Assembly: GCF_002101705.1 (NCBI RefSeq)
Contig: NZ_LQPC01000026.1
Coordinates: 248,001 to 312,000, forward strand
Source: Mycolicibacterium iranicum
GTDB lineage: Bacteria; Actinomycetota; Actinomycetes; Mycobacteriales; Mycobacteriaceae
Direction of reading: 5' to 3'
Length of the DNA stretch: 64,000 nucleotides
Both the position numbers and the translations under genes were made by a program. The notes beneath the pieces are model-generated. The model was not told the origin of the DNA. It saw nothing but the letters and a program-made list of their open reading frames with translations, and made no database searches. Numbering within the stretch: position 1 is the stretch's first letter; the number at the start of each line of letters is the position of its first letter. Shown here in pieces: positions 1 through 64,000 of this stretch.

Positions 1-1187
1 CCGTTCTGTACGACCTCCCATGGACGACCGGTCCGATACGGCCCGCCGAGGTACCACTCGACAGTCCGCTGCTGTGGGCTGCCGCACTCGCAGGCGGTGG
101 CGTCTCTGTGGTGCTGGCGGGACGGCTTCGCAGCATGGGCCGCGTGTCGGCGCTGGCACCCGCGGCGCTGACGCTGGTTGCGTTGAGTGCGTCGCTGATC
201 ATGCTGGTCGGCACGTTCGCGACGGCGCCGATGCGCCGCGGCGTGGGGTCGCTGGCAATGATCAACGTGGACCGGCTCGCGGGCACCCGTGTGTGTGGGC
301 TCGCCGACGACATCGAACTGTTGCCCGATGGTCCGGTGTTGACGTCGACCCAAGCCGAAGAACAGACCGCCGGTTTCACGCGACGGTCGGGCTACTTTCC
401 CGGTGCGCCGCCACCGGATCCGCCGGGCCTGAACACCTCGGCCTTCCTGTGGGGTAGCCGGGCCGCCGGCGCGCAGACCACAGGCGAGATCACCACCCAA
501 TGGTTCGATCTGCCCCCGTTGACACCCGATGCCGGTGTGGCACTGTCGGTTTCAGGCCGGGCCTCCGGTGCGAACGCACTGATTCTGGAGTTCGGCAAAG
601 GCGATGGAGCAGACGTCGATGTGCTGGGGGCGAGTACCGTCGTCGACCGGCCCGCCGTCGACGAAGACCCCGCGCACCCGCTGTGGCGGTCACTGGGTGT
701 CGACGCCGCCGAGGTGCCCGCGGGGGCCAACAGGGTGCGGGTGCGCGCAATCGACGGCCGCACCGACGAGGTGGGCTGGCTGGCATTCACCGGGCCGCGA
801 TTGCGCTACGTCGTGCCGCTCAACGACTTCCTGGCCGACAACGGGCCGGTGCTGGTCAGCTGGCCGCAGTCGTTTCTGTTCCCCTGCGTCCGCGACATCC
901 CCATGGTGTCGGGTGGCGTGGCCGAAACGCCGCGCGCCGTCATCGAATCGCCGCGGCCCTGGCTGACCGACGACCGCAACGCCGAGATCGGCGGGACCTT
1001 CGCCGGGCTCGTCGAGTTCGAACCGCTGAACGAGATTCCGAGCAGATTGGTGGGCCACCCCGAGCTCGACTGGGGCTCGGTCAGGATCCCCGGGGATACG
1101 GCTTCGCCAAATGCTTACGCACGCACCACAACCCGCAGGCAGGTGTGGGGTGTCGGCGCGCTGCGCGGCATCCGTCCCAGCGTCTAG
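1..1187 (+). CDS. Arabinosyltransferase, C-terminal part (emb-like), 5' truncated by the window
   Basis: The frame is open from the first bases, so the N-terminal membrane part lies outside the window. About 394 codons are visible. Two short hydrophobic stretches near the start precede a long extracytoplasmic region of the type found at the C-terminus of EmbA/EmbB/EmbC (carbohydrate-binding-like domain ending in a GxRxxRPSV-like tail). Such enzymes add arabinofuranose from decaprenyl-phospho-arabinose to arabinogalactan or lipoarabinomannan outside the membrane. Its position next to menA rather than in the embCAB cluster suggests an additional paralogue. The stop codon overlaps the convergent small gene through CTAG. 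Confidence 0.82.
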
Positions 1188-1390
1188 ACCTCGTCGGATT
1201 CCCCGGCGGCGCGCCGCGCGCCGTCGCGGATCTCGAAAACGTCGGTGGCGAAGCCGCCGATCGCGTTCGCAACGTCCTTGACCGCGGTGGTGATGATCGA
1301 TGTGATCTCCCCGACCGTCGACGCGCCCGCGCCGACGATCTCTTGCACCGCATCCTTGCCGATCTCGGCCTTGCTGAGCCGGTCATCCAT
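1184..1390 (-). CDS. Small conserved hypothetical protein, 68 aa
   Basis: The ATG at 1390 ([13 protein letters not shown]) is preferred over an upstream in-frame start. The product is a soluble, partly amphipathic protein rich in Ala, Val and Ile, with no signal peptide or obvious motif. Its TAG stop overlaps the stop of the convergent emb-like gene in the shared tetranucleotide CTAG. It is divergent from menA, whose GTG start lies 42 bases away, so the two may share a promoter region. The coding strand shows typical third-position GC. The function is unknown. Confidence 0.6.
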
Positions 1391-1432
1391 GCGCCCAGTG
1401 TGCCACGGCCGGCACCTGCAAGACTGACCGTC

Positions 1433-2302
1433 GTGGCCACTTTCGCCCAATGGGTCGAGGGAGCGCGTCCCCGCACGCTGCCCAACGCCGTCGCACCCGT
1501 CGTCGCAGGGACGGGCGCCGCGGCGTGGCTCGGCGCCGCATCATGGTGGAAAGCGCTGCTCGCACTGCTCGTCGCCGTCGGCTTCATCGTCGGGGTGAAC
1601 TACGCCAACGACTACTCCGACGGCATCCGCGGCACCGACGACGTGCGCGCTGGACCGCTCCGGCTGGTCGGCTCCAAGGTGGCCGCGCCGAAAGCGGTGC
1701 TGACCGCGGCGATCATCGCTCTGGCCGTCGGTGCCGTCGCGGGACTGACGCTCGCATGGTTCTCCTCGCCGTGGCTGATCGCGGTTGGCGCGGCGTGCAT
1801 CGCCGGGGCGTGGCTCTACACGGGCGGCTCGAAGCCCTACGGCTATCTGGGGCTGGGTGAAGTCGCGGTGTTCGTGTTCTTCGGCCTGGTCGCGGTGCTC
1901 GGCACCCAGTACACGCAGGCCCTGCGCGTCGACTGGGTCGGATTGACGCTGGCGGTCGCGACGGGCTGCCTGTCGTCAGCGGTGCTGGTGGCCAACAATC
2001 TGCGGGACATCCCGACCGACAAGGTGTCGGGAAAGATCACGCTGGCGGTGCGACTCGGCGATGCGAAGACGCGGGTGCTGTTCCAGGCGCTGCTGGTCGT
2101 CGCGGTCCTGTTGACGCTGGCGCTGATGCTCGCAACGCCGTGGTGTGCCGCCGGTCTGGTGGCGCTGCCGCTGGCAGTGCGCGCCGCCAAGCCCGTCCGC
2201 AGTGGACTGGGCGGCAAGGATCTGATCCCGGTCCTCAAGAGCACCGGCCTGACGATGCTGGTGTGGGCGATCGCGGTCAGTGCCGCACTGGTCTTGGGCT
2301 AG
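1433..2302 (+). CDS. menA: 1,4-dihydroxy-2-naphthoate polyprenyltransferase MenA
   Basis: This is an integral membrane UbiA-superfamily prenyltransferase of 289 aa. It attaches the polyprenyl chain to 1,4-dihydroxy-2-naphthoate to make demethylmenaquinone. The Asp-rich prenyl-diphosphate motif is at residues 59-63 (NDYSD, followed by GIRGTDD), and the second conserved region appears as NNLRDIPTD. About eight or nine hydrophobic segments follow. The GTG at 1433 gives the family-typical N-terminus ([18 protein letters not shown]). The hexamer AAGACT seven bases before GTG could be a leaderless -10. The neighbourhood matches the menA region of M. tuberculosis. Confidence 0.93.
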
Positions 2303-2387
2303 CTCTGGCGCCGTCAGGGTAATCCGGCGCGCCCGGCGACGCTGAGCGTCGGTTTGCGCGCCGGATCCGCGTGGTACACGCCCCGGG

Positions 2388-3389
2388 ATGACTGCTGCGC
2401 CGATGCCCCGACAATCCGACGATGCCCGCGCGGCCCAGCGGGTGGTCGCGGCCCTGGCCGATGCGTTCTCGGCCAAGGTCGTGGGACAGGAGCATCTGCG
2501 CGAGACCCTGCTGATCGGCTTACTGGCGGGCGGGCACATTCTGCTCGAAAGCGTGCCCGGCCTGGCGAAGACGACCGCCGCCCGGGTGATCGCCGAATCG
2601 ATCGACGGACAGTTCCGGCGTATCCAGTGCACCCCCGACCTGCTGCCCAGCGACATCATCGGCACGCAGATCTACGACGCCACCACTACATCGTTCGTGA
2701 CGCAGCTCGGCCCGGTGCACGCGAATGTGGTGCTCCTCGACGAGATCAACCGCTCCAGCGCCAAGACGCAGAGCGCCATGCTCGAGGCGATGGAGGAACG
2801 CCAGACCACCATCGCAGGCACGGAATACCCGATCCCCGAACCGTTTCTGGTCATCGCGACGCAGAACCCGGTCGACCAAGAGGGCACGTACGCGCTGTCG
2901 GAGGCCCAGACCGACCGGTTCCTGCTGAAGGAGATCGTGCGGTATCCCTCCCCAGAGGAGGAGGTCGAGGTGATGTCGCGTCTCGACGCGGGGATCTTCG
3001 ACAAAGACCGTCTCAGCCGGCCCGTCGCGACGCTCGAAGACGTGCGGCGCCTGCAGAAGTTCGCCCACGACGTCTACATGAGCCGCGACCTGATGCTCTA
3101 CGCGAGCCGCCTGGTAGGCGTGACCCGCGACCCGGGCAGCTACCTGCCCAGCCAGCTCGCCAGGCTCATCGAGTACGGCGCCAGCCCTCGCGCCACCATC
3201 GCGCTGTGCACGTCGGCGCGCGCACTGGCGGTGCTCAAAGGCCGGGATCACGTGATCCCACAAGACATCGCCGACCTCGCCCACCGCGTGCTGCAGCACC
3301 GGCTGATACTCGGATTCGAGGCGGCCAGCGCAGGCATCACTCCCACCCGGGTCATCGACGCCGTGCTGCAGGCGGTTCGGGTTCCCTGA
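2388..3389 (+). CDS. MoxR-family AAA+ ATPase
   Basis: This cytoplasmic 333-aa AAA+ ATPase belongs to the MoxR class, which is thought to act as a chaperone for partner VWA and DUF58 proteins encoded beside it. The Walker A region is at residues 55-63 (SVPGLAKTT, a MoxR-style variant with Ala before Lys). Walker B is at 114-121 (VVLLDEIN), sensor 1 at 157-161 (ATQNP), and an arginine-finger region lies in EAQTDRF near 172-178. It is the first gene of a tightly packed six-gene operon ending at 7297. The ATG at 2388 has no strong Shine-Dalgarno; the call rests on length and family match. Confidence 0.93.
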   Translation: MTAAPMPRQSDDARAAQRVVAALADAFSAKVVGQEHLRETLLIGLLAGGHILLESVPGLAKTTAARVIAESIDGQFRRIQCTPDLLPSDIIGTQIYDATTTSFVTQLGPVHANVVLLDEINRSSAKTQSAMLEAMEERQTTIAGTEYPIPEPFLVIATQNPVDQEGTYALSEAQTDRFLLKEIVRYPSPEEEVEVMSRLDAGIFDKDRLSRPVATLEDVRRLQKFAHDVYMSRDLMLYASRLVGVTRDPGSYLPSQLARLIEYGASPRATIALCTSARALAVLKGRDHVIPQDIADLAHRVLQHRLILGFEAASAGITPTRVIDAVLQAVRVP

Positions 3390-3402
3390 GCGGCGGCACA
3401 GA

Positions 3403-4263
3403 TTGGGCAAGCATCTCAACAGGGCCAGAGCGTATTTCGGCACCGACACCCGCGGCATGCTCGAAGGCGGCCGCCACGCGCTGTTGCACACACGAACCAT
3501 GGAGTTCGACGAGCTGCGGCCTTACGTTCCCGGCGACGACGTACGCGACATCGACTGGAAGGCCTCCGCACGCTCGGCGAGCGTGCTGATCAAGCGCTTC
3601 GTCTCCGAGAAGCACCACAAGGTGCTCCTGGTCGCCGACGCCGGGCGCAACATGGTGGCACTGGCCCCGGACGGCGAACGCAAATGCGAAGTGGCTCTAC
3701 ATGTTCTGGGCACCATCGGACTGATAACACTGGGCCGTGCCGACGAGATCGGCATGGTGTACGGGGACGCACGCGGCAGCCTGCGGGTGCGTCAGAGCCA
3801 CGGCGAGAACCACATCGAGAGCATGTTGACCAGTTACCAGAGTCATGCCGGTCAGCATGGCCCGAGCGACATCGTCGCCCAGTTGACTTACGTGGCAACG
3901 CATTACCGCCATTCGATGCTGATCGTCGTGGTGTCGGATGAGCCGGAGCCGGATGAGCGGCTCGACGACGCGCTGAAACGTCTGACGGGGCGGCACGATG
4001 TGCTGTGGACGATGGTCGCCGACATGCCCGCGGCAGGCGTCAAGGACGGCGGGTACGACGTCGCCACGGGTAAGCCGGTGCTGGGCCCGGCCGCGATGGA
4101 TCCGCGGGTGATCGCCGCCTACGAACGGGCCGAGGAACGGCGCCGCAAGCGGCTGGGCGAGCTCATGGCCTCGCATGCCGTTCCGCACACCGTCATATCG
4201 GGGTCGGGGCAGATTCGCCGGGCGGTCAGCGACATGACCAGGGTGTGGTCTCGTGCCGGATGA
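3403..4263 (+). CDS. DUF58 domain-containing protein
   Basis: The product has 286 aa with the DUF58 signature around residues 37-55 (DELRPYVPGDDVRDIDW) followed by a vWA-like fold. DUF58 proteins accompany MoxR ATPases in putative membrane-associated complexes linked to cell-envelope stability or stress tolerance in other bacteria. The only plausible start that keeps the N-terminus without entering moxR is the TTG at 3403, 13 bases after the moxR stop. The 3' end overlaps the next gene by 11 bases, indicating translational coupling. The molecular role is inferred from family and context only. Confidence 0.85.
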   Translation: MGKHLNRARAYFGTDTRGMLEGGRHALLHTRTMEFDELRPYVPGDDVRDIDWKASARSASVLIKRFVSEKHHKVLLVADAGRNMVALAPDGERKCEVALHVLGTIGLITLGRADEIGMVYGDARGSLRVRQSHGENHIESMLTSYQSHAGQHGPSDIVAQLTYVATHYRHSMLIVVVSDEPEPDERLDDALKRLTGRHDVLWTMVADMPAAGVKDGGYDVATGKPVLGPAAMDPRVIAAYERAEERRRKRLGELMASHAVPHTVISGSGQIRRAVSDMTRVWSRAG

Positions 4264-4726
4264 TCTTCTCGAGTTCGTCGGTGCTCCGCCCGGCTACTCG
4301 CTGCTGTGGCTGTGGCTCGGACTAGCGCTGCTGATGCTCGTCATCGGTTGGTTCGCACTGGTTCTGGTAGCCACGATGCCGTCGCACCGGCTGCGCAAAA
4401 TTCCCGGCGTCGAGGAGCTGCACGGGCGGTTGCTGAGACATCGATTCGCCAAGACTGTCAGCACGATCACGCGACGGCACCGCGACGGCGAGCTGTCGCC
4501 CGAGCAGGCCAGCGCGGCGTTGAGCTGCACCCTGCGCAGTTTCCTGCACCAGGCCACCGGCATTGGCGCGCAGTACATGCAGTTGGGTGCCATTGCCACA
4601 GGTGATCTCGCGCCCGCGGCGCCGATGCTGGAGGCCCTGGGCAGCGCGCAGTTCGACAGGGCGTCGACCGTGGACGTCGGCACGCTGGGCGATCAAACCG
4701 AAGAACTGATCCGCTCGTGGAGTTGA
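4253..4726 (+). CDS. Single-pass membrane protein of the MoxR operon
   Basis: This 157-aa protein has one N-terminal transmembrane segment at about residues 17-42, followed by a basic linker and a cytoplasmic helical domain. Its place between the DUF58 and first VWA genes is that of the DUF4381-like member of Bat/MoxR operons in other bacteria, although I cannot confirm that family by sequence. The GTG at 4253 overlaps the DUF58 stop, and the 3' end overlaps the next start by 10 bases. It is likely a membrane anchor or scaffold for the VWA proteins (inference). Confidence 0.75.
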   Translation: MPDDLLEFVGAPPGYSLLWLWLGLALLMLVIGWFALVLVATMPSHRLRKIPGVEELHGRLLRHRFAKTVSTITRRHRDGELSPEQASAALSCTLRSFLHQATGIGAQYMQLGAIATGDLAPAAPMLEALGSAQFDRASTVDVGTLGDQTEELIRSWS

Positions 4727-5676
4727 TGTGGTGGCCGGTCGCGGCCGCCGGACTGGGCGCCGTGATCCTGGTGATCGCACTGGCGGTGCTGGTGCCGATC
4801 AAGGGCGGTCAGGAACGCCGGCTGCCGCTGGCCAACACAGCGCGTCTGACCCGGCTGCCCGAATACCGGGCAGTCGTGCGCAGGCAGATGCGGGCGGCGG
4901 CAGTCGCCATCGCATTACTGATACTGCTGTGCGCCGCGACCGTCCTGGCCAGCGCTCGCCCCGTCGGAACCTTCTGGGACGCCGAGGCTTCCGCGCCGCG
5001 CGACGACATCATGCTGTGCGTGGGAGCACCCGCAGACGACGAAGCCACCGGCCAATTCCTCGGATACTTCGCGCGGCAGACGACCACCTACGGATCAGAA
5101 CGCATCGGATTGACCTCCCTGAACCGACGGCTGATTCCATTGACGCGTGACCATCAGTTCGCCGCGGGCCGGCTCGGTGACTTCGCACGGGCCGCACCGA
5201 CAGCGCCCGCGTTCAACGCACCCGTCGAGTACGACGACTACTCCCCCACGGTCGCGGATGCGCTGGCGTTGTGCCTGACCGGCTTCCCCGGCTTCCAAGC
5301 CGCCGGCGACACCCGGCGATCCCTGATCTATCTGGGACCAGGTGCGTTGCGCCCCCCTGACGACAACGCCCCCACGCTCTACACCGACACCCAGGTCATC
5401 GAGATGGCGCAGCGGGCCGGCCTTCAGATCAACGCCGTCGCGACGCCGGGCCGCGACACCGCGTCGCTCAGTGCGGTGACCGATGCGACCGGGGGCCGGT
5501 TCTTGCGGTATGACGCTGCTGACCTCGACGGGCAACTCGACGCCATCCGGGCGTCGGCCCCGTCGGCACCAGGGGACCGGGTCGACGCCAAAGAGGACTC
5601 CCCGGCTGCTGCCGTCGTCGCTGCACTCGCGTTGTCGGCGCTGCTCGGTGTCTCACTGCTGGCGGTCCGGCGATGA
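4717..5676 (+). CDS. VWA-like membrane protein (first of two)
   Basis: This 319-aa protein has hydrophobic segments near residues 6-27 and 61-81, a vWA-like extramembrane region, and a C-terminal transmembrane helix at about 295-315, the BatA/BatB architecture. The metal-ion-dependent adhesion site is degenerate: the first strand reads DDIMLCVGAPADD rather than DxSxS. The GTG at 4717 overlaps the previous gene and the 3' end overlaps the next by four bases (ATGA). It probably pairs with the following VWA protein under the MoxR ATPase. Confidence 0.78.
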   Translation: MELMWWPVAAAGLGAVILVIALAVLVPIKGGQERRLPLANTARLTRLPEYRAVVRRQMRAAAVAIALLILLCAATVLASARPVGTFWDAEASAPRDDIMLCVGAPADDEATGQFLGYFARQTTTYGSERIGLTSLNRRLIPLTRDHQFAAGRLGDFARAAPTAPAFNAPVEYDDYSPTVADALALCLTGFPGFQAAGDTRRSLIYLGPGALRPPDDNAPTLYTDTQVIEMAQRAGLQINAVATPGRDTASLSAVTDATGGRFLRYDAADLDGQLDAIRASAPSAPGDRVDAKEDSPAAAVVAALALSALLGVSLLAVRR

Positions 5677-6584
5677 CCTTCGAACCTGTGCTGCCGCCGC
5701 TCGTGCTGGCCTTCGCCGCGCTCGCCCTGGTCACGCTGCGTCTGCTCTCGCTGAGGCCGGCCAGTAAGGCAGGCCGTCAGACGCTGCTGCGGTGGTCGCT
5801 GACGACGGCAGCGATGGTGCTCGTGCTTCTGGCCGCGGCGCGCCCGGTGACGGGATCGACGGCCGAACCCGCGCCGGCTCAATCCTCGCAGACCGGCGCG
5901 AACGTGTACTTCCTCGTCGACAGATCGGCCGATTCTGCGATCACCGATTTTGGTGGCGCACCACGGATGTCAGGTATCCGGGACGACATCGAGGCGGTGA
6001 TCGACGCCCACCCCGGCGCGCGGTTCGCCCTCATCTCGTTTGCGGCACGGCCCGCGATCGATTGGCCGCTGTCTGCGGACGCGTGGAGCCTGACGCCCGT
6101 CGTCGAGGCGCTGAACCCCTATCCCGGCGCGGACAGTACCGAGGTGAATGCTGCAGCAGCCGCGAATGTTCTTCGTTATCAACTCATCTCGGCAGGACAG
6201 CAGTTCCCGCAGGCGGAGAATCTGGTCTACTACCTGGGTTCCGGGGCCGGTCGCTCCACGGTGCCGCAGGGCATTTTCGACACGCCTGCCGTCGACGGCG
6301 GCGCGGTCCTCGGTTACGGACCAGACCCCGGCGTAAACACCCTGCGCGACATCGCCGGCCAGCTGGACCTCCCGTTCATCGAGCGCGCACCGGGCGAAGC
6401 CCTGCCCCTTGGCGGCGACACATCGGATCAGGCGACCTCCACTGCCCCTGTGGAAGTCCCCGAACGCGCAGAGCTCTATTGGGTGCTGACGCTGCTGGCC
6501 TCGCTTCTTCTGCTTCCCGAGATCTACCTGACCGCACGGGATCTCCGCAAAGCCAGAGCCACCCGCAGGGAGGTGCTGCCATGA
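5673..6584 (+). CDS. VWA domain membrane protein (second of two)
   Basis: The product has 303 aa, with transmembrane segments near residues 7-26 and 40-57, a vWA domain starting at VYFLVDRSADS (about 77-87), and a C-terminal helix near 270-290. The DRSADS segment resembles DxSxS, so metal binding is more likely here than in the upstream paralogue. It overlaps both neighbours by four bases (ATGA), so six genes from 2388 to 7297 are likely co-translated. The role is unknown; MoxR-VWA operons have been tied to envelope stress or metal insertion elsewhere. Confidence 0.82.
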   Translation: MTFEPVLPPLVLAFAALALVTLRLLSLRPASKAGRQTLLRWSLTTAAMVLVLLAAARPVTGSTAEPAPAQSSQTGANVYFLVDRSADSAITDFGGAPRMSGIRDDIEAVIDAHPGARFALISFAARPAIDWPLSADAWSLTPVVEALNPYPGADSTEVNAAAAANVLRYQLISAGQQFPQAENLVYYLGSGAGRSTVPQGIFDTPAVDGGAVLGYGPDPGVNTLRDIAGQLDLPFIERAPGEALPLGGDTSDQATSTAPVEVPERAELYWVLTLLASLLLLPEIYLTARDLRKARATRREVLP

Positions 6585-7297
6585 CCCGACTGCCGGCCCG
6601 GATACGTGCGCGGCGACGGCTGCTGGCGTTGTCCGCGCTGCCCGCCATTGCTGTCGTCGTACTCGGCACAAAACTCATTTCGGTCGCCGTCGTCGGAGAT
6701 TCGGCGCGCGAACATTTTGAGGCGGGCAACATCGGCGCGCTACGCGAGGACGTGTCGCTGCTGCAGGTGCTCAACATCGTCGAGCCCGCGAACGCCCAGT
6801 GGGCGGCAGGCGGGCTCGCGGTTTTGGAAGATCGACTTGACGATGCGCAGGCCCAGTTCTCGGCGGCCCTGGCGAATATCGATGCGGCACAATCGTGTCC
6901 GGTGCGGGTGAATCTGGAACTCGTCACCGAACGCCAGGGCGACATCGATGCTTGGGAGGCCAGGCTCGACGAGGCCCGGCAGAACTACGAGAGTGCACTC
7001 ACCGTCATCGCCGAAGCCCCGCCCAGGTGCTTCGCAGACAACTCCGATCCCGATCCGCAGCGGCAGGCCGTCCGCCGAGACGCCGAGGCCCGCGTCCGCG
7101 CCAAGATCGCCGATTTGGGGACGGTGGCACCCCTCGCACCACCGTCCCCCCCGCCACCGGCGACTGCGCCCAACGCCGCCGCTGCGCCGCCCGTCCCCGC
7201 CGTCGACCCCAACGCGCCAACGGATCCGCGTCGCCTCGATCTCGGCGGCGATCCGCTGGAGGTTCTGCGCCAAGTTCTTCGCGATGCGGCGGGGTGA
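6581..7297 (+). CDS. TPR-like membrane-anchored protein
   Basis: The 238-aa product has a basic N-terminus, one transmembrane helix at about residues 14-37 and a helical region with TPR-like repeats (AANAQWAAGGLAVLEDR and neighbouring helices, roughly 50-150). A Pro/Ala-rich segment (about 185-215) and a short C-terminal helix follow. A TPR protein is the usual last member of Bat-type MoxR/VWA operons (BatC or BatE position). The ATG at 6581 overlaps the previous stop. The gene faces the SnoaL-like gene, with eight bases between the two stop codons. Confidence 0.75.
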   Translation: MTRLPARIRARRRLLALSALPAIAVVVLGTKLISVAVVGDSAREHFEAGNIGALREDVSLLQVLNIVEPANAQWAAGGLAVLEDRLDDAQAQFSAALANIDAAQSCPVRVNLELVTERQGDIDAWEARLDEARQNYESALTVIAEAPPRCFADNSDPDPQRQAVRRDAEARVRAKIADLGTVAPLAPPSPPPPATAPNAAAAPPVPAVDPNAPTDPRRLDLGGDPLEVLRQVLRDAAG

Positions 7298-7305
7298 GGA
7301 CTGCG

Positions 7306-7719
7306 CTAAGCGCGCGCGGTACTGGTCCAGTACTCGGCGATCTTGCCGTCGGAGATGCGCAGCAGATCGTTGCCCGTGAACCGCGCGGGCCCGTTCTTAC
7401 CCGAGCCCGTGGCAATCCAGTGAGCCGCCACCATGTCGCCGTCGACAATGGGTCCCACGTCGACCGCGAACACCAGCTCCTTGAGCGTGGTGCGCGTCCG
7501 ATCGACGGCTGTCTGCAGTTCGGCGGGGCCACGCACGTCGTGAGTCGGCCAGTGTCCGACGAAGTCGGGCGTGACCAGCTGCGGCGCGATGCGGTGTCCC
7601 GCCCACAATTCCTCGATCCAGCGCTTATACAGTCGCTGGCCAACCATTCGCCTGGGGCTACTCATGCCAATGGGGCTCGTCATGCCTCTCGGACGGGTCA
7701 TGACCTGCGGATTAGTCAT
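7306..7719 (-). CDS. SnoaL-like / NTF2-fold polyketide cyclase family protein
   Basis: The body (from RLYKRWIEELWAGHR to the end) fits the SnoaL-like NTF2 fold used by ester cyclases and small hydrolase/isomerase proteins, with characteristic HWIATGSG and GKIAEYW stretches. The true start is uncertain because the 5' end is a tandem array of four 18-bp units, each opening with ATG (7719, 7701, 7683, 7665), followed by another ATG at 7647. An in-frame start also exists at 7740. A TAAGAT hexamer upstream could be the -10. The substrate is unknown. Confidence 0.72.
   Translation of the reverse strand: MTNPQVMTRPRGMTSPIGMSSPRRMVGQRLYKRWIEELWAGHRIAPQLVTPDFVGHWPTHDVRGPAELQTAVDRTRTTLKELVFAVDVGPIVDGDMVAAHWIATGSGKNGPARFTGNDLLRISDGKIAEYWTSTARA
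7648..7719 (-). repeat. Four tandem 18-bp units, each starting with ATG
   Basis: On the minus strand the units encode MTNPQV, MTRPRG, MTSPIG and MSSPRR, i.e. M-(T/S)-x-P-x-x four times. The array sits at the very 5' end of the SnoaL-like gene, so it multiplies possible start codons in the same frame. Confidence 0.85.
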
Positions 7720-7784
7720 ACATTTCGGTTTACCCACCACGAAACGCAGCTAAGCCCAGAATCTTACAAATTCGTCATACGGCG

Positions 7785-8141
7785 TCAGCTGCCGGCCGGA
7801 CCACCCTCAGGGTCGCGGCCCGGCGCCTCGGAACCATCCCCGCCGCCGTGCCCACGCAGCCGCGACTGGAGCTGTTCCCGGTCGCGGCGCCGCCGTTCGT
7901 CCATCAGCGCGATACTCGCGGTGGCTCGCCGCCGCAACGGACTGAAGACCCAGATGCCCAGCGGCAGAGCTATCACGATGGCGAACAGCAAAGCCACCAC
8001 GATAGGGAATTCACGAATTCCGATCAGGTGGCCGATCCCCAGAATCGCCGCCGTCATCACCGCAACAAGCAGAAGCCGCGCCACCACGTAGGCGAGCACA
8101 TCCAGATACGGCCGGGAGGCGGGTCGCGGGTTCTCGGACAC
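7785..8141 (-). CDS. DUF4229 family membrane protein
   Basis: This 118-aa protein has two transmembrane helices (about residues 15-38 and 46-68) and a charged cytoplasmic C-terminus rich in Arg, Gly and Asp. Size, topology and neighbourhood fit DUF4229, Rv0531-like. The GTG at 8141 (MSENPRPASRPYLDV) is used. It is divergent from the small membrane gene at 8191, with 49 bases between starts. The function is unknown. Confidence 0.75.
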   Translation of the reverse strand: MSENPRPASRPYLDVLAYVVARLLLVAVMTAAILGIGHLIGIREFPIVVALLFAIVIALPLGIWVFSPLRRRATASIALMDERRRRDREQLQSRLRGHGGGDGSEAPGRDPEGGPAGS

Positions 8142-8190
8142 GGATCTGAGCCTACCGATGGCGCGTATATTGACAGGAAGGAGGTTTTGA

Positions 8191-8355
8191 GTGGCTTATC
8201 TGCTCCTGATTCTTGTCTTGGCCGCGGTGGTCTACATCGTCTGGCGAGTGGTCCGGATGAACGCGCAACGACCGCGCACGCGGACGATCGGACCCGACGA
8301 CGACCCAGAGTTTCTGCGTCGGATCAATCCGCGCGACGATCAACCAAGGTCCTGA
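8191..8355 (+). CDS. Small membrane protein, 54 aa (Rv0530A-like)
   Basis: A GTG start is preceded by a near-perfect Shine-Dalgarno (AAGGAGGT) and by a TATATT hexamer at about 8166. The peptide has one hydrophobic segment (residues 2-19) followed by a basic and then acidic tail ending FLRRINPRDDQPRS. Size and position match a small protein annotated beside Rv0530 in M. tuberculosis (recalled). It converges on the MinD-like gene with 28 bases between ends. Function is unknown. Confidence 0.75.
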   Translation: MAYLLLILVLAAVVYIVWRVVRMNAQRPRTRTIGPDDDPEFLRRINPRDDQPRS

Positions 8356-8383
8356 CGAGACGTGACTGCGTAAGACCCGACCG

Positions 8384-9508
8384 CTAACCGACCGGGTCGG
8401 CCTGGCGGCGCGCCCCGGGGAAGCCGTCCGCAACCACAGCTGCCAACTCCAACAACGACTCTCGGGTTTCTTCGCGCAGACGATCGAGGCTGATCTCTGC
8501 GCCTTCTTCGAGGTGCGGATCGAACGGAACCTGACACACCGTCCGGCAGCGCCGCGCGAAATGGTCGGTGACCTTCGTCAGATCCACTTTCGCGGTGCCT
8601 TTTCCGCCGCTCTTCCGTCCCAGCCTGCCCGCGCCGGGACGCACACCGTTGATCACGGCGATCGAGTTGCGCACCAGATCTTGATGGCCGTGCGCATCAA
8701 GCCAATCCAACGTGGCCGACGCGCTGCGCGCTCCGTCCACGGACCCGGAACTGATGACCACGAGGACGTCAGCCTTGTCGATGACCGACGACATCGCTGA
8801 ATGCAGCATGCCGGTGCCGCAGTCGGTGAGCACCACGCTGTAGAAACGCTCAAGCACCTCCACTGCGCGCGCATAGTCCTCTGCCGAGAACGCCTCCGAC
8901 ACCGCCGGGTCACTCTCCGACGCCAGCACCTCCAGTCGGCTGGGCCCCTGCGAGGTGTAGTGGCGGACGTCGCTGTAAGCCGAAATGCCCTCGGCGTCGC
9001 GAAGAAGGTGACGTACCGTCGCCGCGGTTTCCAGCGGAACCTTCTGGCTCAGCGTGCCGCGGTCGGGATTCGCGTCGACGGCTATCACGCGGTCACCACG
9101 GTTGGCAGCGAAGGTCGCGCCGAGCGTGGCCGTGATGGTCGTCTTACCCACCCCGCCCTTCTGCGACAACATGGCGATCCGGTAGCAGCTTCGCAGCGGG
9201 TGCTGGACCCGGGCGACCAAACCGTTGTGCCGGATCACCTTCGGGCTCTCGCCGAGATTGATCAGGCGGCCTGACCCGCGGTACACCCATTTGCGCCACC
9301 CTGCCGAAGGCGAAGCGGCTGTGGTGCGCAGCAGAGCGACGGCCGACGGATCGAGGTAGGGGACGATCTCGTTGCCCGGCGGCGGCGCGACCGTCACGAC
9401 GGGCGGCGCACCTTCAGGGGGTGTCGGTGCCGTCCACTCGGCGGGAACGGGCGCCATGGGGTCAGAGAACCGCTGCTGTGCCCGAAAGCCGCCCGGCACC
9501 TCAGTCAA
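8384..9508 (-). CDS. MinD/ParA-like P-loop ATPase (Rv0530-like)
   Basis: The 374-aa protein has a Pro-rich N-terminal region (about residues 18-50) and a ParA/MinD-type ATPase domain. The deviant Walker A KGGVGKTT is at residues 117-124, followed by VIAVDANPDRGTLS and a switch-like LTDCGTGM. Related actinobacterial proteins include those linked to ESX loci and to polar positioning. The TTG start at 9508 is supported by an AAAGGGGAG Shine-Dalgarno at suitable spacing. It lies downstream of ccsA, separated by the palindrome array. The partner is unknown. Confidence 0.85.
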   Translation of the reverse strand: MTEVPGGFRAQQRFSDPMAPVPAEWTAPTPPEGAPPVVTVAPPPGNEIVPYLDPSAVALLRTTAASPSAGWRKWVYRGSGRLINLGESPKVIRHNGLVARVQHPLRSCYRIAMLSQKGGVGKTTITATLGATFAANRGDRVIAVDANPDRGTLSQKVPLETAATVRHLLRDAEGISAYSDVRHYTSQGPSRLEVLASESDPAVSEAFSAEDYARAVEVLERFYSVVLTDCGTGMLHSAMSSVIDKADVLVVISSGSVDGARSASATLDWLDAHGHQDLVRNSIAVINGVRPGAGRLGRKSGGKGTAKVDLTKVTDHFARRCRTVCQVPFDPHLEEGAEISLDRLREETRESLLELAAVVADGFPGARRQADPVG

Positions 9509-9526
9509 CAGCTACTCCCCTTTCGC

Positions 9527-9622
9527 GTCGGCTCAGCCGACTTCGGCCCAACTGTCGGCTCAGCCGACTTCTGCCCAATTGTCGGCTCAGCCGACTTCGG
9601 CTGGATTGTCGGCTCAGCCGAC
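9527..9622. repeat. Four tandem copies of a 15-bp palindrome, 27-bp period
   Basis: GTCGGCTCAGCCGAC occurs identically at 9527, 9554, 9581 and 9608. The 12-bp spacers are similar (TTCGGCCCAACT, TTCTGCCCAATT, TTCGGCTGGATT). Each copy is a perfect inverted repeat around one central base. The array begins inside the end of ccsA (its TGA lies in the fourth copy) and stops 18 bases before the TTG of the MinD-like gene. Confidence 0.92.
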
Positions 9623-10600
9623 GCCGGCATACGAGTGCAGGCCAACCGTCACGAGATTGATGAAGAACAGGTTGAAGACCATCGCGACAAAGCCGGCGAT
9701 GTTGATCCACGCCGCCTTCTTGTCCCGCCACCCCGCGGTCGAGCGCGCGTGTAGGTAGGCCGCGTAGATGACCCACGCGATGAACGACACCGTCTCCTTG
9801 GGATCCCAGCCCCAGTAGCGACCCCACGCCTCCTCGGCCCAGATGGCGCCGAAGATGACGCCGAAGCCGAACACGGGAAACGCAAAGATTGTTGTGCGGT
9901 AAGCGATCCTGTCGAGTGTCTGCGCGTCGGGCAGCTTCGCCACGATGCGACCGATCCCGTCGGTGCGGTCCGCGGCGCCCAACGACGACATCTTCACCAG
10001 GAACAGAATGCTGGCCACACCGGCGACCAGGAACACGCCTGAACCCAGGCTGACCACCGACACGTGAATCGGCAGCCAGTAGGACTGCAGCGCGGGCATC
10101 ACCGGCGCGGCATGCGAGTAGAGCCACTTGCCCGACACCGTCAGCAAGATCAGTACGGGCACGAGGACGAACACCCACAGCGAGCGATACTGCGGCTTGC
10201 GAAGCACCCACGCCGCCGCAACCAGACCGCAGAACGACGTCAGATTGATGAACTCGTACATGTTGCCCCACGGCACCCGTGAGGTGGACAGTCCGCGCAG
10301 CACGATGCAGGCCGCCAGCAGCGCGATCCCGACATAGGTGAGCGCCATCCCCGCGGAGCCGACCCGTTCGTCGAACGGACGGCGCGGCGCGTCTACGACG
10401 ATGCCGGGTCCGGCGCTGTCCCCGGCTACGCGGCCCGCTCCCCCACCGGCACTGACCAGCTCCTGGCTCTCCACCTTGCGGCCGCGGCTGTAGGCGAGTT
10501 CGACGGCGAACAGCAGCAGCGCTGCCAGCAGAACCAGCACGGACGAGGTGAACGCCCAGTCGGAGTAGCGAGCCAGCTCGATGTCGATGGTCGTGCTCAT
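9614..10600 (-). CDS. ccsA: Cytochrome c biogenesis protein CcsA/ResC
   Basis: This 328-aa polytopic membrane protein of System II cytochrome c maturation handles heme with ResB. The tryptophan-rich heme-binding WWD region is near residues 257-270 (WGRYWGWDPKETVSF). Conserved His residues flank it, including one in WLPIHVSV and one in YLHARSTAG. An ATGA overlap with resB at 10597-10600 shows translational coupling. It is the last cyt c gene of the hemL-to-ccsA operon. Confidence 0.94.
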   Translation of the reverse strand: MSTTIDIELARYSDWAFTSSVLVLLAALLLFAVELAYSRGRKVESQELVSAGGGAGRVAGDSAGPGIVVDAPRRPFDERVGSAGMALTYVGIALLAACIVLRGLSTSRVPWGNMYEFINLTSFCGLVAAAWVLRKPQYRSLWVFVLVPVLILLTVSGKWLYSHAAPVMPALQSYWLPIHVSVVSLGSGVFLVAGVASILFLVKMSSLGAADRTDGIGRIVAKLPDAQTLDRIAYRTTIFAFPVFGFGVIFGAIWAEEAWGRYWGWDPKETVSFIAWVIYAAYLHARSTAGWRDKKAAWINIAGFVAMVFNLFFINLVTVGLHSYAGVG

Positions 10601-12246
10601 GAAAGATCCGCTTTCTTCTCTCGCTCCACCGGCGCGGCCGGCTCGATCCCGGTGAGGATCCGCGACGTCAGCCGCTCGAACTCGTCACCCCACCCCGAGT
10701 TGTCGGTGCGGGCCAGGCCGCCAAGCTCGACGTTCACCGTACCCGCAGGTCCCGGTGAGAGCCGCACCCAGACGCGTCGCCGCCGCACGATCAGCGACAC
10801 CAGCAGCCCGCCCATCATCGTCATCGAGAACACCAGCACCCAGATCTGCGCTGGGTCGTGGGACACCTGCAGGTTGACGAACGGAACCGCGCCGTCGAAC
10901 CGCACGACGGTGCCGTCTTCGAGACGGGTGTCCTGGCCCGCGTTGAGGTTGACGCGCGCCATCTTGGTCAGGCGGCCCTGGCCGATCATGCGCTCGTCGA
11001 GGGAGAAGACCGACTGCGGGCGGCCGGTGTCCAGACCGGTGTCGCCTTTGTAGATGTCCACTGCGACGGCGGGGTCCCGCATCTCGGGGAAGCTGGACGA
11101 CAACAGCGTGCCGTGCAGCGAGGCTGTGGGTGCGAACAAACCCTGGATCGCGATCTGGTTCTTGCGGCGCTCACGCTCGTCGGCGTAGGTGCCACCGGGC
11201 GGATCGAACCGCATCGCACCCGACGACAGGAAGCTGATCTGGTCCTCGGGCCGCCACTGCAGCGTCTGGGTTCGAGTCTGCCCGTCGGGGAAGGTCACCG
11301 TGAACGTCGGGGCGTAGCCGTGCCCCTGGAGGTAGACGCGGTCGCCGCCGACGCGCAGCGGTTCGTTGACCTTGAGCAGATACGGCTGCCAGGTGCCGGA
11401 GGTCAGGTCGTCGCCGGCCTGATAGTCGATGTCGGCCTGGAAGTCCACCGCCTGACCATTGTCAAGATAGGTGGCCTGAAAGTCGTTGACGCGGATGCAC
11501 ATCGGGTACAGCGAGGTTCCGTCGACGGTGTTGCCGGCCCGGAACGAGTCGAACGCCGCCGGCGAGGCGGTGCAGAAACCCGGGCCGCCGTCGGCGATGA
11601 CGATGACGTTGCCCTCGTAGCTGAACAGCTTGCCCGCGGCGATCGCGACGAGCAGGCCGAGCAGCGAGAAATGGAAGACGATGTTGCCGAACTCGCGCAG
11701 ATAGCCTTTTTCCGCAGAGATCTCGGTACTTTCGCCCTCGGTACGGGTGGTGCGGCGCCAGCCGCGCAGCCGTTCGTCGACGGACGCGGCCATCACGGTG
11801 AGGTCGCCGCCCGGCACCTCGGCGGTGTGATGCTTGGGTAGCCGGCCGAGATTGCGCGGCGCGGCAACGGGTGTGGCGCGCAGGCTGCGGAAGTGTTCGA
11901 TCAACCGCGGGGTCAGGCACCCCACCAGCGAGACGAACAGCAGGACGTAGATCGCGGTGAACCAGAAGCTGGAGAACACGTCGAAGGCCTGCACGCGGTC
12001 CAACCACGGCCCCAAAGTCGGATGTTCGGCGATGTACTCGGCGACCTTGCTCTCGTTGAGGCTGCGCTGCGGCAGAAGCGCGCCGGGAATGGCGGCGAGC
12101 GCGAGCAGGAACAACAGCACCAGCGCGGTGCCCATCGACGTCAGGGTGCGCCAGGTGTTGCGCACGAGCGCGAGCAGACGCGAAATCGCGCGTGTGGGAC
12201 GAGATTTGTGCGAGTTCGTGTCTGCTGGCGGGGCTGTCGTGACCAT
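10597..12246 (-). CDS. resB: Cytochrome c biogenesis protein ResB
   Basis: The product has 549 aa, with a long N-terminal cytoplasmic part, three N-terminal transmembrane helices, a large periplasmic domain and a last helix near residues 470-490 (WVLVFSMTMMGGLLVSLIV). This is the ResB (Ccs1) layout; with CcsA it forms the heme lyase. The ATG at 12246 overlaps the ccdA stop (TGATG). The order ccdA-resB-ccsA is the classical System II order. Confidence 0.93.
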   Translation of the reverse strand: MVTTAPPADTNSHKSRPTRAISRLLALVRNTWRTLTSMGTALVLLFLLALAAIPGALLPQRSLNESKVAEYIAEHPTLGPWLDRVQAFDVFSSFWFTAIYVLLFVSLVGCLTPRLIEHFRSLRATPVAAPRNLGRLPKHHTAEVPGGDLTVMAASVDERLRGWRRTTRTEGESTEISAEKGYLREFGNIVFHFSLLGLLVAIAAGKLFSYEGNVIVIADGGPGFCTASPAAFDSFRAGNTVDGTSLYPMCIRVNDFQATYLDNGQAVDFQADIDYQAGDDLTSGTWQPYLLKVNEPLRVGGDRVYLQGHGYAPTFTVTFPDGQTRTQTLQWRPEDQISFLSSGAMRFDPPGGTYADERERRKNQIAIQGLFAPTASLHGTLLSSSFPEMRDPAVAVDIYKGDTGLDTGRPQSVFSLDERMIGQGRLTKMARVNLNAGQDTRLEDGTVVRFDGAVPFVNLQVSHDPAQIWVLVFSMTMMGGLLVSLIVRRRRVWVRLSPGPAGTVNVELGGLARTDNSGWGDEFERLTSRILTGIEPAAPVEREKKADLS

Positions 12247-13025
12247 CAGATCGGTAACCTCACGTCACTGACGAACGCGTCACGTACCCAGGAGACGAAC
12301 TCGTTCCACAGCCCGGTGACCAGTGCCGTGCCGACGAGGATCATCAGCACGCCGCCGACGATCTGGATCGTGCGGGTGTTGCGGCGCAGCCAGTCGAGCC
12401 CGGCGACGGCGCGTGCCGAGCCCAAAGCCAACAGCACGAACGGGATTCCGAGACCGAGACAGTAGGCGATGACCAGCACCACGCCGCGGACCACGTTGCT
12501 GCCTTCGGTCGCCGACGCCACCGCGATGACCCCGGTGAGCGTCGGCCCCAGGCATGGTGTCCACCCGAGTGCGAACACCGCGCCCAGAAGTGGGGCACCG
12601 CCGAGGGTGGAAAGCTGGCGCGGAGTGAAGCGCGTGTCGCGCTGCAGCACCGGCACCAGCCCGATGAACACCAGACCCATCAGGATCGTGACGACACCGC
12701 CGATGCGCTGCAGCAGAAGCTGATTGGTGATGAGCGCGGTGGTCATGCCCAACACCGCGACAGTGCCGAGCACGAACACGACCGTGAAGCCGGCGACGAA
12801 CAACGCCGCCGCCCCCGCGACGCGCAGACGCGCACCTTTGAGGGCCACCGCGGTGCCCGGCCGGTCCTCGACGCCGACGACCGCGGCGAGATACGACAGG
12901 TATCCGGGCACCAGCGGCACCACGCACGGCGACGCGAAGGACACCAGCCCCGCCAGCGCGGCCAACCCCATCGCGAGCAGAAGCGGCCCGGTGGCCGTCA
13001 ATTGGTCGATCTGGTCGAGGTTCAT
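12246..13025 (-). CDS. ccdA: Cytochrome c biogenesis thiol transporter CcdA
   Basis: This 259-aa membrane protein of the CcdA/DsbD-beta family has six hydrophobic segments. It passes reducing power from cytoplasmic thioredoxin to the extracytoplasmic ResA-like protein. The two redox cysteines appear in SFASPCVVPL (near residue 33) and GWTPCLGPTL. The ATG at 13025 overlaps the ResA-like stop by ATGA. A much longer in-frame extension to 13361 is rejected because it lies within the upstream gene. Confidence 0.93.
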   Translation of the reverse strand: MNLDQIDQLTATGPLLLAMGLAALAGLVSFASPCVVPLVPGYLSYLAAVVGVEDRPGTAVALKGARLRVAGAAALFVAGFTVVFVLGTVAVLGMTTALITNQLLLQRIGGVVTILMGLVFIGLVPVLQRDTRFTPRQLSTLGGAPLLGAVFALGWTPCLGPTLTGVIAVASATEGSNVVRGVVLVIAYCLGLGIPFVLLALGSARAVAGLDWLRRNTRTIQIVGGVLMILVGTALVTGLWNEFVSWVRDAFVSDVRLPI

Positions 13026-13624
13026 TGCTCGGCGGCCAGTCGCTCGACGACGGGTTGCAGATCCTGGGCGAGCAGCTCGCGCAGGAACACCGCCGCCACC
13101 CGGTGCTGACGGTCGAGCACCACAGTCGACGGGATCACCGTCGTCGGATAGCGCCCGCCGAATGCGATCATCGTGCGCATCGGAGGGTCGTAGATCGACG
13201 GAAACGTGACGCCGCGATCGATGATGAAGTCGCGCGGGGCGTCGATGTTGTTGTCCCGCACATCGATTCCGAGGAAGGCCACGCCATTGTCGCGGGTCGC
13301 CTCGTAGACCTGCTGCAGCTGGGTGATCTCGGTCCGGCACGGTCCGCACCACTGGCCCCACACATTGATCACGACGACTTTGCCGCTGAAATCGTCAAGT
13401 GAGATCGTCTTGTCGGTGTCCATCAGGTCGGGTCCGGACAGCGGTCCCGGTGTGCCGCGGTCCTGCGGCGGGTCGTAGAAGATGTCGGTCTGGCCGCCGG
13501 GTGCGACGAACTCGAAGGTGCCGCCCTGGGCGACGGCGTCGCTGCCGGTGGAGCATCCGGCGACCACAGCCACAGCCGCACACGCTGCCGCCAGCGTGCG
13601 CACCATGGCCACTACCCGATTCAC
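13022..13624 (-). CDS. resA: ResA-like thiol-disulfide oxidoreductase lipoprotein
   Basis: The product has 200 aa with a lipoprotein signal (hydrophobic stretch then lipobox VAGC, Cys24) and a thioredoxin fold with active site WCGPC at residues 92-96. It acts outside the membrane, keeping apocytochrome c thiols reduced, with electrons from CcdA. The GTG at 13624 overlaps the stop of the upstream phosphatase (GTGA); an alternative ATG at 13606 would also keep the signal. The first ten coding bases of ccdA follow directly. Confidence 0.9.
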   Translation of the reverse strand: MNRVVAMVRTLAAACAAVAVVAGCSTGSDAVAQGGTFEFVAPGGQTDIFYDPPQDRGTPGPLSGPDLMDTDKTISLDDFSGKVVVINVWGQWCGPCRTEITQLQQVYEATRDNGVAFLGIDVRDNNIDAPRDFIIDRGVTFPSIYDPPMRTMIAFGGRYPTTVIPSTVVLDRQHRVAAVFLRELLAQDLQPVVERLAAEQ

Positions 13625-14256
13625 TGCCCGGCCAGCTCCGCATACCCCCAGCCGACAAAGGAATCCCCGTAGAAGTAGAACGACGTCACCGACGCGAGAT
13701 TGCACATGCGCCGGGTCGGGAAGTGATGCAGCTGTTTGTCGGTCATCGCGCGCCGCAGGGTCTCCACCGGCAGCTGATGGCTGACACACACGGCTTCATG
13801 CCCCTCCGCGGCTTCGCGGGCGCGGTACACCGCGCGTCTCATCCGGGCCGCGATGTTGCGGTACGGCTCACCCCACGACGGCGTGCGGGGATTGCGCAGG
13901 TGCCACCAGTTGCGCGGGTCGCGCAGCGCACCGTCGCCTGGCGAAACTTTCTGTCCCTCAAAGATGTTCTCCGACTCGATCAACTCGTGGTCGGTGTTCA
14001 CGACGAGGCCCTTGTGCGCCGCGATCGGGGCGGCGGTCTCCTGGGCGCGCTCCAGCGGCGACGCGACGACGTGGGTGATGTCACGTAGGGAAAGCCAGTC
14101 GGCGACGGCCCTGGCCTGGGCCTGGCCCCGCTCTGAGAGGTGATAGTCAGGAAGTCGGCCGTACAGGATCTTGTCGGGATTGTGCACTTCGCCGTGGCGC
14201 ATCACGTGCACGATCGTCTGATTGGCGCCTCCGGCACCGGGAGTCCGGACGCTCAT
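13621..14256 (-). CDS. Histidine phosphatase family protein
   Basis: The 211-aa protein has the phosphoglycerate-mutase-like RHG motif ([10 protein letters not shown], near residues 18-27) and the downstream catalytic region [12 protein letters not shown]. It corresponds to the Rv0525-like phosphatase between hemL and the cytochrome c genes. The natural substrate is unknown, and true mutase activity is unlikely because gpm1 is present at 44293. The gene overlaps hemL upstream and resA downstream by four bases. Confidence 0.88.
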
Positions 14257-15551
14257 GCGGTGGCCTGCGCAGCGGCCTTCGCGGCAGCCGGCAGGGCGGC
14301 GGCGATCCGGTCGAACGCGTCGTCGTCGAGAGCCGTTGAGACGAACCAGGCTTCGTAAGCACTCGGCGGCGGATAGATACCTGCGTCGAGCAAGCCGTGG
14401 AAGAACGCAGGGAACCGCCAGGTTTCGGTTGCTTTCGCGGACGCGAAATCGGTGACCGGATCGGCGCCGAAGAACACGCTGAACATGTTGCCTGCCCGCG
14501 GAATCTGATGCGCCACACCGGCTTCGGTGAGCGTGTCGCCGATCAGCCCAATCAGCCGGTCGGCATTGGCGTCCAGCTTGGCGTAGGCATCGTCGTCGGC
14601 GGCGCGCAACGTGGCCAGGCCCGCGGCCATCGCGACCGGGTTCCCCGACAGGGTGCCGGCCTGATACACCGGCCCCAGCGGCGCGAGCCGTCCCATCACC
14701 TCGGCCCTGCCGCCGAACGCGGCGGCGGGCAGCCCGCCGCTCATCACCTTGCCGAACGTGAACAGGTCCGCGTCAACAGGATCCACGCCGTACCAGCCGG
14801 CGCGGCTGACACGGAAACCGGTCATCACCTCGTCGACGATCAGCAGCGCGCCGTGGGCGGAGGTGATGCGGCGCAGCTCGGCGTTGAACCCGGGCAGCGG
14901 CGGGACGCAGCCCATGTTGCCGGGGCTGGCCTCGGTGATGATGCACGCGATCTCGTCGCCGAACTGCCCGAAGGTCTCCTCCACCGCCGCGACGTTGTTG
15001 TAGGGCAGCACGATGGTGTCGGCGGCCGCCGCGCCCGTCACCCCGGGAGAGGACGGCAAGCCAAGGGTGGCCACCCCGGAGCCGGCGTCGGCGAGCAGCG
15101 CGTCGCTGTGCCCGTGATAGCAGCCCGAGAACTTCACGATCTTGGCCCGCCCGGTGTAGCCGCGGGCCAGCCGGATCGCGCTCATGGTGGCTTCGGTGCC
15201 GGAGTTCACCAGCCGCACCCGCTCCACGGGCGCAACGCGGTCGACGATCTCGCGAGCCAGCTCCGACTCCGACGGCGTCGGGGCGCCGAACGACAGCCCG
15301 TCGGCGGCGACCCGCTGCACCGCCTCGACGACGGCCGGATGCGCGTGACCGAGGATCATCGGACCCCACGAGCACACCAGGTCGACGTAGCGGTTGCCGT
15401 CGGCGTCCGTCAGCCAGTAGCCCTTGGCCGACGTGATGAACCGCGGCGTCCCGCCGACGGAGTTGAAGGCTCGCACCGGGGAGTTGACCCCGCCGGGGAT
15501 GACGGAGGACGCATCGGCGAACAGCTTCGCGGACAGGTCGGTACTGCTCAT
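14253..15551 (-). CDS. hemL: Glutamate-1-semialdehyde 2,1-aminomutase
   Basis: This 432-aa class-III PLP aminotransferase-fold enzyme converts glutamate-1-semialdehyde to 5-aminolevulinate, the second C5-pathway step after HemA. The PLP lysine is in [11 protein letters not shown], the phosphate-binding region in [16 protein letters not shown], and the family motif [11 protein letters not shown] is present. The ATG at 15551 is preceded by a probable leaderless promoter. It is separated from the other hem genes (26224-31262) and leads the cytochrome c operon, linking heme supply with cytochrome assembly. Confidence 0.95.
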
Positions 15552-15557
15552 GCGACC

Positions 15558-15585
15558 AGTCTCCCAGCCGGGTCAAAACCGTCAA
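15558..15585 (-). promoter_or_regulatory. Probable hemL promoter
   Basis: On the minus strand TTGACG (15580-15585) is followed after 16 bases by GAGACT (15558-15563), then six bases and the hemL ATG. This spacing suggests a leaderless hemL transcript. The -35 abuts the palindrome at 15585-15599. Confidence 0.5.
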
Positions 15586-15599
15586 CTACAGGGTGTAGT
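15585..15599. promoter_or_regulatory. Perfect 6-3-6 inverted repeat before hemL
   Basis: ACTACAGGGTGTAGT is a perfect inverted repeat touching the hemL -35 and lying four bases after the amidohydrolase stop. It may be an operator for hemL, or a short transcript-end hairpin, though no U-tract follows. Confidence 0.45.
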
Positions 15600-15603
15600 G
15601 GAG

Positions 15604-17127
15604 CTAATTCAGCCAGCACTCCCCGCGGCCGCTGAAACGGTCTACCGCGACCGTGCGACCCATGACCTCGCGGTACTGCGCGTCGAATACGGGAAGCAGC
15701 GCCCTGTTGAGGTGCTCCAGATGGTCTTGCCAGCTGCGCAGTTCCGGCCCTCGGGCCTGAAGTTCGTCGAGCACCGCGCGTTCGTCGATGGTGAGCAGCC
15801 GGTTGTCCTGCAGCACGATCCGGCCGTCGACCATCACGGTGTCGATCGACGACCCGTTCTCGGAGTAGACCAGGTGCAGTTCGGGCTTGTTGCGCGGCGT
15901 GAACGCCAGCGACGTCATGTCGTAGAACACGAGGTCTGCGCGCTTGCCGACCTCGATGCTGCCGACCGTGTCGCCGAGGCGGGCGGACCGGGCACCGCCC
16001 AGGGTGGCGGCCGTGAGCACCTCGGCCGCCGTCGGCCACTGCCGGTAGTCCGGCCCGGTGACCTTGTGCAGCAGTGCGGCGGACTTGACCACCTCCGACA
16101 TGCGCGCGGTGTCACTGCTCGACATGCCGTCGGTACCCAGACCGAGGTTCACCCCCGCGGTGCGAAGCCTGCGCCACGGCGCGATCCCGGATCCGAGCTT
16201 GAGGTTGGAGATGGGGTTGTGCGACACCGACGTCGACGTGTCGGCCAGCACGTCGACGTCGGACTCGGTCAACCAGATGCCATGAGCGATCGTGACGTGA
16301 TCGGACAGCACCCCCAGCGAGTGCAGGTACTCGACCATCGTCTTGCCGTAGAACTCCTCGCCGGTGACCGCCTGCGTGCGGGTCTCCAGGACATGGATGT
16401 GAAATTCCAGGTTCTCGCGGCGGGCCAGCTCGTCGAGGGAGACCAGCAGCTCGGGCGAGCAGCGCTGCGGTGCCGACGGGCCGAGCATGAACCGCAGCCG
16501 GCCGCCGGCGTAGTCCCGGTAGCGCTGCGCCGAGTCCTGCGCGTCCGCGAGGTAGGCGGCGCCGTTGGTGACCTCCACCTCGTCCAGCTCGGCGCGGAGC
16601 TCGGGTGCCAGCGCGTCCGCCAGGAAAGGGAAGTGACTGACGAACGACCGGTCCATCACGTGGCCGGATACGTTCGCCCGGATCCCGGCGTCTCGGTAGG
16701 TCTCGAACACCGCGGCCAGCTGCTCCTCGGTCTGGCCCGGGATCTCCAGCACGTCGTCGACGAGGGTGGTCACCCCGTTGCGCAACGACTCGATCGCGAC
16801 GAGAGCCGAGCGCAGCCGGATCAGATCCGGCGAGAGCGGCGCCAATCCCAGCACCGGGTAGGACAGCAGCATCCAGTGCTCCAGGGGCAGGTTGTCCAGC
16901 CGCGCCCGGAACAGCGCCTCCCAGGAGTGGGTGTGCGCATTGACATACCCCGGGACCACCAGGCGGTCCTGCCCGGCCAGCACCGTCTCCCCCGGTTGGG
17001 GCGTGAGCTCCGTGCCGACTTCGGTGATCTGCCCGTCGCGGATCCGGATGGAGCGGGTCACCGGTTCGGCGCCGGTCTGCGCGTCCATCGTCAGCACGGT
17101 GGCGCGGTCGATCAGGACGGTGTTCAT
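15604..17127 (-). CDS. Amidohydrolase family protein (AtzA/TrzA-type deaminase or hydrolase)
   Basis: The product has 507 aa in the metal-dependent amidohydrolase superfamily. Ligands appear in order: VNAHTHSWEAL (HxH), FHIHVLE, TIAHGIWL and GLGTDGMSS (Asp). The fold matches enzymes such as 8-oxoguanine deaminase, atrazine chlorohydrolase and S-adenosylhomocysteine deaminase. Co-translation with an NCS1 nucleobase-type permease (ATGA overlap) and a divergent PucR regulator argue for a purine, pyrimidine or triazine-like substrate. A frame extension to 17742 lies in the permease and is rejected. Confidence 0.85.
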   Translation of the reverse strand: MNTVLIDRATVLTMDAQTGAEPVTRSIRIRDGQITEVGTELTPQPGETVLAGQDRLVVPGYVNAHTHSWEALFRARLDNLPLEHWMLLSYPVLGLAPLSPDLIRLRSALVAIESLRNGVTTLVDDVLEIPGQTEEQLAAVFETYRDAGIRANVSGHVMDRSFVSHFPFLADALAPELRAELDEVEVTNGAAYLADAQDSAQRYRDYAGGRLRFMLGPSAPQRCSPELLVSLDELARRENLEFHIHVLETRTQAVTGEEFYGKTMVEYLHSLGVLSDHVTIAHGIWLTESDVDVLADTSTSVSHNPISNLKLGSGIAPWRRLRTAGVNLGLGTDGMSSSDTARMSEVVKSAALLHKVTGPDYRQWPTAAEVLTAATLGGARSARLGDTVGSIEVGKRADLVFYDMTSLAFTPRNKPELHLVYSENGSSIDTVMVDGRIVLQDNRLLTIDERAVLDELQARGPELRSWQDHLEHLNRALLPVFDAQYREVMGRTVAVDRFSGRGECWLN

Positions 17128-18563
17128 GCGTCGACCCGGCGCGCCTTCGGCAGCTCCAGCGCCGCATAGACCAGACCCGCGGTGAGACCGCCGGCCAGCC
17201 AGGACAGGTCGACGCCGCCCAGGGCGGTCGCGACCGGCCCCTGCATCACCGGAACCATGCCGTACATGAACAACCAGGTGGCGGCGATCCCCAGTGCCAG
17301 CGCCAGCAGCGCGGTGACACGCACCGGCGGCAGTGTCGATTCGCCGGGCGGCGCCAGCAGTGTCGCGGCGTCGACCCGTCCGCGGGCGACACCGAACCAG
17401 TGCACCAGCATCACCGCGGCCCACGGCGCCAACCAGCCGACGATGCCGACCAGCCACGCGTCCAGGGTTTTGGCGAACTCGCCGTTGAGGACGAAGAACA
17501 CCACGGCACCCATGGCGACCACACCGATCACGAGGTTGAGCACCCGGCGGTTGATGTGGATGTCGAGGGCCTGTGTGGAGACCGCGCAGGTGTAGATGTT
17601 GAGGATGTTGGTGGCCAGCGGGCCGTGCACCACCAGCAGCAGCACCGGGATCGCGAGCACACCGTAGGCGTCGACGATGATCTCGCCGGGGTCCGATGAG
17701 GCGCTCAGCGTCGCCAGGGTCGCCCCGAGCGCTCCGAGCCACACAACCGGGATGAACTGACCCAGGGCGCTGGCGGCGAACAGCTTGCGGGCCGGCACCT
17801 GCGTCGAGACGAACCGCGAATAGTCACCGGCGTATCCGAGCCAGGTGATTCCCCAACCGATTCCGATGGCCGTCATCACAGCGGTGATCGCCGCGAAGTG
17901 CTGCGCCCCGGTCAGCGCGGGGTCACCGGTGTAGCCCCAGGACACGTCGAGCCCGAACCACGCGACGGCCGTCATCGCGATCAGCACGACGACCGTGGGC
18001 GGCACGGTCCAGCGCTCGAACGCGGCGATGACGCGGTAGCCGAACCACGCGATCACGACCTGGATGGTCATGATGACGGCGGCGACGACGATGCGGGCGG
18101 CATTGTTTGTCAGCTCGGGGTCGACCAGACCGATGCGGCCGAGCAGTGCCATCACGAGGTCGAGAACGATCCAGGTGTTGACCGCGCACCAGCCGATGCA
18201 GAGGACGGCCTGTACGGCGGCTGGGACGTAGGCGCCGCGCCGGCCGAAGACTGCGCGCGACAGCACCATTCCGGTGACACCGGTGCGCTGGCCGATCACC
18301 ACGAACACGCCGAACAGCGACATGCCGATCGCGTTGCCCACGACCAGGACGGCGATCGTCTCGAACAGCCCGAGCCCCATGCTGACGCCGAGGGCGCCGA
18401 GGATCCAGTTGATGGGTGCGATGTTGGCGCCGGCCCAGATCCAGAACTGGCCACGCACGTCGGTGGTTTTCGCGGATTCCGGAATGACGGTGAGCTCGGC
18501 TTCGAGGTCGTGGCCGCCGCCCGGCGCCGACGAGGGTGTCGGGGAGGTGTCGAGAGAGGTCAT
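17124..18563 (-). CDS. NCS1-family cytosine/purine-type permease
   Basis: This 479-aa membrane protein has about twelve hydrophobic segments and the NCS1 signature near residues 45-60 (WIWAGANIAPINWILGALG). NCS1 proteins import nucleobases or allantoin/hydantoin using proton or sodium symport. The ATG at 18563 has a good AAGGA Shine-Dalgarno, and the upstream in-frame start is rejected. The gene is coupled to the downstream amidohydrolase and divergent from the PucR gene, so it is the probable uptake step of a small catabolic operon. Confidence 0.87.
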   Translation of the reverse strand: MTSLDTSPTPSSAPGGGHDLEAELTVIPESAKTTDVRGQFWIWAGANIAPINWILGALGVSMGLGLFETIAVLVVGNAIGMSLFGVFVVIGQRTGVTGMVLSRAVFGRRGAYVPAAVQAVLCIGWCAVNTWIVLDLVMALLGRIGLVDPELTNNAARIVVAAVIMTIQVVIAWFGYRVIAAFERWTVPPTVVVLIAMTAVAWFGLDVSWGYTGDPALTGAQHFAAITAVMTAIGIGWGITWLGYAGDYSRFVSTQVPARKLFAASALGQFIPVVWLGALGATLATLSASSDPGEIIVDAYGVLAIPVLLLVVHGPLATNILNIYTCAVSTQALDIHINRRVLNLVIGVVAMGAVVFFVLNGEFAKTLDAWLVGIVGWLAPWAAVMLVHWFGVARGRVDAATLLAPPGESTLPPVRVTALLALALGIAATWLFMYGMVPVMQGPVATALGGVDLSWLAGGLTAGLVYAALELPKARRVDA

Positions 18564-18661
18564 GGAGTCCTTCTTCGGAGAAGTCTGCTGGTGCGGCGCG
18601 GCGATGCGCCGGGGTGGTCCCATCCTCTTCGGTGCGCGGTCACACCGGCTATAGACAATTA

Positions 18662-18697
18662 GTAACGCGTTTTACCGTATCCCTATAGTTTCTGGAT
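18662..18697. promoter_or_regulatory. Divergent control region of permease and PucR gene
   Basis: TATAGT (18684-18689) stands eight bases before the PucR ATG, indicating a leaderless promoter. Just upstream lies GTAACGCGTTTTAC (18662-18675), an imperfect palindrome around CGCG. Two CTATAG sites flank it (near 18649 and 18683). This is the likely operator area for PucR acting on itself and on the permease operon. Confidence 0.5.
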
Positions 18698-20218
18698 ATG
18701 CATCCGCAAGCGGCCTCGCTGAGCGTGCGTGATGCATTGGACGACCCGGTGCTGGCCGCCGCGCACCCGCGGATCCTCACCGGTGGGGAGCGACTCGAGC
18801 AGCCGGTCAGGTGGGTGCACACCAGCGAGGTGCTCGACATCGCCGAACTGCTCTCCGGCGGTGAGATGCTGCTGGTGGCCGGTGTGATCCTCGGCGATTC
18901 GTCACCGGACCAGCTGCGGTCGTACCTGGACTCGCTCGCCGACGTCGGCGCGGCCGCGCTGGCCATCGAACGCCCCCGGGTCGGCAGAATCCCCGAAGCC
19001 CTGATCGAACAGGCTGCGCTGCGCGACTTCCCGTTGATCGAACTGACCGAGGTGGTGCGCTTCGTCGACGTGACGCGCGCGCTCAACAGCCGCCTGGTCA
19101 ACGAGTCGGTCCGCGCGCTGCACTTCAACGACGAGGTCACCCACATGCTGGCCGGTGTGCTGGCCGCCCAGGGCGACCTGGACGAGATGGTGTCGGGACT
19201 GAGCGAACTCAGCGGGTGCTCCATCATGGTGCGTTCGGTGTCCGGAGCCGTCCTGGCCGCCGCGGAGGTTCCCGGCGCTCGGCCGCATGCCCACGCCCAC
19301 GTCGCCGCGGTGGAGTCGGCCGGGGTGATGATCGCGACGATCGAGGTGCTGCCGCAGCCGGGGGTGGACCTGCAGATGATCACCGCGATCTGCAGGCGCG
19401 CGCCCGAACCGCTCGCGCTGGCGCTGCTGCAGTGGCGGCCGATGACGCGCTCGGACCAGGCCGTCCGGGAGGTCTTCCGCCTGCTCACCCTCGCCGAGGA
19501 CACCTCACGGGGACCGGCCCAGCGCGCCGAGACCGCGGCCGCGCTTCGCCGCGCCACAGGCAATCTCGGGCTGGCAGCCGGGGGCTGGTACGTCGGCGTC
19601 GTCGCGGTCAGCGTCGACGGCCCCCTGCAGGTGGCCGAACTGTCGGGGGCGCTGCACCGCGACGAACGCCGCGTACTGTCGGAGATCCGCGACGGTCAGT
19701 TCCTGGCCGTCGTGCGCTGCGACAGCCGACTCACCTCGGCTGATGCGTTGGAAACTCTTGTCGGCCAACTCAATTCGACGGCACTCCCGAGCGCGCTACG
19801 GATCGGCGTGACCGAGCCGCAGCGCGAGCTGCCCGACGTCGCTACCGCGATTCCGGTCGCGGCGACGGCCGCGCTGCACGCCACCGAGACCGACTACGTC
19901 AGCCTCGCGCGCGACTTCACGCTCACCCACTTTGTGGCACAACTCGATTCGGATGCCGTGACGCAATTCCTCGACGCCGCACTGGGTCCGCTGCGCACCG
20001 CGAACAGATCCGCCGAGCTGCTCGCCACGTTGGCCGCCCTGTTCCGCACCGGCAGCCGGGTGGCCGCGGCGGAGTCTCTGCAGATCCACCGGCAGACCAT
20101 GTATCAGCGGATCACCCGCATCGAATCGATCCTCGGGCGTCGCCTCGACACCTCCGACGGATCGACCGGGGCGCTGCGCGTTGCCGTCGAGATCGCGGTG
20201 ACGCTGGCCGATCGCTGA
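18698..20218 (+). CDS. PucR family transcriptional regulator
   Basis: This 506-aa regulator has an N-terminal PucR purine-catabolism domain (residues 5-125, with ILTGGERLEQPVRWVHTSEV), a central GGDEF-like region and a C-terminal PucR-type helix-turn-helix (about 430-490, SRVAAAESLQIHRQTMYQRI). PucR proteins usually activate nitrogen-compound catabolism genes. It faces away from the permease/amidohydrolase operon, its probable target. The ATG at 18698 has a leaderless-type -10. Confidence 0.9.
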   Translation: MHPQAASLSVRDALDDPVLAAAHPRILTGGERLEQPVRWVHTSEVLDIAELLSGGEMLLVAGVILGDSSPDQLRSYLDSLADVGAAALAIERPRVGRIPEALIEQAALRDFPLIELTEVVRFVDVTRALNSRLVNESVRALHFNDEVTHMLAGVLAAQGDLDEMVSGLSELSGCSIMVRSVSGAVLAAAEVPGARPHAHAHVAAVESAGVMIATIEVLPQPGVDLQMITAICRRAPEPLALALLQWRPMTRSDQAVREVFRLLTLAEDTSRGPAQRAETAAALRRATGNLGLAAGGWYVGVVAVSVDGPLQVAELSGALHRDERRVLSEIRDGQFLAVVRCDSRLTSADALETLVGQLNSTALPSALRIGVTEPQRELPDVATAIPVAATAALHATETDYVSLARDFTLTHFVAQLDSDAVTQFLDAALGPLRTANRSAELLATLAALFRTGSRVAAAESLQIHRQTMYQRITRIESILGRRLDTSDGSTGALRVAVEIAVTLADR

Positions 20219-20226
20219 GCTCAGCG
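20213..20226. other. 14-bp perfect palindrome holding two convergent stop codons
   Basis: CGCTGAGCTCAGCG contains the TGA of the PucR gene (20216-20218) and, on the other strand, the TGA of the reductase gene (20221-20223). It has no U-tract, so a terminator role is not obvious. Confidence 0.8.
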
Positions 20227-20631
20227 CTGCCGACCCACACGCAGCCGTGGTCGCTGCGCAGGTGTCAGCGCGAAGACCGGATGGTCGACGTCGTCAGGCA
20301 GCTGGCGCCAATAGGATTCGACGACCTTGCCCGCCAGGGGACGGTAGGCAGCGATGACGGTAGCGCGTCTGTCGACCGGCACCTCGTTGGCGACATACGG
20401 GGTGTCGCCGAGCTTCACTTTCGGATCTGCCCGCACGTTTCTGACCCAGTCGGACTCGCCACGCGTCGACACCAGATACTTGACGCCGTCGACCACGGGA
20501 ACGACGACCGGGATCTGTTGCGGACGCCCGCTGTGGCGCCGCCGCACAGTGAGTGTCTGGCCCATTCCGAAGAACATCGCGACGGGGTTGAAGATCCGCC
20601 GCGTGAACCAGGGTGGCTTGAGGTAGGCCAT
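20221..20631 (-). CDS. Nitroreductase/quinone reductase family deazaflavin-dependent protein
   Basis: The 136-aa protein has the split beta-barrel seen in Ddn-like F420-dependent reductases of mycobacteria (RRHSGRPQQIPVVVPVVDG, LVSTRGESDWVRNVRADP). Such proteins reduce quinones or nitro-compounds using F420H2. The ATG at 20631 gives a short amphipathic N-terminus typical of the family. It follows the P450 gene on the same strand with about 50 bases between, so co-transcription is possible. Confidence 0.82.
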   Translation of the reverse strand: MAYLKPPWFTRRIFNPVAMFFGMGQTLTVRRRHSGRPQQIPVVVPVVDGVKYLVSTRGESDWVRNVRADPKVKLGDTPYVANEVPVDRRATVIAAYRPLAGKVVESYWRQLPDDVDHPVFALTPAQRPRLRVGRQR

Positions 20632-20683
20632 GACTCACGAGTGTGGACGCCGCAGTGCGGGTGCCGCAATGGCCCGCGGTGAA

Positions 20684-22057
20684 TCAGACTCGCGGACTGA
20701 CCGTCGCCCGGATCGGGCCGTGCGCCACCGTGGTGAACGGAACGTCGACGGCGAACTCCGCGTCCAACGACGTCACCGCGAAGCTCCGGATGATCGTCGC
20801 CAGCGCCAGCGTCGTCTCCAACCGGGCGAAGTGCTCCCCGATACACGACCGCGCCCCGCCGGCGAAAGGCAGGAAATGCCAGCGGTCGCGCGCCGCGGTG
20901 TTCTCGGGGCTGAACCGGTCCGGGTCGAACCGCTCAGGGTCGGGCCAGATGTCCGGATCGCGGTGCAGCGCATAGATTCCGACTGCCACGAGCGTGCCCG
21001 CTTCGACGCGGAACCCGCCGACGTCGATGTCACGCACGGCGAGCCGCCCCACACCCGCGGCGGGCGGGCAGAGCCGCAGCGCCTCGTGCAGCACCTGGGT
21101 CGTGTAGCTCAGCCGCGGCACGTCGGAGGGCTCGAGTTCCCGGTCACCCAGCGCGGTCGCCTCTGCAGCCACCCGGCGCTGGATGTCGGGGTGGTGGCCG
21201 AGGACCCACAGCGCATACGTCAGAGCGGTCGCGGTGGTGTCGTGCCCGGCCAACATGAAGATGAGCAGGTCGTCGCAGATGTCGTCGTCGGACAGGCCCT
21301 GCCCGGTCTCGGGGTCCCTGGCCTCCATCAGCGCGCGCACCAGCGGTGCGTCCCGGTCGGGGTCGGCGCGGCAGGCGTGCAGGATGTCGGCGGTGACCCG
21401 GCGCATCTCGGCAACCGCGTGCCGGGCCCGCCTGCGCGCTGGTGTCGGCAGCCAGCGCGGCGCGCGGATCGGGCGCAGCGCGCGGTCCGCGGTGTAACCG
21501 GACGCCACGTGCATGTGCTCGGCGATGATGTCGGCGCTGTCGTTGAGGTCGACGCCCAGCACCGAGCGGCCCAGCGACTGCATGGTGATGCGGCGGCATT
21601 CGAGATCGAGGTCGACCTCACCACCGCCGGGCCATGCGTCGACGAATCTTTGGGCGGCCTTCGACATGTGTCCGCCGAACAACTGGACGTTGCGCCTGGT
21701 GAAGACGGGCTGGAGCGCGCGTTTACGAGGCCGCCACGGTTCGTTCGGCAGCACGAACAGGCTGTCGCCCGCCATGTTCTGTACCTCTTCGTGCACGATG
21801 CAGCGTTCGGAGAAGGCGTCGTTGCGGCCGAGGACGTCGCGGATGCCCTCGGGGGAGAACACGGCGACGAACGGCGGGAAGAGCCATTTCGGCGCAACCT
21901 GCACGCGCGTGATCGGGCCGCCGGCGGCGCGGACGCCGAGCTGACCGGTGTCCAGCGTGCGCACCAGCTTCAACAACTGTCGGTACGGCAGCGGATTCCG
22001 GGGCGCCAGGGGCAGGTTCTCGACGCTGGTCTCAGTCCCGGCGACCACTGTCATCAC
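20684..22057 (-). CDS. Cytochrome P450
   Basis: This 457-aa P450 has the I-helix oxygen-activation motif AGHDTTAT, the K-helix EALR, and the heme-binding loop FAGGARSCIG with the thiolate Cys near residue 405. The pattern resembles CYP132/136/138-type mycobacterial P450s, but the family cannot be assigned by eye. The start is GTG 22057 or ATG 22054; both overlap the upstream PNPOx-fold gene by about 25 bases. The substrate is unknown. No ferredoxin gene is adjacent. Confidence 0.93.
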   Translation of the reverse strand: MMTVVAGTETSVENLPLAPRNPLPYRQLLKLVRTLDTGQLGVRAAGGPITRVQVAPKWLFPPFVAVFSPEGIRDVLGRNDAFSERCIVHEEVQNMAGDSLFVLPNEPWRPRKRALQPVFTRRNVQLFGGHMSKAAQRFVDAWPGGGEVDLDLECRRITMQSLGRSVLGVDLNDSADIIAEHMHVASGYTADRALRPIRAPRWLPTPARRRARHAVAEMRRVTADILHACRADPDRDAPLVRALMEARDPETGQGLSDDDICDDLLIFMLAGHDTTATALTYALWVLGHHPDIQRRVAAEATALGDRELEPSDVPRLSYTTQVLHEALRLCPPAAGVGRLAVRDIDVGGFRVEAGTLVAVGIYALHRDPDIWPDPERFDPDRFSPENTAARDRWHFLPFAGGARSCIGEHFARLETTLALATIIRSFAVTSLDAEFAVDVPFTTVAHGPIRATVSPRV

Positions 22058-22532
22058 TCCATGTCAGGACAGCTCCCCCGCCACCGGTCATCACGGTGCC
22101 GGGCATCACGCGCAAGCGGTACGGCGTCAGTCGCAGCACGGCGAACTCGTCGGATGTCGGGCCGTTCTTCCACATCGGAATGATGAAGGGGTCGTAGCCG
22201 ACGGGCTCAGGTGCGGTGGCGAACTTGTTCCACACCGCGGCACACGTGTCGTCGTCGGTGTACCACTCGACCAGACACTCCGCCGAACAGGTGTCGTGCG
22301 TCGTGGTCCAGTAGCTGACTGACACGTCCGGATGCACCGCCAGGTGCGCTCGCTTGAGGGGTGTCGGCACGGTCGCGATCCAGCCGAACAGATCGGTGCC
22401 GTCCCACTCCCAGATCGGGTGCAGAATGCGCGTGCGCGGCCTTCCGTCGCCGTCAACCGTCGCCACCGAGGCCCAGACGATCGAATGGGCCATGTCGACA
22501 AAGGCGGGCGCGGTGCGGTCGAGCGTTGACAC
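22032..22532 (-). CDS. Pyridoxamine 5'-phosphate oxidase-fold protein
   Basis: The 166-aa protein has the split-barrel flavin/F420-binding fold, recognisable from VWASVATVDGDGRPRTRILHP near residues 20-38. Members use FMN, F420 or heme. The GTG at 22532 is chosen because upstream in-frame sequence enters the next gene. It overlaps the P450 start, so translation is probably coupled; a reductase partner for the P450 is possible but unproven. Confidence 0.75.
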   Translation of the reverse strand: MSTLDRTAPAFVDMAHSIVWASVATVDGDGRPRTRILHPIWEWDGTDLFGWIATVPTPLKRAHLAVHPDVSVSYWTTTHDTCSAECLVEWYTDDDTCAAVWNKFATAPEPVGYDPFIIPMWKNGPTSDEFAVLRLTPYRLRVMPGTVMTGGGGAVLTWSDDSGRRD

Positions 22533-22576
22533 AGGTTCTAGATGTAGCAGACAGCGTTGCAGCTGTCTGCCGACCG

Positions 22577-22909
22577 TCACTCCTCCAGCTTCTTGCGGAA
22601 CTCCTCGGTGTTGCGGTACTCGACGTTGCCCTCGTCTGCGGATGTCTCGATCTTGCCCTTGTCCTCGTCGTCGACCCAGTCGGTGACAGACGTTCCCGAG
22701 ACCGTGCCACTGCTGCCCGGCAAAGTGGTGGTCTTCAGGTCGTCGGAGTACGCCTTGGCCATCTCCCTGGCCTTCTCGCGGTGCTCGTCGGTGACTTCCG
22801 GCTTCTCGGTGAGTTCCTGATTGTCGGGATCGGGTGTCTCGGTGACGTGTTCGAGCTGGACGTCCGGCTTGTCTCCGGTCTGACGCTGCTCGGTCTGGTG
22901 CTGTGTCAT
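22577..22909 (-). CDS. Hydrophilic conserved hypothetical protein, 110 aa
   Basis: The sequence is very rich in Glu, Asp, Lys, Thr and Gln, with no hydrophobic core, suggesting an intrinsically disordered protein. It opens MTQHQTEQRQTGDKPDV and ends in a charged helix (NTEEFRKKLEE). It lies between the PNPOx-fold gene and tetR on the same strand. There is no recognisable domain. Confidence 0.6.
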   Translation of the reverse strand: MTQHQTEQRQTGDKPDVQLEHVTETPDPDNQELTEKPEVTDEHREKAREMAKAYSDDLKTTTLPGSSGTVSGTSVTDWVDDEDKGKIETSADEGNVEYRNTEEFRKKLEE

Positions 22910-22951
22910 GCCTAGCGGGCTGCCCGAAAGTGTGAGCTGCGAAACACTGTT

Positions 22952-23638
22952 TCATGCGGGCACCCCGCGCAGCGCCATGGGCAGGCTGGGCAGGAAATGC
23001 CTGCGGGCGAACGCGCGGATGTCATCGGCCGTCTCCACAGGTTGCGCGCTGGGCAGCAGGAGCACCATTGCGGCGTAGCGCAGGATGCAGTCGGCGAGGT
23101 CGTTGACAGCGTCGGGACCGATGCGCTCTGCGAAACCCAGTGGGAAGATGACCTGAAGAGCCTCGGCCATGCGCTCGATCGCAGCCCTGTGATACTGGCC
23201 GGCAAGCGCAAGGACGAGCCCCGGTTCCTCGACGATCATTTGGTGCAGCACCCGGTGGTCGCGGAACTTCAGAATAGCCAAGGTGAATGCTTCGACGTAG
23301 TAATTCGACTGTGGCCCAGCTATTTTGAGTTCGTTTGCGATGTCGGCGAAGAGTGCCACATTCTCTCGCTCGATGACGGCGCCGACGAGTTGGTCCTTGT
23401 TGGCGAAGCGCCGGTAGATGGTCGTCCTGCTGACGCCTGCGCGACGTGCCACGTCTTCGAGTGCGACGCGGCGGAAGCCGTGCCGTTCGAACTCGACGAC
23501 GGCGGCGTCGAGGATCTGCTGCGTCGCCCGGTCAGGCACCACGGCGGGCCGCGAATCAGGCACCGCGGCGGGCCGCGAATCAGGCACCGCGGCGGGCCGC
23601 GAATCAGGCACCGCGGCGGGCCGCTTACGCACGGGCAT
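22952..23638 (-). CDS. TetR family transcriptional regulator with repeat-bearing N-terminus
   Basis: The product has 228 aa. The helix-turn-helix is at about residues 40-85 ([20 protein letters not shown]) followed by an all-helical ligand domain. The first 36 residues are a low-complexity extension of [12 protein letters not shown] units encoded by a 24-bp tandem repeat. The start overlaps the end of the mpaB-like gene by 14 bases, so the two form an operon. A TetR-type operator before the mpaB-like gene suggests autoregulation. Confidence 0.87.
23529..23624 (-). repeat. 24-bp tandem repeat in the tetR 5' end
   Basis: Units at 23541, 23565 and 23589 are nearly identical, with partial units on both sides (23529-23540 and 23613-23624). 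Each encodes eight residues (RPAAVPDS). The period is a multiple of three, so unit gain or loss keeps the frame. Confidence 0.9.
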
Positions 23639-24488
23639 AGCCCTTGACGGCGTAGCCGCTCATACGCGCACCCATGGGCAGATGGTCCCAGATCCAGTTC
23701 ACCGGCCGCGATCGCCAGAAGGCGGCGAAGCGCTGGTAGCGGCGCTCCTGCTTGTCGGTCCATGGAAGACCGAGCAACACACGTGCCCGTGGCGGAAGCC
23801 CGCCGGTGGTCAGGAAGGCCGCCAGCGGGTTGAACACCGGCGCGGCGATCCGCCAGACGAGCGGATGGACGGCCTTGGGCTTCGGGAAGCCCTTGGTGAC
23901 GTAGCCGACGCCGTACTTGGCCGAGGGGTGTGCGACGAGAACCTGGTTCATCATCCGGTCCCAGTACTGCTCGAATTCGGCATAGGTCGCCGGCATCACG
24001 CGATCGCTGACGCCGTAGCGCCGGTACCACGTCTTCGATTCGAGCCAGATCTGTTCGCGCTCGGCGTCGGTGAGGCGCTTCACGAAAGTGTCGGCGAAGT
24101 AGTAGATCTGCTCGACGAAGGTGGCGTGTGCCCAGAAGTACGTCTCGGGATCCAGCGCGTGATATCGGGCCCCGTCCGTGCCGGGCATCTCGCCCTTGAC
24201 GTGGTGGTGGAAGTCGCGAACCTGCGTGCCCGCGTTCTCCTCGTCAGTGCCGTACACCGTGTTGAAGATCGGCGGGATCGTTCGCTTGAGTCGCTCGGCG
24301 GTGTCGGCGAAGAACGTCGAATGGTCGTAGACACCCTGACCGAGCTCGGCGAGCATGTTCTGCAGCACGGCCGGCCTCGGGCCGATCAGGTACATACGGT
24401 TGTCACCGAACCAGCGCCAGACCAGGGATTGCGGCCCCAGCGGCAGGGCGTCATCCAGGTGTTCGGGCTGTTGCGCCAACTCGGTCAT
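23625..24488 (-). CDS. Oxygenase MpaB family protein (DUF2236)
   Basis: The 287-aa protein matches the MpaB/rubber-oxygenase catalytic family: heme-binding helical proteins with an N-terminal [20 protein letters not shown] region and a conserved [13 protein letters not shown] segment. In mycobacteria many copies exist and their substrates are mostly unknown. The ATG at 24488 is preferred; an upstream in-frame start at 24563 lacks support. Downstream it overlaps tetR, and upstream there is a clear operator-like palindrome. Confidence 0.83.
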
Positions 24489-24513
24489 GAGCAACAGTGT
24501 TACAGATTCTGCA

Positions 24514-24526
24514 CTTTGTACCAAAG
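24514..24526. promoter_or_regulatory. Probable TetR operator and promoter of mpaB-tetR
   Basis: CTTTGTACCAAAG is a perfect 5-3-5 inverted repeat, typical of TetR operators. On the minus strand it overlaps a possible -35 (TTGGTA), followed 16 bases later by TAACAC, then the ATG at 24488. A second small repeat CAGATTCTG lies between. Confidence 0.6.
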
Positions 24527-24604
24527 GGAGTGTGGCGAGGCCCACAGCCGATCGATGCGCCACTTCGCGAAACGGCCGCCACGGTAGTCAGGCGGCTCGC
24601 ACCG

Positions 24605-24871
24605 CTACTGTGCGGGCGGTTTCGCGGGACCGCGGCGCAACCGGGCGATGCCGACGACGGCGAGGACCCCGGCGGTGGCGGCAAGCAACAGTGACAGCGT
24701 CAGCATCGGCGCGTAGTAGACCTGGGAGATCGTGGACGGCTCACCGTCGAGCACCGGGGCGACGACCACCTCGGTGCTGGCGCTCAGCCACGCCACCACG
24801 CAGCCCAGCGCCGCCAGCCCAGCCACCAACAGCTCGACGACGGCACGCCGGCGGCTTTTCCCCCCGTTCAC
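24605..24871 (-). CDS. Small membrane protein, 88 aa (Rv0514-like)
   Basis: Two transmembrane helices (about residues 12-30 and 52-75) flank an extracytoplasmic loop with STEVVVAPVLDGEP. The GTG at 24871 overlaps the DUF3093 stop (GTGA), so the longer in-frame start is rejected. By position it matches the small membrane gene next to Rv0513. Function unknown. Confidence 0.72.
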   Translation of the reverse strand: MNGGKSRRRAVVELLVAGLAALGCVVAWLSASTEVVVAPVLDGEPSTISQVYYAPMLTLSLLLAATAGVLAVVGIARLRRGPAKPPAQ

Positions 24872-25359
24872 GACGCGGGCTCCGGCGGGATGCGTTCCTC
24901 GACAAGGTTCGTCAGGGCAGCGCGCAGCTGTTGATGCTTGCGCGCCCACGCCTGAGCGGTCCGATCATTGGTCAGCCGCAGGCCGATGCCGGTACGCCCG
25001 CGCGGGACACCGGTGAGCTCGCCGAGTGCGCGAGCGTACTGCCACTTGGGAGTCTCCGACCCACTGGCTTCGGGATAGACGCGCACGATCTCGTCGGTCA
25101 ACGTGATCTCGGTGCCCTGCCGCAGCTTCTCGGTGGTCAGCTCCACCGAGGTGTGGATGCGGGCGGCCTTGACCTGGATCGCCAAGAACGTCGAGACGAG
25201 AACGAAGAACAGCACAGGCACCACCCACTGGATGCCGTAGCCGGCGGACAGCTGAATCAGCGCCATCGCCACCCCGGCGCCTGGACCGGCCAGCACCCAC
25301 AGCCAGCTGGCACCCTGCTCGTAGAACAGCACTTCGGGCTCGGGGGTCGACTCCGTCAC
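24868..25359 (-). CDS. DUF3093 family membrane protein
   Basis: The 163-aa protein has two transmembrane helices near residues 20-60 and a C-terminal domain with strands. It fits the actinobacterial DUF3093 family (segments LFYEQGASWLWVL, EITLTDEIVRVYP). The GTG at 25359 overlaps the preceding stop (GTGA) and has an AGGAGAAGGA Shine-Dalgarno. It belongs to a chain of overlapping small membrane-protein genes downstream of hemB. Confidence 0.8.
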   Translation of the reverse strand: MTESTPEPEVLFYEQGASWLWVLAGPGAGVAMALIQLSAGYGIQWVVPVLFFVLVSTFLAIQVKAARIHTSVELTTEKLRQGTEITLTDEIVRVYPEASGSETPKWQYARALGELTGVPRGRTGIGLRLTNDRTAQAWARKHQQLRAALTNLVEERIPPEPAS

Positions 25360-25784
25360 GCCGCGTCCTTCTCCTGAAACCACCGCCGCGCCGACGGCTG
25401 AACGAACAACAGCACGCCGATCAGCAGCGGGAAGAGCGACATGAGGATGAACAGATGCACCGCCCCTATCAGCCCCGCGATGATCACGATCACGACGATC
25501 GCGGCCGCCGCCAGCGCCAGCGTCGCCCGGTAGAACCGGCCGTCACCGCGGCGTGCCCTGCCTGCGAGGAAAGCCAGCGCGCCGCCGACGAGCACCGCAC
25601 CGATTCCCGTTCCCCGCACGATCGACAGGAAGGCGTCGGCATTGGCGATCTGCAGGCGCTCGGCATCGAACGCCGCGGTCGAGGCCATCAGGCCACCGAC
25701 GATCATGATGACCGCACCGCCCACGAAGCACCAGAAGGCGAGGTCCACGACTCGGGGTCGGCTGGGTGACGTCGGGTCGGTCAT
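25356..25784 (-). CDS. Four-helix membrane protein, 142 aa
   Basis: The hydropathy pattern shows four transmembrane helices at about residues 15-35, 55-75, 85-108 and 112-128. The N-terminus is short, with Pro and Ser. No catalytic motif is visible. It shares the basic layout of the next upstream gene, suggesting old duplication or a common small-membrane-protein family. Same strand as hemB; function unknown. Confidence 0.72.
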   Translation of the reverse strand: MTDPTSPSRPRVVDLAFWCFVGGAVIMIVGGLMASTAAFDAERLQIANADAFLSIVRGTGIGAVLVGGALAFLAGRARRGDGRFYRATLALAAAAIVVIVIIAGLIGAVHLFILMSLFPLLIGVLLFVQPSARRWFQEKDAA

Positions 25785-25804
25785 GGTCGGGCCAGCCTAA
25801 CGAA

Positions 25805-26227
25805 TCACCGCGTGAAGAAGTCGTGGGAGTCCTTGCGGTGCAGCAGGTACACCCCGCCGGCGACCAGCACGGACCCGATGATCACGGGAACTGCGTAGGC
25901 CACCGCCAGCACGTCGGAACGCTCGACGTTGAACAGGCTCGACACCGAATAGACCACCACGGCGATCGCGCCGCCGGTCAGCAGTGTGCGGGCCCAGCGG
26001 TAGCCCTGCCGCATCAGGAACATGAACGTCAGCACGGTCGCTGTCACGATGACGACGAACATCAGGGAGATCGCGAGCACAAAACCGTTGGGGTGATGCT
26101 GAACTGTCACGAGGTCGACGACGTAGCCGCCGACCATCAGCGGAAGCGAGATCACCCACACCCAGAATCCGGTGTCCACATCGGCGGGCCGAGCAGGCTT
26201 CTCCGGTGGCGCGGCAGGGCCCGTCAC
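25805..26227 (-). CDS. Four-helix membrane protein, 140 aa
   Basis: A Pro/Ala-rich N-terminus is followed by four transmembrane helices (about residues 22-42, 50-72, 82-100 and 105-128). It overlaps the hemB stop by four bases, so it is translated with hemB. No motif is recognised; a structural or transport-accessory role cannot be distinguished. Confidence 0.74.
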   Translation of the reverse strand: MTGPAAPPEKPARPADVDTGFWVWVISLPLMVGGYVVDLVTVQHHPNGFVLAISLMFVVIVTATVLTFMFLMRQGYRWARTLLTGGAIAVVVYSVSSLFNVERSDVLAVAYAVPVIIGSVLVAGGVYLLHRKDSHDFFTR

Positions 26228-27204
26228 GACAGCCAGCGGGCGGCGTCGGCAGCCCAGTAGGTGAGCACGATGTCCGCACCCGCGCGGCGGATCCCGGTCA
26301 GCGACTCCAGAACCACGGTGCGCAGGTCGATCCAGCCGTTGTTCGCCGCCGCGGTGATCATGGAGTACTCGCCCGACACCTGGTAGGCGGCGACGGGGAC
26401 CGGTGAGATGTCCGCTGCCGCGCGCACCACGTCGAGGTAGGACATCGCGGGCTTGACCATCACGATGTCGGCCCCCTCCTCGATGTCGAGCTCGACTTCG
26501 TGCAGCGCCTCGCGCGCGTTGCCCGGATCCTGTTGGTAGGTGCGTCGATCGCCCTGCAGGCTGGACGCGACGGCCTCCCGGAACGGTCCGTAGAACCCGG
26601 ACGCGAACTTTGCGGCGTAGGCCAGGATCGCGGTGTCGGAATAGCCTGCGGCGTCCAGACCGTCGCGGATCGCGGCGACCTGGCCGTCCATCATGCCGCT
26701 TGGGCCCACCACGTGCGCACCTGAATTCGCCTGCGCGACAGCGAGTTCCACATAGCGTCGATTGGTCTGGTCATTATCGACCCGACCCGCGGCGTCCAGC
26801 ACGCCGCAGTGGCCGTGATCGGTGAACTCGTCCAGACACGTGTCGGCCATCAACACGGTGGCATCGCCAAGGTCGGCGGCGAGATCACGCAGCGCCACGT
26901 TGAGGATTCCGTCGGGATCCACGCCGACGCTGCCGGTCGGATCCTTGTCCTCGTCGCACGGCACCCCGAAAAGCATCAACCCACCGATACCCGTGGCCAC
27001 CGCATCCGCGGCGGCTCGGCGCAACGAATCGCGGGTGTGCTGGTAGACGCCCGGCATGGAAAGGATTGGCGCCGATTCCGCTATACCGTCGGCGACGAAC
27101 ATCGGCAGCACCAGATGCCTTGGCTCCAAGGATGTCTGGGCCACCAGCCGACGTAACGCCGGAGTGGTCCGTTGCCTCCGTGGACGGTGTCGAGGAAAAG
27201 CCAC
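26224..27204 (-). CDS. hemB: Delta-aminolevulinic acid dehydratase (porphobilinogen synthase)
   Basis: This 326-aa enzyme condenses two 5-aminolevulinate molecules to porphobilinogen. Schiff-base lysines appear in AYAAKFASGFYGPFREA and VMVKPAMSYLDVV. The metal region reads MADTCLDEFTDHGHCGVL, carrying Cys residues and so fitting a zinc-type site. The GTG at 27204 gives the expected start. It is the last hem gene in the order hemA-hemC-hemD-hemB. Confidence 0.95.
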   Translation of the reverse strand: MAFPRHRPRRQRTTPALRRLVAQTSLEPRHLVLPMFVADGIAESAPILSMPGVYQHTRDSLRRAAADAVATGIGGLMLFGVPCDEDKDPTGSVGVDPDGILNVALRDLAADLGDATVLMADTCLDEFTDHGHCGVLDAAGRVDNDQTNRRYVELAVAQANSGAHVVGPSGMMDGQVAAIRDGLDAAGYSDTAILAYAAKFASGFYGPFREAVASSLQGDRRTYQQDPGNAREALHEVELDIEEGADIVMVKPAMSYLDVVRAAADISPVPVAAYQVSGEYSMITAAANNGWIDLRTVVLESLTGIRRAGADIVLTYWAADAARWLS

Positions 27205-27236
27205 TGTCGAACGTCTCCTTGTCCCCGGCGAGCCTG

Positions 27237-28937
27237 TTAGCGGCGGCGGCTCTTCTTTCGCGGCGGCGGCAATGCCCCTTCGGCCCGAAGCCTCGCGGCA
27301 TGCTCGGCCAGGGCCTCCACGAGCGGACCCACCGCGGCCACCTCGGGTTGGACATCCACGCGAAGCCCGAATTCTGCTGCAGTCTCAGCAGTCTTGGGCC
27401 CGATGCACGCAACGATGGTCCGCGCGTGCGGCTTACCCGCGATGCCGACGAGGTTACGCACCGTCGAGCTGGACGTGAAGCACACGGCGTCGAAGCCGCC
27501 GGTCTTGATCATCTCGCGGGTGTGTGCCGGCGGCGGAGCAGCGCGCACCGTCCGGTATGCGGTGACATCCTCGATCTCCCAACCGAGTTCGCGCAGCCCC
27601 TCAGCCAGCGTCTCGGTGGCAATGTCCGCGCGCGGAAGCAGCACCCGGTTCACCGGATCGAAAATGTCGTCATACGGCGGGAACTCATCAAGTAGGCCGA
27701 GGGACGATTGCTCGCCGGTGGGCACCAGCTCGGGGTTGATCCCGAAAGCGCGCACCTTCTCGGCGGTGGCCTGACCGACACACGCGATCTTCACACCGGA
27801 GAACGCGCGTGCGTCGAGGCCGAACTCGTTGAACTTCTCCCACACCGCACGCACCGCATTGGTGGACGTGAACACAACCCACTGGAACCGACCGTCCACC
27901 AAACCCTTGACGGCCCTTTCCATCTGGGCGGGGCTGCGGGGCGGCTCGACGGCGATGGTCGGCACCTCGATGGGCAGCGCACCGTGACCGACCAGGCGAT
28001 CGCTCATCTCGCCCGCCTGATCCTTGGTGCGCGGCACGAGAACCGTCCACCCGTAGAGGGCGCGGCTCTCCCACCAGTTCAGCTTGGCCCGGTTGGCGAC
28101 GGTGCGACCGATGGTGACCACCAGCGTCCCGGTCAGCGGGCCCGCCGGTTCGGTGCCGGCCAGGGTGGCCTTGTCGAGAAGACCCGCGAGCGTGGTCTCG
28201 ACTGAACGCTGCTGGCACGTCGTTCCATTCGCGGTGACGACGGTGGGCGTGGAATCCGCCAGACCGTATTCGATCAGCGTGCGGGCCGCCTCGGGAAGGC
28301 GCGACGCCGTCGCGTGCAGGATCAGCGGCCCCGGTGCGGCCGCCAACGCGGCCCAGTCGACGTCGCCGCGGATGTCGGCGACGGTGTGCGCTGACCCCAG
28401 CGGCAGCCCCGCATAGGTCGGCACCGCGGAGGTGTCCGGCAGACCGGGCACGATCTCGAAGTGCAGTTGGGTCTTGGCCAGAGCGTTCACCTCGGTGATC
28501 ACCGAGTCGATCGACAGCGGATCGCCTGCGACCAAGCGCACCACGTCGACCCCCGTGCGGGCCTCGTTGGCCAGCGTCTTGGCGACCTCGGCTGGATCGC
28601 CGAGCGCGGGCCGCACGTCGGGGCCGCCCGGGATAACCGCGTCCTCGGCAGGCTCGGTGGCAGCCGCCGCCGGGCTGTCGGGCTGATCGGCGTTCTTCTT
28701 GGCCGCCGAATCAGCTTGATTGGCAGCCGCGTCGGCGGCCGGTAGGGGTCCCGACGGCGGCGGCAACTCACAACCCACTAGGGCGAGCACCGCTTCAGGC
28801 ACGTCGGGATCGGTGAACACCAGTGCGGCGTTGGCCAGCACAGCGCGGGCACGTGCCGTCAGCAGGCCCGGATCCCCGGGCCCGGAGCCGACGAACGTGA
28901 TGCGGCCGGGCTTGCCCTTGCGTCCTCGCAAGCTCAT
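27237..28937 (-). CDS. hemD: Fused uroporphyrin-III C-methyltransferase / uroporphyrinogen-III synthase
   Basis: The 566-aa fusion has an N-terminal SUMT-like domain (GSGPGDPG at residues 17-24) and a C-terminal uroporphyrinogen-III synthase domain from about 300 on ([34 protein letters not shown]). An Ala-rich insert of about 40 residues (60-100) interrupts the SUMT part. The C-terminal half closes hydroxymethylbilane to uroporphyrinogen III; the N-terminal half would methylate it toward siroheme or cobalamin. The 5' end overlaps hemC by four bases. Confidence 0.92.
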
Positions 28938-29869
28938 ATGTCTCTCCCGCGTTCGTCCAACAGGTCGCGTGCACCCAGCTCGAACAGCTCCGCGGCCACC
29001 GAGAGCCCCAGCTCCCGTGCCCGCTCGGGTGTCCCGATGCCGGACGCACGGATCACGTCGGATCCGTCCAGCGTCGCCACGCAGCCGCGCAGCGACAGCT
29101 CTTCGAAGACTCTGCCGTCCTCATCGATGGACTCGACCACCTCGGCGATCGCGCCCACCGGTGCGGAGCAACCCGCCTCCAGTTCGGCCAGCAAGGCTCG
29201 CTCTGCGGTGACCGCCGCGCGGGTGTCGGCGTCATCGAGTTCCGCCAACAGCTCCGCAAGCGCCGTATCTCCGGCACGGCACTCGACTGCCAACGCCCCC
29301 TGCGCCGGTGCCGGCAACATCTGTACCGGTTCCAGCGTCTCGGTGACAGCGTCGAGGCGACCGATGCGGGCCAATCCCGCCCGGGCGACGACGACGGCGT
29401 CGAGATCACCGCTGCTTACCCTGTTCAACCTGGTATCTAGGTTGCCTCGTAGGGGGCGGATTTCCAAACCGAGACCCAGTGCTCTAAGCTGTGCCGCCCT
29501 TCGCGGGGAGGACGTTCCGATGACCGAGCCTGCCGGCAACTCCCCCAGCACCAGGCCGTCGCGGGCCACGAGTGCGTCGCGGGCGTCCGCGCGCACCGGG
29601 ATCGCCGCGATCACAAAGCGCGGGTCGGTCGCCGTCGGCAAATCTTTGTACGAGTGCACGGCCATGTCGACAGACTCGTCGGCGATGGCTTCGCGCAGCG
29701 CTGCGGTGAACACCCCGACGCCGATCTCGGCGATTGGCGCGTCCGATCGGTCGCCATCGGTGGAGACGATGACCAGCTCGGCCTCGTGTCCGGCGGCAAT
29801 CAACGCGTCCCTGATGAGACCGGCCTGAGTGGTGGCAAGCAGGCTTCCCCTGGTGCCGATTCGAATCAC
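28934..29869 (-). CDS. hemC: Porphobilinogen deaminase (hydroxymethylbilane synthase)
   Basis: The product is 311 aa and starts [17 protein letters not shown], the family-typical N-terminus. It polymerises four porphobilinogen units on a dipyrromethane cofactor bound to the Cys in [12 protein letters not shown]. The substrate-binding arginines are present in [12 protein letters not shown] and [11 protein letters not shown]. It sits between hemA and hemD, with a 25-base gap to hemA. Confidence 0.95.
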
Positions 29870-29894
29870 GTGATGGTTCTCCGCTGACCGAGTG

Positions 29895-31262
29895 TCACTC
29901 GGTCTTGTCGAGATCGATTGCGGCAGCGGTTATTTCACTGCCGGCGATGGGGCTCAACTCGCCCGCCGCGACCGCGTCGACGGCGTGCTGGTCGAGTTCG
30001 AACAATTCGCGCAGCGCCTCCGCGTAGCTGTCACCGCCCGGCGCGCTCGCCAGCTGCTTGACCCGAACCGTCGGCGCGTGCAGAAGCTTGTCGACGACCC
30101 GGCGGACGGTGTTCGCCACCTCGTCGCGGTGCGCTGAATCCAACCCTGGCAAACGGTTGTCCAACCGCAGCAGCTCCGCTTCGACGACGTCTGCCGCGCG
30201 CTGGCGCAGCGCGGTGACGGTCGGGGTGACCTCGGCCATCCGCTGGCCGGTGAGGTAGTTGGCGACCTCCGCGGCGACGATCGTGCGGGCGGCGTCGGCG
30301 TCGGACGTGGCGGCCTTGGCCGCCGGCTCCCGCAGGATGCGGTCCATGTCGACGACGAACACGCCGGGCAGGCCGGCAACCGCGGGGTCGACGTCGCGCG
30401 GCATGCCGAGATCGCAGATGACGAGCTGTTTGGGTTCCCTGACGTGGGCGAGGCCGCGGTGCACGTCGGCGAGCGACACGACAGGGCGGACCGCGCCGGT
30501 GCAGGTGACGACCACGTCGGCGTCGGTCAGCAGCGGCGGCAGATGGTCGAACGGGAACGTGTCGGCGGCAATACCGTGGGCCCGGATGTTCTCGGCGAGC
30601 CTCTTGGCGCGCGGCAGGCTCCGGTTGACGACGTGAATGCTTTCGACGCCGGCCCGCATCAGCTGCTTGGCGGCCAGCGCGCCCATGGATCCCGCCCCGA
30701 CGACCACCGCGCGGCGGCCCGCCAGCGAGCCGACCTTCTTCTCGGCTGTGTCCAGGGCCACCGACACCACCGAGGCGCCCGCGGCGTCGATACCGGTTTC
30801 GGAATGCACGCGTTTACCGACGGCCAACGCGCGTTGCGATAGCTCGTGGAGGGTGCGCCCGACGGTGTGGTTGGCTTCGGCCGATGCATAGGCCCGGCGG
30901 ACCTGGCCCAGGACCTGCTGTTCGCCCACGACGGCGGAGTCCAAACCGCTGGCGACGGCGAAGAGGTGCTCAACGGCAGCCTCGGCGTAACGCACGTAGG
31001 CGTATTTGGTCAGATCCTGCAGCGACATTCCCGAGTGCTCCGAAAGCACCTGGCCGATGACCGACAGGCCGCCGTGGAATGCCTCGACAACCGCGTAGAT
31101 CTCGACGCGATTGCAGGTGGACAGCACCATGGCCTCGGTGACCAGAGAGGATTGCAGCACCTCGGCCATGATCTTGGCCTGGTCGGATTCGTCGGTGCTG
31201 AGCTGCTCCAATACGGACACCGGCGCGCTGCGGTGCGAAACGCCAAACAGCAGGACGCTCAT
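29895..31262 (-). CDS. hemA: Glutamyl-tRNA reductase
   Basis: This 455-aa enzyme makes glutamate-1-semialdehyde from Glu-tRNA using NADPH, the entry of the C5 heme pathway. The catalytic Cys is residue 50 in [10 protein letters not shown], the NADPH-binding loop is [11 protein letters not shown], and the C-terminal dimerisation helix is present. It leads hemC-hemD-hemB, about 87 bases after the glutaredoxin-like gene. Confidence 0.95.
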
Positions 31263-31349
31263 GGCTTCCTCACCACGGTCAGCACACGACCAAGGTAGTC
31301 GTTGAGCAGCTGGGCCACCAAATTTGCTCCGAATCCGTCGGCGGCCCGC

Positions 31350-31604
31350 TCAGCTGGCGAGGTCGGCCCGCAATCGGGGTTCGTCGACCTCCCAGTAGCT
31401 GTGCTCGGCACCGTCGAGCAGCACTACAGGGAGGCGATCGCCGTACTCGGCGCGAAGGGCGGTGTCGCCGGACGCTGCGGCCGCGTCGACGTCGGTGACG
31501 GCAAGGGCGAAACCGAGTTCGCTCGCGAGCTCGGCGAGCTGGGCGGCCGCGGCCGCGCACAGCGAACAACCCTCGCGTGTCAGCAGCTCCACCTGTCGGT
31601 CCAC
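31350..31604 (-). CDS. Glutaredoxin-like protein, 84 aa (Rv0508-like)
   Basis: The thioredoxin-fold protein has a CxxC-type site near residues 13-16 (REGCSLCAAA), typical of DUF836 glutaredoxin-like proteins, and ends in DEPRLRADLAS. It is probably a small cytoplasmic thiol redox protein. The GTG at 31604 lies 39 bases from the divergent serB1 start. Its link to hemA may be only positional, but the same neighbour order exists in M. tuberculosis. Confidence 0.8.
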   Translation of the reverse strand: MDRQVELLTREGCSLCAAAAAQLAELASELGFALAVTDVDAAAASGDTALRAEYGDRLPVVLLDGAEHSYWEVDEPRLRADLAS

Positions 31605-31630
31605 CCCGCCAGTATCCCGGTGAGGTGACC

Positions 31631-31643
31631 TAATGTTGTAGCC
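31631..31643 (+). promoter_or_regulatory. Leaderless promoter of serB1
   Basis: TAATGT (31631-31636) stands seven bases before the GTG at 31644, the spacing expected when transcription starts at the first coding base. Confidence 0.55.
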
Positions 31644-32555
31644 GTGTCCGATTCCGGGGGATCTCAGGTGGGACCCGAGTCCTGGGCGCAGAAGCTGGCC
31701 GGGGAGGCCAGCGCCGAAGCGGCGTCCGAGGGCCTTTCCGGATCCGGGGGACCGCTGGGAGAGCTCGACACCCCGCCTCCTCCCCCGCCCGACCTGACCG
31801 CCGCCGCCTTCTTCGACGTCGACAACACGCTCGTGCACGGCTCCTCGCTGGTGCATTTCGCGCGTGGGCTGGCCGCCCGGGAGTACTTCACCTATCAGGA
31901 CCTGGCCCGGTTCGCCCTCGCCCAGGCCAAATTCCAGCTGACCGGCCGCGAGAACAGCGACGACGTGGCCGCGGGCCGGCGCAAAGCGCTGTCCTTCATC
32001 GAAGGGCGCTCGACGGCGGAGCTGGTCGCGCTCGGCGAGGAGATCTACGACGAGATCATCGCCGACAAGATCTGGCCCGGGACGAGGGCGCTGGCGCAGA
32101 TGCACCTCGACGCCGGACAACAGGTGTGGCTCGTCACCGCGACGCCCTACGAGCTGGCTGACACGATCGCGCGGCGGCTCGGCCTGACCGGCGCTTTGGG
32201 CACGGTCGCGGAGTCGGTCGACGGCGTGTTCACCGGCCGTCTCGTCGGCGACATCCTGCACGGCAGCGGTAAGGCACACGCGGTGCGGTCGTTGGCGATC
32301 CGCGAGGGCCTGAATCTGAGGCGCTGCACCGCGTATTCGGACAGCTTCAACGACGTGCCCATGTTGTCGCTGGTGGGCACGGCCGTGGCGATCAACCCGG
32401 ACGCCGACCTACGCGACCTCGCCCGTGAGCGGGGCTGGGAGATCCGCGATTTCCGCACCGCACGCAAAGCTGCGCGGATCGGGGTGCCGTCGGCGCTGGC
32501 GCTGGGTGCCATCGGCGGTGCGCTGGCGGCAGCGGTGTCACGGCGCGAAAAGTAG
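31644..32555 (+). CDS. serB1: HAD-family phosphatase, SerB1-like
   Basis: The 303-aa protein starts with a disordered Ser/Gly/Pro region (1-50, with a run of prolines), then a HAD phosphatase domain. The nucleophile motif is DVDNT at residues 58-62; motif II is [11 protein letters not shown] and motif III/IV is [12 protein letters not shown] hydrophobic segment near the C-terminus ([18 protein letters not shown]) may anchor it to the membrane. Phosphoserine phosphatase activity is a family guess; the true substrate is uncertain. Confidence 0.85.
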
Positions 32556-32588
32556 GCCCCGTCGCGGGCGTTGGTAGGCTCGCGCCTC

Positions 32589-33128
32589 ATGGGTATCGCT
32601 GAAGAGATCATCGGAACTCACTACCGATATCCCGACTACTTCCAGGTCGACCGGGAGAAGATCCGGGAATTCGCCCGTGCGGTCAAGGACGACCACCCGG
32701 CCCACTACGACGAGGACGCGGCCCGCGAGTGCGGCCACGACGCGCTGATCGCGTCGCTGACGTTCATGGCGGTCGCCGGCCGGCGGGTCCAGGAGGAGAT
32801 CTTCAACCAGTTCGACCTGCCGATCAACATGCAGCGGGTCCTGCACCGCGACCAGAAGCTGGTCTTCCACCGCCCGATCGTCGCCGGCGACAAACTGTGG
32901 TTCGACTCCTACCTGGACTCGGTGACCGAGTCGCACGGCGCGGTGCTCACCGAAATCCGCGGCGAGGTGACCGACGACAACGGCGAGCGGGTCATCACCA
33001 GCATCGTGACCGTCATGGGCGAGGCCGAATCGGACACCGAAGCCGACGAGCTGACCGAGAAGATCGCCGCCAAGCGCGACGCGGCGATGAAGCAGATGCT
33101 TGCTCGGCAAACCGCAAAGGCTGACTAA
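32589..33128 (+). CDS. HadA-like MaoC-fold dehydratase subunit (Rv0504c-like)
   Basis: The 179-aa hot-dog-fold protein resembles HadA/HadC and Rv0504c: [20 protein letters not shown], then [16 protein letters not shown]. Family members pair with a catalytic HadB-type subunit in mycolic-acid FAS-II dehydration; no partner is encoded here. TAGGCT eight bases before the ATG at 32589 suggests a leaderless start, favouring it over an upstream in-frame codon. The 79 bases after the stop show no gene. Confidence 0.82.
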
Positions 33129-33207
33129 GGGCGAGCACCTTGCGCGAGCGTGCGAGGAGATCGCCTCACCCCGATGAGCGATCTGAACGCACTCGCGGTG
33201 CCGCCGG

Positions 33208-34278
33208 TTAGCCGAAGAAGGTGTTCCTGCGGTTAGCCAGCAATTGGTAGAGCGTCTGCTGGATGGTCTCGCGCACCTGATCGGTGAGATCGAAGGTGAT
33301 CATCGGATCATCGGCGGCGGACTCGTCGTATCCGGCAGTGTCGATCGGCTCGCCGAACTGGATGTACCACTTCGACGGCAGCGGGACCACGCCGAGCGGG
33401 CCGGCCAGCGGGAACAATGGTGTGACGGGAAAGTACGGCAAGCCGAGCAACCGCGCGAGCAACTTCACGTCGGCCATCATCGGGTAGATCTCCTCGGACC
33501 CGACGATCGAGCACGGCACGATGGGCGCCCCGGTGCGCAGCGCCGCGGACACGAATCCACCGCGGCCGAACCGCTGCAGCTTGTACCGGTCCTTGAACTG
33601 TTTGCCGAGGCCCTTGTACCCCTCCGGGAACACCGCGGTCAGCTCACCGGCCGCGAGCAACCGGTGGGCGTCGTCGGTGCAGGCCATCGTGTGTCCGGCC
33701 TTGCGCGCGGCCTGCCCGATGACTGGCATGTCGAACACGAGGTCGGCGGCGAGCAACCGCAGATCGCGGTGGGCGGGGTGCTTGTCACGGACGGCGACCT
33801 GCGTCATCAGACCGTCGAACGGAAGCACACCGGCGTGGTTGGCCACGACCAGCGCGGCCCCTTCCTCCGGAAGGTTCTCGACACCGCTGACCTCGACCCG
33901 GAACCACGAGTTGAAGAGCGTTCGCAGCAAAGGCAGGAATATTGCTTCATTGAGATGGCGATCGAAGCCGAATTCATCGACGGTGTAGTCGCCCGTCATC
34001 CGCTTGCGAATGAACTCGGACACTGCGGCGATGCGCTGTGCGAGTTCGTTGGGCGTCGATTCGTCAGCTCCGACACCGGCGGAGAAGCCGCGGTGCTGAT
34101 CGATCTCGCGCACGACCGCGGCCATCTGTTCAGCCGAAGCGCGGCTTCCCGGATCGTTCAGCAGGGACGGATGACGACGCGTCCCGTCGGACCGCTCCGA
34201 CGCCGAACGACGCGCTGAACCGCCGCGACTTGAATTCGCGTGCAGCGGAATGACTTTCGCTTTCGGCTCGCCCGCCAC
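33208..34278 (-). CDS. PlsC-like lysophospholipid acyltransferase family protein (Rv0502-like)
   Basis: The 356-aa protein has a low-complexity N-terminus (1-60) and an acyltransferase domain. The catalytic block reads VVANHAGVLPFDG, where His and Asp are separated by six residues rather than the usual four. A second block, VFPEGYKGLGKQF, matches the glycerol-phosphate-binding motif. It probably acylates a glycerolipid or mannolipid at the membrane face. It lies 41 bases after the galE2-like gene on the same strand. Confidence 0.82.
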   Translation of the reverse strand: MAGEPKAKVIPLHANSSRGGSARRSASERSDGTRRHPSLLNDPGSRASAEQMAAVVREIDQHRGFSAGVGADESTPNELAQRIAAVSEFIRKRMTGDYTVDEFGFDRHLNEAIFLPLLRTLFNSWFRVEVSGVENLPEEGAALVVANHAGVLPFDGLMTQVAVRDKHPAHRDLRLLAADLVFDMPVIGQAARKAGHTMACTDDAHRLLAAGELTAVFPEGYKGLGKQFKDRYKLQRFGRGGFVSAALRTGAPIVPCSIVGSEEIYPMMADVKLLARLLGLPYFPVTPLFPLAGPLGVVPLPSKWYIQFGEPIDTAGYDESAADDPMITFDLTDQVRETIQQTLYQLLANRRNTFFG

Positions 34279-34319
34279 CCTCTGATCTCTCTTTCCCCAC
34301 CCTGTACTGAGCGATGAGT

Positions 34320-35411
34320 CTACCGTGACCAGCGCTGCGCCGCCGCTACCGCGCGATTCTCAACGGCGTGTATCCAGCGCGGGTCCATGATCGGCGTGAG
34401 CCCGCGGCCGCGGACGTAGTCGTCGAACGCCTCGGCCGTCGTCCACTTCGTCGTGTAGCCGAGTTCGTTGCGCATGCGCGTGGTGTCCATGACGCGGCCG
34501 TAGCTCAGGTAGTCGAGCTGCTCTCGGTCCAGTTCGGTGTTGCGGGCGGCCCGACGCAGCGAATCCACAGCGACAAGAGCTGAGCGCGGGACGGGCAGTG
34601 CCAGCCGGCCCGCTCGGCGGATGGCCTGGCTCATCATGATGACCCCCGACGCCCCGATGTTGAAGGCGCCCGGCTTGCCGGCCATCGTCGCGCGCTCCAG
34701 AGCGCCGAGTGCGTCCTGCTCGTGTAGGAGTTGCAGGCGCGCGTCGTGACCGATGACGGTCGGCACCACCGGCCCGGCCAGATAGCGCGACAGCGCGGTG
34801 TCCATTGCGGGCCCGATCATGTTGGCCAGCCGCAGGATTGTCACGGCAATGTCGGGCCTACGGCGACCAAGGCCGCGCGCATACCCTTCGATATCGATGC
34901 TGTCGCGGGCGAATCCCTCACCAGGTGGTCTGCGACGGCTGCTGCTCTCGGCGAACAGCACCGGGTCCCGAGAACTGGACCCGTACACCTCGGAGGTCGA
35001 CTTCAGGATGACCCGGCGGACCGACGGCGCCTTCTGGCAGGCTGCGAACAGCTGGATCGCGCCCATCACGTTGAGTTCCTTGAGCGTCGCCCGTCCTCCT
35101 GCGCGGGGCGCGTAGGACGCGGCGGCGGCATGGACGACGGTGTCGACCTCGCCGTTGCGGATCACTTTCGCGATGAACGGATTGCGAATGTCCGCGCGAA
35201 CGAACTCGGCACGGCCCATCCTTCGCAGGAGATCCTTGCTCGGCGCGATGGCATCGACCGCGATCACGTGGTTGATCAACGGATTCTGCGCGAGGCGTGC
35301 GGTCAGGTATCCGCCGAGGAAACGGCACGCACCGGTGACCAGAACGACCTTCGGATAGTTCACGGCGTCCGAACCGGCGGTGCCTCCCCCGGACCGACCC
35401 TCAGAATCCAT
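34320..35411 (-). CDS. NAD-dependent epimerase/dehydratase family protein (Rv0501/galE2-like)
   Basis: The 363-aa extended SDR-type protein has the nucleotide-binding segment VLVTGACRFLGGYL near residues 24-37. I do not see the usual YxxxK; the matching place reads IEGYARGLG, with Leu where Lys is expected, so classical epimerase chemistry is doubtful. Rv0501 is annotated galE2, but function is not established from this sequence. It follows the bS22 gene. Confidence 0.8.
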   Translation of the reverse strand: MDSEGRSGGGTAGSDAVNYPKVVLVTGACRFLGGYLTARLAQNPLINHVIAVDAIAPSKDLLRRMGRAEFVRADIRNPFIAKVIRNGEVDTVVHAAAASYAPRAGGRATLKELNVMGAIQLFAACQKAPSVRRVILKSTSEVYGSSSRDPVLFAESSSRRRPPGEGFARDSIDIEGYARGLGRRRPDIAVTILRLANMIGPAMDTALSRYLAGPVVPTVIGHDARLQLLHEQDALGALERATMAGKPGAFNIGASGVIMMSQAIRRAGRLALPVPRSALVAVDSLRRAARNTELDREQLDYLSYGRVMDTTRMRNELGYTTKWTTAEAFDDYVRGRGLTPIMDPRWIHAVENRAVAAAQRWSR

Positions 35412-35440
35412 CCCGACAGCCTAGCGACGAGGCGACGAGC

Positions 35441-35542
35441 CTACTTGCCGAGTTTTCTGCGCTGCACCCGAGTACGACGAAGCAGCTTGCGGTGCTTCTT
35501 CTTCGACATGCGCTTGCGCCGCTTCTTGATGACAGAACCCAT
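35441..35542 (-). CDS. Small ribosomal protein bS22 (Rv0500B-like), 33 aa
   Basis: The 33-codon ORF encodes a very basic peptide, [17 protein letters not shown] followed by [16 protein letters not shown]. It matches the COX24/AURKAIP1 C-terminal family, the mycobacterial 30S protein bS22 found near the decoding centre. A GGAG Shine-Dalgarno lies four bases before the ATG. It stands between the HTH gene and galE2-like gene as in other mycobacteria. Confidence 0.93.
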
Positions 35543-35664
35543 GAACTCCGCTACCTAAGTGTGTTCGACAACTCGACCCGGCCACATTACCCGGGGACCG
35601 CGCCCAGGCCGAAATCCGCCTCGTGCAGGCACGAGCGGCCGACGAGCGCTCGCGCGAGGAGGAA

Positions 35665-35952
35665 TCAGCCAGCGTCGAAGTACGAACTCTCCAACATGTC
35701 GTGGACGGCCTTGGCATGCACACGGAACGAGCGGCCCACCCGAACGGCGGGCAGCTCCCCGTTGTGCACCAGTCGATACACGGTCATTTTGCTGACTCGC
35801 ATCAGGCTCGCCACCTCGGCGACCGTCAGGAATTGAGCTCGAGGCGCTTGCGCGTCGCCGGCACTGCTCTGTCCGGCGTCACGCGCCGCCTTGCCGCCAG
35901 CAGACTCCCGCGAAGAAGGCCCGTTCATAGACGTCATCGCAACCCAATCCAT
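35665..35952 (-). CDS. Excisionase-type helix-turn-helix protein (Rv0500A-like)
   Basis: Up to 95 aa; a flexible N-terminus (about 1-38) precedes a MerR/excisionase winged helix: FLTVAEVASLMRVSKMTVYR, then LVHNGELPAVRVGRSFRVH. It resembles BldC-like DNA-binding proteins of actinobacteria. Starts at 35952, 35937 and 35928 are all possible; homologues decide. A hairpin lies just upstream (35968-35989). Targets are unknown. Confidence 0.83.
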   Translation of the reverse strand: MDWVAMTSMNGPSSRESAGGKAARDAGQSSAGDAQAPRAQFLTVAEVASLMRVSKMTVYRLVHNGELPAVRVGRSFRVHAKAVHDMLESSYFDAG

Positions 35953-35967
35953 CAGGCCCGGGCAGTT

Positions 35968-35989
35968 CCAGCGGCTTCCCCACCGCTGG
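35968..35989. terminator. 7-bp-stem hairpin between proC and the HTH gene
   Basis: CCAGCGG and CCGCTGG form a perfect stem with an eight-base loop. It lies downstream of proC and just before the HTH gene, so it may end the proC transcript or regulate the next gene. No U-tract follows. Confidence 0.45.
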
Positions 35990-36077
35990 CACCGAACCCG
36001 TGCTTACCACTGGGAGAATAGCGTGGCGGATGGGGTTACTGCGACGGGTGTGGGGTAATCCGTGCGAAATTGGATAA

Positions 36078-36950
36078 CTACTCCGATGTAATTCCGAGCT
36101 GCTCAGAGCGCTTTTTGGCGGCCTCCACGGCGTTGGCGACAGCCGCGCGCAAACCGCCTCGCTCGAGTTCCCGCAGACCAGCGGCTGTGGTGCCGCCGGG
36201 CGAGGTGACCGTGGCGCGCAATTGCGCCGCGGAAGTGTCCATCGCCGCCCCGAGCGTCGACCCGCCCGAAGGCGTCGCCTCGTCGAGGCGCTCCAGCAGC
36301 ATCGCGGCCGAACCGGCCATCGTCTGCACCACCAGATCCGTCGCCACGGGTCGAGCCAGCCCCGCGTCGACAGCCGCGTCGACGAGCGCCTCGACCATCA
36401 GGAAGAAATAGGCGGGCCCCGAACCCGACACCGCGGTGACGGCGTCGATCTGGGTCTCGGACACCGTGAGAACGCCGCCGACCGCGTCGAAGAGGCTCGA
36501 GACCTCCTTGACGTGTTCGGCGGTGGCGAACCGGCCCGGCGCGATCGCGCTGACGCCGCCGCCGACGAGCATCGGCGCGTTCGGCATCACCCGGACCACG
36601 GGCGCGCCGGCAGGCAGCTTGTTCTCGTAGTAGGTGGTGTTGACGCCTGCGGCGACGCTGACGAAAACCTGTTCGGCTGCGTCACTTTCGGCACGCGCCG
36701 CGGTGTCGGCGATGTCGCCGATGACGTTCTGCACGTCGTGCGGCTTCACCGCAACGATGACGTAGGTCGCCGCGTCGACCGCGTCGGAAACTGAGGTGAC
36801 CCGCACCGAGTACTTCTCGGCGAGGAACTTTGCACGTTCGGGGTACTTCTCCGCGACGACGAGGTCCTTGACCTGCTTGCCGGCGCGCAAGAGTCCCGCC
36901 AGCAGCGCTTCGCCGATATTTCCGCCACCAATGATCGCGATTCTGGCCAT
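36078..36950 (-). CDS. proC: Pyrroline-5-carboxylate reductase
   Basis: The 290-aa enzyme makes proline from pyrroline-5-carboxylate with NADPH. The N-terminal Rossmann motif is IIGGGNIGEALLAGLL, and the C-terminal catalytic block is AVSGSGPAYFFLMVEAL with the tail VTSPGGTTAAGL. The ATG at 36950 (MARIAIIGGG) is preferred; another start at 36962 adds four residues. It is ten to twenty bases downstream of the thioesterase gene, so likely co-transcribed. Confidence 0.94.
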   Translation of the reverse strand: MARIAIIGGGNIGEALLAGLLRAGKQVKDLVVAEKYPERAKFLAEKYSVRVTSVSDAVDAATYVIVAVKPHDVQNVIGDIADTAARAESDAAEQVFVSVAAGVNTTYYENKLPAGAPVVRVMPNAPMLVGGGVSAIAPGRFATAEHVKEVSSLFDAVGGVLTVSETQIDAVTAVSGSGPAYFFLMVEALVDAAVDAGLARPVATDLVVQTMAGSAAMLLERLDEATPSGGSTLGAAMDTSAAQLRATVTSPGGTTAAGLRELERGGLRAAVANAVEAAKKRSEQLGITSE

Positions 36951-36971
36951 GCGGGCAAGCATGGCACGCGG

Positions 36972-37790
36972 TCAGGACGGGAGTGCGGGCACCATCGCCA
37001 GCTGACGGGTCTGCACGATGATGCGGCCCTCGCAGTCGACGACGACGTGGTCCTCGTCGAACCAGTCCTGCCCGATCTGCGTCGCGGTGCACATCACCCT
37101 CAGCCACCCGTCGGCAGGCAACGCGCGCAGATACGCCGTCAGCTGGACGGTGGGCGCCCAGCCAAACCTGTTGACGCCGAAGGTGACCGGGGCCGACACG
37201 TCACCGCACAGCAGGGCGAACAGCACGTCGGGCGCGACCCCCTTGGGACGTACCCAGTACTCGATGACGGGCATGCCGCCGTCCGGGCGGGGATCGAACG
37301 TCGTCAGCGAGGGCCGGATGTCGCAGCCGTGCGCCAGGTGCACGATGTCGGCCATCTTGTGACCGGGCCCGATCGGCTCCAGACCCGGCGGCGGCTCGGG
37401 TGTCATCAGGGGCACCACCGGGTTCACCGACAGCAGCGGCTGAACGTGATGCTCGGGCGTGCCCAGCGTGATCGCCGCACGCAGAGCCGTCCTGTCCCCT
37501 TGCCTCAACTCTACGTCGATGAGGCTGACCCGCCGTCCGCGCTTGCGGACCGTGGTCACGACCTCCATCGAGCCGGGGTCGGGTGCCCACAGGAAGCTGC
37601 CCGACACCGCAATCGGCTCCACACCCGGCTCGCCGAACCCGGTGCGGGCGGCATTGGCGCACAGTGCGAGCATCGCGCCGCCGTGCACCTTCGGGCCGAT
37701 CGTCCAGTGTTCGTTGAGGACACCGTGATAGACCCCGTCGCCGGCGGAGGTCAGCGCCATCGCGTCGGTGAACAGGGTGGAGCTCGTCAT
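36972..37790 (-). CDS. Acyl-CoA thioesterase family protein (double hot-dog)
   Basis: The 272-aa protein contains two hot-dog repeats of the TesB-like 4HBT_3 type, with N-terminal HWTIGPKVHGGAMLALCANA and a C-terminal repeat around FGVNRFGWAPTVQLT. The predicted role is hydrolysis of acyl-CoA in the cytoplasm. It lies between a TIM-barrel gene and proC on the same strand. Chain-length preference cannot be read. Confidence 0.83.
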   Translation of the reverse strand: MTSSTLFTDAMALTSAGDGVYHGVLNEHWTIGPKVHGGAMLALCANAARTGFGEPGVEPIAVSGSFLWAPDPGSMEVVTTVRKRGRRVSLIDVELRQGDRTALRAAITLGTPEHHVQPLLSVNPVVPLMTPEPPPGLEPIGPGHKMADIVHLAHGCDIRPSLTTFDPRPDGGMPVIEYWVRPKGVAPDVLFALLCGDVSAPVTFGVNRFGWAPTVQLTAYLRALPADGWLRVMCTATQIGQDWFDEDHVVVDCEGRIIVQTRQLAMVPALPS

Positions 37791-37806
37791 GTACGCGTCC
37801 TTACGC

Positions 37807-38652
37807 TCAGCGCAGCAGATGCGTCCTGGCGAACTGCAGCGACTCGGTCAACAACCCCTCACGTTCGGCGGCGTTGCGCGCGCCCGAGGTCGTGACCTCG
37901 AGGATGACATGTCCGGAGAAGTCGCTCGCGGCCAGCATCTCGCAGATCTCCGCGGTGGGTTGGGTGCCGTGGCCGGGCACGAGGTGCTCGTCGTGGGAGG
38001 CGCCGCTGCCGTCGCACAGATGCAGGTGCACGAGACCCTCCCCCATGCGCTTGGCCATGTCGACGGCGTCAGTGCCTGCCGTCGCGGTGTGCGAGAGGTC
38101 GAGTGTGTAGTGGGCGTGCCCGCCGTCGAGCGGGTCGTACGAGGGAGCGAACGCCGAGATGCCGGGGCCCGGGTTACCGCCGCGCTTGCGCATCCGCTCG
38201 ATCGACGTCTGGCCCGCGCCGAAGAATCTGTCGGCCCGAAACGGGAACATGTTTTCCACGGCGACCATGACGTCGCTGGACGATTCCAGCTCCGCTACCT
38301 GGTCGCTGAAGCCTTCGGCGTAGCGCCGCTGCCAGCGGAACGGCGGGTGCACGACGACGGTCTGGGCGCCGAGATGCTCGGCCGCCCGCACGCTGCGTTC
38401 CAGTTTCGGGATCGGGTTAGCCCCCCATACCCGCTGGGAGATGAGCAGACACGGCGCGTGCACCGACAAAACAGGCACGTCGTACTGTCGCGACAGCTCC
38501 GCGATGGCCGCGATGTCCTGGCTGACCGTCTCGGCCCACACCATCAGCTCGACACCGTCATAGCCGAGTTTCGCCGCGTACTCGAAAGCGGCCTCGGTCT
38601 TCAACGGATAGACCGAGGCCGTCGAGAGGCCAACCTTGATTGCGGGGCGCAC
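37807..38652 (-). CDS. Sugar phosphate isomerase/epimerase (Rv0498-like TIM barrel)
   Basis: The 281-aa xylose-isomerase-like TIM barrel has metal-ligand-like residues in VVVHPPFRWQ, MVAVENMFPF, YTLDLSHTATAG, HLHLCDGSG and VILEVTTSG. Substrate unknown. It directly follows the acidic membrane-protein gene with three bases between, and both are on the ppx strand. The GTG at 38652 is used. Confidence 0.86.
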   Translation of the reverse strand: MRPAIKVGLSTASVYPLKTEAAFEYAAKLGYDGVELMVWAETVSQDIAAIAELSRQYDVPVLSVHAPCLLISQRVWGANPIPKLERSVRAAEHLGAQTVVVHPPFRWQRRYAEGFSDQVAELESSSDVMVAVENMFPFRADRFFGAGQTSIERMRKRGGNPGPGISAFAPSYDPLDGGHAHYTLDLSHTATAGTDAVDMAKRMGEGLVHLHLCDGSGASHDEHLVPGHGTQPTAEICEMLAASDFSGHVILEVTTSGARNAAEREGLLTESLQFARTHLLR

Positions 38653-38655
38653 CCG

Positions 38656-39858
<1,203 letters not shown>

Positions 39859-39886
39859 CGTCTGTATGCCTTCGAGCCTCGCTGCT

Positions 39887-40963
39887 TCATCGTCCAGCAT
39901 TACGCACGGACACCAGCCGCGCGGCCGATTCTCCTGCCCCGCCCTTGACGGCTTTGTCCGCTCCGCTCACCTTGCCCGATTTGCCGGAACCGCCGGATTT
40001 CGTCGCGGGCTCATTGCCTCCGACGAACGCGGTGCCGTCGGCCTCGCTATCGAGTTTCCGCAGGATAAGCCCCTCACGCAACGCCCATGGACAGATGTCG
40101 ACGCTCTCGATGCCGAGAGCTTTCATGCTCGCCTCCGCCACCAGTGCGCCCGCCACGATCTGGGGAGCCCGGTCGACACTCACCCCTTCCAGTTCTGCTC
40201 GGTCAGCCGCGGTCATCCTAGAGATGAAATTTATGAGTTGCCGAAGACCCGTCGCGGTGAGCGTGCGCTTGACGCGCGGACCCGCCCCCGACGGCGCTGC
40301 ACCGGTGAGCCGTGCCAGCGAACGGAACGTCTTCGACGTCGCGACGGCGAGATCGGGGGTGCCGGCCTCGGTGATCGCCGTCGCGGACTCGGCCAACTCG
40401 TTGGACAACCAGTCGCGCAGCATCGCCACGCGCCGGCGCCCCGGCGGGTCGTCGGGCAGCCATTCCCTTGTCATCCTGCCGGCGCCCAGTGGCAGCGACA
40501 GCGCGACATCCGGCTCCTCGTCCACACCGCTGGACAACTCCAGAGAGCCGCCGCCGATGTCGATGTTGATGATTCGGCCTGCGCTCCAGCCGTACCAGCG
40601 GCGCACTGCGAGAAATGTCAGCCGGGATTCGTCCACCCCGCTGAGCACCCGCAGTTCCACGCCTGTCTCCGCCTTGACGCGCGCGAGCACGTCCTCGGAG
40701 TTGCGGGCGTCACGGACCGCGGAGGTCGCGAACGCCATCAACTCCGAGCATCCCGAACTCGTCGCGATGCGGGCGAACTCGTCGACAGTGCCGACGAGCC
40801 GGTCTGCGCCGCGGCGGGTCAGCTTCCCGGAGTCGTCGATCGCCTCGGCGAGCCGTAGCGACGCTTTCGTCGAACTCATCGGTGTGGGATGCCCACCGCG
40901 ACGGGCGTCCACCACCAAGAGATGGACGGTATTGCTGCCCACGTCGAGCACGCCTAATCGCAC
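39887..40963 (-). CDS. Ppx/GppA-family phosphatase (Rv0496-like)
   Basis: The 358-aa protein of the sugar kinase/HSP70 actin fold starts [20 protein letters not shown] (phosphate-1 motif) and has the second motif [12 protein letters not shown]. Family members hydrolyse polyphosphate or (p)ppGpp; the M. tuberculosis Rv0496 protein is reported as an exopolyphosphatase. The C-terminus carries a Gly/Ser/Lys-rich tail. TAAGTT six bases before the GTG at 40963 suggests a leaderless transcript. Confidence 0.88.
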
Positions 40964-40975
40964 TTCTCCAACTTA

Positions 40976-41779
40976 ATGGGTCTACCGTGGGAAATTGTGA
41001 GCGCATCGCCTTCTCACCCAGGTGAGGTCGAATTGGATTTCGCCCGCGAGTGGGTCGAATTCTATGACCCCGACAACCCTGAGCACCTGATCGCCGCCGA
41101 CATGACGTGGCTGCTGTCGCGGTGGACGTGTGTGTTCGGCACCCCCGCATGCAAGGGCACGGTGGAGGACAGGCCCGACGACGGATGTTGTTCGCATGGC
41201 GCGTTTCTGTCTGATGACGACGATCGCGCCCAACTCGACGACGCGGTGAAAATGCTGACCGACGAGGACTGGCAGTTCCGCGAGAAAGGCCTGGGCAAGA
41301 AGGGCTATCTCGAAATGGACGAGTACGACGGCAAGCCGAACTGGCGGACCCGAAAGTACAAGGGCGCGTGCATCTTTTTGAATCGCCCCGGTTGGGCGAA
41401 GGGAATCGGTTGCGCACTGCACCAGAAGGCCCTCGACATCGGCGTCGAGCCGCTGACGCTCAAGCCCGAGGTGTGCTGGCAGCTCCCGATCCGGCGCACC
41501 CAGGAGTGGGTCACCCGGCCCGACGACACCGAGATCCTCAAGACCACGATCACCGAGTACGACCGGCGTGGTTGGGGCGAGGGCGGCGCCGACCTGCACT
41601 GGTACTGCACCGGTGACCCGAGCACGCATGTCGGTGCCAAGCAGGTGTGGCAGTCCTATGCACCTGAGCTGACCGAGCTGCTCGGCGAGAAGGCGTATGC
41701 CGAGCTGGCGGCAATGTGCAAGCGCCGCAGTGGTTTAGGGCTGATCGCCGTGCATCCCGCGACCCGCGCCGCCGAATGA
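40976..41779 (+). CDS. Conserved hypothetical protein with Cys motifs (Rv0495c-like)
   Basis: The 267-aa protein has clustered cysteines: [49 protein letters not shown] and EVCWQL. These recall the CxxCxxxxC cluster-binding proteins of the YkgJ type, but the order is not an exact match. The ATG at 40976 is only 12 bases from the divergent ppx start; a GTG at 40997 preceded by TACCGT could be the true leaderless start. It overlaps the next gene by ATGA. Confidence 0.78.
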
Positions 41780-42078
41780 ATGACCGGCTCCTGTTTCTGT
41801 TCCGGTTGATTCCGCCGCGGGCCGACTTCGCGCAGACCATGACCGACGTCGAGCAGCACACGATGCACCTGCACATGACCTACTGGCAGGAGCTGCTGGC
41901 ATCCGGCCGTGTCGTGGTGTACGGCCCGGTCGCCGATCCCGAGGGCGTGTGGGGACTGGGGGTGCTTCGTGTCGCGGACCGCGCCGAGGCGCTTGCGATC
42001 GCCGAAGACGATCCGTCAGTTCGCGCGGGAGTCAACACTTTCGAGATGCTGGAGATCATGGGCGGCACGACGGGCTGA
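41776..42078 (+). CDS. YciI family protein
   Basis: The 100-aa ferredoxin-like fold protein has [20 protein letters not shown] at the start, a His/Asp pair in the [13 protein letters not shown] region, and [20 protein letters not shown]. YciI-like proteins are small dimeric enzymes or enzyme-associated domains of unclear role. The ATG overlaps the preceding stop (ATGA), indicating coupled translation. Confidence 0.8.
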
Positions 42079-42203
42079 GCGCCCTCGGTTCACCCGTAGG
42101 CTGACAGTGCCCAGTGCACCACAGGTCGAACTGCACTCCGGTAGGGATCTGCGCTCCGCTTGCAGCTCAACGTAATTCGGTGATCATCTCGGCGAAGCAA
42201 AAG

Positions 42204-42230
42204 AGCGGCAGCCGTGTGACGGCTACCGCT
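42204..42230. terminator. Hairpin terminator between YciI and regX3
   Basis: AGCGGCAGCCGT and ACGGCTACCGCT pair over 11 of 12 positions around a GTG loop. It lies between two converging transcripts and may serve both. There is an A-rich stretch before it, i.e. a U-tract for the minus-strand (regX3) transcript. Confidence 0.7.
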
Positions 42231-42251
42231 CCATGCCCGCTCGGCTGACGC

Positions 42252-42938
42252 TCAGCCCTCCAGCTTGTATCCGAGACCTCGCACGGTGACCAGATGCACC
42301 GGGTTCGCCGGGTCTGCTTCGATCTTGCTGCGCAACCGCTTCACGTGCACGTCGAGGGTTTTGGTGTCGCCGACATAGTCGGCGCCCCAGACCCGGTCGA
42401 TGAGCTGACCGCGGGTGAGCACCCGCCCACTGTTGCGCATCAGGTATTCGAGAAGATCGAATTCTTTGAGAGGCAACGTGATCGGCTGGCCGTTGACACT
42501 GACCACATGTCGCTCCACGTCCATGCGCACAGGACCGGCCTCCAGGACCCCGTCAGCGATACCGGGGTCCTCGCCGTCGGAACCGCGACGCAGCACGGCG
42601 CGGATCCGGGCGATGAGCTCACGAGCCGAGTACGGCTTGGTCACGTAGTCGTCGGCACCCAGTTCGAGCCCCACGACCTTGTCGATCTCGCTGTCGCGGG
42701 CCGTCACCATGATCACCGGGACGCTCGAACGGGACCGCAACTGCTTGCAGACATCGGTGCCGCTCATCCCGGGCAGCATCAGGTCCAGAAGCACGATGTC
42801 GGCGCCCGCCCGCTCGAACTCGGCCAGGGCTGAGGGCCCGTCGGCAACCACGGTGGCTTCGAAGCCCTCCTTCCGCAGGAGGAAGGCCAGGGGATCGGCC
42901 AAGGACTCCTCGTCCTCCACGATCAGCACGCTGGTCAT
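42252..42938 (-). CDS. regX3: Response regulator RegX3
   Basis: The 228-aa OmpR-type regulator has a receiver domain with phospho-accepting Asp52 (LLDLMLPGM) and a winged-helix domain ending in VTVRGLGYKLEG. With SenX3 it forms the mycobacterial phosphate-starvation system. The ATG at 42938 is seven bases after the senX3 stop; its Shine-Dalgarno (GAGAGGA) is inside senX3. The MIRU-type intergenic repeat known in M. tuberculosis is absent here. Confidence 0.95.
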   Translation of the reverse strand: MTSVLIVEDEESLADPLAFLLRKEGFEATVVADGPSALAEFERAGADIVLLDLMLPGMSGTDVCKQLRSRSSVPVIMVTARDSEIDKVVGLELGADDYVTKPYSARELIARIRAVLRRGSDGEDPGIADGVLEAGPVRMDVERHVVSVNGQPITLPLKEFDLLEYLMRNSGRVLTRGQLIDRVWGADYVGDTKTLDVHVKRLRSKIEADPANPVHLVTVRGLGYKLEG

Positions 42939-42945
42939 CGATGTA

Positions 42946-44157
42946 TCAATCCTCTCGTTCGGGAAGATGGTCAGCACCATCGGCGTCGTCGCCGCGGAGA
43001 TGGGAGGGAACAGCCGCCGGGATCGACATCGTGAACGTCGAGCCGGTGCCCGGCTGACTCCACAGGCGAATGGAGCCGTTGTGGTTGGCGGCGACGTGTT
43101 TGACGATCGCCAGCCCGAGCCCGGTGCCACCGGTGGCCCGGGACCGCGCCTTGTCGACGCGGAAGAATCGTTCGAACACCCGCTCCTGATCGCTGGGCGC
43201 GATGCCGATACCGCGATCGGTGACGGCGATCTCGATGTTCTCGCCCCGCCGGCGACGGCTGATCGACACCGAAGAACCGTTGGGCGAGTAAGCGATTGCG
43301 TTGGATACCAGGTTGGCGACGGCGGTGACAAGCAAGGTCTGGTCACCGAGCACGCGGTAGCCCGTCGGGGCATCGGTGGTGATGGCGATGTCGGCGTTGT
43401 CGGCGGCCACCTTGTGCCGTGACAGGGCCTCGGAGACGACGGTGTCGACGTCGACCTCCCCGAGGTCGGGCAGCCGCTCGCCGCCCTGCAGTCGCGACAG
43501 CTCGATGAGTTCACCGACCATGTTGGCCAGCCGGTTGGATTCGGTGACCATCTTCTCGGCGAAGTGCTTCACCGTCTCCGGGTCGTCGCAGGACGCCAGC
43601 ACCGCCTCGGCCAGGACCCCCATCGCGCCGACCGGCGTCTTGAGCTCGTGGCTGACATTGGCCACGAAATCGCGTCGCGTCGCCTCCATCCGGGCGTGCT
43701 CGGACTGGTCGTCGACGTAGACGACGGCGAATCGGCGATCCTCTTCGGTCAGCAGACGGACATGACCGCGTACCGAAAGCCCGGACCGGCCGGGCTTGCT
43801 TCGTTTGCGGGGCGACAGATCGAAGCCGACCGGCTCGCCCGTGGCGAGTGTGCGTTCTGCGGCCGCCCACGCCCGGTCGTCCAGCAGGCGCTCGCGCACC
43901 AGGCCGAGTTCCTGGGCGCGGTCATTGGTGTACACGACGTCACGAAAGGTGTCGACGACCACGATTCCGACCGGTGACTGCGAGACGATGTGCTCGAGCA
44001 TCCGCGACACCGTGATGCCCGTCTGCTCGGCCGAACGCCGTTGCTGGCGATCCTGAAGCCGCGGCGCCACCCGTACCCCGATCGCCGCACCGATCGACAA
44101 CGCGAGCAGTGCCACGACCGCTGCGAGAAGCAGCGCCGAGATGACACTCACGCGCAA
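42946..44157 (-). CDS. senX3: Sensor histidine kinase SenX3
   Basis: The 403-aa kinase has two N-terminal transmembrane helices (about 5-40), a PAS-like domain (about 48-155, [18 protein letters not shown]), the H-box [12 protein letters not shown] with His170, and a catalytic ATPase domain ([18 protein letters not shown]). It senses phosphate status through the Pst system in other mycobacteria. The GTG at 44157 is used. Co-transcribed with regX3. Confidence 0.95.
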
Positions 44158-44292
44158 ATCGTACGCATTCGGTGAACGTCATCCCAGCAGCGTGCGGCCA
44201 AAACGGGACAAGTCACAAAGCCAAAGACGGATGTTCGAACCGCCGTCTCCCACTGTTCACCCGCCGTTTGCCGGCCGCCGGGTCGCACCGCG

Positions 44293-45045
44293 CTACTTGG
44301 CTCCCTGCGCGGCCACCGCGGCCGCTCCGGCGGCCGCCGCGTCGGGGTCGAGATAGCTGCCACCCTTGACCGTCGGTGACAAATTTTCGTCCAGGTCATA
44401 GCGCAGCGGAATCCCGGTCGGGATGTTCAGGCCGACGACATCCTCGTCCGACATCCCGTCCAGGTACTTGACGAGCGCTCGCAGCGAATTGCCGTGCGCC
44501 GCGATCAGCACGGTCTTGCCCGCTTTCAGGTCGGGCACGATCACCTCAGTGAAGTACGGCACGAACCGCTCGACGACATCTTTGAGGCATTCGGTGAGCG
44601 GCGCGCCACCCTCGATGTCGGCGTAGCGCACATCGGTGTCCTGACTGAACTCCGAGCCGGGCTCAATCGGCGGCGGCGGGGTGTCGTAGCTGCGACGCCA
44701 CGCCATGAACTGTTCCTCGCCATACTTGGCCTTCGTCTCGGCCTTGTTGAGCCCCTGCAGGGCGCCATAGTGACGCTCGTTGAGGCGCCAGTCGCGGTGC
44801 ACCGGAATCCAGTGCCGGTCGGCTTTGTCGAGCGCGACATTTGCGGTCGTGATGGCGCGCCGCAGCAGCGAGGTGTACAGCACGTCGGGCTGGCGATCCT
44901 GTTCCTTGATGAGCTCGCCGGCGCGAGCCGCCTCAGCCCGCCCCTTGTCGGTCAGGTCGACGTCGACCCATCCGGTGAACAGGTTGAGCGCATTCCATTC
45001 GCTCTCACCGTGGCGGAGCAGGATCAGCGTCGCGGTATCTGCCAT
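44293..45045 (-). CDS. gpm1: 2,3-bisphosphoglycerate-dependent phosphoglycerate mutase
   Basis: The 250-aa glycolytic enzyme starts [17 protein letters not shown], with catalytic His12, and has the second catalytic region [15 protein letters not shown]. It interconverts 3- and 2-phosphoglycerate. An Ala-rich C-terminal tail is present. It is the fourth cistron after the ROK, mshA and YbjN-like genes. It ends 135 bases upstream of the senX3 start. Confidence 0.95.
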
Positions 45046-45067
45046 GGGAGAAATCCTCTCACGCGAA

Positions 45068-45616
45068 TCAGTCGTCGTCCCGCTCGTCCTCGATGAGATG
45101 TTGAAAGGCCTGAAGATTCTTCAGCGACTCCCCGCGGGACACCCGCCACTCCCATTCCTTCTGGATGGACGTGCGAAAACCCAACTCCAACAACGTGTTG
45201 AAGTCCGAGTCCACGGCTTCGAGCACCTGGCCGAGCACCCGGTCGACCTCGTCGGCGGTCACCGACGCCAGCGACATCCGGCCCACGAGATAGATGTCGC
45301 CGACGTTGTCGAGGGTGTAGGCCACGCCGTAGAGCCTGCGGTTGCGTTTGAGAAGGAACTTGTAGACGCCCTCATGGTTCTCGTCGGGACGGCGGCACAC
45401 GAAGGCCTCGACACGCACCGAGTGCTCACCGATCGACAGGATCGTGTTGGTCTTGAGCCTGCGCTCGCCGGGCAGCGCGACGATCAGTCCCGGCAGCCCG
45501 CCTGCGGCGCCTTCGTGGCGGGTATAGGCCAGGTCGTTCTCCGTCAGGGTCGCCTCGATGATGTCCTGGACAGAAGTGCTGCCTGATGCTCGTCGCGCAA
45601 GCGGCTCATCGGTCAT
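45068..45616 (-). CDS. YbjN domain-containing protein (Rv0487-like)
   Basis: The 182-aa cytoplasmic protein has the YbjN/type III secretion chaperone-like fold: [19 protein letters not shown], then [20 protein letters not shown]. Role unknown. The ATG at 45616 overlaps the mshA stop by four bases; the longer in-frame extension into mshA is rejected. Its conserved place between mshA and gpm1 suggests co-expression with mycothiol synthesis. Confidence 0.85.
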
Positions 45617-46941
45617 GCCCTGACTCCTCGCCTCATCGAGAATCGCCGTCCGCTGCGCTGGGCGGCGAGCTGACGCTGGTGATCGGCGCGGTAGTCGGCG
45701 ATGGCGCGGCCGTAGCCCGCCAGCAGCGCGTCCACGGTGTGCGCCCACGAGAATGTCGCGGCGTGATCGACAGCAGCCCGGCTGAGGGCGGCCGAATCCG
45801 CCCGCAGCACCCCATCCAATGTCTTCGCCCATGCCTCGGGGTCGTGGCCGTCGACCAGGGCTCCGCTGACCCCGTCCCGCACCGCGACGGGCAGCCCGCC
45901 GACCGCGGCCGCCACGACCGGCGTCCCGCACGCCTGCGCCTCGACCGCCACCAGTCCGAAGGATTCGTTGTAACTGGGTACCGCGACGATGTCGGCGGCC
46001 CGGTAGACCTGCACGAGATCCTCGCGGGACTGCGGCGGCAGGAACGTCACGCGGTCGGCGATGCCGAGCTCGGCCGCGAGGCGAACCAGGTTGTCGGGGG
46101 TCGCCAATCCGGATCCCGAGGGTCCGCCGGCGACAAGCACCCGGACCTCGGGCAGAAGGGCGGCGGCACGCAGCAGCACATCCGGCGCCTTGAGCGGCTG
46201 GATCCGCCCGACGAACGCCACGATGCGGGCGTCGGCCTCGAGGCCGAGCGCTGCGCGCGCGGCGCGGCGATCACCGGGGCTGAAGGTCGCGAGGTCGACG
46301 CCGGGGTGGACGACGTCGATGCGCGCCGGGTCGGCCTGATGCAGCGAAACCAGTTGCTGCGCTTCGTGTTCGGTATTGACGATGAGCCGGTCGGCCTCGT
46401 CCACCACCTGCTGCTCGCCGACCGAGCGCATCGGCGGCTCGGGGGTGTCCCCGTCGGCCAGGGATGCGTTCTTGACCGCAGCCAGCGTGTGGGCGGTGTG
46501 CACCAGCGGCACCGCCCACCGGTCCGCGGCCAGCCAGCCGACCTGGCCCGACAGCCAGTAGTGCGAATGCACGATGTCGTAGTAGCCGGGCTCGTGGGTG
46601 GCTTCGGCCCGCAGTACGCCCGCCGTGAACGCGCACAACTGGGTCGGCAGGTCGTTCTTGTCCAGTCCCTCGAACGGGCCCGCCACGACGTTGCGCACGA
46701 CGACGCCCGGTGCCACGGACACCACGGGTTCATCCGCCGATGAGGTGGCCCTGGTGAAGATGTCGACCTCGACACCGCGGCGGGCCAGTTCGAGGGAGGT
46801 TTGCAGAACGTAGACGTTCATCCCGCCTGCATCGCCGGTGCCCGGCTGGGCCAGTGGCGAGGTATGCACGGACAACACCGCCGCCCGGCGTGGCTCGGGA
46901 AGTCCGGAAGGCGGGCCGGCCGGATCGGTCGCTAGACGCAC
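45613..46941 (-). CDS. mshA: D-inositol-3-phosphate glycosyltransferase MshA
   Basis: The 442-aa GT4 glycosyltransferase catalyses the first mycothiol step: GlcNAc transfer from UDP-GlcNAc to inositol-3-phosphate. It has the N-terminal [20 protein letters not shown] loop, [14 protein letters not shown], the [15 protein letters not shown] block and the C-terminal [18 protein letters not shown] motif. The GTG at 46941 is used. It lies downstream of the ROK gene and a polycysteine leader ORF, which fits control by cysteine, the thiol donor of mycothiol. Confidence 0.95.
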
Positions 46942-46996
46942 ACGTCATGTCTACACCGCGGCGGAATGTTCCAAACTGCCGACGTGCTGGCCGAAC

Positions 46997-48289
46997 TCAG
47001 GCGCTCACCTCGGGCCTGCGTGACGCGCGGCGCATCGCGGCAACGGGATCGGCGTACAGGCCGCCGAGCGACACGATGCCGGCCCCGGCCTCTTGCACCC
47101 GGTTCCCGAACGCCGTGACGCGGATGTCGCGGTGCCCCAGCACCGAGCGCTCCGCGAACGACGACTCGACGATGCCCATGCCCTCCGGGTATTCGGTGAA
47201 AGCCTGACCGCCGACAACCAGGTCATCGGGGTTGAGCATGTCTCGCAGCAGCGCGACGGCCTCGCCGAGCACCCGGGCCCGCTCGGCGACGAGCGCGATC
47301 GCCTCTTCATTGCCCTGCCTGGCGGCGCGCAGCACGGCCGTCACCGTCGATGTTGCGCCATCGGCGGGAACGATGCGCGCCTTCCTGGCCGCCGACAGCA
47401 CCGCCTCGTCACTCACAGTGGATTCCAATTGCCCTGTGCCGCCGAGCAATTCGGAGTACACGGGTAGCGCCGCGATCGTGCCTGGGCCGCTGGACGGGGA
47501 GTGCACCCGCCCCCCGATGGACAGGGCGTAACCGACTGTCTCACGGGCGTAAACGTAGAGGCTGGTGGCCGACGCGGTCGGCTGTCGACGCACACCGAGC
47601 AGCAGTTCGGCGCCGGCCATGGCGTCCACGTGGGACGCCACCGAGACGGGCAGGCCGAGGGATTCGGCGAGCACCGGTCCGACGGGCGCGTCCGACCAGC
47701 CCAGCCGTGGGTGGTCCAGGTATCCGGTGACGCTGTCGACGACACCGCCGGTCGCGACGCCGACCCACAGTGGGCGGCGCCGGTGCCAGCGGCTCAGGTA
47801 GCGGCGGGTGCTGGCGGCGATCGCCGCCAACGCCGCCGCCTGAGGTCCGCGCGGGGTCGGCGTCTCGACGACGTCGAGCGTGCGCCCGAACAGGTCGGCG
47901 GCCACGATGCTGGTGGTGCGAGCACCGATGTGGACGCCGAGGGTCAGGTAGGGCTCGTGGTTCACCTCGACAGGTACACGGGGTCTGCCGATCGCGCCGG
48001 ACACGGCGAGGTCGGCGCGCTCACGCAGCAGCCCCACGTCGAGAAGGGCGGTGACCTGGCGGTTCACTGTGGCGATGCTCAGCCCGGTGACCTGCGCGAT
48101 GACGTCGCGAGCGATGGGCCCGCGCTGTCTGGTCGCGGCGAACACGAAGGCGGCAGCCGCTTCAGGCAGGCGCAGCGCGGGCGCCACGATGTGGTGCAGC
48201 AGAGCCTGCGGGTAGCGACCGCTGCCCGTGGCGGACTTCGCGCGCTTGGCCGAGGCGGTGCGGGGACGCTGGGTGAGGGTGGTGCTCAT
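46997..48289 (-). CDS. ROK family transcriptional regulator (Rv0485-like)
   Basis: The 430-aa protein has an N-terminal winged helix (about 45-95, ARDVIAQVTGLSIATVNRQV) and a ROK actin-fold domain. The sugar-kinase-like phosphate-binding loops are degenerate, so it is a regulator rather than a kinase. The ATG at 48289 has an AAGGA Shine-Dalgarno, which pairs with an upstream anti-Shine-Dalgarno. It is the first main cistron of the mshA operon and is preceded by a Cys-rich leader ORF. Confidence 0.9.
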   Translation of the reverse strand: MSTTLTQRPRTASAKRAKSATGSGRYPQALLHHIVAPALRLPEAAAAFVFAATRQRGPIARDVIAQVTGLSIATVNRQVTALLDVGLLRERADLAVSGAIGRPRVPVEVNHEPYLTLGVHIGARTTSIVAADLFGRTLDVVETPTPRGPQAAALAAIAASTRRYLSRWHRRRPLWVGVATGGVVDSVTGYLDHPRLGWSDAPVGPVLAESLGLPVSVASHVDAMAGAELLLGVRRQPTASATSLYVYARETVGYALSIGGRVHSPSSGPGTIAALPVYSELLGGTGQLESTVSDEAVLSAARKARIVPADGATSTVTAVLRAARQGNEEAIALVAERARVLGEAVALLRDMLNPDDLVVGGQAFTEYPEGMGIVESSFAERSVLGHRDIRVTAFGNRVQEAGAGIVSLGGLYADPVAAMRRASRRPEVSA

Positions 48290-48293
48290 AGAA

Positions 48294-48355
48294 AAGTCCT
48301 TGGAGTCGGCGCGGATGGTGGGGCGCGGCCACACCTTCGCGACTCAGCAGGACTT
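48294..48355 (-). promoter_or_regulatory. Hairpin hiding the Shine-Dalgarno of the ROK-mshA operon
   Basis: On the minus strand AAGTCCT (48349-48355) pairs perfectly with AGGACTT (48294-48300), which contains the ROK Shine-Dalgarno. Inside it GAGTCG pairs with CGACTC, giving a second 6-bp stem after a small internal loop, and a GC-rich inner region can pair further. The structure begins about 20 bases after the polycysteine ORF stop, so ribosome position could decide whether it forms. Confidence 0.7.
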
Positions 48356-48374
48356 GGTCAGTCCCGGGGCGCAG

Positions 48375-48449
48375 TCAGGCGCGGCGGGGTGCGCAACAAC
48401 AACACGCACGCCGCGCGGCAGCGAGAACTGCCTGACTGTTCCGGTACAC
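48375..48449 (-). CDS. Leaderless polycysteine leader ORF, 24 codons
   Basis: GTG at 48449 opens a 24-codon ORF ending TGA at 48375, with Cys at residues 16-19 (TGT TGT TGT TGC) followed by APRRA. TAAGTT lies six bases before the GTG, so translation should start at the first transcribed base. The arrangement matches described mycobacterial polycysteine attenuator ORFs, where slow Cys decoding frees a downstream ribosome-binding site. It precedes the ROK-mshA operon. Confidence 0.78.
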   Translation of the reverse strand: MYRNSQAVLAAARRACCCCAPRRA

Positions 48450-48455
48450 GCGGTC

Positions 48456-48461
48456 AACTTA
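48456..48461 (-). promoter_or_regulatory. -10 element of the leader ORF / ROK-mshA operon
   Basis: TAAGTT on the minus strand, six bases before the polycysteine GTG. It is only ten bases from the divergent SDR -10. Confidence 0.6.
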
Positions 48462-48471
48462 GCACGACGGC

Positions 48472-48477
48472 TAGGGT
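48472..48477 (+). promoter_or_regulatory. -10 element of the SDR gene
   Basis: TAGGGT seven bases before the ATG at 48485, consistent with a leaderless transcript. Confidence 0.55.
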
Positions 48478-48484
48478 TGGGTAC

Positions 48485-49240
48485 ATGACGACTCCAACAG
48501 ATGCCCGCCGGGTCGCAGTGGTCACCGGAGCCAGTGCCGGCATCGGCGAAGCAACCGCGAGAACGCTTGCTGCTCAAGGCTTTCACGTGGTCTGTGTGGC
48601 GCGTCGCGAGGAGCCGATCAAGGCGCTCGCCGCCGACATCGACGGAACCGCGATAGTGGCCGACGTCACCGACCCGACCGCCGTGGCGGCCATGGCGGGC
48701 CGCCTGGACCGGGTTGATGTGCTGGTGAACAACGCAGGCGGGGCCCGCGGTTTGGAGTCGATCGCCGACGCCGACGTCGAGCATTGGCGGTGGATGTGGG
48801 AAGCCAACGTGCTCGGCACCCTGCATGTCACCCGCGCGCTGCTCCCCAAGCTGATCGACTCCGGCGACGGACTCATCGTCACGATCACCTCGATCGCCGC
48901 GGTCGAGATCTACGACAACGGCGGCGGGTACACCTCGGCCAAGCACGCCCAAGGTGTCCTGCACCGCACGCTGCGCAGCGAGCTGCTCGGAAAACCGGTG
49001 CGGCTCACCGAAGTTGCGCCGGGGATGGTGAAGACCGACTTCTCGCTGAACCGTTTCGAGGGCGACGAGGAGCGCGCCGAGAAGGTCTACCAGGGCGTCA
49101 CCCCCCTGGTGGCCGAGGACATCGCCGAGGTCGTCGGATTCGTCGCAAGCCGGCCGTCGCACGTCGACCTCGACCTCGTCGTCGTGCGACCGCGCGACCA
49201 GGTCAGCGGCGCCAGCGGTTCGCGCTTCAACAGGAAGTAG
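48485..49240 (+). CDS. SDR family oxidoreductase (Rv0484c-like)
   Basis: The 251-aa classical short-chain dehydrogenase has the cofactor motif VTGASAGIGEATA (residues 14-26), NNAGG, the catalytic Ser in TITSIAAVEI and the Tyr/Lys pair in YTSAK. It resembles YdfG-like NADP-dependent serine/3-hydroxy-acid dehydrogenases. The ATG at 48485 is supported by a leaderless -10; longer in-frame starts enter the divergent leader region. Substrate unknown. Confidence 0.9.
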   Translation: MTTPTDARRVAVVTGASAGIGEATARTLAAQGFHVVCVARREEPIKALAADIDGTAIVADVTDPTAVAAMAGRLDRVDVLVNNAGGARGLESIADADVEHWRWMWEANVLGTLHVTRALLPKLIDSGDGLIVTITSIAAVEIYDNGGGYTSAKHAQGVLHRTLRSELLGKPVRLTEVAPGMVKTDFSLNRFEGDEERAEKVYQGVTPLVAEDIAEVVGFVASRPSHVDLDLVVVRPRDQVSGASGSRFNRK

Positions 49241-49366
49241 CCGTCCTCAGCAGATTGTCAGCGAATCCGATGGCAATTTCTTGGGATAACACGCAGGAAA
49301 TTCCTCAGTACGGCCACAAAGCTGAGTAGCGTCCAATCAAGGCGCAACTCACAGGCGAGGACTGCG

Positions 49367-49486
49367 ATGGCAACTCTGACACTGCCCACCACCCCGGCGA
49401 TCGATCCCACCCTGGAAGCCGTGCTGGAACTCAGCGCGCTCGAGGCGATGATCCTGGACGCGTTCTGGACCGGCGACGAAAGCTAG
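49367..49486 (+). CDS. Candidate small protein, 39 aa
   Basis: The [23 protein letters not shown] followed by [19 protein letters not shown] has its own signals: a TAGCGT hexamer at 49327 and a GGCGAGG Shine-Dalgarno before the ATG at 49367. It is acidic with an amphipathic helix and no export signal. Its TAG overlaps the stop of the convergent L,D-transpeptidase gene in CTAG. The stretch before it (49241-49366) has imperfect inverted repeats (AGGAAATTCCT; CTCAG/CTGAG). Confidence 0.55.
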
Positions 49487-50790
49487 CCGCCCGGACGACC
49501 CCCCACCGGCTGCGGAGCACCTGACGGCGTCGCCGGTGCGGTACTCGGCATGCCGTCGGGCTTGGCCTGCGACGACAGCGCGGACATGGACTTCCATTCG
49601 TCCCACGGGATGGCCCAGTCCCAGATGTCCCCGTCGGCGTAGGAGAGCTGGATCCGGGTGCCGGTGACCTCGACGGGATCGCCATACATCGCGACGTTGA
49701 AATACTGCTCGGCGTCGGTGAGGGACAGGTTGATGCAGCCGTTGGTGACGTTGCTGTTGCCCTGTGCGCCCGAGCTGGCCGGGTTGGCGTGGATGAACTC
49801 GCCGTTGTTGGAGATCCGCACCGCGAACCGCTCGCGCACGTTGGCGTAACCGGCGGCCGGGTTGGTCATGTAGAAGTCCTCGTACTTCTCGGTGACCACG
49901 TGAATGCCGCTGCGGGTGACGTTGCGGTCCAGATCTCCCTCGCCGTAGCTGCACGGGAAATCCATGATGACGCCTGCGTCGGTGAGGACCTGGATGCGGT
50001 GGCTCGACGCCTCGGCCTTCACCACCTGGAAGCGGCCGATCGTGAAGTCCAGCGTCGAGTCGGCAGCGCCGTAGGCGCCATCGCCGAATGGCACGCCGTA
50101 CAGGTTGGCGTCGACGTGCACGGTGGTGCCGGCCGGGTAGTAGTCCTTGGTCCGCCAGTGCACCCGTGAGCCGCCGGCCTCGTCGGGTAGCCAGGCCCAG
50201 CTACCCTCCACCGGCGGCGTGGTGGTCACCTTGAGCGCCTTCTCCACCTCGGCGCGGTCGTCCTCGGCGATGGCCGAATCGAATTGCAGAATGATCGGGG
50301 CGGCGACGCCGACGGTCTGCCCGTCGGCGAGTTGGAAACGACCGCTGACCTCGGTGGTCGGCGCTACGGTGGTGAACGTGCCCGACAGCGGTACCGCCTT
50401 GCCGTCCTCGCCGACGGCCGAACCGGCCCACTTGTAGGACGCCCCGTACCCGAGCGATTCGGTGATCGTGTAGGCGTTGCGGTCCTTGTTGAGGGCACCC
50501 GCGACGACCGTGCCGGTGCTCGTGTTGGTCAGCGAGACCTTCTGGAACCAGCCGTCGGCCACCTTGACGCCGATGCTGCCGGTGGGCACGACCTCGGCGG
50601 TCGCGTCGGAGGGTTCGTAGGTGATGGTGGGTACCTTCGGCGCTTCCTCGGCGGCCTCCCCTGCGGAAGGGCCGTCGGTTCGCATACAGGCCGCGAGAGC
50701 ACCCGGTGCGACGACGCCGACCGCAAAGGCGGCAAGGGCTCGCCGCCTGTTGATCGACGGCAGCGGTTCAGCAGGGCTCACGTGAACCAA
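49483..50790 (-). CDS. L,D-transpeptidase lipoprotein (LprQ/LdtMt5-like)
   Basis: The 435-aa protein has a lipoprotein signal with lipobox ending at Cys35 (GALAAC), two Ig-like domains (about 55-250) and a YkuD transpeptidase domain (about 255-385). The catalytic Cys lies in [10 protein letters not shown], where Asn takes the place of the His found in the common SHGC motif. It forms 3-3 peptidoglycan cross-links outside the membrane. A Pro/Gly-rich tail ends it. Co-located with murB. Confidence 0.9.
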
Positions 50791-50796
50791 CGGTAC

Positions 50797-51846
50797 CTAG
50801 AGAGAGCAGCCAACCAGAATCGGCTCGGGTGTGAGTTCGATCCCGAAAGCCGTCTTGACCCCGTCTCGCACCATCCTGGCCAGCGCAATCACGTCAGACG
50901 ATGTCGCCGCGCCGCGGTTGGTGAGCGCCAGCGCATGTTTGGTCGACAACCGCGCCGGCGCTTCGTCGTCCGGATAACCCTTACGGAATCCGGCACGCTC
51001 GACAAGCCACCCCGCAGCAAGCTTCACGCCGTCGGCGGCCGGATAATTCGGGACGGGACCGTCGACGGCCGCGTCAAGGCGCTCGAAGTCGGCACGGGTG
51101 ACGACGGGGTTGGTGAAGAAGGATCCGACGCTCCAGGTGTCGTGGTCGGCCTCGTCGAGCACCATGCCTTTGCGGGCACGCAGCGCCAGTACCGCCGCGC
51201 GGACCTGCTCGGGGTCGGCGCGCTCCCCCGCCTGCGCGTCGAGCGCGGCGGTGAGCTCGCCGTAGCGCAGCGGTGCGCTGCGCCCCGCGGGGTCGAGCTC
51301 GAACTCCACCTCCAACACCACCCAGGCCCTGGAGTGCTTCAAAATGCTTGTGCGGTAACCGAACCGGAGAACATCCGAGGTGACCCAGCGGTCCTCGCCG
51401 GTGGCACGGTCGAGCAGCCGGACCCGACGAATGGTGTCGGAGACTTCAGCGCCGTATGCGCCGACGTTCTGCACCGGTGTCGCCCCGGCCGACCCGGGGA
51501 TGCCCGACAGGCATTCCAGCCCGCCGAGCCCGTGCTCCAGCGACACGGCGACGACGTCGTCCCAGACCGCTCCCGCCTCGGCGCGCAGCACGGCACCGTC
51601 GACGGTGATTCCGGTGTTGGCGAGGCGGACAACGGTGAGATCCGTCAGCTCGTCGGACAGCACCACGTTCGAGCCGCCCGCCAGGATGAGCGCATCGGGA
51701 CCGGCGGCGGGCACCGCGTCGATGACCTGCCCGGTGGTGACACAGGTGGCCACGCGCGCAGCAACCGGTCCCACGCGCAGCGTCGTCAGCGGCGCCAGCG
51801 GCACGTTCTCGGTGAACGGCACGCCGCCCAACAACGAAGTGCCCAC
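50797..51846 (-). CDS. murB: UDP-N-acetylmuramate dehydrogenase
   Basis: The 349-aa FAD enzyme reduces UDP-GlcNAc-enolpyruvate to UDP-MurNAc with NADPH. It shows the FAD-binding [14 protein letters not shown], the [20 protein letters not shown] block, the catalytic Ser in [11 protein letters not shown] and the C-terminal Glu region [10 protein letters not shown]. The GTG at 51846 is preceded by TACCGT eight bases away, suggesting a leaderless start that overlaps the divergent DUF2505 promoter. Confidence 0.95.
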
Positions 51847-51854
51847 GGCCGGTA

Positions 51855-51864
51855 ACGGTAGCGT
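51855..51864. promoter_or_regulatory. Overlapping divergent -10 elements of murB and the DUF2505 gene
   Basis: TACCGT on the minus strand (51855-51860) and TAGCGT on the plus strand (51859-51864) share two bases. Each is eight bases from its start codon (51846 and 51873), so both transcripts would be leaderless. Confidence 0.6.
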
Positions 51865-51872
51865 GGCCAGCT

Positions 51873-52394
51873 ATGCCGCGTTCATTCGACATGGCCGCCG
51901 AGTACGAGGGCACGGTCGAGCAGGTGCACAAGGCGTTCAGCGACGAGGAGTACTGGCTGGTCCGGCTCGGCGACTCCGGCGCCGACGATGCCACCCTCGA
52001 CGAGATGGTCATCGACGACGCCGGCGGGATCCGCATCAAGACCACGCAGACACTGCGCGCGGACCGGCTGCCCGCGGTGGTGTCGCAATTCCACCGCGGA
52101 GACCTGAGTTTCGTGCGCGAGGAGGCGTGGACACCCGTGGCCGACCGACGCGCCACCGCGGTGGTGCGCGGGTCGATCCCCGGCGCGCCTGCCACCCTGA
52201 CCGGTGACGCGGTGTTGTCATCGGTGGCCGACGCCAACGGCGCCATCGCGTCGCGGATGACGTTCAAAGCCACCGTCGAGGTTCGGGTGCCGCTGGTCGG
52301 CGGCAAAATCGAGAACTTCATCGGCAGCCAGCTGCTCTACCTGCTCACCGCAGAACAACGCTTCACCACGGTGTGGATCACCGCGAACAGCTGA
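51873..52394 (+). CDS. DUF2505 domain-containing protein (Rv0481c-like)
   Basis: The 173-aa protein has a START/SRPBCC-like fold characteristic of DUF2505: MAAEYEGTVEQVHKAFSDEEY, then LSFVREEAWTPV, and a C-terminal helix EQRFTTVWITANS. It likely binds a hydrophobic ligand. Its neighbour relation to murB is as in M. tuberculosis. Leaderless start at 51873. Confidence 0.85.
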   Translation: MPRSFDMAAEYEGTVEQVHKAFSDEEYWLVRLGDSGADDATLDEMVIDDAGGIRIKTTQTLRADRLPAVVSQFHRGDLSFVREEAWTPVADRRATAVVRGSIPGAPATLTGDAVLSSVADANGAIASRMTFKATVEVRVPLVGGKIENFIGSQLLYLLTAEQRFTTVWITANS

Positions 52395-52416
52395 TTCGCT
52401 CTCTACCATCGGAGTC

Positions 52417-53214
52417 ATGGCCGCCCCCCTCGGACAGGTGACGCGGGGCACCACGGGCCACAACCGTCTGCGCCGCAGCGATCGCTGGCTGGTGCATTCG
52501 TCGCGGGTACGCACTGCGCTCCAGGCCACCCCCGACCCCCTCGTCGTGGATCTGGGATACGGGGCCAAGCCCGTCACGACATTGGAGCTGGCCGTGCGGC
52601 TGAGGGAGGTCCGCCGCGACGTGCGGGTGATCGGGCTGGAGATCGAACCCGAGCGGGTGCGGGCCGGTCAGGCCGCGGTGCGGGACGGAGCCGCGCCCGG
52701 CGTCGAATTCGCGCTCGGTGGTTTCGAATTGGCGGGCCACCGGCCAGTTCTGGTGCGCGCCTTCAATGTTCTGCGTCAATATCCGGTCGAGGCGGTACAC
52801 GACGCGTGGGCCGCGATGCGGGAGGGGGTGTCCGCAGGCGGCTTGATCGTCGACGGCACCTGCGACGAACTTGGACGACTGTGCTGCTGGGTGCTGCTGG
52901 ACGCGACGTCACCGGTGAGCCTGACATTGGCGTGCGACCCGTTCGCGATCGAGAAGCCGTCCGATCTCGCCGAGCGCCTGCCCAAGGTGTTGATCCACCA
53001 CAACGTCGAGGGCCAACCCATTCACACGCTGCTGCGGGCAGCCGACCGCGCATGGGCCAGCGTGGCGGGCCACGGCGTGTTCGGACCGCGAATCCGATGG
53101 CGGGCGATGGTGGATCTGCTTGTCGCCGAGGGGTTTCCGGTATCCATGCCACGCAAGAGCCTGCGCGACGGGGTCCTCACGGTGCCGTGGGAGGCCGTCG
53201 CACCCCTCGGGTGA
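52417..53214 (+). CDS. SAM-dependent methyltransferase-like protein
   Basis: The 265-aa protein has a Rossmann-type SAM site: VVDLGYGAKPVTTLELA near residues 43-59, then VIGLEIEPERV. Its acceptor is not apparent. TACCAT seven bases before the ATG at 52417 suggests a leaderless transcript. Its 3' end overlaps the candidate membrane microprotein on the other strand (53177-53290). It marks the left edge of the region that differs from M. tuberculosis. Confidence 0.78.
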   Translation: MAAPLGQVTRGTTGHNRLRRSDRWLVHSSRVRTALQATPDPLVVDLGYGAKPVTTLELAVRLREVRRDVRVIGLEIEPERVRAGQAAVRDGAAPGVEFALGGFELAGHRPVLVRAFNVLRQYPVEAVHDAWAAMREGVSAGGLIVDGTCDELGRLCCWVLLDATSPVSLTLACDPFAIEKPSDLAERLPKVLIHHNVEGQPIHTLLRAADRAWASVAGHGVFGPRIRWRAMVDLLVAEGFPVSMPRKSLRDGVLTVPWEAVAPLG

Positions 53215-53290
53215 GCCACCGACCCATCGGCACGCCGGCCGTCACGACGAGAATGACGGAGCCGATGAGAACCGGCAGCGTCAGGTCCAC
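53177..53290 (-). CDS. Candidate single-helix membrane microprotein, 37 aa
   Basis: GTG at 53290 begins 24 bases after the symporter stop, with a GAGAGCGG-type Shine-Dalgarno. The peptide has one hydrophobic helix (DLTLPVLIGSVILVVTAGV) followed by a basic tail ending RRPPTAP. Short membrane accessory proteins are known beside some sodium:solute symporters, and this one may be such a partner. It overlaps the end of the convergent methyltransferase gene by 38 bases. Confidence 0.55.
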   Translation of the reverse strand: MDLTLPVLIGSVILVVTAGVPMGRWLTRGVRRPPTAP

Positions 53291-53314
53291 CCGCTCTCAA
53301 GAGCAGACGCCAGA

Positions 53315-54853
53315 TTACGTCGCCTCGGCTCCCACCTTCGCCGGAACAAGCGGCTCTTCTTCGAAACGATCCGGCTCGTCGAGCACATCGTCGAGATCTT
53401 CGGCGACCTTGATGTCGAGTCCACGCAGATGAGCGGCCGGCGTGGCCAACGACACCGCGACATAGGTGAGCAGGCCTGCGGCGAACGCGATGAACGTCGG
53501 CCAGCCGTCGAACGACGCGCCCATGAGGTCGTTGGGAATGTAGAGGATGGTGTTCTCGACACCGAACATCGTCGGCGTCATCACGAAAAGCCCGATCCGG
53601 ACCACGAATCCGACTGCGATGGCGGCCATCGCGGCCGTCGTCGTCCCCCGTCGCCACACCAGGCCGAGGATGAACGGCACCGCCAGGCAGGCAAGCATCA
53701 GATCGAAGGCCAGAGTCAGCAGGATGCCCGTCTGCTGGACGTAGATCGCGAACACAATCGAGAACAGCGTCATCGGCACCATTGCGATCCGGGTGGCTTT
53801 CAGCAGCGGGTCCTTCTGGCCGGGCACATGGACGCGCCGTACGCCGCCGAGATTGCGCACGCACACATTGGAGATGGCCAGGATCGCACCGTTGGCGGTG
53901 GACATCGACGCACCCACCAGACCGCACAGCACCAGCACCGTCAGCCCGACAGGGGCGTACTGATCCAGGAGCACGAACAGCACCGGGCCGTCGAGCTCCT
54001 CAGGCATGAACGAATGCGCCGCCAGCACAACGAGTCCGAACGGCACACAGATCGCGACGACGCCCGCGGACGCGGAGAAGCAGGCCCTACGCGCCGCCTC
54101 GGGCGACTTCGCCGAGAACACGCGCGCCATGAAGTCGATCGCGACGATGTCACCGATACCGAGCGCGATCAACGTCGCCCAGTTGATGACGGCGCCCTGC
54201 GCCGGATCCGACAACTGACCCAACGCGAAAGGTCCTGCGCCATCGGCGATGTTGATGCCGTGCGTGCTCGACATCCAGATGAACAGACCGATCGCTCCGA
54301 ATAGGATCAGCGTCATCTGGATGATCGCGGTGTAGGCGTCGGCGATCAGGCCGCCGGTTCCTGTGTAGGCCACAGCAATTGCCGCGATCAGCACCACGCC
54401 GAGCCAGTACGGCATGCCAAGGAAGTAATTGAACAGCAGCCCGCCTGCCACGAGGTTGCCGGCCACCAGCATGCAGAACGCGATGGCGAGCAGGATCGAC
54501 GAGCTGACTTCCACCGAACGGCCGAAGCGCAGGCGGTAGTAGTCCGGGAACGATGTCAGCCCCATCCGGTTCATCGGCTTGGCGAAGAAGATGCCGGTGA
54601 TGAGCAGGCACAGTGCCAATCCGAGTGGCAGACATGCACCGGCCCAGAAGCCGAATTCGAAGGCGAGATCGGTGTTGCCGAGCGTGGCGTTGGTATCGAC
54701 CGCCGCACCCATCAGGGCACCGCCGACCAACCAGAATGGCAGCATCCGGCCGCCGACAAGGAAATTGGAGCTGTCGCCCTCGATCCTCTTCGACACATAG
54801 AAGCCGACGGCCACGACCACGGCGATGCTTATCGCAACCCCGAGAAGAATCAT
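53315..54853 (-). CDS. Sodium:solute symporter family protein under guanidine-I riboswitch
   Basis: The 512-aa membrane protein has about thirteen transmembrane helices of the SSS/SSF family: FLVGGRMLPFWLVGGALMG early, then FPDYYRLRFGR and the conserved GLVGASMSTANGAILAISN segment. The leader contains a ykkC-type guanidine-I aptamer, so the substrate is probably guanidine or a closely related compound (inference). The Shine-Dalgarno AGGAGG is part of a palindrome, CAGGAGCCTCCTG on the plus strand (54857-54869), that could hide it. Divergent from the hydrolase gene. Confidence 0.88.
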   Translation of the reverse strand: MILLGVAISIAVVVAVGFYVSKRIEGDSSNFLVGGRMLPFWLVGGALMGAAVDTNATLGNTDLAFEFGFWAGACLPLGLALCLLITGIFFAKPMNRMGLTSFPDYYRLRFGRSVEVSSSILLAIAFCMLVAGNLVAGGLLFNYFLGMPYWLGVVLIAAIAVAYTGTGGLIADAYTAIIQMTLILFGAIGLFIWMSSTHGINIADGAGPFALGQLSDPAQGAVINWATLIALGIGDIVAIDFMARVFSAKSPEAARRACFSASAGVVAICVPFGLVVLAAHSFMPEELDGPVLFVLLDQYAPVGLTVLVLCGLVGASMSTANGAILAISNVCVRNLGGVRRVHVPGQKDPLLKATRIAMVPMTLFSIVFAIYVQQTGILLTLAFDLMLACLAVPFILGLVWRRGTTTAAMAAIAVGFVVRIGLFVMTPTMFGVENTILYIPNDLMGASFDGWPTFIAFAAGLLTYVAVSLATPAAHLRGLDIKVAEDLDDVLDEPDRFEEEPLVPAKVGAEAT

Positions 54854-54876
54854 GCGCAGGAGCCTCCTGATAGAGA

Positions 54877-55000
54877 TTGGAGTCTCCCGGGCTTTTGTCC
54901 CGCCGTGGAACGACCGGGCTCCGATGCCGACCGCCTGCGTCTCTCGGACCAGACCCGGCCCGATTCACTCGGCCCGGCGGAACCCTAGGCGCGCCCCACA
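54877..55000 (-). promoter_or_regulatory. Guanidine-I riboswitch (ykkC class)
   Basis: Read on the minus strand, the hallmark blocks occur in order: CTAGGGTTCCG (54978-54988), a P1a hairpin, CTGGTCCGAGAGA (54940-54952), a second variable hairpin, CCACGG, and GGGACAAAAGCCCGGGAGA (54883-54901). This is the consensus of the guanidine-I aptamer. The symporter start is 24 bases further downstream; a CTCC just after the aptamer could pair with the AGGAGG, suggesting translational control. Outer limits are approximate. Confidence 0.92.
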
Positions 55001-55141
55001 CTTTTTCTGCGGGTCTCAGTCAGGAAAGACCTGGTGTGTTTCGTGTTGTCGCGCCGCGTGTTAACGATGCGTTTCAGTCAGCGCTGGACAGGCATTGCGC
55101 GACGTGCCAAGAATGGGTCCAGGCGGCGGTATCACCGCGCC

Positions 55142-55182
55142 CCGGACGAGTGCGTCGTACCCGGTCTGCGACAAGACGGCGC
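55142..55182 (+). promoter_or_regulatory. Guanidine-III riboswitch (ykkC-III class)
   Basis: The 41-base stretch contains the nearly invariant blocks CCGGACGAG, CGTACCCGGTC and ACAAGACGGCGC of the ykkC-III pseudoknot aptamer, with only small differences in the variable loops from the Thermobifida fusca example as I recall it. It ends four bases before the GAGGAG Shine-Dalgarno (55186-55191) of the hydrolase gene, placing ligand binding where it can control ribosome access. A hairpin around 55122-55140 precedes it. Confidence 0.9.
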
Positions 55183-55196
55183 TGTGAGGAGATCTC

Positions 55197-56345
55197 GTGT
55201 CCGATCGACCCGATCCATCCCTGCCGAACGCCGAAGGCGCGTGGGCTCAACAGGTCGAAGCCAATCTCGGCGACCGCCGGCTGCGCGAGGAGATCGACCG
55301 CGGCCTGAGCTACGGCCTGGAGGCCGCTCCCACGATCAACGACAGGACGATCTCGACGTTCGTCCGCGGCGAGAAGCCGCATTTCGCCGGCGAGCGCGGG
55401 ACATTCCTGAAGTGCCCGTTCATCGAGGACGTCAACGAGGTCGACGACGCCGAGGTCGCGATCTTCGGCGTCCCACTGGACGCCGGCGCGACGTATCGGC
55501 CCGGCACGCGGTTCGGCCCCCAGGGCATCCGCCGCTCCACCAACCTGTTCGGCACCTACAACTACGAGTCGGGTGTCGACCTGCGCGAGCAGCTCAACAT
55601 GGTCGACATCGGCGATGTCTTCACGATCCCCGGCAATCTGGAGAAGTCTTTCGACCAGATCAGCACCGCGATGGCGCACGTAGTGCAAAAGGGTGTGATG
55701 CCGATCGTGCTCGGCGGTGACCACTCGATCGGGTTTCCGACGATCCGTGGCATGGCGCCCTACATGGACGGCAATATCGGCATCATCCATTTCGACAGGC
55801 ACGTCGACACGCAGGAGACCGACCTCGACGAGCGGATGCACACCACCCCGTGGTTCCACGCCACCAATATCAAGAACGCGCCGGCGACGAACCTGGTGCA
55901 GATCGGCATCGGCGGGTGGCAGAGCCCCCGAGAAGGCGTGAAGGTGGGCCGCGAACGCAAGTCGACCGTGATCACCGTCGGCGACGTCGAGCGGGTCGGG
56001 ATAGAAAAAATTGCGGAGACGGCGCTAGAGATCGCGTGGAAGGGCGCCAAGGCGGTCTACCTGTCGTTCGACATCGACGTCATCGACGCCGGTTTCGTGC
56101 CGGGCACCGGTTGGCCGGAGCCGGGCGGCCTGCTGCCGCGCGAGGCGTTGAACCTGGTGAAGATGATCTCCGAGCCCGGCCTGGCCGGCATCGAGGTGGT
56201 GGAATGCTCGCCGCCCTACGACTGGGCCGAGCAGACGGCCCTGATGAGCTCGCGCGTGATCCTCGACAGCCTCGCCGCGCAGGTGCGCTCGGGCAAGCTC
56301 GGCCGCAAGGCCGCCAAGGCCGACCGGCCCGCCTGGGGTCCGTAA
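55197..56345 (+). CDS. Agmatinase/ureohydrolase-family protein, probable guanidine hydrolase
   Basis: The 382-aa protein has a 70-residue N-terminal extension and a ureohydrolase domain with binuclear-metal ligands: GGDHS (His176), FDRHVD (Asp200, His202, Asp204) and SFDIDVID (Asp292, Asp294). The extension and the MHTTPWFHATN and VQIGIGGWQ segments recall nickel-dependent guanidine hydrolases (GdmH) rather than standard agmatinases. A guanidine-III riboswitch directly upstream supports guanidine to urea plus ammonia. GTG 55197 with Shine-Dalgarno GAGGAG. No nickel-insertion gene is nearby. Confidence 0.88.
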   Translation: MSDRPDPSLPNAEGAWAQQVEANLGDRRLREEIDRGLSYGLEAAPTINDRTISTFVRGEKPHFAGERGTFLKCPFIEDVNEVDDAEVAIFGVPLDAGATYRPGTRFGPQGIRRSTNLFGTYNYESGVDLREQLNMVDIGDVFTIPGNLEKSFDQISTAMAHVVQKGVMPIVLGGDHSIGFPTIRGMAPYMDGNIGIIHFDRHVDTQETDLDERMHTTPWFHATNIKNAPATNLVQIGIGGWQSPREGVKVGRERKSTVITVGDVERVGIEKIAETALEIAWKGAKAVYLSFDIDVIDAGFVPGTGWPEPGGLLPREALNLVKMISEPGLAGIEVVECSPPYDWAEQTALMSSRVILDSLAAQVRSGKLGRKAAKADRPAWGP

Positions 56346-56372
56346 CCGCAGGTGTAAAAACCGCACGTCGCG

Positions 56373-56392
56373 GGGTGTTTGACGGCACACCC
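56373..56392 (+). terminator. Possible terminator after the hydrolase gene
   Basis: GGGTGT and ACACCC can pair around an eight-base loop. No T-run follows on the plus strand (an A-run does), so the signal is weak. It lies 28 bases after the stop. Confidence 0.4.
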
Positions 56393-56400
56393 GAAAAAGT

Positions 56401-56415
56401 CGCATCCACGATGCG
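56401..56415. promoter_or_regulatory. Probable NsrR operator
   Basis: CGCATCCACGATGCG is a perfect 6-3-6 inverted repeat ending seven bases before a TAGCTT -10 (56423-56428) that stands six bases from the nsrR ATG. It would overlap the -35 region, a fitting place for repression of nsrR-hmp. Confidence 0.6.
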
Positions 56416-56434
56416 TAATTAGTAGCTTCGAGCC

Positions 56435-56884
56435 ATGCAGCTCACTCGCTTCACCGATCTGGCGCTGCGGGCGATGATGCTGTTGGCCGCCGGCGAGAAC
56501 GACGAACAACGGGTCACCACCCGCCAGATCGCCGCCGCTGCAGGCGCTTCCGAACATCACATCGCCAAGGCGGTGTCCCGACTCGTCGACCTCGGCCTGG
56601 TCCATGCCCGCCGCGGCCGAGTCGGCGGGCTGTCGTTGACCGACGCCGGCCGCGCCGCCTCCATCGGTGGGTTGGTGCGCGAACTCGAAGGCGACCGCGA
56701 GGTCATCGACTGCCACGGCCAGGGAACCTGCCCGCTCATCGCGGGCTGCCGGTTGCGCCGCGCGCTGGCCGAGGCCAAAGAGGCGTTCTACGCCGAACTC
56801 GACCGCTACACCATCACAGATCTGGTGCGCAGCCCTGCGCTTCCACTCCTTCAGATAGCACCGCCAGAGAGGAACAGTCGATGA
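56435..56884 (+). CDS. nsrR: Rrf2-family nitric oxide-sensing repressor NsrR
   Basis: The 149-aa regulator has an N-terminal winged helix (about 10-60) and three Cys at positions 93, 99 and 105 (DCHGQGTCPLIAGC), the same spacing and numbering as recalled for the [4Fe-4S] NsrR of Streptomyces coelicolor. NO destroys the cluster and releases the DNA. It overlaps hmp by ATGA, and the palindrome upstream suggests autoregulation. Confidence 0.92.
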   Translation: MQLTRFTDLALRAMMLLAAGENDEQRVTTRQIAAAAGASEHHIAKAVSRLVDLGLVHARRGRVGGLSLTDAGRAASIGGLVRELEGDREVIDCHGQGTCPLIAGCRLRRALAEAKEAFYAELDRYTITDLVRSPALPLLQIAPPERNSR

Positions 56885-58077
56885 CCGTCACTACCACCCG
56901 CGAGGACCTGAAACCCGATCAGGCCGAAATCATCTCGGCGACACTGCCGTTGGTGGGTGCGCACATCGACGAGATCACCACCGAGTTCTACCGCCGGATG
57001 TTCGAGGCGCATCCCGAGTTGTTGCGCAACCTGTTCAACCGCGGCAATCAGGCCCACGGCGCACAGCAGCGGGCGCTGGCCGCGTCAATCGCCACCTTCG
57101 CCACCCATCTGGTCGATCCCGACCTGCCGCACCCCGCCGAGATGCTGTCGCGGATCGGACACAAGCACGCATCGTTGGGCGTCACCGCGGATCAGTACCC
57201 GATCGTCGAGGAGCATCTGTTCGCCGCGATCGTCGCCGTCCTGGGCGCCGACAACGTCACCGAAGACGTCGCCGCCGCATGGGATCGGGTCTTCTGGATC
57301 ATGGCGAACACATTGATCGCGCTCGAACACGACCTCTATGCCGGCGCCGGGGTCGCCGACGGCGACGTGTACCGCCGTCTGCGGGTGACACAGCGGGTCG
57401 ACGACCCGTCCGGCGCGGTACTGGTCACCGTCGCGTCCAATACCAAAAGCTCTCCCGGTCAATATGTTTCGATCGGGGTGACGCTGCCCGACGGCGCACG
57501 ACAGCTCCGCCAGTACAGCCTGGTGAACGCACCCGGGGAAGATCTGACGTTCGCGGTGAAGCCGGCTGGGGAGGTGTCGGAGTGGATCCGCGCGAACCTT
57601 CGCGTCGGCGATCTGCTCGATGTCACCGTGCCCTTCGGTGATCTGCCCACCCCCGGCCCGCAGGTACCGGTGGTGCTGGTCTCGGCGGGCATCGGTATCA
57701 CCCCGATGATCAGCATGCTGGAGCATCTGGCCACCACGGCGCCCGAGACGTCGGTGCTGGCGCTGCATGCCGACCGCTGCGACACCAGCCACCCGCTGCG
57801 GGAACGACAGCGGGAACTGATCGACGCGCTGCCCAACGCGTCGCTGGCCATCTGGTACGAGGACGGTCTGACCGCGGGTGATCCCCGTGTGCACGCCGGC
57901 CGAATGGTGCTCGACAACCTTCGAGGTGGGCAGGAAATCCCCAAGGACGCACACGTCTACGTCTGCGGAACGGACGGATTCGTCCAGGCGGTGCGTCCGC
58001 AACTGCTCGACCGCGGACTGCCCGCCGATCGGGTGCACTGCGAGCTGTTCTCGCCCAACGACTGGCTGCTGGGATAG
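56881..58077 (+). CDS. hmp: Flavohemoprotein (nitric oxide dioxygenase)
   Basis: The 398-aa protein has an N-terminal globin domain (about 10-140) with proximal His in RIGHKHASLGV, then a ferredoxin-reductase module with FAD motif RQYSLVN and NAD motif SAGIGITPMISML. It oxidises NO to nitrate using NADH and oxygen. Coupled to nsrR by a four-base overlap. The pair is absent from this position in M. tuberculosis as recalled, so it looks like an insertion next to the guanidine genes. Confidence 0.94.
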   Translation: MTVTTTREDLKPDQAEIISATLPLVGAHIDEITTEFYRRMFEAHPELLRNLFNRGNQAHGAQQRALAASIATFATHLVDPDLPHPAEMLSRIGHKHASLGVTADQYPIVEEHLFAAIVAVLGADNVTEDVAAAWDRVFWIMANTLIALEHDLYAGAGVADGDVYRRLRVTQRVDDPSGAVLVTVASNTKSSPGQYVSIGVTLPDGARQLRQYSLVNAPGEDLTFAVKPAGEVSEWIRANLRVGDLLDVTVPFGDLPTPGPQVPVVLVSAGIGITPMISMLEHLATTAPETSVLALHADRCDTSHPLRERQRELIDALPNASLAIWYEDGLTAGDPRVHAGRMVLDNLRGGQEIPKDAHVYVCGTDGFVQAVRPQLLDRGLPADRVHCELFSPNDWLLG

Positions 58078-58081
58078 CGCT

Positions 58082-58087
58082 TAGTCT
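58082..58087 (+). promoter_or_regulatory. -10 element of the nitrilase gene
   Basis: TAGTCT stands seven bases before the ATG at 58095, immediately after the hmp stop, consistent with leaderless transcription. Confidence 0.5.
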
Positions 58088-58094
58088 GGCAGCC

Positions 58095-58919
58095 ATGCGT
58101 ATCGCCCTCGCTCAGATCCGCAGCGGTACCGACCCGACGGAGAATCTCGGCCTGGTCGAGGAGTACACCGGGCGGGCCGCCGAGGCGGGCGCCTCGCTCG
58201 TCCTCTTTCCCGAGGCGACGATGGTCCGCTTCGGTGTCCCGCTCGGCGGCCTCGCCGAACCGTTCGACGGCCCCTGGGCGACGGCGGTGCGCCAGATCGC
58301 GGCACGGGCGGGCATCGTCGTCGTCGCCGGCATGTTCGTCCCGTCCCGGGAAGAACCTGCCGGGCGGGTCACCAATTCTCTGATCGCCACCGGCCCCGGG
58401 GTGGAGGCGCGCTACGACAAGATCCACCTCTACGACGCGTTCGGTTTCACCGAGTCGAGAACGGTGGCTCCGGGCCGGGAGCCGGTGGTCATCACCGTCG
58501 ACGGCGTGACGGTCGGGCTGACCCTCTGCTACGACATCCGATTCCCCGAGCTCTACGTCGAGCTGGCCGAACGGGGCGCCGAGCTGATCACCGCACACGC
58601 GTCCTGGGGGTCAGGCCCCGGCAAGCTCGACCAGTGGACGCTGCTCGCCAGGGCACGCGCCATCGACACCAGCAGTGTGGTCGCCGCCGTCGGCCAGGCC
58701 TACCCCGGCGACGAGATCGCGGCGCTGGGCCCCACCGGCGTCGGCGGCAGCCTCGTGGCGTCGGCGCTGGGTGAAGTGCTGGTCTCGGCGGGTGATGAAC
58801 CCGAACTTCTGGTGTGCGATATCGACCTGGACGCGGCACGGAAAGCCCGCGAGACGGTCGCGGTCATGCACAACCGCTCAGGTGCAGCTCAACCCCGTAG
58901 GGCACAATCGCTGGCGTGA
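58095..58919 (+). CDS. Carbon-nitrogen hydrolase (nitrilase superfamily, Rv0480c-like)
   Basis: The 274-aa protein carries the Glu-Lys-Cys triad: Glu40 (LFPEAT), Lys109 (RYDKIHLYD) and Cys145 (GLTLCYDIRFPE). It is of the Nit1/omega-amidase type that hydrolyses amides such as deaminated glutathione; the exact substrate is unknown. The 3' end overlaps the DUF2993 gene (GTGA). Confidence 0.9.
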   Translation: MRIALAQIRSGTDPTENLGLVEEYTGRAAEAGASLVLFPEATMVRFGVPLGGLAEPFDGPWATAVRQIAARAGIVVVAGMFVPSREEPAGRVTNSLIATGPGVEARYDKIHLYDAFGFTESRTVAPGREPVVITVDGVTVGLTLCYDIRFPELYVELAERGAELITAHASWGSGPGKLDQWTLLARARAIDTSSVVAAVGQAYPGDEIAALGPTGVGGSLVASALGEVLVSAGDEPELLVCDIDLDAARKARETVAVMHNRSGAAQPRRAQSLA

Positions 58920-59773
58920 GTGATCCCTGGGCCCCTCCGCCGCAACCGCCAGGCCCCCCGCCGGGGCAGCTCCCGCAGGGCCCCGGCTATCCGCCGGCGC
59001 CCCCCGCCCAGGAAAGCGCGTCGGCCGGGGGGAAGCTGAAGAGACTCTTCAGCGACCCGATCTCGATCGTTCTGGCCGTCGTCATCGTCCTGGCGCTGGT
59101 GTTCGCCGGCCTGCTCGGCGGTGAGCTCTACGCCCGCAGCCGCGCCGACACGATCGTCGCAGGAACCGTCGAATGCGTCGTCCAGGATGACGCGTCGGCC
59201 TCCTTCGGGGTGATGCCGCCGTTCCTGCTGCAGCACATGTCCGGCCACTACACGAACATCCGGATCGAAACGGCGGGCAATCAGATCCGCGATGCCAAGG
59301 GCATGAAGGTCAACCTCGAGATCAACGACGTCCGTATCGAGGACTCCGCGACCTCCAGTGGTTCCATCGGCTCGCTGGTCGCCAACATCAGTTGGAGCGC
59401 CGAGGGCATCAAGGAGACCATCCAGGGCGCCATCCCGCTGGTGGGCAGCTTCGTCAACGGCGTGACCACCAATGCCAACGACGGCACCATCGAGCTCGAA
59501 GGTGCGCTCGGCAGCATCACGGCCAAGCCGGAAGTCGTCAACGGCGGACTCTCGCTGCAGGTTCAGCAGGTCACCGGGCTCGGATTCACGCTGCCGCGCG
59601 AAGCGGTGCAGCCCGCGCTGGATGCTTTCACCGCGGAACTGACGCAGAACTACCCGATGGATATCAAAGCCGATTCGGTCGAGGTCACCGATTCGGGTGT
59701 GGTGAGCCAGTTCTCGACGCAGAACGCGTCGATCCCGAAGGGCGAGCAGGACCCCTGCTTCGCGTCTCTCTAG
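58916..59773 (+). CDS. DUF2993 (LmeA-like) membrane-anchored protein, Rv0479c-like
   Basis: The 285-aa protein has a Pro/Gly-rich cytoplasmic start (1-35), one transmembrane helix (about 50-70) and an extracytoplasmic DUF2993 domain, a TULIP-like lipid-binding fold found in LmeA. A role in envelope glycolipid handling is an inference. The GTG overlaps the nitrilase stop. Its TAG shares CTAG with the convergent deoC stop. Confidence 0.82.
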
Positions 59774-60450
59774 ACGCCGAGACCGTCGAGCACCGCGCGG
59801 GTGCCCGACAACCCGAGCCGGGTGGCACCGGCGTCGAGCATCGCGATTGCGTCTGCGGCCGAGCGGATTCCACCGCTCGCCTTGACGCCGAGGCGGCCGT
59901 CGACGGCGCCTGCCATCAACTCGACGGCGCGCGGTGACGCACCGCCGCTGGGGTGAAAGCCCGTCGAGGTCTTGACGAAGTCCGCGCCCGCATCTTCGGC
60001 GACCCGGCAGACGTCGACGAGAATCGGCTCGCCGCTGAGATCGAGCAACGCGGCCGACTCGACGATCACCTTGAGCACCGCCTGCGGCGCTGCCTGCCGC
60101 ACCGCGGCAACGTCGGCACGGACGGCGTCGAGCTCACCGGCGAGCGCGGCTCCGACATCGATCACCATGTCGATCTCGGCGGCGCCCTGCGCCACGGCGA
60201 GGCGGGCTTCCTCGGCCTTGACCGCGGAGAAGTGCTTGCCTGAGGGAAACCCGACGACCGAAGCGATGACAACGTCGCATTCGTCGAAGGCGGCGGCCGT
60301 CGCGACCAAGGTCGGTGACACACACACCGCATACACGTCGAGGTCGACGGCGTCCTTGAGCAGTAGGGCGATATCGGCTTGGGTCGCCTCGGGTTTGAGC
60401 AGCGTGTGGTCGACGAGCGCAGCCACCTCGGCGCGGGTGTAGGAGCCCAT
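59770..60450 (-). CDS. deoC: Deoxyribose-phosphate aldolase
   Basis: The 226-aa TIM-barrel class-I aldolase cleaves 2-deoxyribose-5-phosphate. Schiff-base Lys is in DFVKTSTGF and a second Lys in LGVKASGG; the N-terminus has [11 protein letters not shown]. It belongs to nucleoside salvage. The ATG at 60450 overlaps the upstream stop by one base; the gene follows two envelope-protein genes on the same strand. Confidence 0.94.
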
Positions 60451-60851
60451 CAGAACGGCTCTTCGGTGCCGCCCGGATTACAGCGGCTCGCCACCATCTC
60501 CTCGTAGCCGACCTCAGGACGCCACGGTTCGAGGTTCCAGCTCACCTTGCCGGGTTCGACGAACTCCGCGAAATTCCAGTGGCACAGGAATTGTTCCTGC
60601 ATGCCGGGGATCGCGGCGTCCGGTGACAGCGCGAGCACCTCAGACCACGCCAGTGCCGCCATCGGTTCCGTGCCCGCATGACCCGAGGAGGCGCGGGCGG
60701 ACGGCGTCGGATACACGCGCAGGCTGGAGAGATCGCCCCATTTCGCCCATTCCACGTGGTCGACGTATGGCGGACCCGTCGGGCTCGCGGACGCCGCGGG
60801 GGCCAGTGCCAGGGCACTCGCCAGCGCGAGGCCCGCGACGAAGATGCGCAC
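60450..60851 (-). CDS. Secreted protein, DUF2599-like (Rv0477-like)
   Basis: The 133-aa protein has a Sec signal peptide (1-22, ending ASA), then a domain with [18 protein letters not shown] and a Cys pair ([15 protein letters not shown]) that may form a disulfide outside the cell. Function unknown. GTG 60851 overlaps the preceding stop by one base (TAGTG). Confidence 0.82.
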
Positions 60852-61138
60852 TAGCGCGACTTTCCTTGGATCTCCAGAATCTTGGGCCGAACATCGACCA
60901 GGTACACACCGGATGCGACGGCCGCGATGGCGATACCCGTGACGCCGAGAACAAGTGCGAGAAGCGTGCCCACACCGAGGATCACCAGCCAGACCGGTTT
61001 GGTGAGCTTCTCAGCTGCCGTGTAAGCGTCGGGACGCTGCATGGCGGCGTGCACGAATGCATACACCGACGCCACAAGCACGGCGACTTGCAACGCAAAG
61101 AGGACGTAACTCACGAGGCCTTGGAGCTGCACGCTCAC
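60851..61138 (-). CDS. DUF2516 family membrane protein (Rv0476-like)
   Basis: The 95-aa protein has three hydrophobic helices (about 8-28, 48-68, 68-85). Its conserved segment [19 protein letters not shown] marks DUF2516. Position between hbhA and the secreted protein is as in M. tuberculosis. Function unknown. Confidence 0.82.
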
Positions 61139-61188
61139 AGCCTAGGCGGGTTACGTCCCCTTTTCGACTTTCTCTCGCGCGGGGCGAA

Positions 61189-61824
61189 TTACTTCTGGGT
61201 GACCTTCTTGGCCGGCGCCTTCTTGGCGGGGGCCTTCTTGGCCGGGGTGCTCGCCGAAGCCTTGGCGGGGGCCTTCTTGGCCGGCGCCTTCTTGGCGGCC
61301 TTCTTCACCGGGGCGGCAGCCGACTCGGCCTTCTTCGGAAGCTCGACGCCGACCAGCTTGGCGGCGCGCTCGCCAACGGCGCGGGTCTGCGAGGCGACGT
61401 TGCCCAGCGCTTCCTGGGTCAGCTCGACGGCCTGGTCGGTGTATTCCTCGACGCGGCTGGCGGCCTCTTCGAGCGCCGGCTGGCTGCGCAGACGCTCCAG
61501 CGCGGCCTCGCCGCGCTCGATCAGCTTGGTGTAGGTGGTCTGAGCCGCCTCGGCGTAGCCCTCGGCGAACTTGCGCAGCTCGTCGGAGGTCAGCTTGTCA
61601 CGCAGGTCGCCGAACTGAGCGGGCAGCTCTTCCTGCAGCTTGGCGACACGGGCACGGCTCTCCTCGACGCGGCTCTCGGCGTCGGTGCGGGCATCGCCGG
61701 CACGCTCGCGCAGGGTGGCCACGATCTCGTTGACGCGCTCCAGCGCCAGGTCGGCAGCACCCACAGCGGCGAGAAGCGGGGCCTTCAAATCGTCGATATC
61801 GAGCTGGTTCTTGGTCTCAGCCAT
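61189..61824 (-). CDS. hbhA: Heparin-binding hemagglutinin HbhA
   Basis: The 211-aa protein has a long coiled-coil region (about 20-150) and a Lys/Ala/Pro-rich C-terminal tail of [11 protein letters not shown] type (about 170-211) that binds heparan sulfate. The protein is surface- and lipid-body-associated in mycobacteria. The ATG at 61824 has a GGAAGGAA-type Shine-Dalgarno and overlaps the upstream HTH gene by eight bases. Confidence 0.93.
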
Positions 61825-62305
61825 GGTTGTTTCCTTCCTTCTCAGGATTGAGTTCTGTGATTGATAGCGGGGTCTGGGAGATCTCTAGAGGATTCTTGTG
61901 TTGTTCAGGTGTGGGCTCCTCTGCAGCTTCGGCCACGGCGGCCTCGTTCTGCTGACAGAACGAGGTGTAGATGTCGAGCAGCACCTGCTTCTGCCGCTCG
62001 TTGATCGCCGTGTCGGTCACGATGGCGTCGCGGACCTCGTTGGTCTCGCTCGGCTCGAGGATTCCCGCCCTGATGTAGAGCACCTCGGCGGATACCCGGA
62101 GAGCCTTGGCGATCTGGTTGAGCACGTCCGCGGATGGCTTCCGCAGACCCCGTTCGATCTGGCTGAGGTACGGGTTGGAAACTCCCGCCTTCTCGGCCAG
62201 CTGCCGCACCGATACCTGCGCGGCTTCGCGCTGGGACCGGATGAACGAGCCGATGTCCTGTGCGGCACTGGACACGACTGCGGCAAGATTTTCATCCTGC
62301 GGCAT
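61817..62305 (-). CDS. XRE-family transcriptional regulator (Rv0474-like)
   Basis: The 162-aa protein has an N-terminal Xre helix-turn-helix (about 28-85, [21 protein letters not shown]) and a C-terminal acidic tail. The ATG at 62305 is supported by an AAGGGG Shine-Dalgarno; the upstream in-frame start at 62386 is rejected. Direct overlap with hbhA suggests it controls hbhA and possibly itself. Confidence 0.88.
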
Positions 62306-62403
62306 GGGTTGCCCCTTCGTTCGGTGGTTATCCGTGATATTGGGTACCGACGATCCCACCGTACGACGGGGTGCTAACTTTTGCAAGCACTCGTTAGCGC
62401 AGG

Positions 62404-63759
62404 TCAGAACAGTAGCTGAGCTATCGAATAGATGACGAGGCCGGCGAGCGAACCGACGACGGTGCCGTTGATGCGGATGAACTGCAGGTCACGACCCACA
62501 TGGAGCTCGATTCGTCGGCTGGCCTCCTCGGCGTCCCAGCGCTCGATCGTGTCGGTGATGATCGTTGTGATCTCCGCCCCATATTCGCCGACGAGATGGT
62601 TCGCGCCGCGGACGATCCAGTTGTCGACCTTGTCGCGCAGCTCGGCATCGTCGCGCAACGATTCGCCGATGCGCACCACGGTGTCGGCGATGCGGCTCCG
62701 CAGCGTGGAAGACGGATCTTCCACCGACTCCAGGATGATGCGCTTGGCCGCCCCCCACGCGGTCTCGGCCGCCCTCGCGACCTCGTCTCGCGACATGATC
62801 TGCTCTTTGACGTTCTCGGCCTTCTGGATCGTGGCCTCGTCGTTCTGCAGGTCTCCGGCGAATTCGAACAGGAAGCGGGTGGCCGACTTACGGAGCTCGT
62901 GGTCCGGGTTGCGGCGCACCTTGTCGGTGAAGTCCATCAGCTCGCGGTGGATGCGGTCGCCGACCAGATGATCCACCCAGCGCGGTGACCACGTCGGCGA
63001 GTCCCGCTCGATCACGCGCTCGATGATCTCGTCGGCATCGAGCGACCACTGGAACGCGCGGTCGGCCAGCAGCTGCAGCAGCGCTTCTTGCCGCCCCTCT
63101 TCCAGCAGCGAGGTCAGCACGCGTCCGATCGGCGGCCCCCACTGCGGCTCGGCAATTCGCTTCACGATCATCCGGTCCAGAAGCTGCTGGACGTCGTCGT
63201 CGCGCAGCATCTCGACGAGCACCCGCAACACGGTCGACACCTCGGCCGCCACCCGCTCCGCGTTGGCCGGATGTGCCAGCCACTTGCCGGTGCGGCTGGC
63301 GACGTCGGCGTCGCGCAGCTTCGTCTCGACGTTCTCCGGGGACAGGAAGTTCTCGCGCACGAAGTCGCTGAGACCCTCACCGAGCTGGTCCTTCTTGCGT
63401 TTGATGATCGCGGTGTGCGGAATCGGGATCCCGAGCGGGTGCTTGAACAGCGCGGTGACGGCGAACCAGTCGGCCAGCGCGCCGACCATTCCGGCTTCGG
63501 CGGCAGCACGCACATAGCCCACCCAGGGCGGTGCGCCGGTCGACTGCCACCACGTGCAGAACAGGAAGACGGCGGTGGCCCCGAGCAGGAAGCTCAACGC
63601 CACGACCTTCATGCGCCGCAGTCCGCGCCGCCGTGCGGCGTCGGCGGCGGAGTCGACACCGGCGAGCGCCTCGGCGAAGCTCCGGCGTTCGCGGGTCTCT
63701 CGGACCGCCGGCGGGGAGCCGGCGCCCTCGGATCGGTGTGCCACGTGTCCATCATCCAT
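62404..63759 (-). CDS. DUF445 family membrane protein (Rv0473-like)
   Basis: About 451 aa. After a charged start come transmembrane helices (about 50-75 and near 435-450) enclosing a long helical DUF445 region (ADWFAVTALFKHPLGIPIPH and NFLSPENVETKLRDADVA). Function unknown; YheB-like relatives are membrane-anchored. Start ATG 63759 is preferred; GTG 63744 is possible. Divergent from the tetR gene at the window end. Confidence 0.84.
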   Translation of the reverse strand: MDDGHVAHRSEGAGSPPAVRETRERRSFAEALAGVDSAADAARRRGLRRMKVVALSFLLGATAVFLFCTWWQSTGAPPWVGYVRAAAEAGMVGALADWFAVTALFKHPLGIPIPHTAIIKRKKDQLGEGLSDFVRENFLSPENVETKLRDADVASRTGKWLAHPANAERVAAEVSTVLRVLVEMLRDDDVQQLLDRMIVKRIAEPQWGPPIGRVLTSLLEEGRQEALLQLLADRAFQWSLDADEIIERVIERDSPTWSPRWVDHLVGDRIHRELMDFTDKVRRNPDHELRKSATRFLFEFAGDLQNDEATIQKAENVKEQIMSRDEVARAAETAWGAAKRIILESVEDPSSTLRSRIADTVVRIGESLRDDAELRDKVDNWIVRGANHLVGEYGAEITTIITDTIERWDAEEASRRIELHVGRDLQFIRINGTVVGSLAGLVIYSIAQLLF

Positions 63760-63857
63760 GTGAAGACCCGTGTGCCTCACCAGGCGCCGTCCGAACCGCC
63801 AGCTAGCGCTGGCCACCGTACTATTGAGACGGACTTAGGGAACGGATCTGCGCGATA

Positions 63858-64000
63858 GTGGCACAACAATCCCCGCCCGTGGCGGTCAAGACCGATGGAC
63901 GCAAACGGCGCTGGCACCAGCACAAGGTCGAGCGCCGCAACGAGCTCGTCGATGGCACGCTAGATGCCATCCGCCGGCTCGGCAGCAACGTCAGCATGGA
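63858..64000 (+). CDS. TetR family regulator, N-terminal part (Rv0472c-like), cut by window
   Basis: GTG at 63858 opens a frame reaching the window edge: a basic N-terminus (KTDGRKRRWHQHKVERR) then NELVDGTLDAIRRLGSNVSM, the first helix of a TetR-type domain. TACTAT at 63819-63824 may be the -10. The neighbour relation to the DUF445 gene is as in M. tuberculosis. Confidence 0.7.
   Translation, partial: MAQQSPPVAVKTDGRKRRWHQHKVERRNELVDGTLDAIRRLGSNVSM

What the first reader, a model, noticed from the sequence alone, without database searches (positions are those of the whole stretch)
54854..55196. Two different guanidine riboswitch classes back to back, driving a divergent symporter and hydrolase
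Minus strand before the symporter: guanidine-I consensus blocks CTAGGGTTCCG, CTGGTCCGAGAGA and GGGACAAAAGCCCGGGAGA in the right order. Plus strand before the agmatinase-like gene: guanidine-III blocks CCGGACGAG, CGTACCCGGTC and ACAAGACGGCGC. One metabolite read by two unrelated aptamers for uptake and breakdown in one intergenic region is unusual, and would let the two genes respond at different guanidine thresholds. It defines a probable guanidine utilisation or detoxification unit in a mycobacterium.
Basis: partly seen in the sequence, partly recalled or inferred. Interest (0 to 1): 0.95.

Follow-up and report, generated by a model that had tools for sequence, protein, structure and literature searches.

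The report
Twin guanidine switches, probable nitrogen-controlled promoter
In a soil-type mycobacterium, sequences matching two unrelated guanidine-sensing RNA switch families lie back to back between a transporter gene and a gene for a likely guanidine-splitting enzyme, with a conserved site that looks like a binding site for the nitrogen-starvation regulator between them, so the cell would probably import and break down guanidine only when it is both present and needed as a nitrogen source.

Summary
Both aptamers pass Rfam's cut-offs: guanidine-I at 54999-54882 (minus, 69.5 bits) and guanidine-III at 55121-55185 (plus, 60.9 bits), the only Rfam hits over cut-off in 64 kb. The plus gene is of the guanidinase GdmH family and keeps the four published diagnostic residues. 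The minus gene is a sodium:solute symporter. The divergent pair is conserved: in 297 genomes of the genus, 32 of 41 above-cut-off guanidine-I places face a guanidine-III 113-227 nt away. Each aptamer follows its gene: two fetched loci without the symporter have guanidine-III alone, four stretches without GdmH have guanidine-I alone. Two guanidine riboswitch classes in one utilisation unit are known (I + II, enterobacteria); the divergent I + III form, the symporter as importer and the GlnR layer look new. Different thresholds are untested. Ligand binding, transport and GlnR binding are inferred.

The parts
53315..54853 (-). Sodium:solute symporter (SSF, 512 aa), predicted guanidinium importer
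   Evidence: PF00474 91 bits; best-scoring solved structures are SLC5 choline transporters, 75 and 50 bits; guanidine-I over cut-off in 25 of 25 named loci of the mycobacterial clade that have this gene
54859..54887 (-). Predicted expression platform: hairpin GGAGACUCC / GGAGGCUCC that pairs the symporter's Shine-Dalgarno (54868-54863); its 5' arm overlaps the 3' end of the aptamer
   Evidence: (C)UCC directly after the aptamer in 35 of 36 relatives, CUCC after the Shine-Dalgarno in 32 of 36; -13.9 kcal/mol, z -1.49 against shuffles; no terminator-like site here
54882..54999 (-). Guanidine-I (ykkC) riboswitch aptamer
   Evidence: RF00442, 69.5 bits, cut-off 63
55038..55075 (-). GlnR-like half-site array GAAAC-n6-TTAAC-n17-GAAAC (core 55075-55060)
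   Evidence: core GNAAC-n6-TTAAC in 30 of 36 relatives, AC-n9-AC-n20-A[C/T] in 34 of 36; 4 of 4 symporter-only loci under a slightly relaxed pattern; M. smegmatis GlnR motif AC-n9-AC (PMC3662644)
55085..55114 (+). Promoter-like site TGGACA-18-AAGAAT for the guanidinase, ending 6 nt before the guanidine-III aptamer
   Evidence: only promoter-like site in 54780-55280, mean 0.0 in shuffles; TGGACA in 23 of 36 and an AACAAT/AAGAAT/GACAAT-type hexamer in 29 of 36 relatives
55121..55185 (+). Guanidine-III (ykkC-III) riboswitch aptamer
   Evidence: RF01763, 60.9 bits, cut-off 36
55186..55192 (+). Shine-Dalgarno GAGGAGA of the guanidinase, directly after the aptamer
   Evidence: sequence; a like site follows the aptamer in the alignment of 23
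55197..56345 (+). GdmH-type guanidine hydrolase (382 aa, arginase family)
   Evidence: PF00491 256 bits; 9fek 507 bits and 7esr/7oi1 495 bits, next best 163 bits; T99, H215, W306, E336 match the four guanidinase positions

Best explanation
This is a conserved mycobacterial unit in which a symporter gene behind a guanidine-I aptamer and a GdmH-type hydrolase gene behind a guanidine-III aptamer diverge from one spacer, likely letting the cell import guanidine and hydrolyse it to urea and ammonia when guanidine is present and nitrogen is scarce. Shown here: the two aptamers, the gene families, the conserved divergent layout, the coupling of each aptamer to its own gene, and the conserved direct-repeat array. 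Inferred: GlnR binds the array and activates both divergent promoters under nitrogen limitation; guanidine then opens each mRNA. On the symporter mRNA the free aptamer end would help a hairpin cover the Shine-Dalgarno, and bound guanidine would hold that end and loosen the hairpin. On the hydrolase mRNA guanidine would fold the guanidine-III pseudoknot next to the Shine-Dalgarno and free it, as proposed for this class. Urease (two strong urease-alpha matches in the genome) would finish the urea, and an SMR exporter behind a second guanidine-III, about 100 kb away, would vent any excess.
For: Aptamers. GdmH. Conserved pair: 32 of 41 above-cut-off guanidine-I places and 0 of 42 below it; 22 of 80 named GdmH loci. 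Each aptamer tracks its gene: guanidine-I in 25 of 25 mycobacterial-clade loci with the symporter and in 1 of 52 loci without it, that one having an APC-type permease in the same slot; in the fetched loci of M. chubuense and M. chlorophenolicum symporter and guanidine-I are absent while guanidine-III and GdmH remain; four genome stretches have symporter and guanidine-I but no GdmH and no guanidine-III core. Covariation. GlnR-like array: 30 of 36 cores against 0.04 per shuffled set; kept in 4 of 4 symporter-only loci; three of the six other exact genome matches lie before glutamine synthetase and two amino-acid-type binding-protein genes. Translational platform. Urease. SMR gene.
Against: No binding, expression or growth data. 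The symporter hairpin's energy is only modestly below shuffles (mean z -0.93 over 36), and holding the aptamer end opened the Shine-Dalgarno in only 19 of 36 leaders. The window's guanidine-III leader shows no unusual fold (z +1.20) and no strong structure over its Shine-Dalgarno. The GlnR-like core occurs 7 times in the genome against 21 for the reversed pattern, so it is not enriched in number. The published M. smegmatis consensus has G where our second half-site has T in 34 of 36. Six loci with both genes (L054, L056, L057, L109, L128, L129) have a guanidine-III below the cut-off, with altered or extended sequence; L109 and L129 read the same there. Three Nonomuraea loci have a 59-60% identical symporter beside GdmH and no guanidine riboswitch above cut-off. 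No transport assay exists for this symporter.
Confidence: 0.7

Rival explanations
1. The unit is for detoxification: the hydrolase destroys guanidine made or met by the cell, and the symporter moves another substrate or works against toxicity in some other way.
For: Guanidine riboswitches often control exporters and guanidine is a stressor; the genome has an SMR gene under a second guanidine-III.
Against: SSF proteins are sodium-coupled importers as a family (recalled); an importer would worsen toxicity. The slot holds an APC-type permease in L092, the family predicted to import guanidine in comammox (PMC12186494). Urease is present and the array looks like GlnR.
Confidence: 0.2
2. The symporter imports a different guanidino compound or cation (for example methylguanidine, agmatine or a choline-like cation) and guanidine acts only as a signal of its breakdown.
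For: Best-scoring solved structures are choline transporters; guanidine-III can bind methyl-, amino-, ethylguanidine and agmatine (PMC5696562); the symporter's substrate is untested.
Against: Its divergent partner is GdmH with guanidinase-type residues, and guanidine-I goes with the symporter in 25 of 25 clade loci.
Confidence: 0.2
3. The guanidine-I-like aptamer is a ykkC variant with another ligand.
For: [quoted passage not shown] two of the four creatininase-linked ones pass the RF00442 cut-off (L130, L131).
Against: 36 of 36 paired aptamers keep AGAG where the TauE-linked variants have AGCG; this is my mapping of the adenosine that separates subtype 1 from subtype 2 (PMC6031431). The gene context is guanidine-related.
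Confidence: 0.05
4. The conserved array binds another OmpR-type regulator such as MtrA, or is only a promoter element.
For: MtrA is recalled to use GTAAC-type direct repeats like those of GlnR; three of six other genome matches are not next to obvious nitrogen genes; TTAAC and TTTAC are not exactly the published second half-site.
Against: AC-n9-AC spacing in 34 of 36; some variants go to published GlnR forms (GTAAC in 2 of 36, GCAAC for GAAAC in several); neighbours of other matches include glutamine synthetase.
Confidence: 0.3
5. The two classes exist to give the importer and the enzyme different guanidine thresholds.
For: The two aptamers are unrelated RNAs and need not share an affinity (inference).
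Against: Nothing here tests it. Separate inheritance of each gene with its own switch explains the layout equally well.
Confidence: 0.25

Closest known systems
Enterobacterial guanidine assimilation unit (Raoultella, Erwinia, Klebsiella; Sinn et al. 2021 as recalled, read only through the review PMC12186494)
   Same: Two guanidine riboswitch classes in one utilisation unit: class I on importer and carboxyguanidine deaminase, class II on guanidine carboxylase and allophanate hydrolase
   Different: Classes I and II, the second set immediately downstream of the first, ABC importer and guanidine carboxylase; here classes I and III, divergent, SSF symporter and guanidinase
Comammox Nitrospira guanidine-I / APC permease / guanidinase (PMC11410670)
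   Same: GdmH-type guanidinase with a secondary transporter under riboswitch control, no nickel chaperone gene beside it there
   Different: One riboswitch before permease and guanidinase; the ykkC-III seen in two comammox genomes had no guanidine genes beside it
Synechocystis GdmH operon (PMC8390497; review PMC12186494)
   Same: GdmH family enzyme, urease finishes the urea
   Different: Guanidine-I only, with nickel-delivery and ABC transporter genes
Guanidine-III before speB-type genes in Actinobacteria (PMC2864571)
   Same: ykkC-III before emrE and speB genes was noted in 2010
   Different: No divergent partner or guanidine-I was described in the passages read
Tandem riboswitches (PMC9481103, PMC12452182)
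   Same: More than one aptamer in one regulatory region
   Different: Tandem means one transcript. The 2022 survey lists guanidine-I, -III and -IV as not found in tandem; a 2025 survey reports T-box plus guanidine tandems in Bacillota. Here each aptamer sits on its own transcript
GlnR regulon of Mycobacterium smegmatis (PMC3662644)
   Same: AC-n9-AC site, control of divergent genes under nitrogen limitation
   Different: No 'guanid' or 'agmatinase' in that paper's main text

Membership tests
Guanidine-I riboswitch | RF00442 covariance model over its curated cut-off, full length | tested here: met
   69.5 against 63 bits, 1-107 of 107
Guanidine-I riboswitch | Subtype-1 adenosine (A46) rather than the pyrimidine of subtype 2 | tested here: met
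   AGAG in 36 of 36; the position mapping is mine, the rule is from PMC6031431
Guanidine-I riboswitch | Binds guanidine and changes expression | not testable with these tools
   needs in-line probing or reporters
Guanidine-III riboswitch | RF01763 over its curated cut-off, full length, conserved ACGA core | tested here: met
   60.9 against 36 bits, 1-67 of 67; ACGA present
Guanidine-III riboswitch | Shine-Dalgarno close to the 3' end of the aptamer | tested here: met
   GAGGAGA starts directly after the model match
Guanidine-III riboswitch | OFF-state structure over the Shine-Dalgarno | tested here: inconclusive
   fold of 55121-55215 not better than shuffles, z +1.20; pseudoknots are not modelled
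GdmH guanidine hydrolase | Closer to characterised guanidinases than to other ureohydrolases | tested here: met
   507 and 495 bits against 163 for the next chain
GdmH guanidine hydrolase | Thr105, His222, Trp313, Glu344 (N. inopinata numbering, PMC11410670) | tested here: met
   T99, H215, W306, E336, against 9fek, chain numbering shifted by 2
GdmH guanidine hydrolase | Ni-dependent guanidine hydrolysis | not testable with these tools
   needs enzyme assay
Guanidine importer of the SSS/SLC5 family | Member of the SSF family | tested here: met
   PF00474 91 bits, cut-off 22.8
Guanidine importer of the SSS/SLC5 family | Transports guanidinium | not testable with these tools
   only genetic linkage to guanidine-I supports it
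GlnR site | AC-n9-AC direct repeat, Gn2AC-n6-GnAACA (PMC3662644) | tested here: inconclusive
   AC-n9-AC met and conserved; G of the second half-site is T in the window
GlnR site | GlnR binding and nitrogen-limitation response | not testable with these tools
   needs ChIP or EMSA and a glnR deletion
Tandem riboswitch | Aptamers in series on one transcript | tested here: not met
   opposite strands, divergent

The most novel reading that the evidence does not exclude
A three-input control point: one GlnR array at a shared divergent promoter reports nitrogen hunger, and two structurally unrelated guanidine aptamers then license the two mRNAs separately, one for a guanidinium importer of the SSS/SLC5 family (a transporter family not described for guanidine in the papers searched) and one for the guanidinase. 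The same gene pair would thus need nitrogen starvation and guanidine together, and the two aptamer classes would be kept because each arrived and is inherited with its own gene.
Probability: 0.45. Interest if true: 0.75.

Novelty: new variant of a known kind. Interest (0 to 1): 0.6.

Why it matters
It would show why a cell keeps two unrelated sensors for one small molecule in one short spacer, and related species with only one half of the unit are ready-made tests. It would add a transporter family to guanidine uptake, place guanidine in the mycobacterial nitrogen-starvation response, and make the question of why several guanidine riboswitch classes coexist directly testable in a fast-growing laboratory mycobacterium.

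Tried and rejected
Tandem-riboswitch reading: rejected, the aptamers are on opposite strands. Transcription-termination control of the symporter: no terminator-like site on that strand in 54780-55280; the one hit there (55019-55035, plus) is outside both leaders. A wider spread of the pair: in the class sample (394 genomes) guanidine-I matched 36 genomes, 11 of the genus and 25 others; the 25 plus two genomes of the same family were checked for guanidine-III and 0 of 27 had a neighbouring pair. The below-cut-off guanidine-I places as members of the unit: none of 42 has an adjacent guanidine-III; of the 11 below-cut-off loci fetched (L132-L142, 11 of 42 places) none has a symporter or GdmH match. 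GlnR enrichment by count: not found, 7 matches against 21 for the reversed pattern. All 7 matches were called intergenic against 1 of 21 control matches, but TTAAC carries a stop codon in one frame, so part of this is composition, the gene caller is crude, and one of the 7 (L149) overlaps a called gene start. Energy evidence for the symporter hairpin is weak, and the guanidine-III leader shows none. Gene calls come from a simple GC-position script, not a gene finder, and some picks are wrong (for example the frames opposite the symporter in L074 and L090). The urease neighbour in the slow growers was read by eye in L080 and suggested by RF02514 hits in L080, L087, L088 and L112, not by a family scan.

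Limits and rows dropped before counts: 49 paired regions were cut to 36 by removing identical ones; the 36 are related to each other, so counts are not independent events. Sequences below the RF01763 cut-off (L054, L056, L057, L109, L128, L129) are not among the 36. Genome searches over more than 40 genomes used stricter filters that lose some weak matches, and drew samples from larger groups. 'Absent' for symporter, GdmH or an aptamer in a named or fetched locus means absent from the fetched stretch (up to about 9 kb), not from the genome; three of the four symporter-only genomes have a guanidine-III elsewhere. GdmH itself was found in 27 of 118 genus genomes, 12 of which are among the 32 paired genomes.

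Papers. Sections read: PMC12186494 (outline with abstract, section 4 part 1 of 2, sections 6 and 8). Passages only: PMC11410670, PMC9481103, PMC2864571, PMC7266159, PMC12342949, PMC8492726, PMC12452182, PMC5696562, PMC3662644, PMC10704036, PMC6031431, PMC3766115, PMC8390497. Named but not seen: Sinn 2021 and Funck 2022 (look-ups failed), Nelson 2017, Sherlock 2017. Ten paper searches listed no paper that by title or abstract start deals with a guanidine-I/guanidine-III divergent pair, GlnR control of guanidine genes or an SSF guanidine importer; several listings were capped (for example 15 of 295 and 10 of 232), the library holds only open-licence papers, and supplements were not readable.

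Full report
CHECK OF THE OBSERVATION. cmscan finds a full-length guanidine-I aptamer (RF00442) at 54999-54882 on the minus strand with 69.5 bits and a full-length guanidine-III aptamer (RF01763) at 55121-55185 on the plus strand with 60.9 bits. They are the only two families over cut-off in the window. The genome has one guanidine-I and two guanidine-III places.

THE GENES. The minus-strand gene starts 28 nt after the guanidine-I aptamer and encodes a 512-aa sodium:solute symporter (PF00474) whose best-scoring solved relatives are SLC5 choline transporters, that is, carriers of an organic cation. The plus-strand gene starts 11 nt after the guanidine-III aptamer. Its product scores 507 bits against 9fek, which I take to be the Nitrospira inopinata guanidinase (PDB calls the molecule 'putative agmatinase 2'; the residues named for that enzyme fit with a shift of two), and 495 bits against 7esr/7oi1, 7OI1 being the Synechocystis GdmH of PMC11410670. 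The next chain scores 163. It is just under the NCBIfam agmatinase cut-off (171.6 against 174.3 bits). It has 220 identical positions in 361 aligned columns to 9fek and keeps all four residues that PMC11410670 marks for guanidinases, as T99, H215, W306 and E336.

THE PAIR IS CONSERVED. In the family sample, guanidine-III matched 138 of 201 genomes and guanidine-I only 6 of 201. In 297 genomes of the genus, the window's included, 79 have a guanidine-I match, 83 places in all, 41 over the cut-off. Searching those 79 for guanidine-III found it in 55, and comparing positions gives 32 adjacent pairs, all divergent, 113-227 nt apart, and all 32 among the 41 strong places; none of the 42 weaker places has a neighbour. 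The nine strong places without a partner over cut-off split three ways. Four (G273, G352, G250, G354) have the symporter but no GdmH in the fetched stretch. Two (G346, G240) have both genes with a guanidine-III of altered sequence. Three (G449, G246, G349) have other genes. Outside the genus, 0 of 27 checked guanidine-I genomes has a neighbouring pair. One named MAG labelled Pseudonocardiales (L092) has the pair.

EACH APTAMER TRACKS ITS OWN GENE. In the named set the symporter occurs in 25 loci of the mycobacterial clade (68-98% identity; a few are MAGs with broader labels) and guanidine-I is over cut-off in all 25, guanidine-III in 21. Of 52 loci without the symporter only L092 has guanidine-I, and there an amino-acid-type permease that scores best with the urea-carboxylase-system permease model (TIGR03428, 614 bits, under its cut-off of 740) occupies the slot. 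In the 9-kb loci of M. chubuense and M. chlorophenolicum symporter and guanidine-I are absent while guanidine-III and GdmH remain. Conversely, the four symporter-only stretches have no guanidine-III core; three of those genomes have a guanidine-III elsewhere. Most named slow growers have guanidine-III with GdmH and no symporter; in L080 the next gene reads as urease alpha (by eye). Three Nonomuraea loci have a 59-60% identical symporter beside GdmH with no guanidine riboswitch over cut-off, so the gene pair can exist without switches.

RNA EVIDENCE. In 36 distinct pairs (49 before removal of identical ones), guanidine-I P1 shows C-G to T-A changes at two positions, with a C-A mismatch at one of them in 5 of 36, the window included; the outermost model pair is C-A in all 36, so P1 is at most five pairs here. 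The guanidine-III P2 helix shows T-G, T-A and C-G at one pair and C-G, T-G and T-A at another (read from the strand counts). All 36 guanidine-I aptamers read AGAG at the place where I map the adenosine that separates true guanidine aptamers from other ykkC subtypes.

HOW THE LEADERS MIGHT WORK. Guanidine-I is best known as a transcriptional switch, but there is no terminator-like site on that strand here. Instead the sequence runs CCCGGGAGAC-UCC-N8 to 13-GGAG-(R)-CUCC-AUG. (C)UCC follows the aptamer in 35 of 36 and CUCC follows the Shine-Dalgarno in 32 of 36. The two arms form a hairpin of eight to ten pairs in the examples printed (ten in the window) that includes the Shine-Dalgarno, and its 5' arm uses the last bases of the aptamer. 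Holding those bases raises the median chance that the Shine-Dalgarno is free from 0.018 to 0.152, and 19 of 36 leaders open by more than 0.05. This fits a translational ON switch but is weak as energy evidence. For guanidine-III the Shine-Dalgarno directly follows the aptamer, as expected for the translational ON switch proposed for this class, but a simple fold of the window's leader shows nothing unusual (z +1.20).

THE GLNR-LIKE ARRAY. Between the aptamers lies GAAAC-n6-TTAAC-n17-GAAAC on the minus strand (55075-55038). The core GNAAC-n6-TTAAC is in 30 of 36 spacers, against 0.04 per set in 300 shuffles, and AC-n9-AC-n20-A[C/T] is in 34 of 36 (the two exceptions are L052 and L092). The second half-site is TTAAC in 31, TTTAC in 3 and GTAAC in 2; GTAAC and TTAAC fit the M. 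smegmatis form t/gTAAC, TTTAC only loosely. All four symporter-only loci keep the array, under a slightly relaxed core. M. smegmatis GlnR needs AC-n9-AC, and GlnR can control divergent genes (PMC3662644). In the whole genome the core occurs seven times, fewer than the reversed pattern's 21. All seven were called intergenic against one of 21, and three of the other six face a type I glutamine synthetase (TIGR00653, 452 bits), a branched-chain-type (PF13458) and a glutamine/lysine-type (PF00497) binding-protein gene. This is good but indirect evidence; a different OmpR-type regulator cannot be ruled out. The array sits upstream of the only promoter-like site found in the region, TGGACA-18-AAGAAT at 55085-55114, which would start the hydrolase mRNA at its aptamer.

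SURROUNDING SYSTEM. The genome has two strong urease-alpha matches and one marginal one. A second guanidine-III (42.2 bits) precedes a 104-aa SMR protein closest to SugE (92 bits, under the model's cut-off of 126), a type that includes guanidinium exporters. So import, hydrolysis and export may all be guanidine-controlled in one genome.

KNOWN OR NEW. Two guanidine riboswitch classes splitting importer and enzyme are known in enterobacteria, with classes I and II. Guanidine-III before speB-type genes was seen in 2010. Guanidine-I with an APC permease and guanidinase is known in comammox. A 2022 survey found no guanidine-I, -III or -IV in tandem, while a 2025 survey reports T-box plus guanidine tandems in Bacillota; neither bears on this divergent layout. 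I found no report of the divergent I + III unit, of an SSF guanidine importer or of GlnR control in ten searches of an open-licence library, several with capped listings. I therefore call it a new variant of a known kind.

Noticed in passing
L130, L131, L133, L137 (genus genomes G246, G349, G381, G206): ykkC-like RNAs (two of four over the RF00442 cut-off) lie before a creatininase-family gene and a type III glutamine-synthetase-like gene (family-scanned in L131 only). They read CTGGACCGAG instead of CTGGTCCGAG, and three of four have G where guanidine-I has A: a candidate ykkC variant with another ligand, perhaps creatinine- or creatine-like.
   Followed up: partly
L135, L136, L138, L139, L140 (and L134): Below-cut-off ykkC-like RNAs with AGCG at the specificity position lie before TauE/SafE-type permease genes (PF01925 tested in L138, the others by eye), as expected for a non-guanidine ykkC subtype.
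   Followed up: partly
window 56435-58077: An Rrf2-family (NsrR-like) regulator and a flavohemoglobin gene sit between gdmH and the nitrilase-family gene; neither was matched in the fetched stretches (up to 4 kb each side of GdmH) of the 80 named relatives, so this nitric-oxide-type cassette looks like a local insertion.
   Followed up: partly
L054, L056, L057, L128 (and L109/L129): GdmH leaders with a guanidine-III-like RNA of altered or extended sequence, under the cut-off: a possible variant of the class; L109/L129 look degenerate.
   Followed up: partly
L080, L087, L088, L112: In slow-growing mycobacteria GdmH with guanidine-III lies next to what reads as urease alpha in L080; Rfam's 5' ureB sRNA model (a Helicobacter antisense family, recalled) hits all four loci, probably by coding homology.
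   Followed up: no
L146 (own genome C28:61598-61613): Another copy of the GlnR-like core lies between an HD-type gene and an FAD oxidoreductase gene that look like phosphonate catabolism (by eye, recalled), a possible further nitrogen-source target.
   Followed up: no
L092: A MAG labelled Pseudonocardiales carries the same guanidine-I / guanidine-III divergent layout with an APC-type permease in place of the symporter: transporter replacement, horizontal transfer or misbinning.
   Followed up: partly
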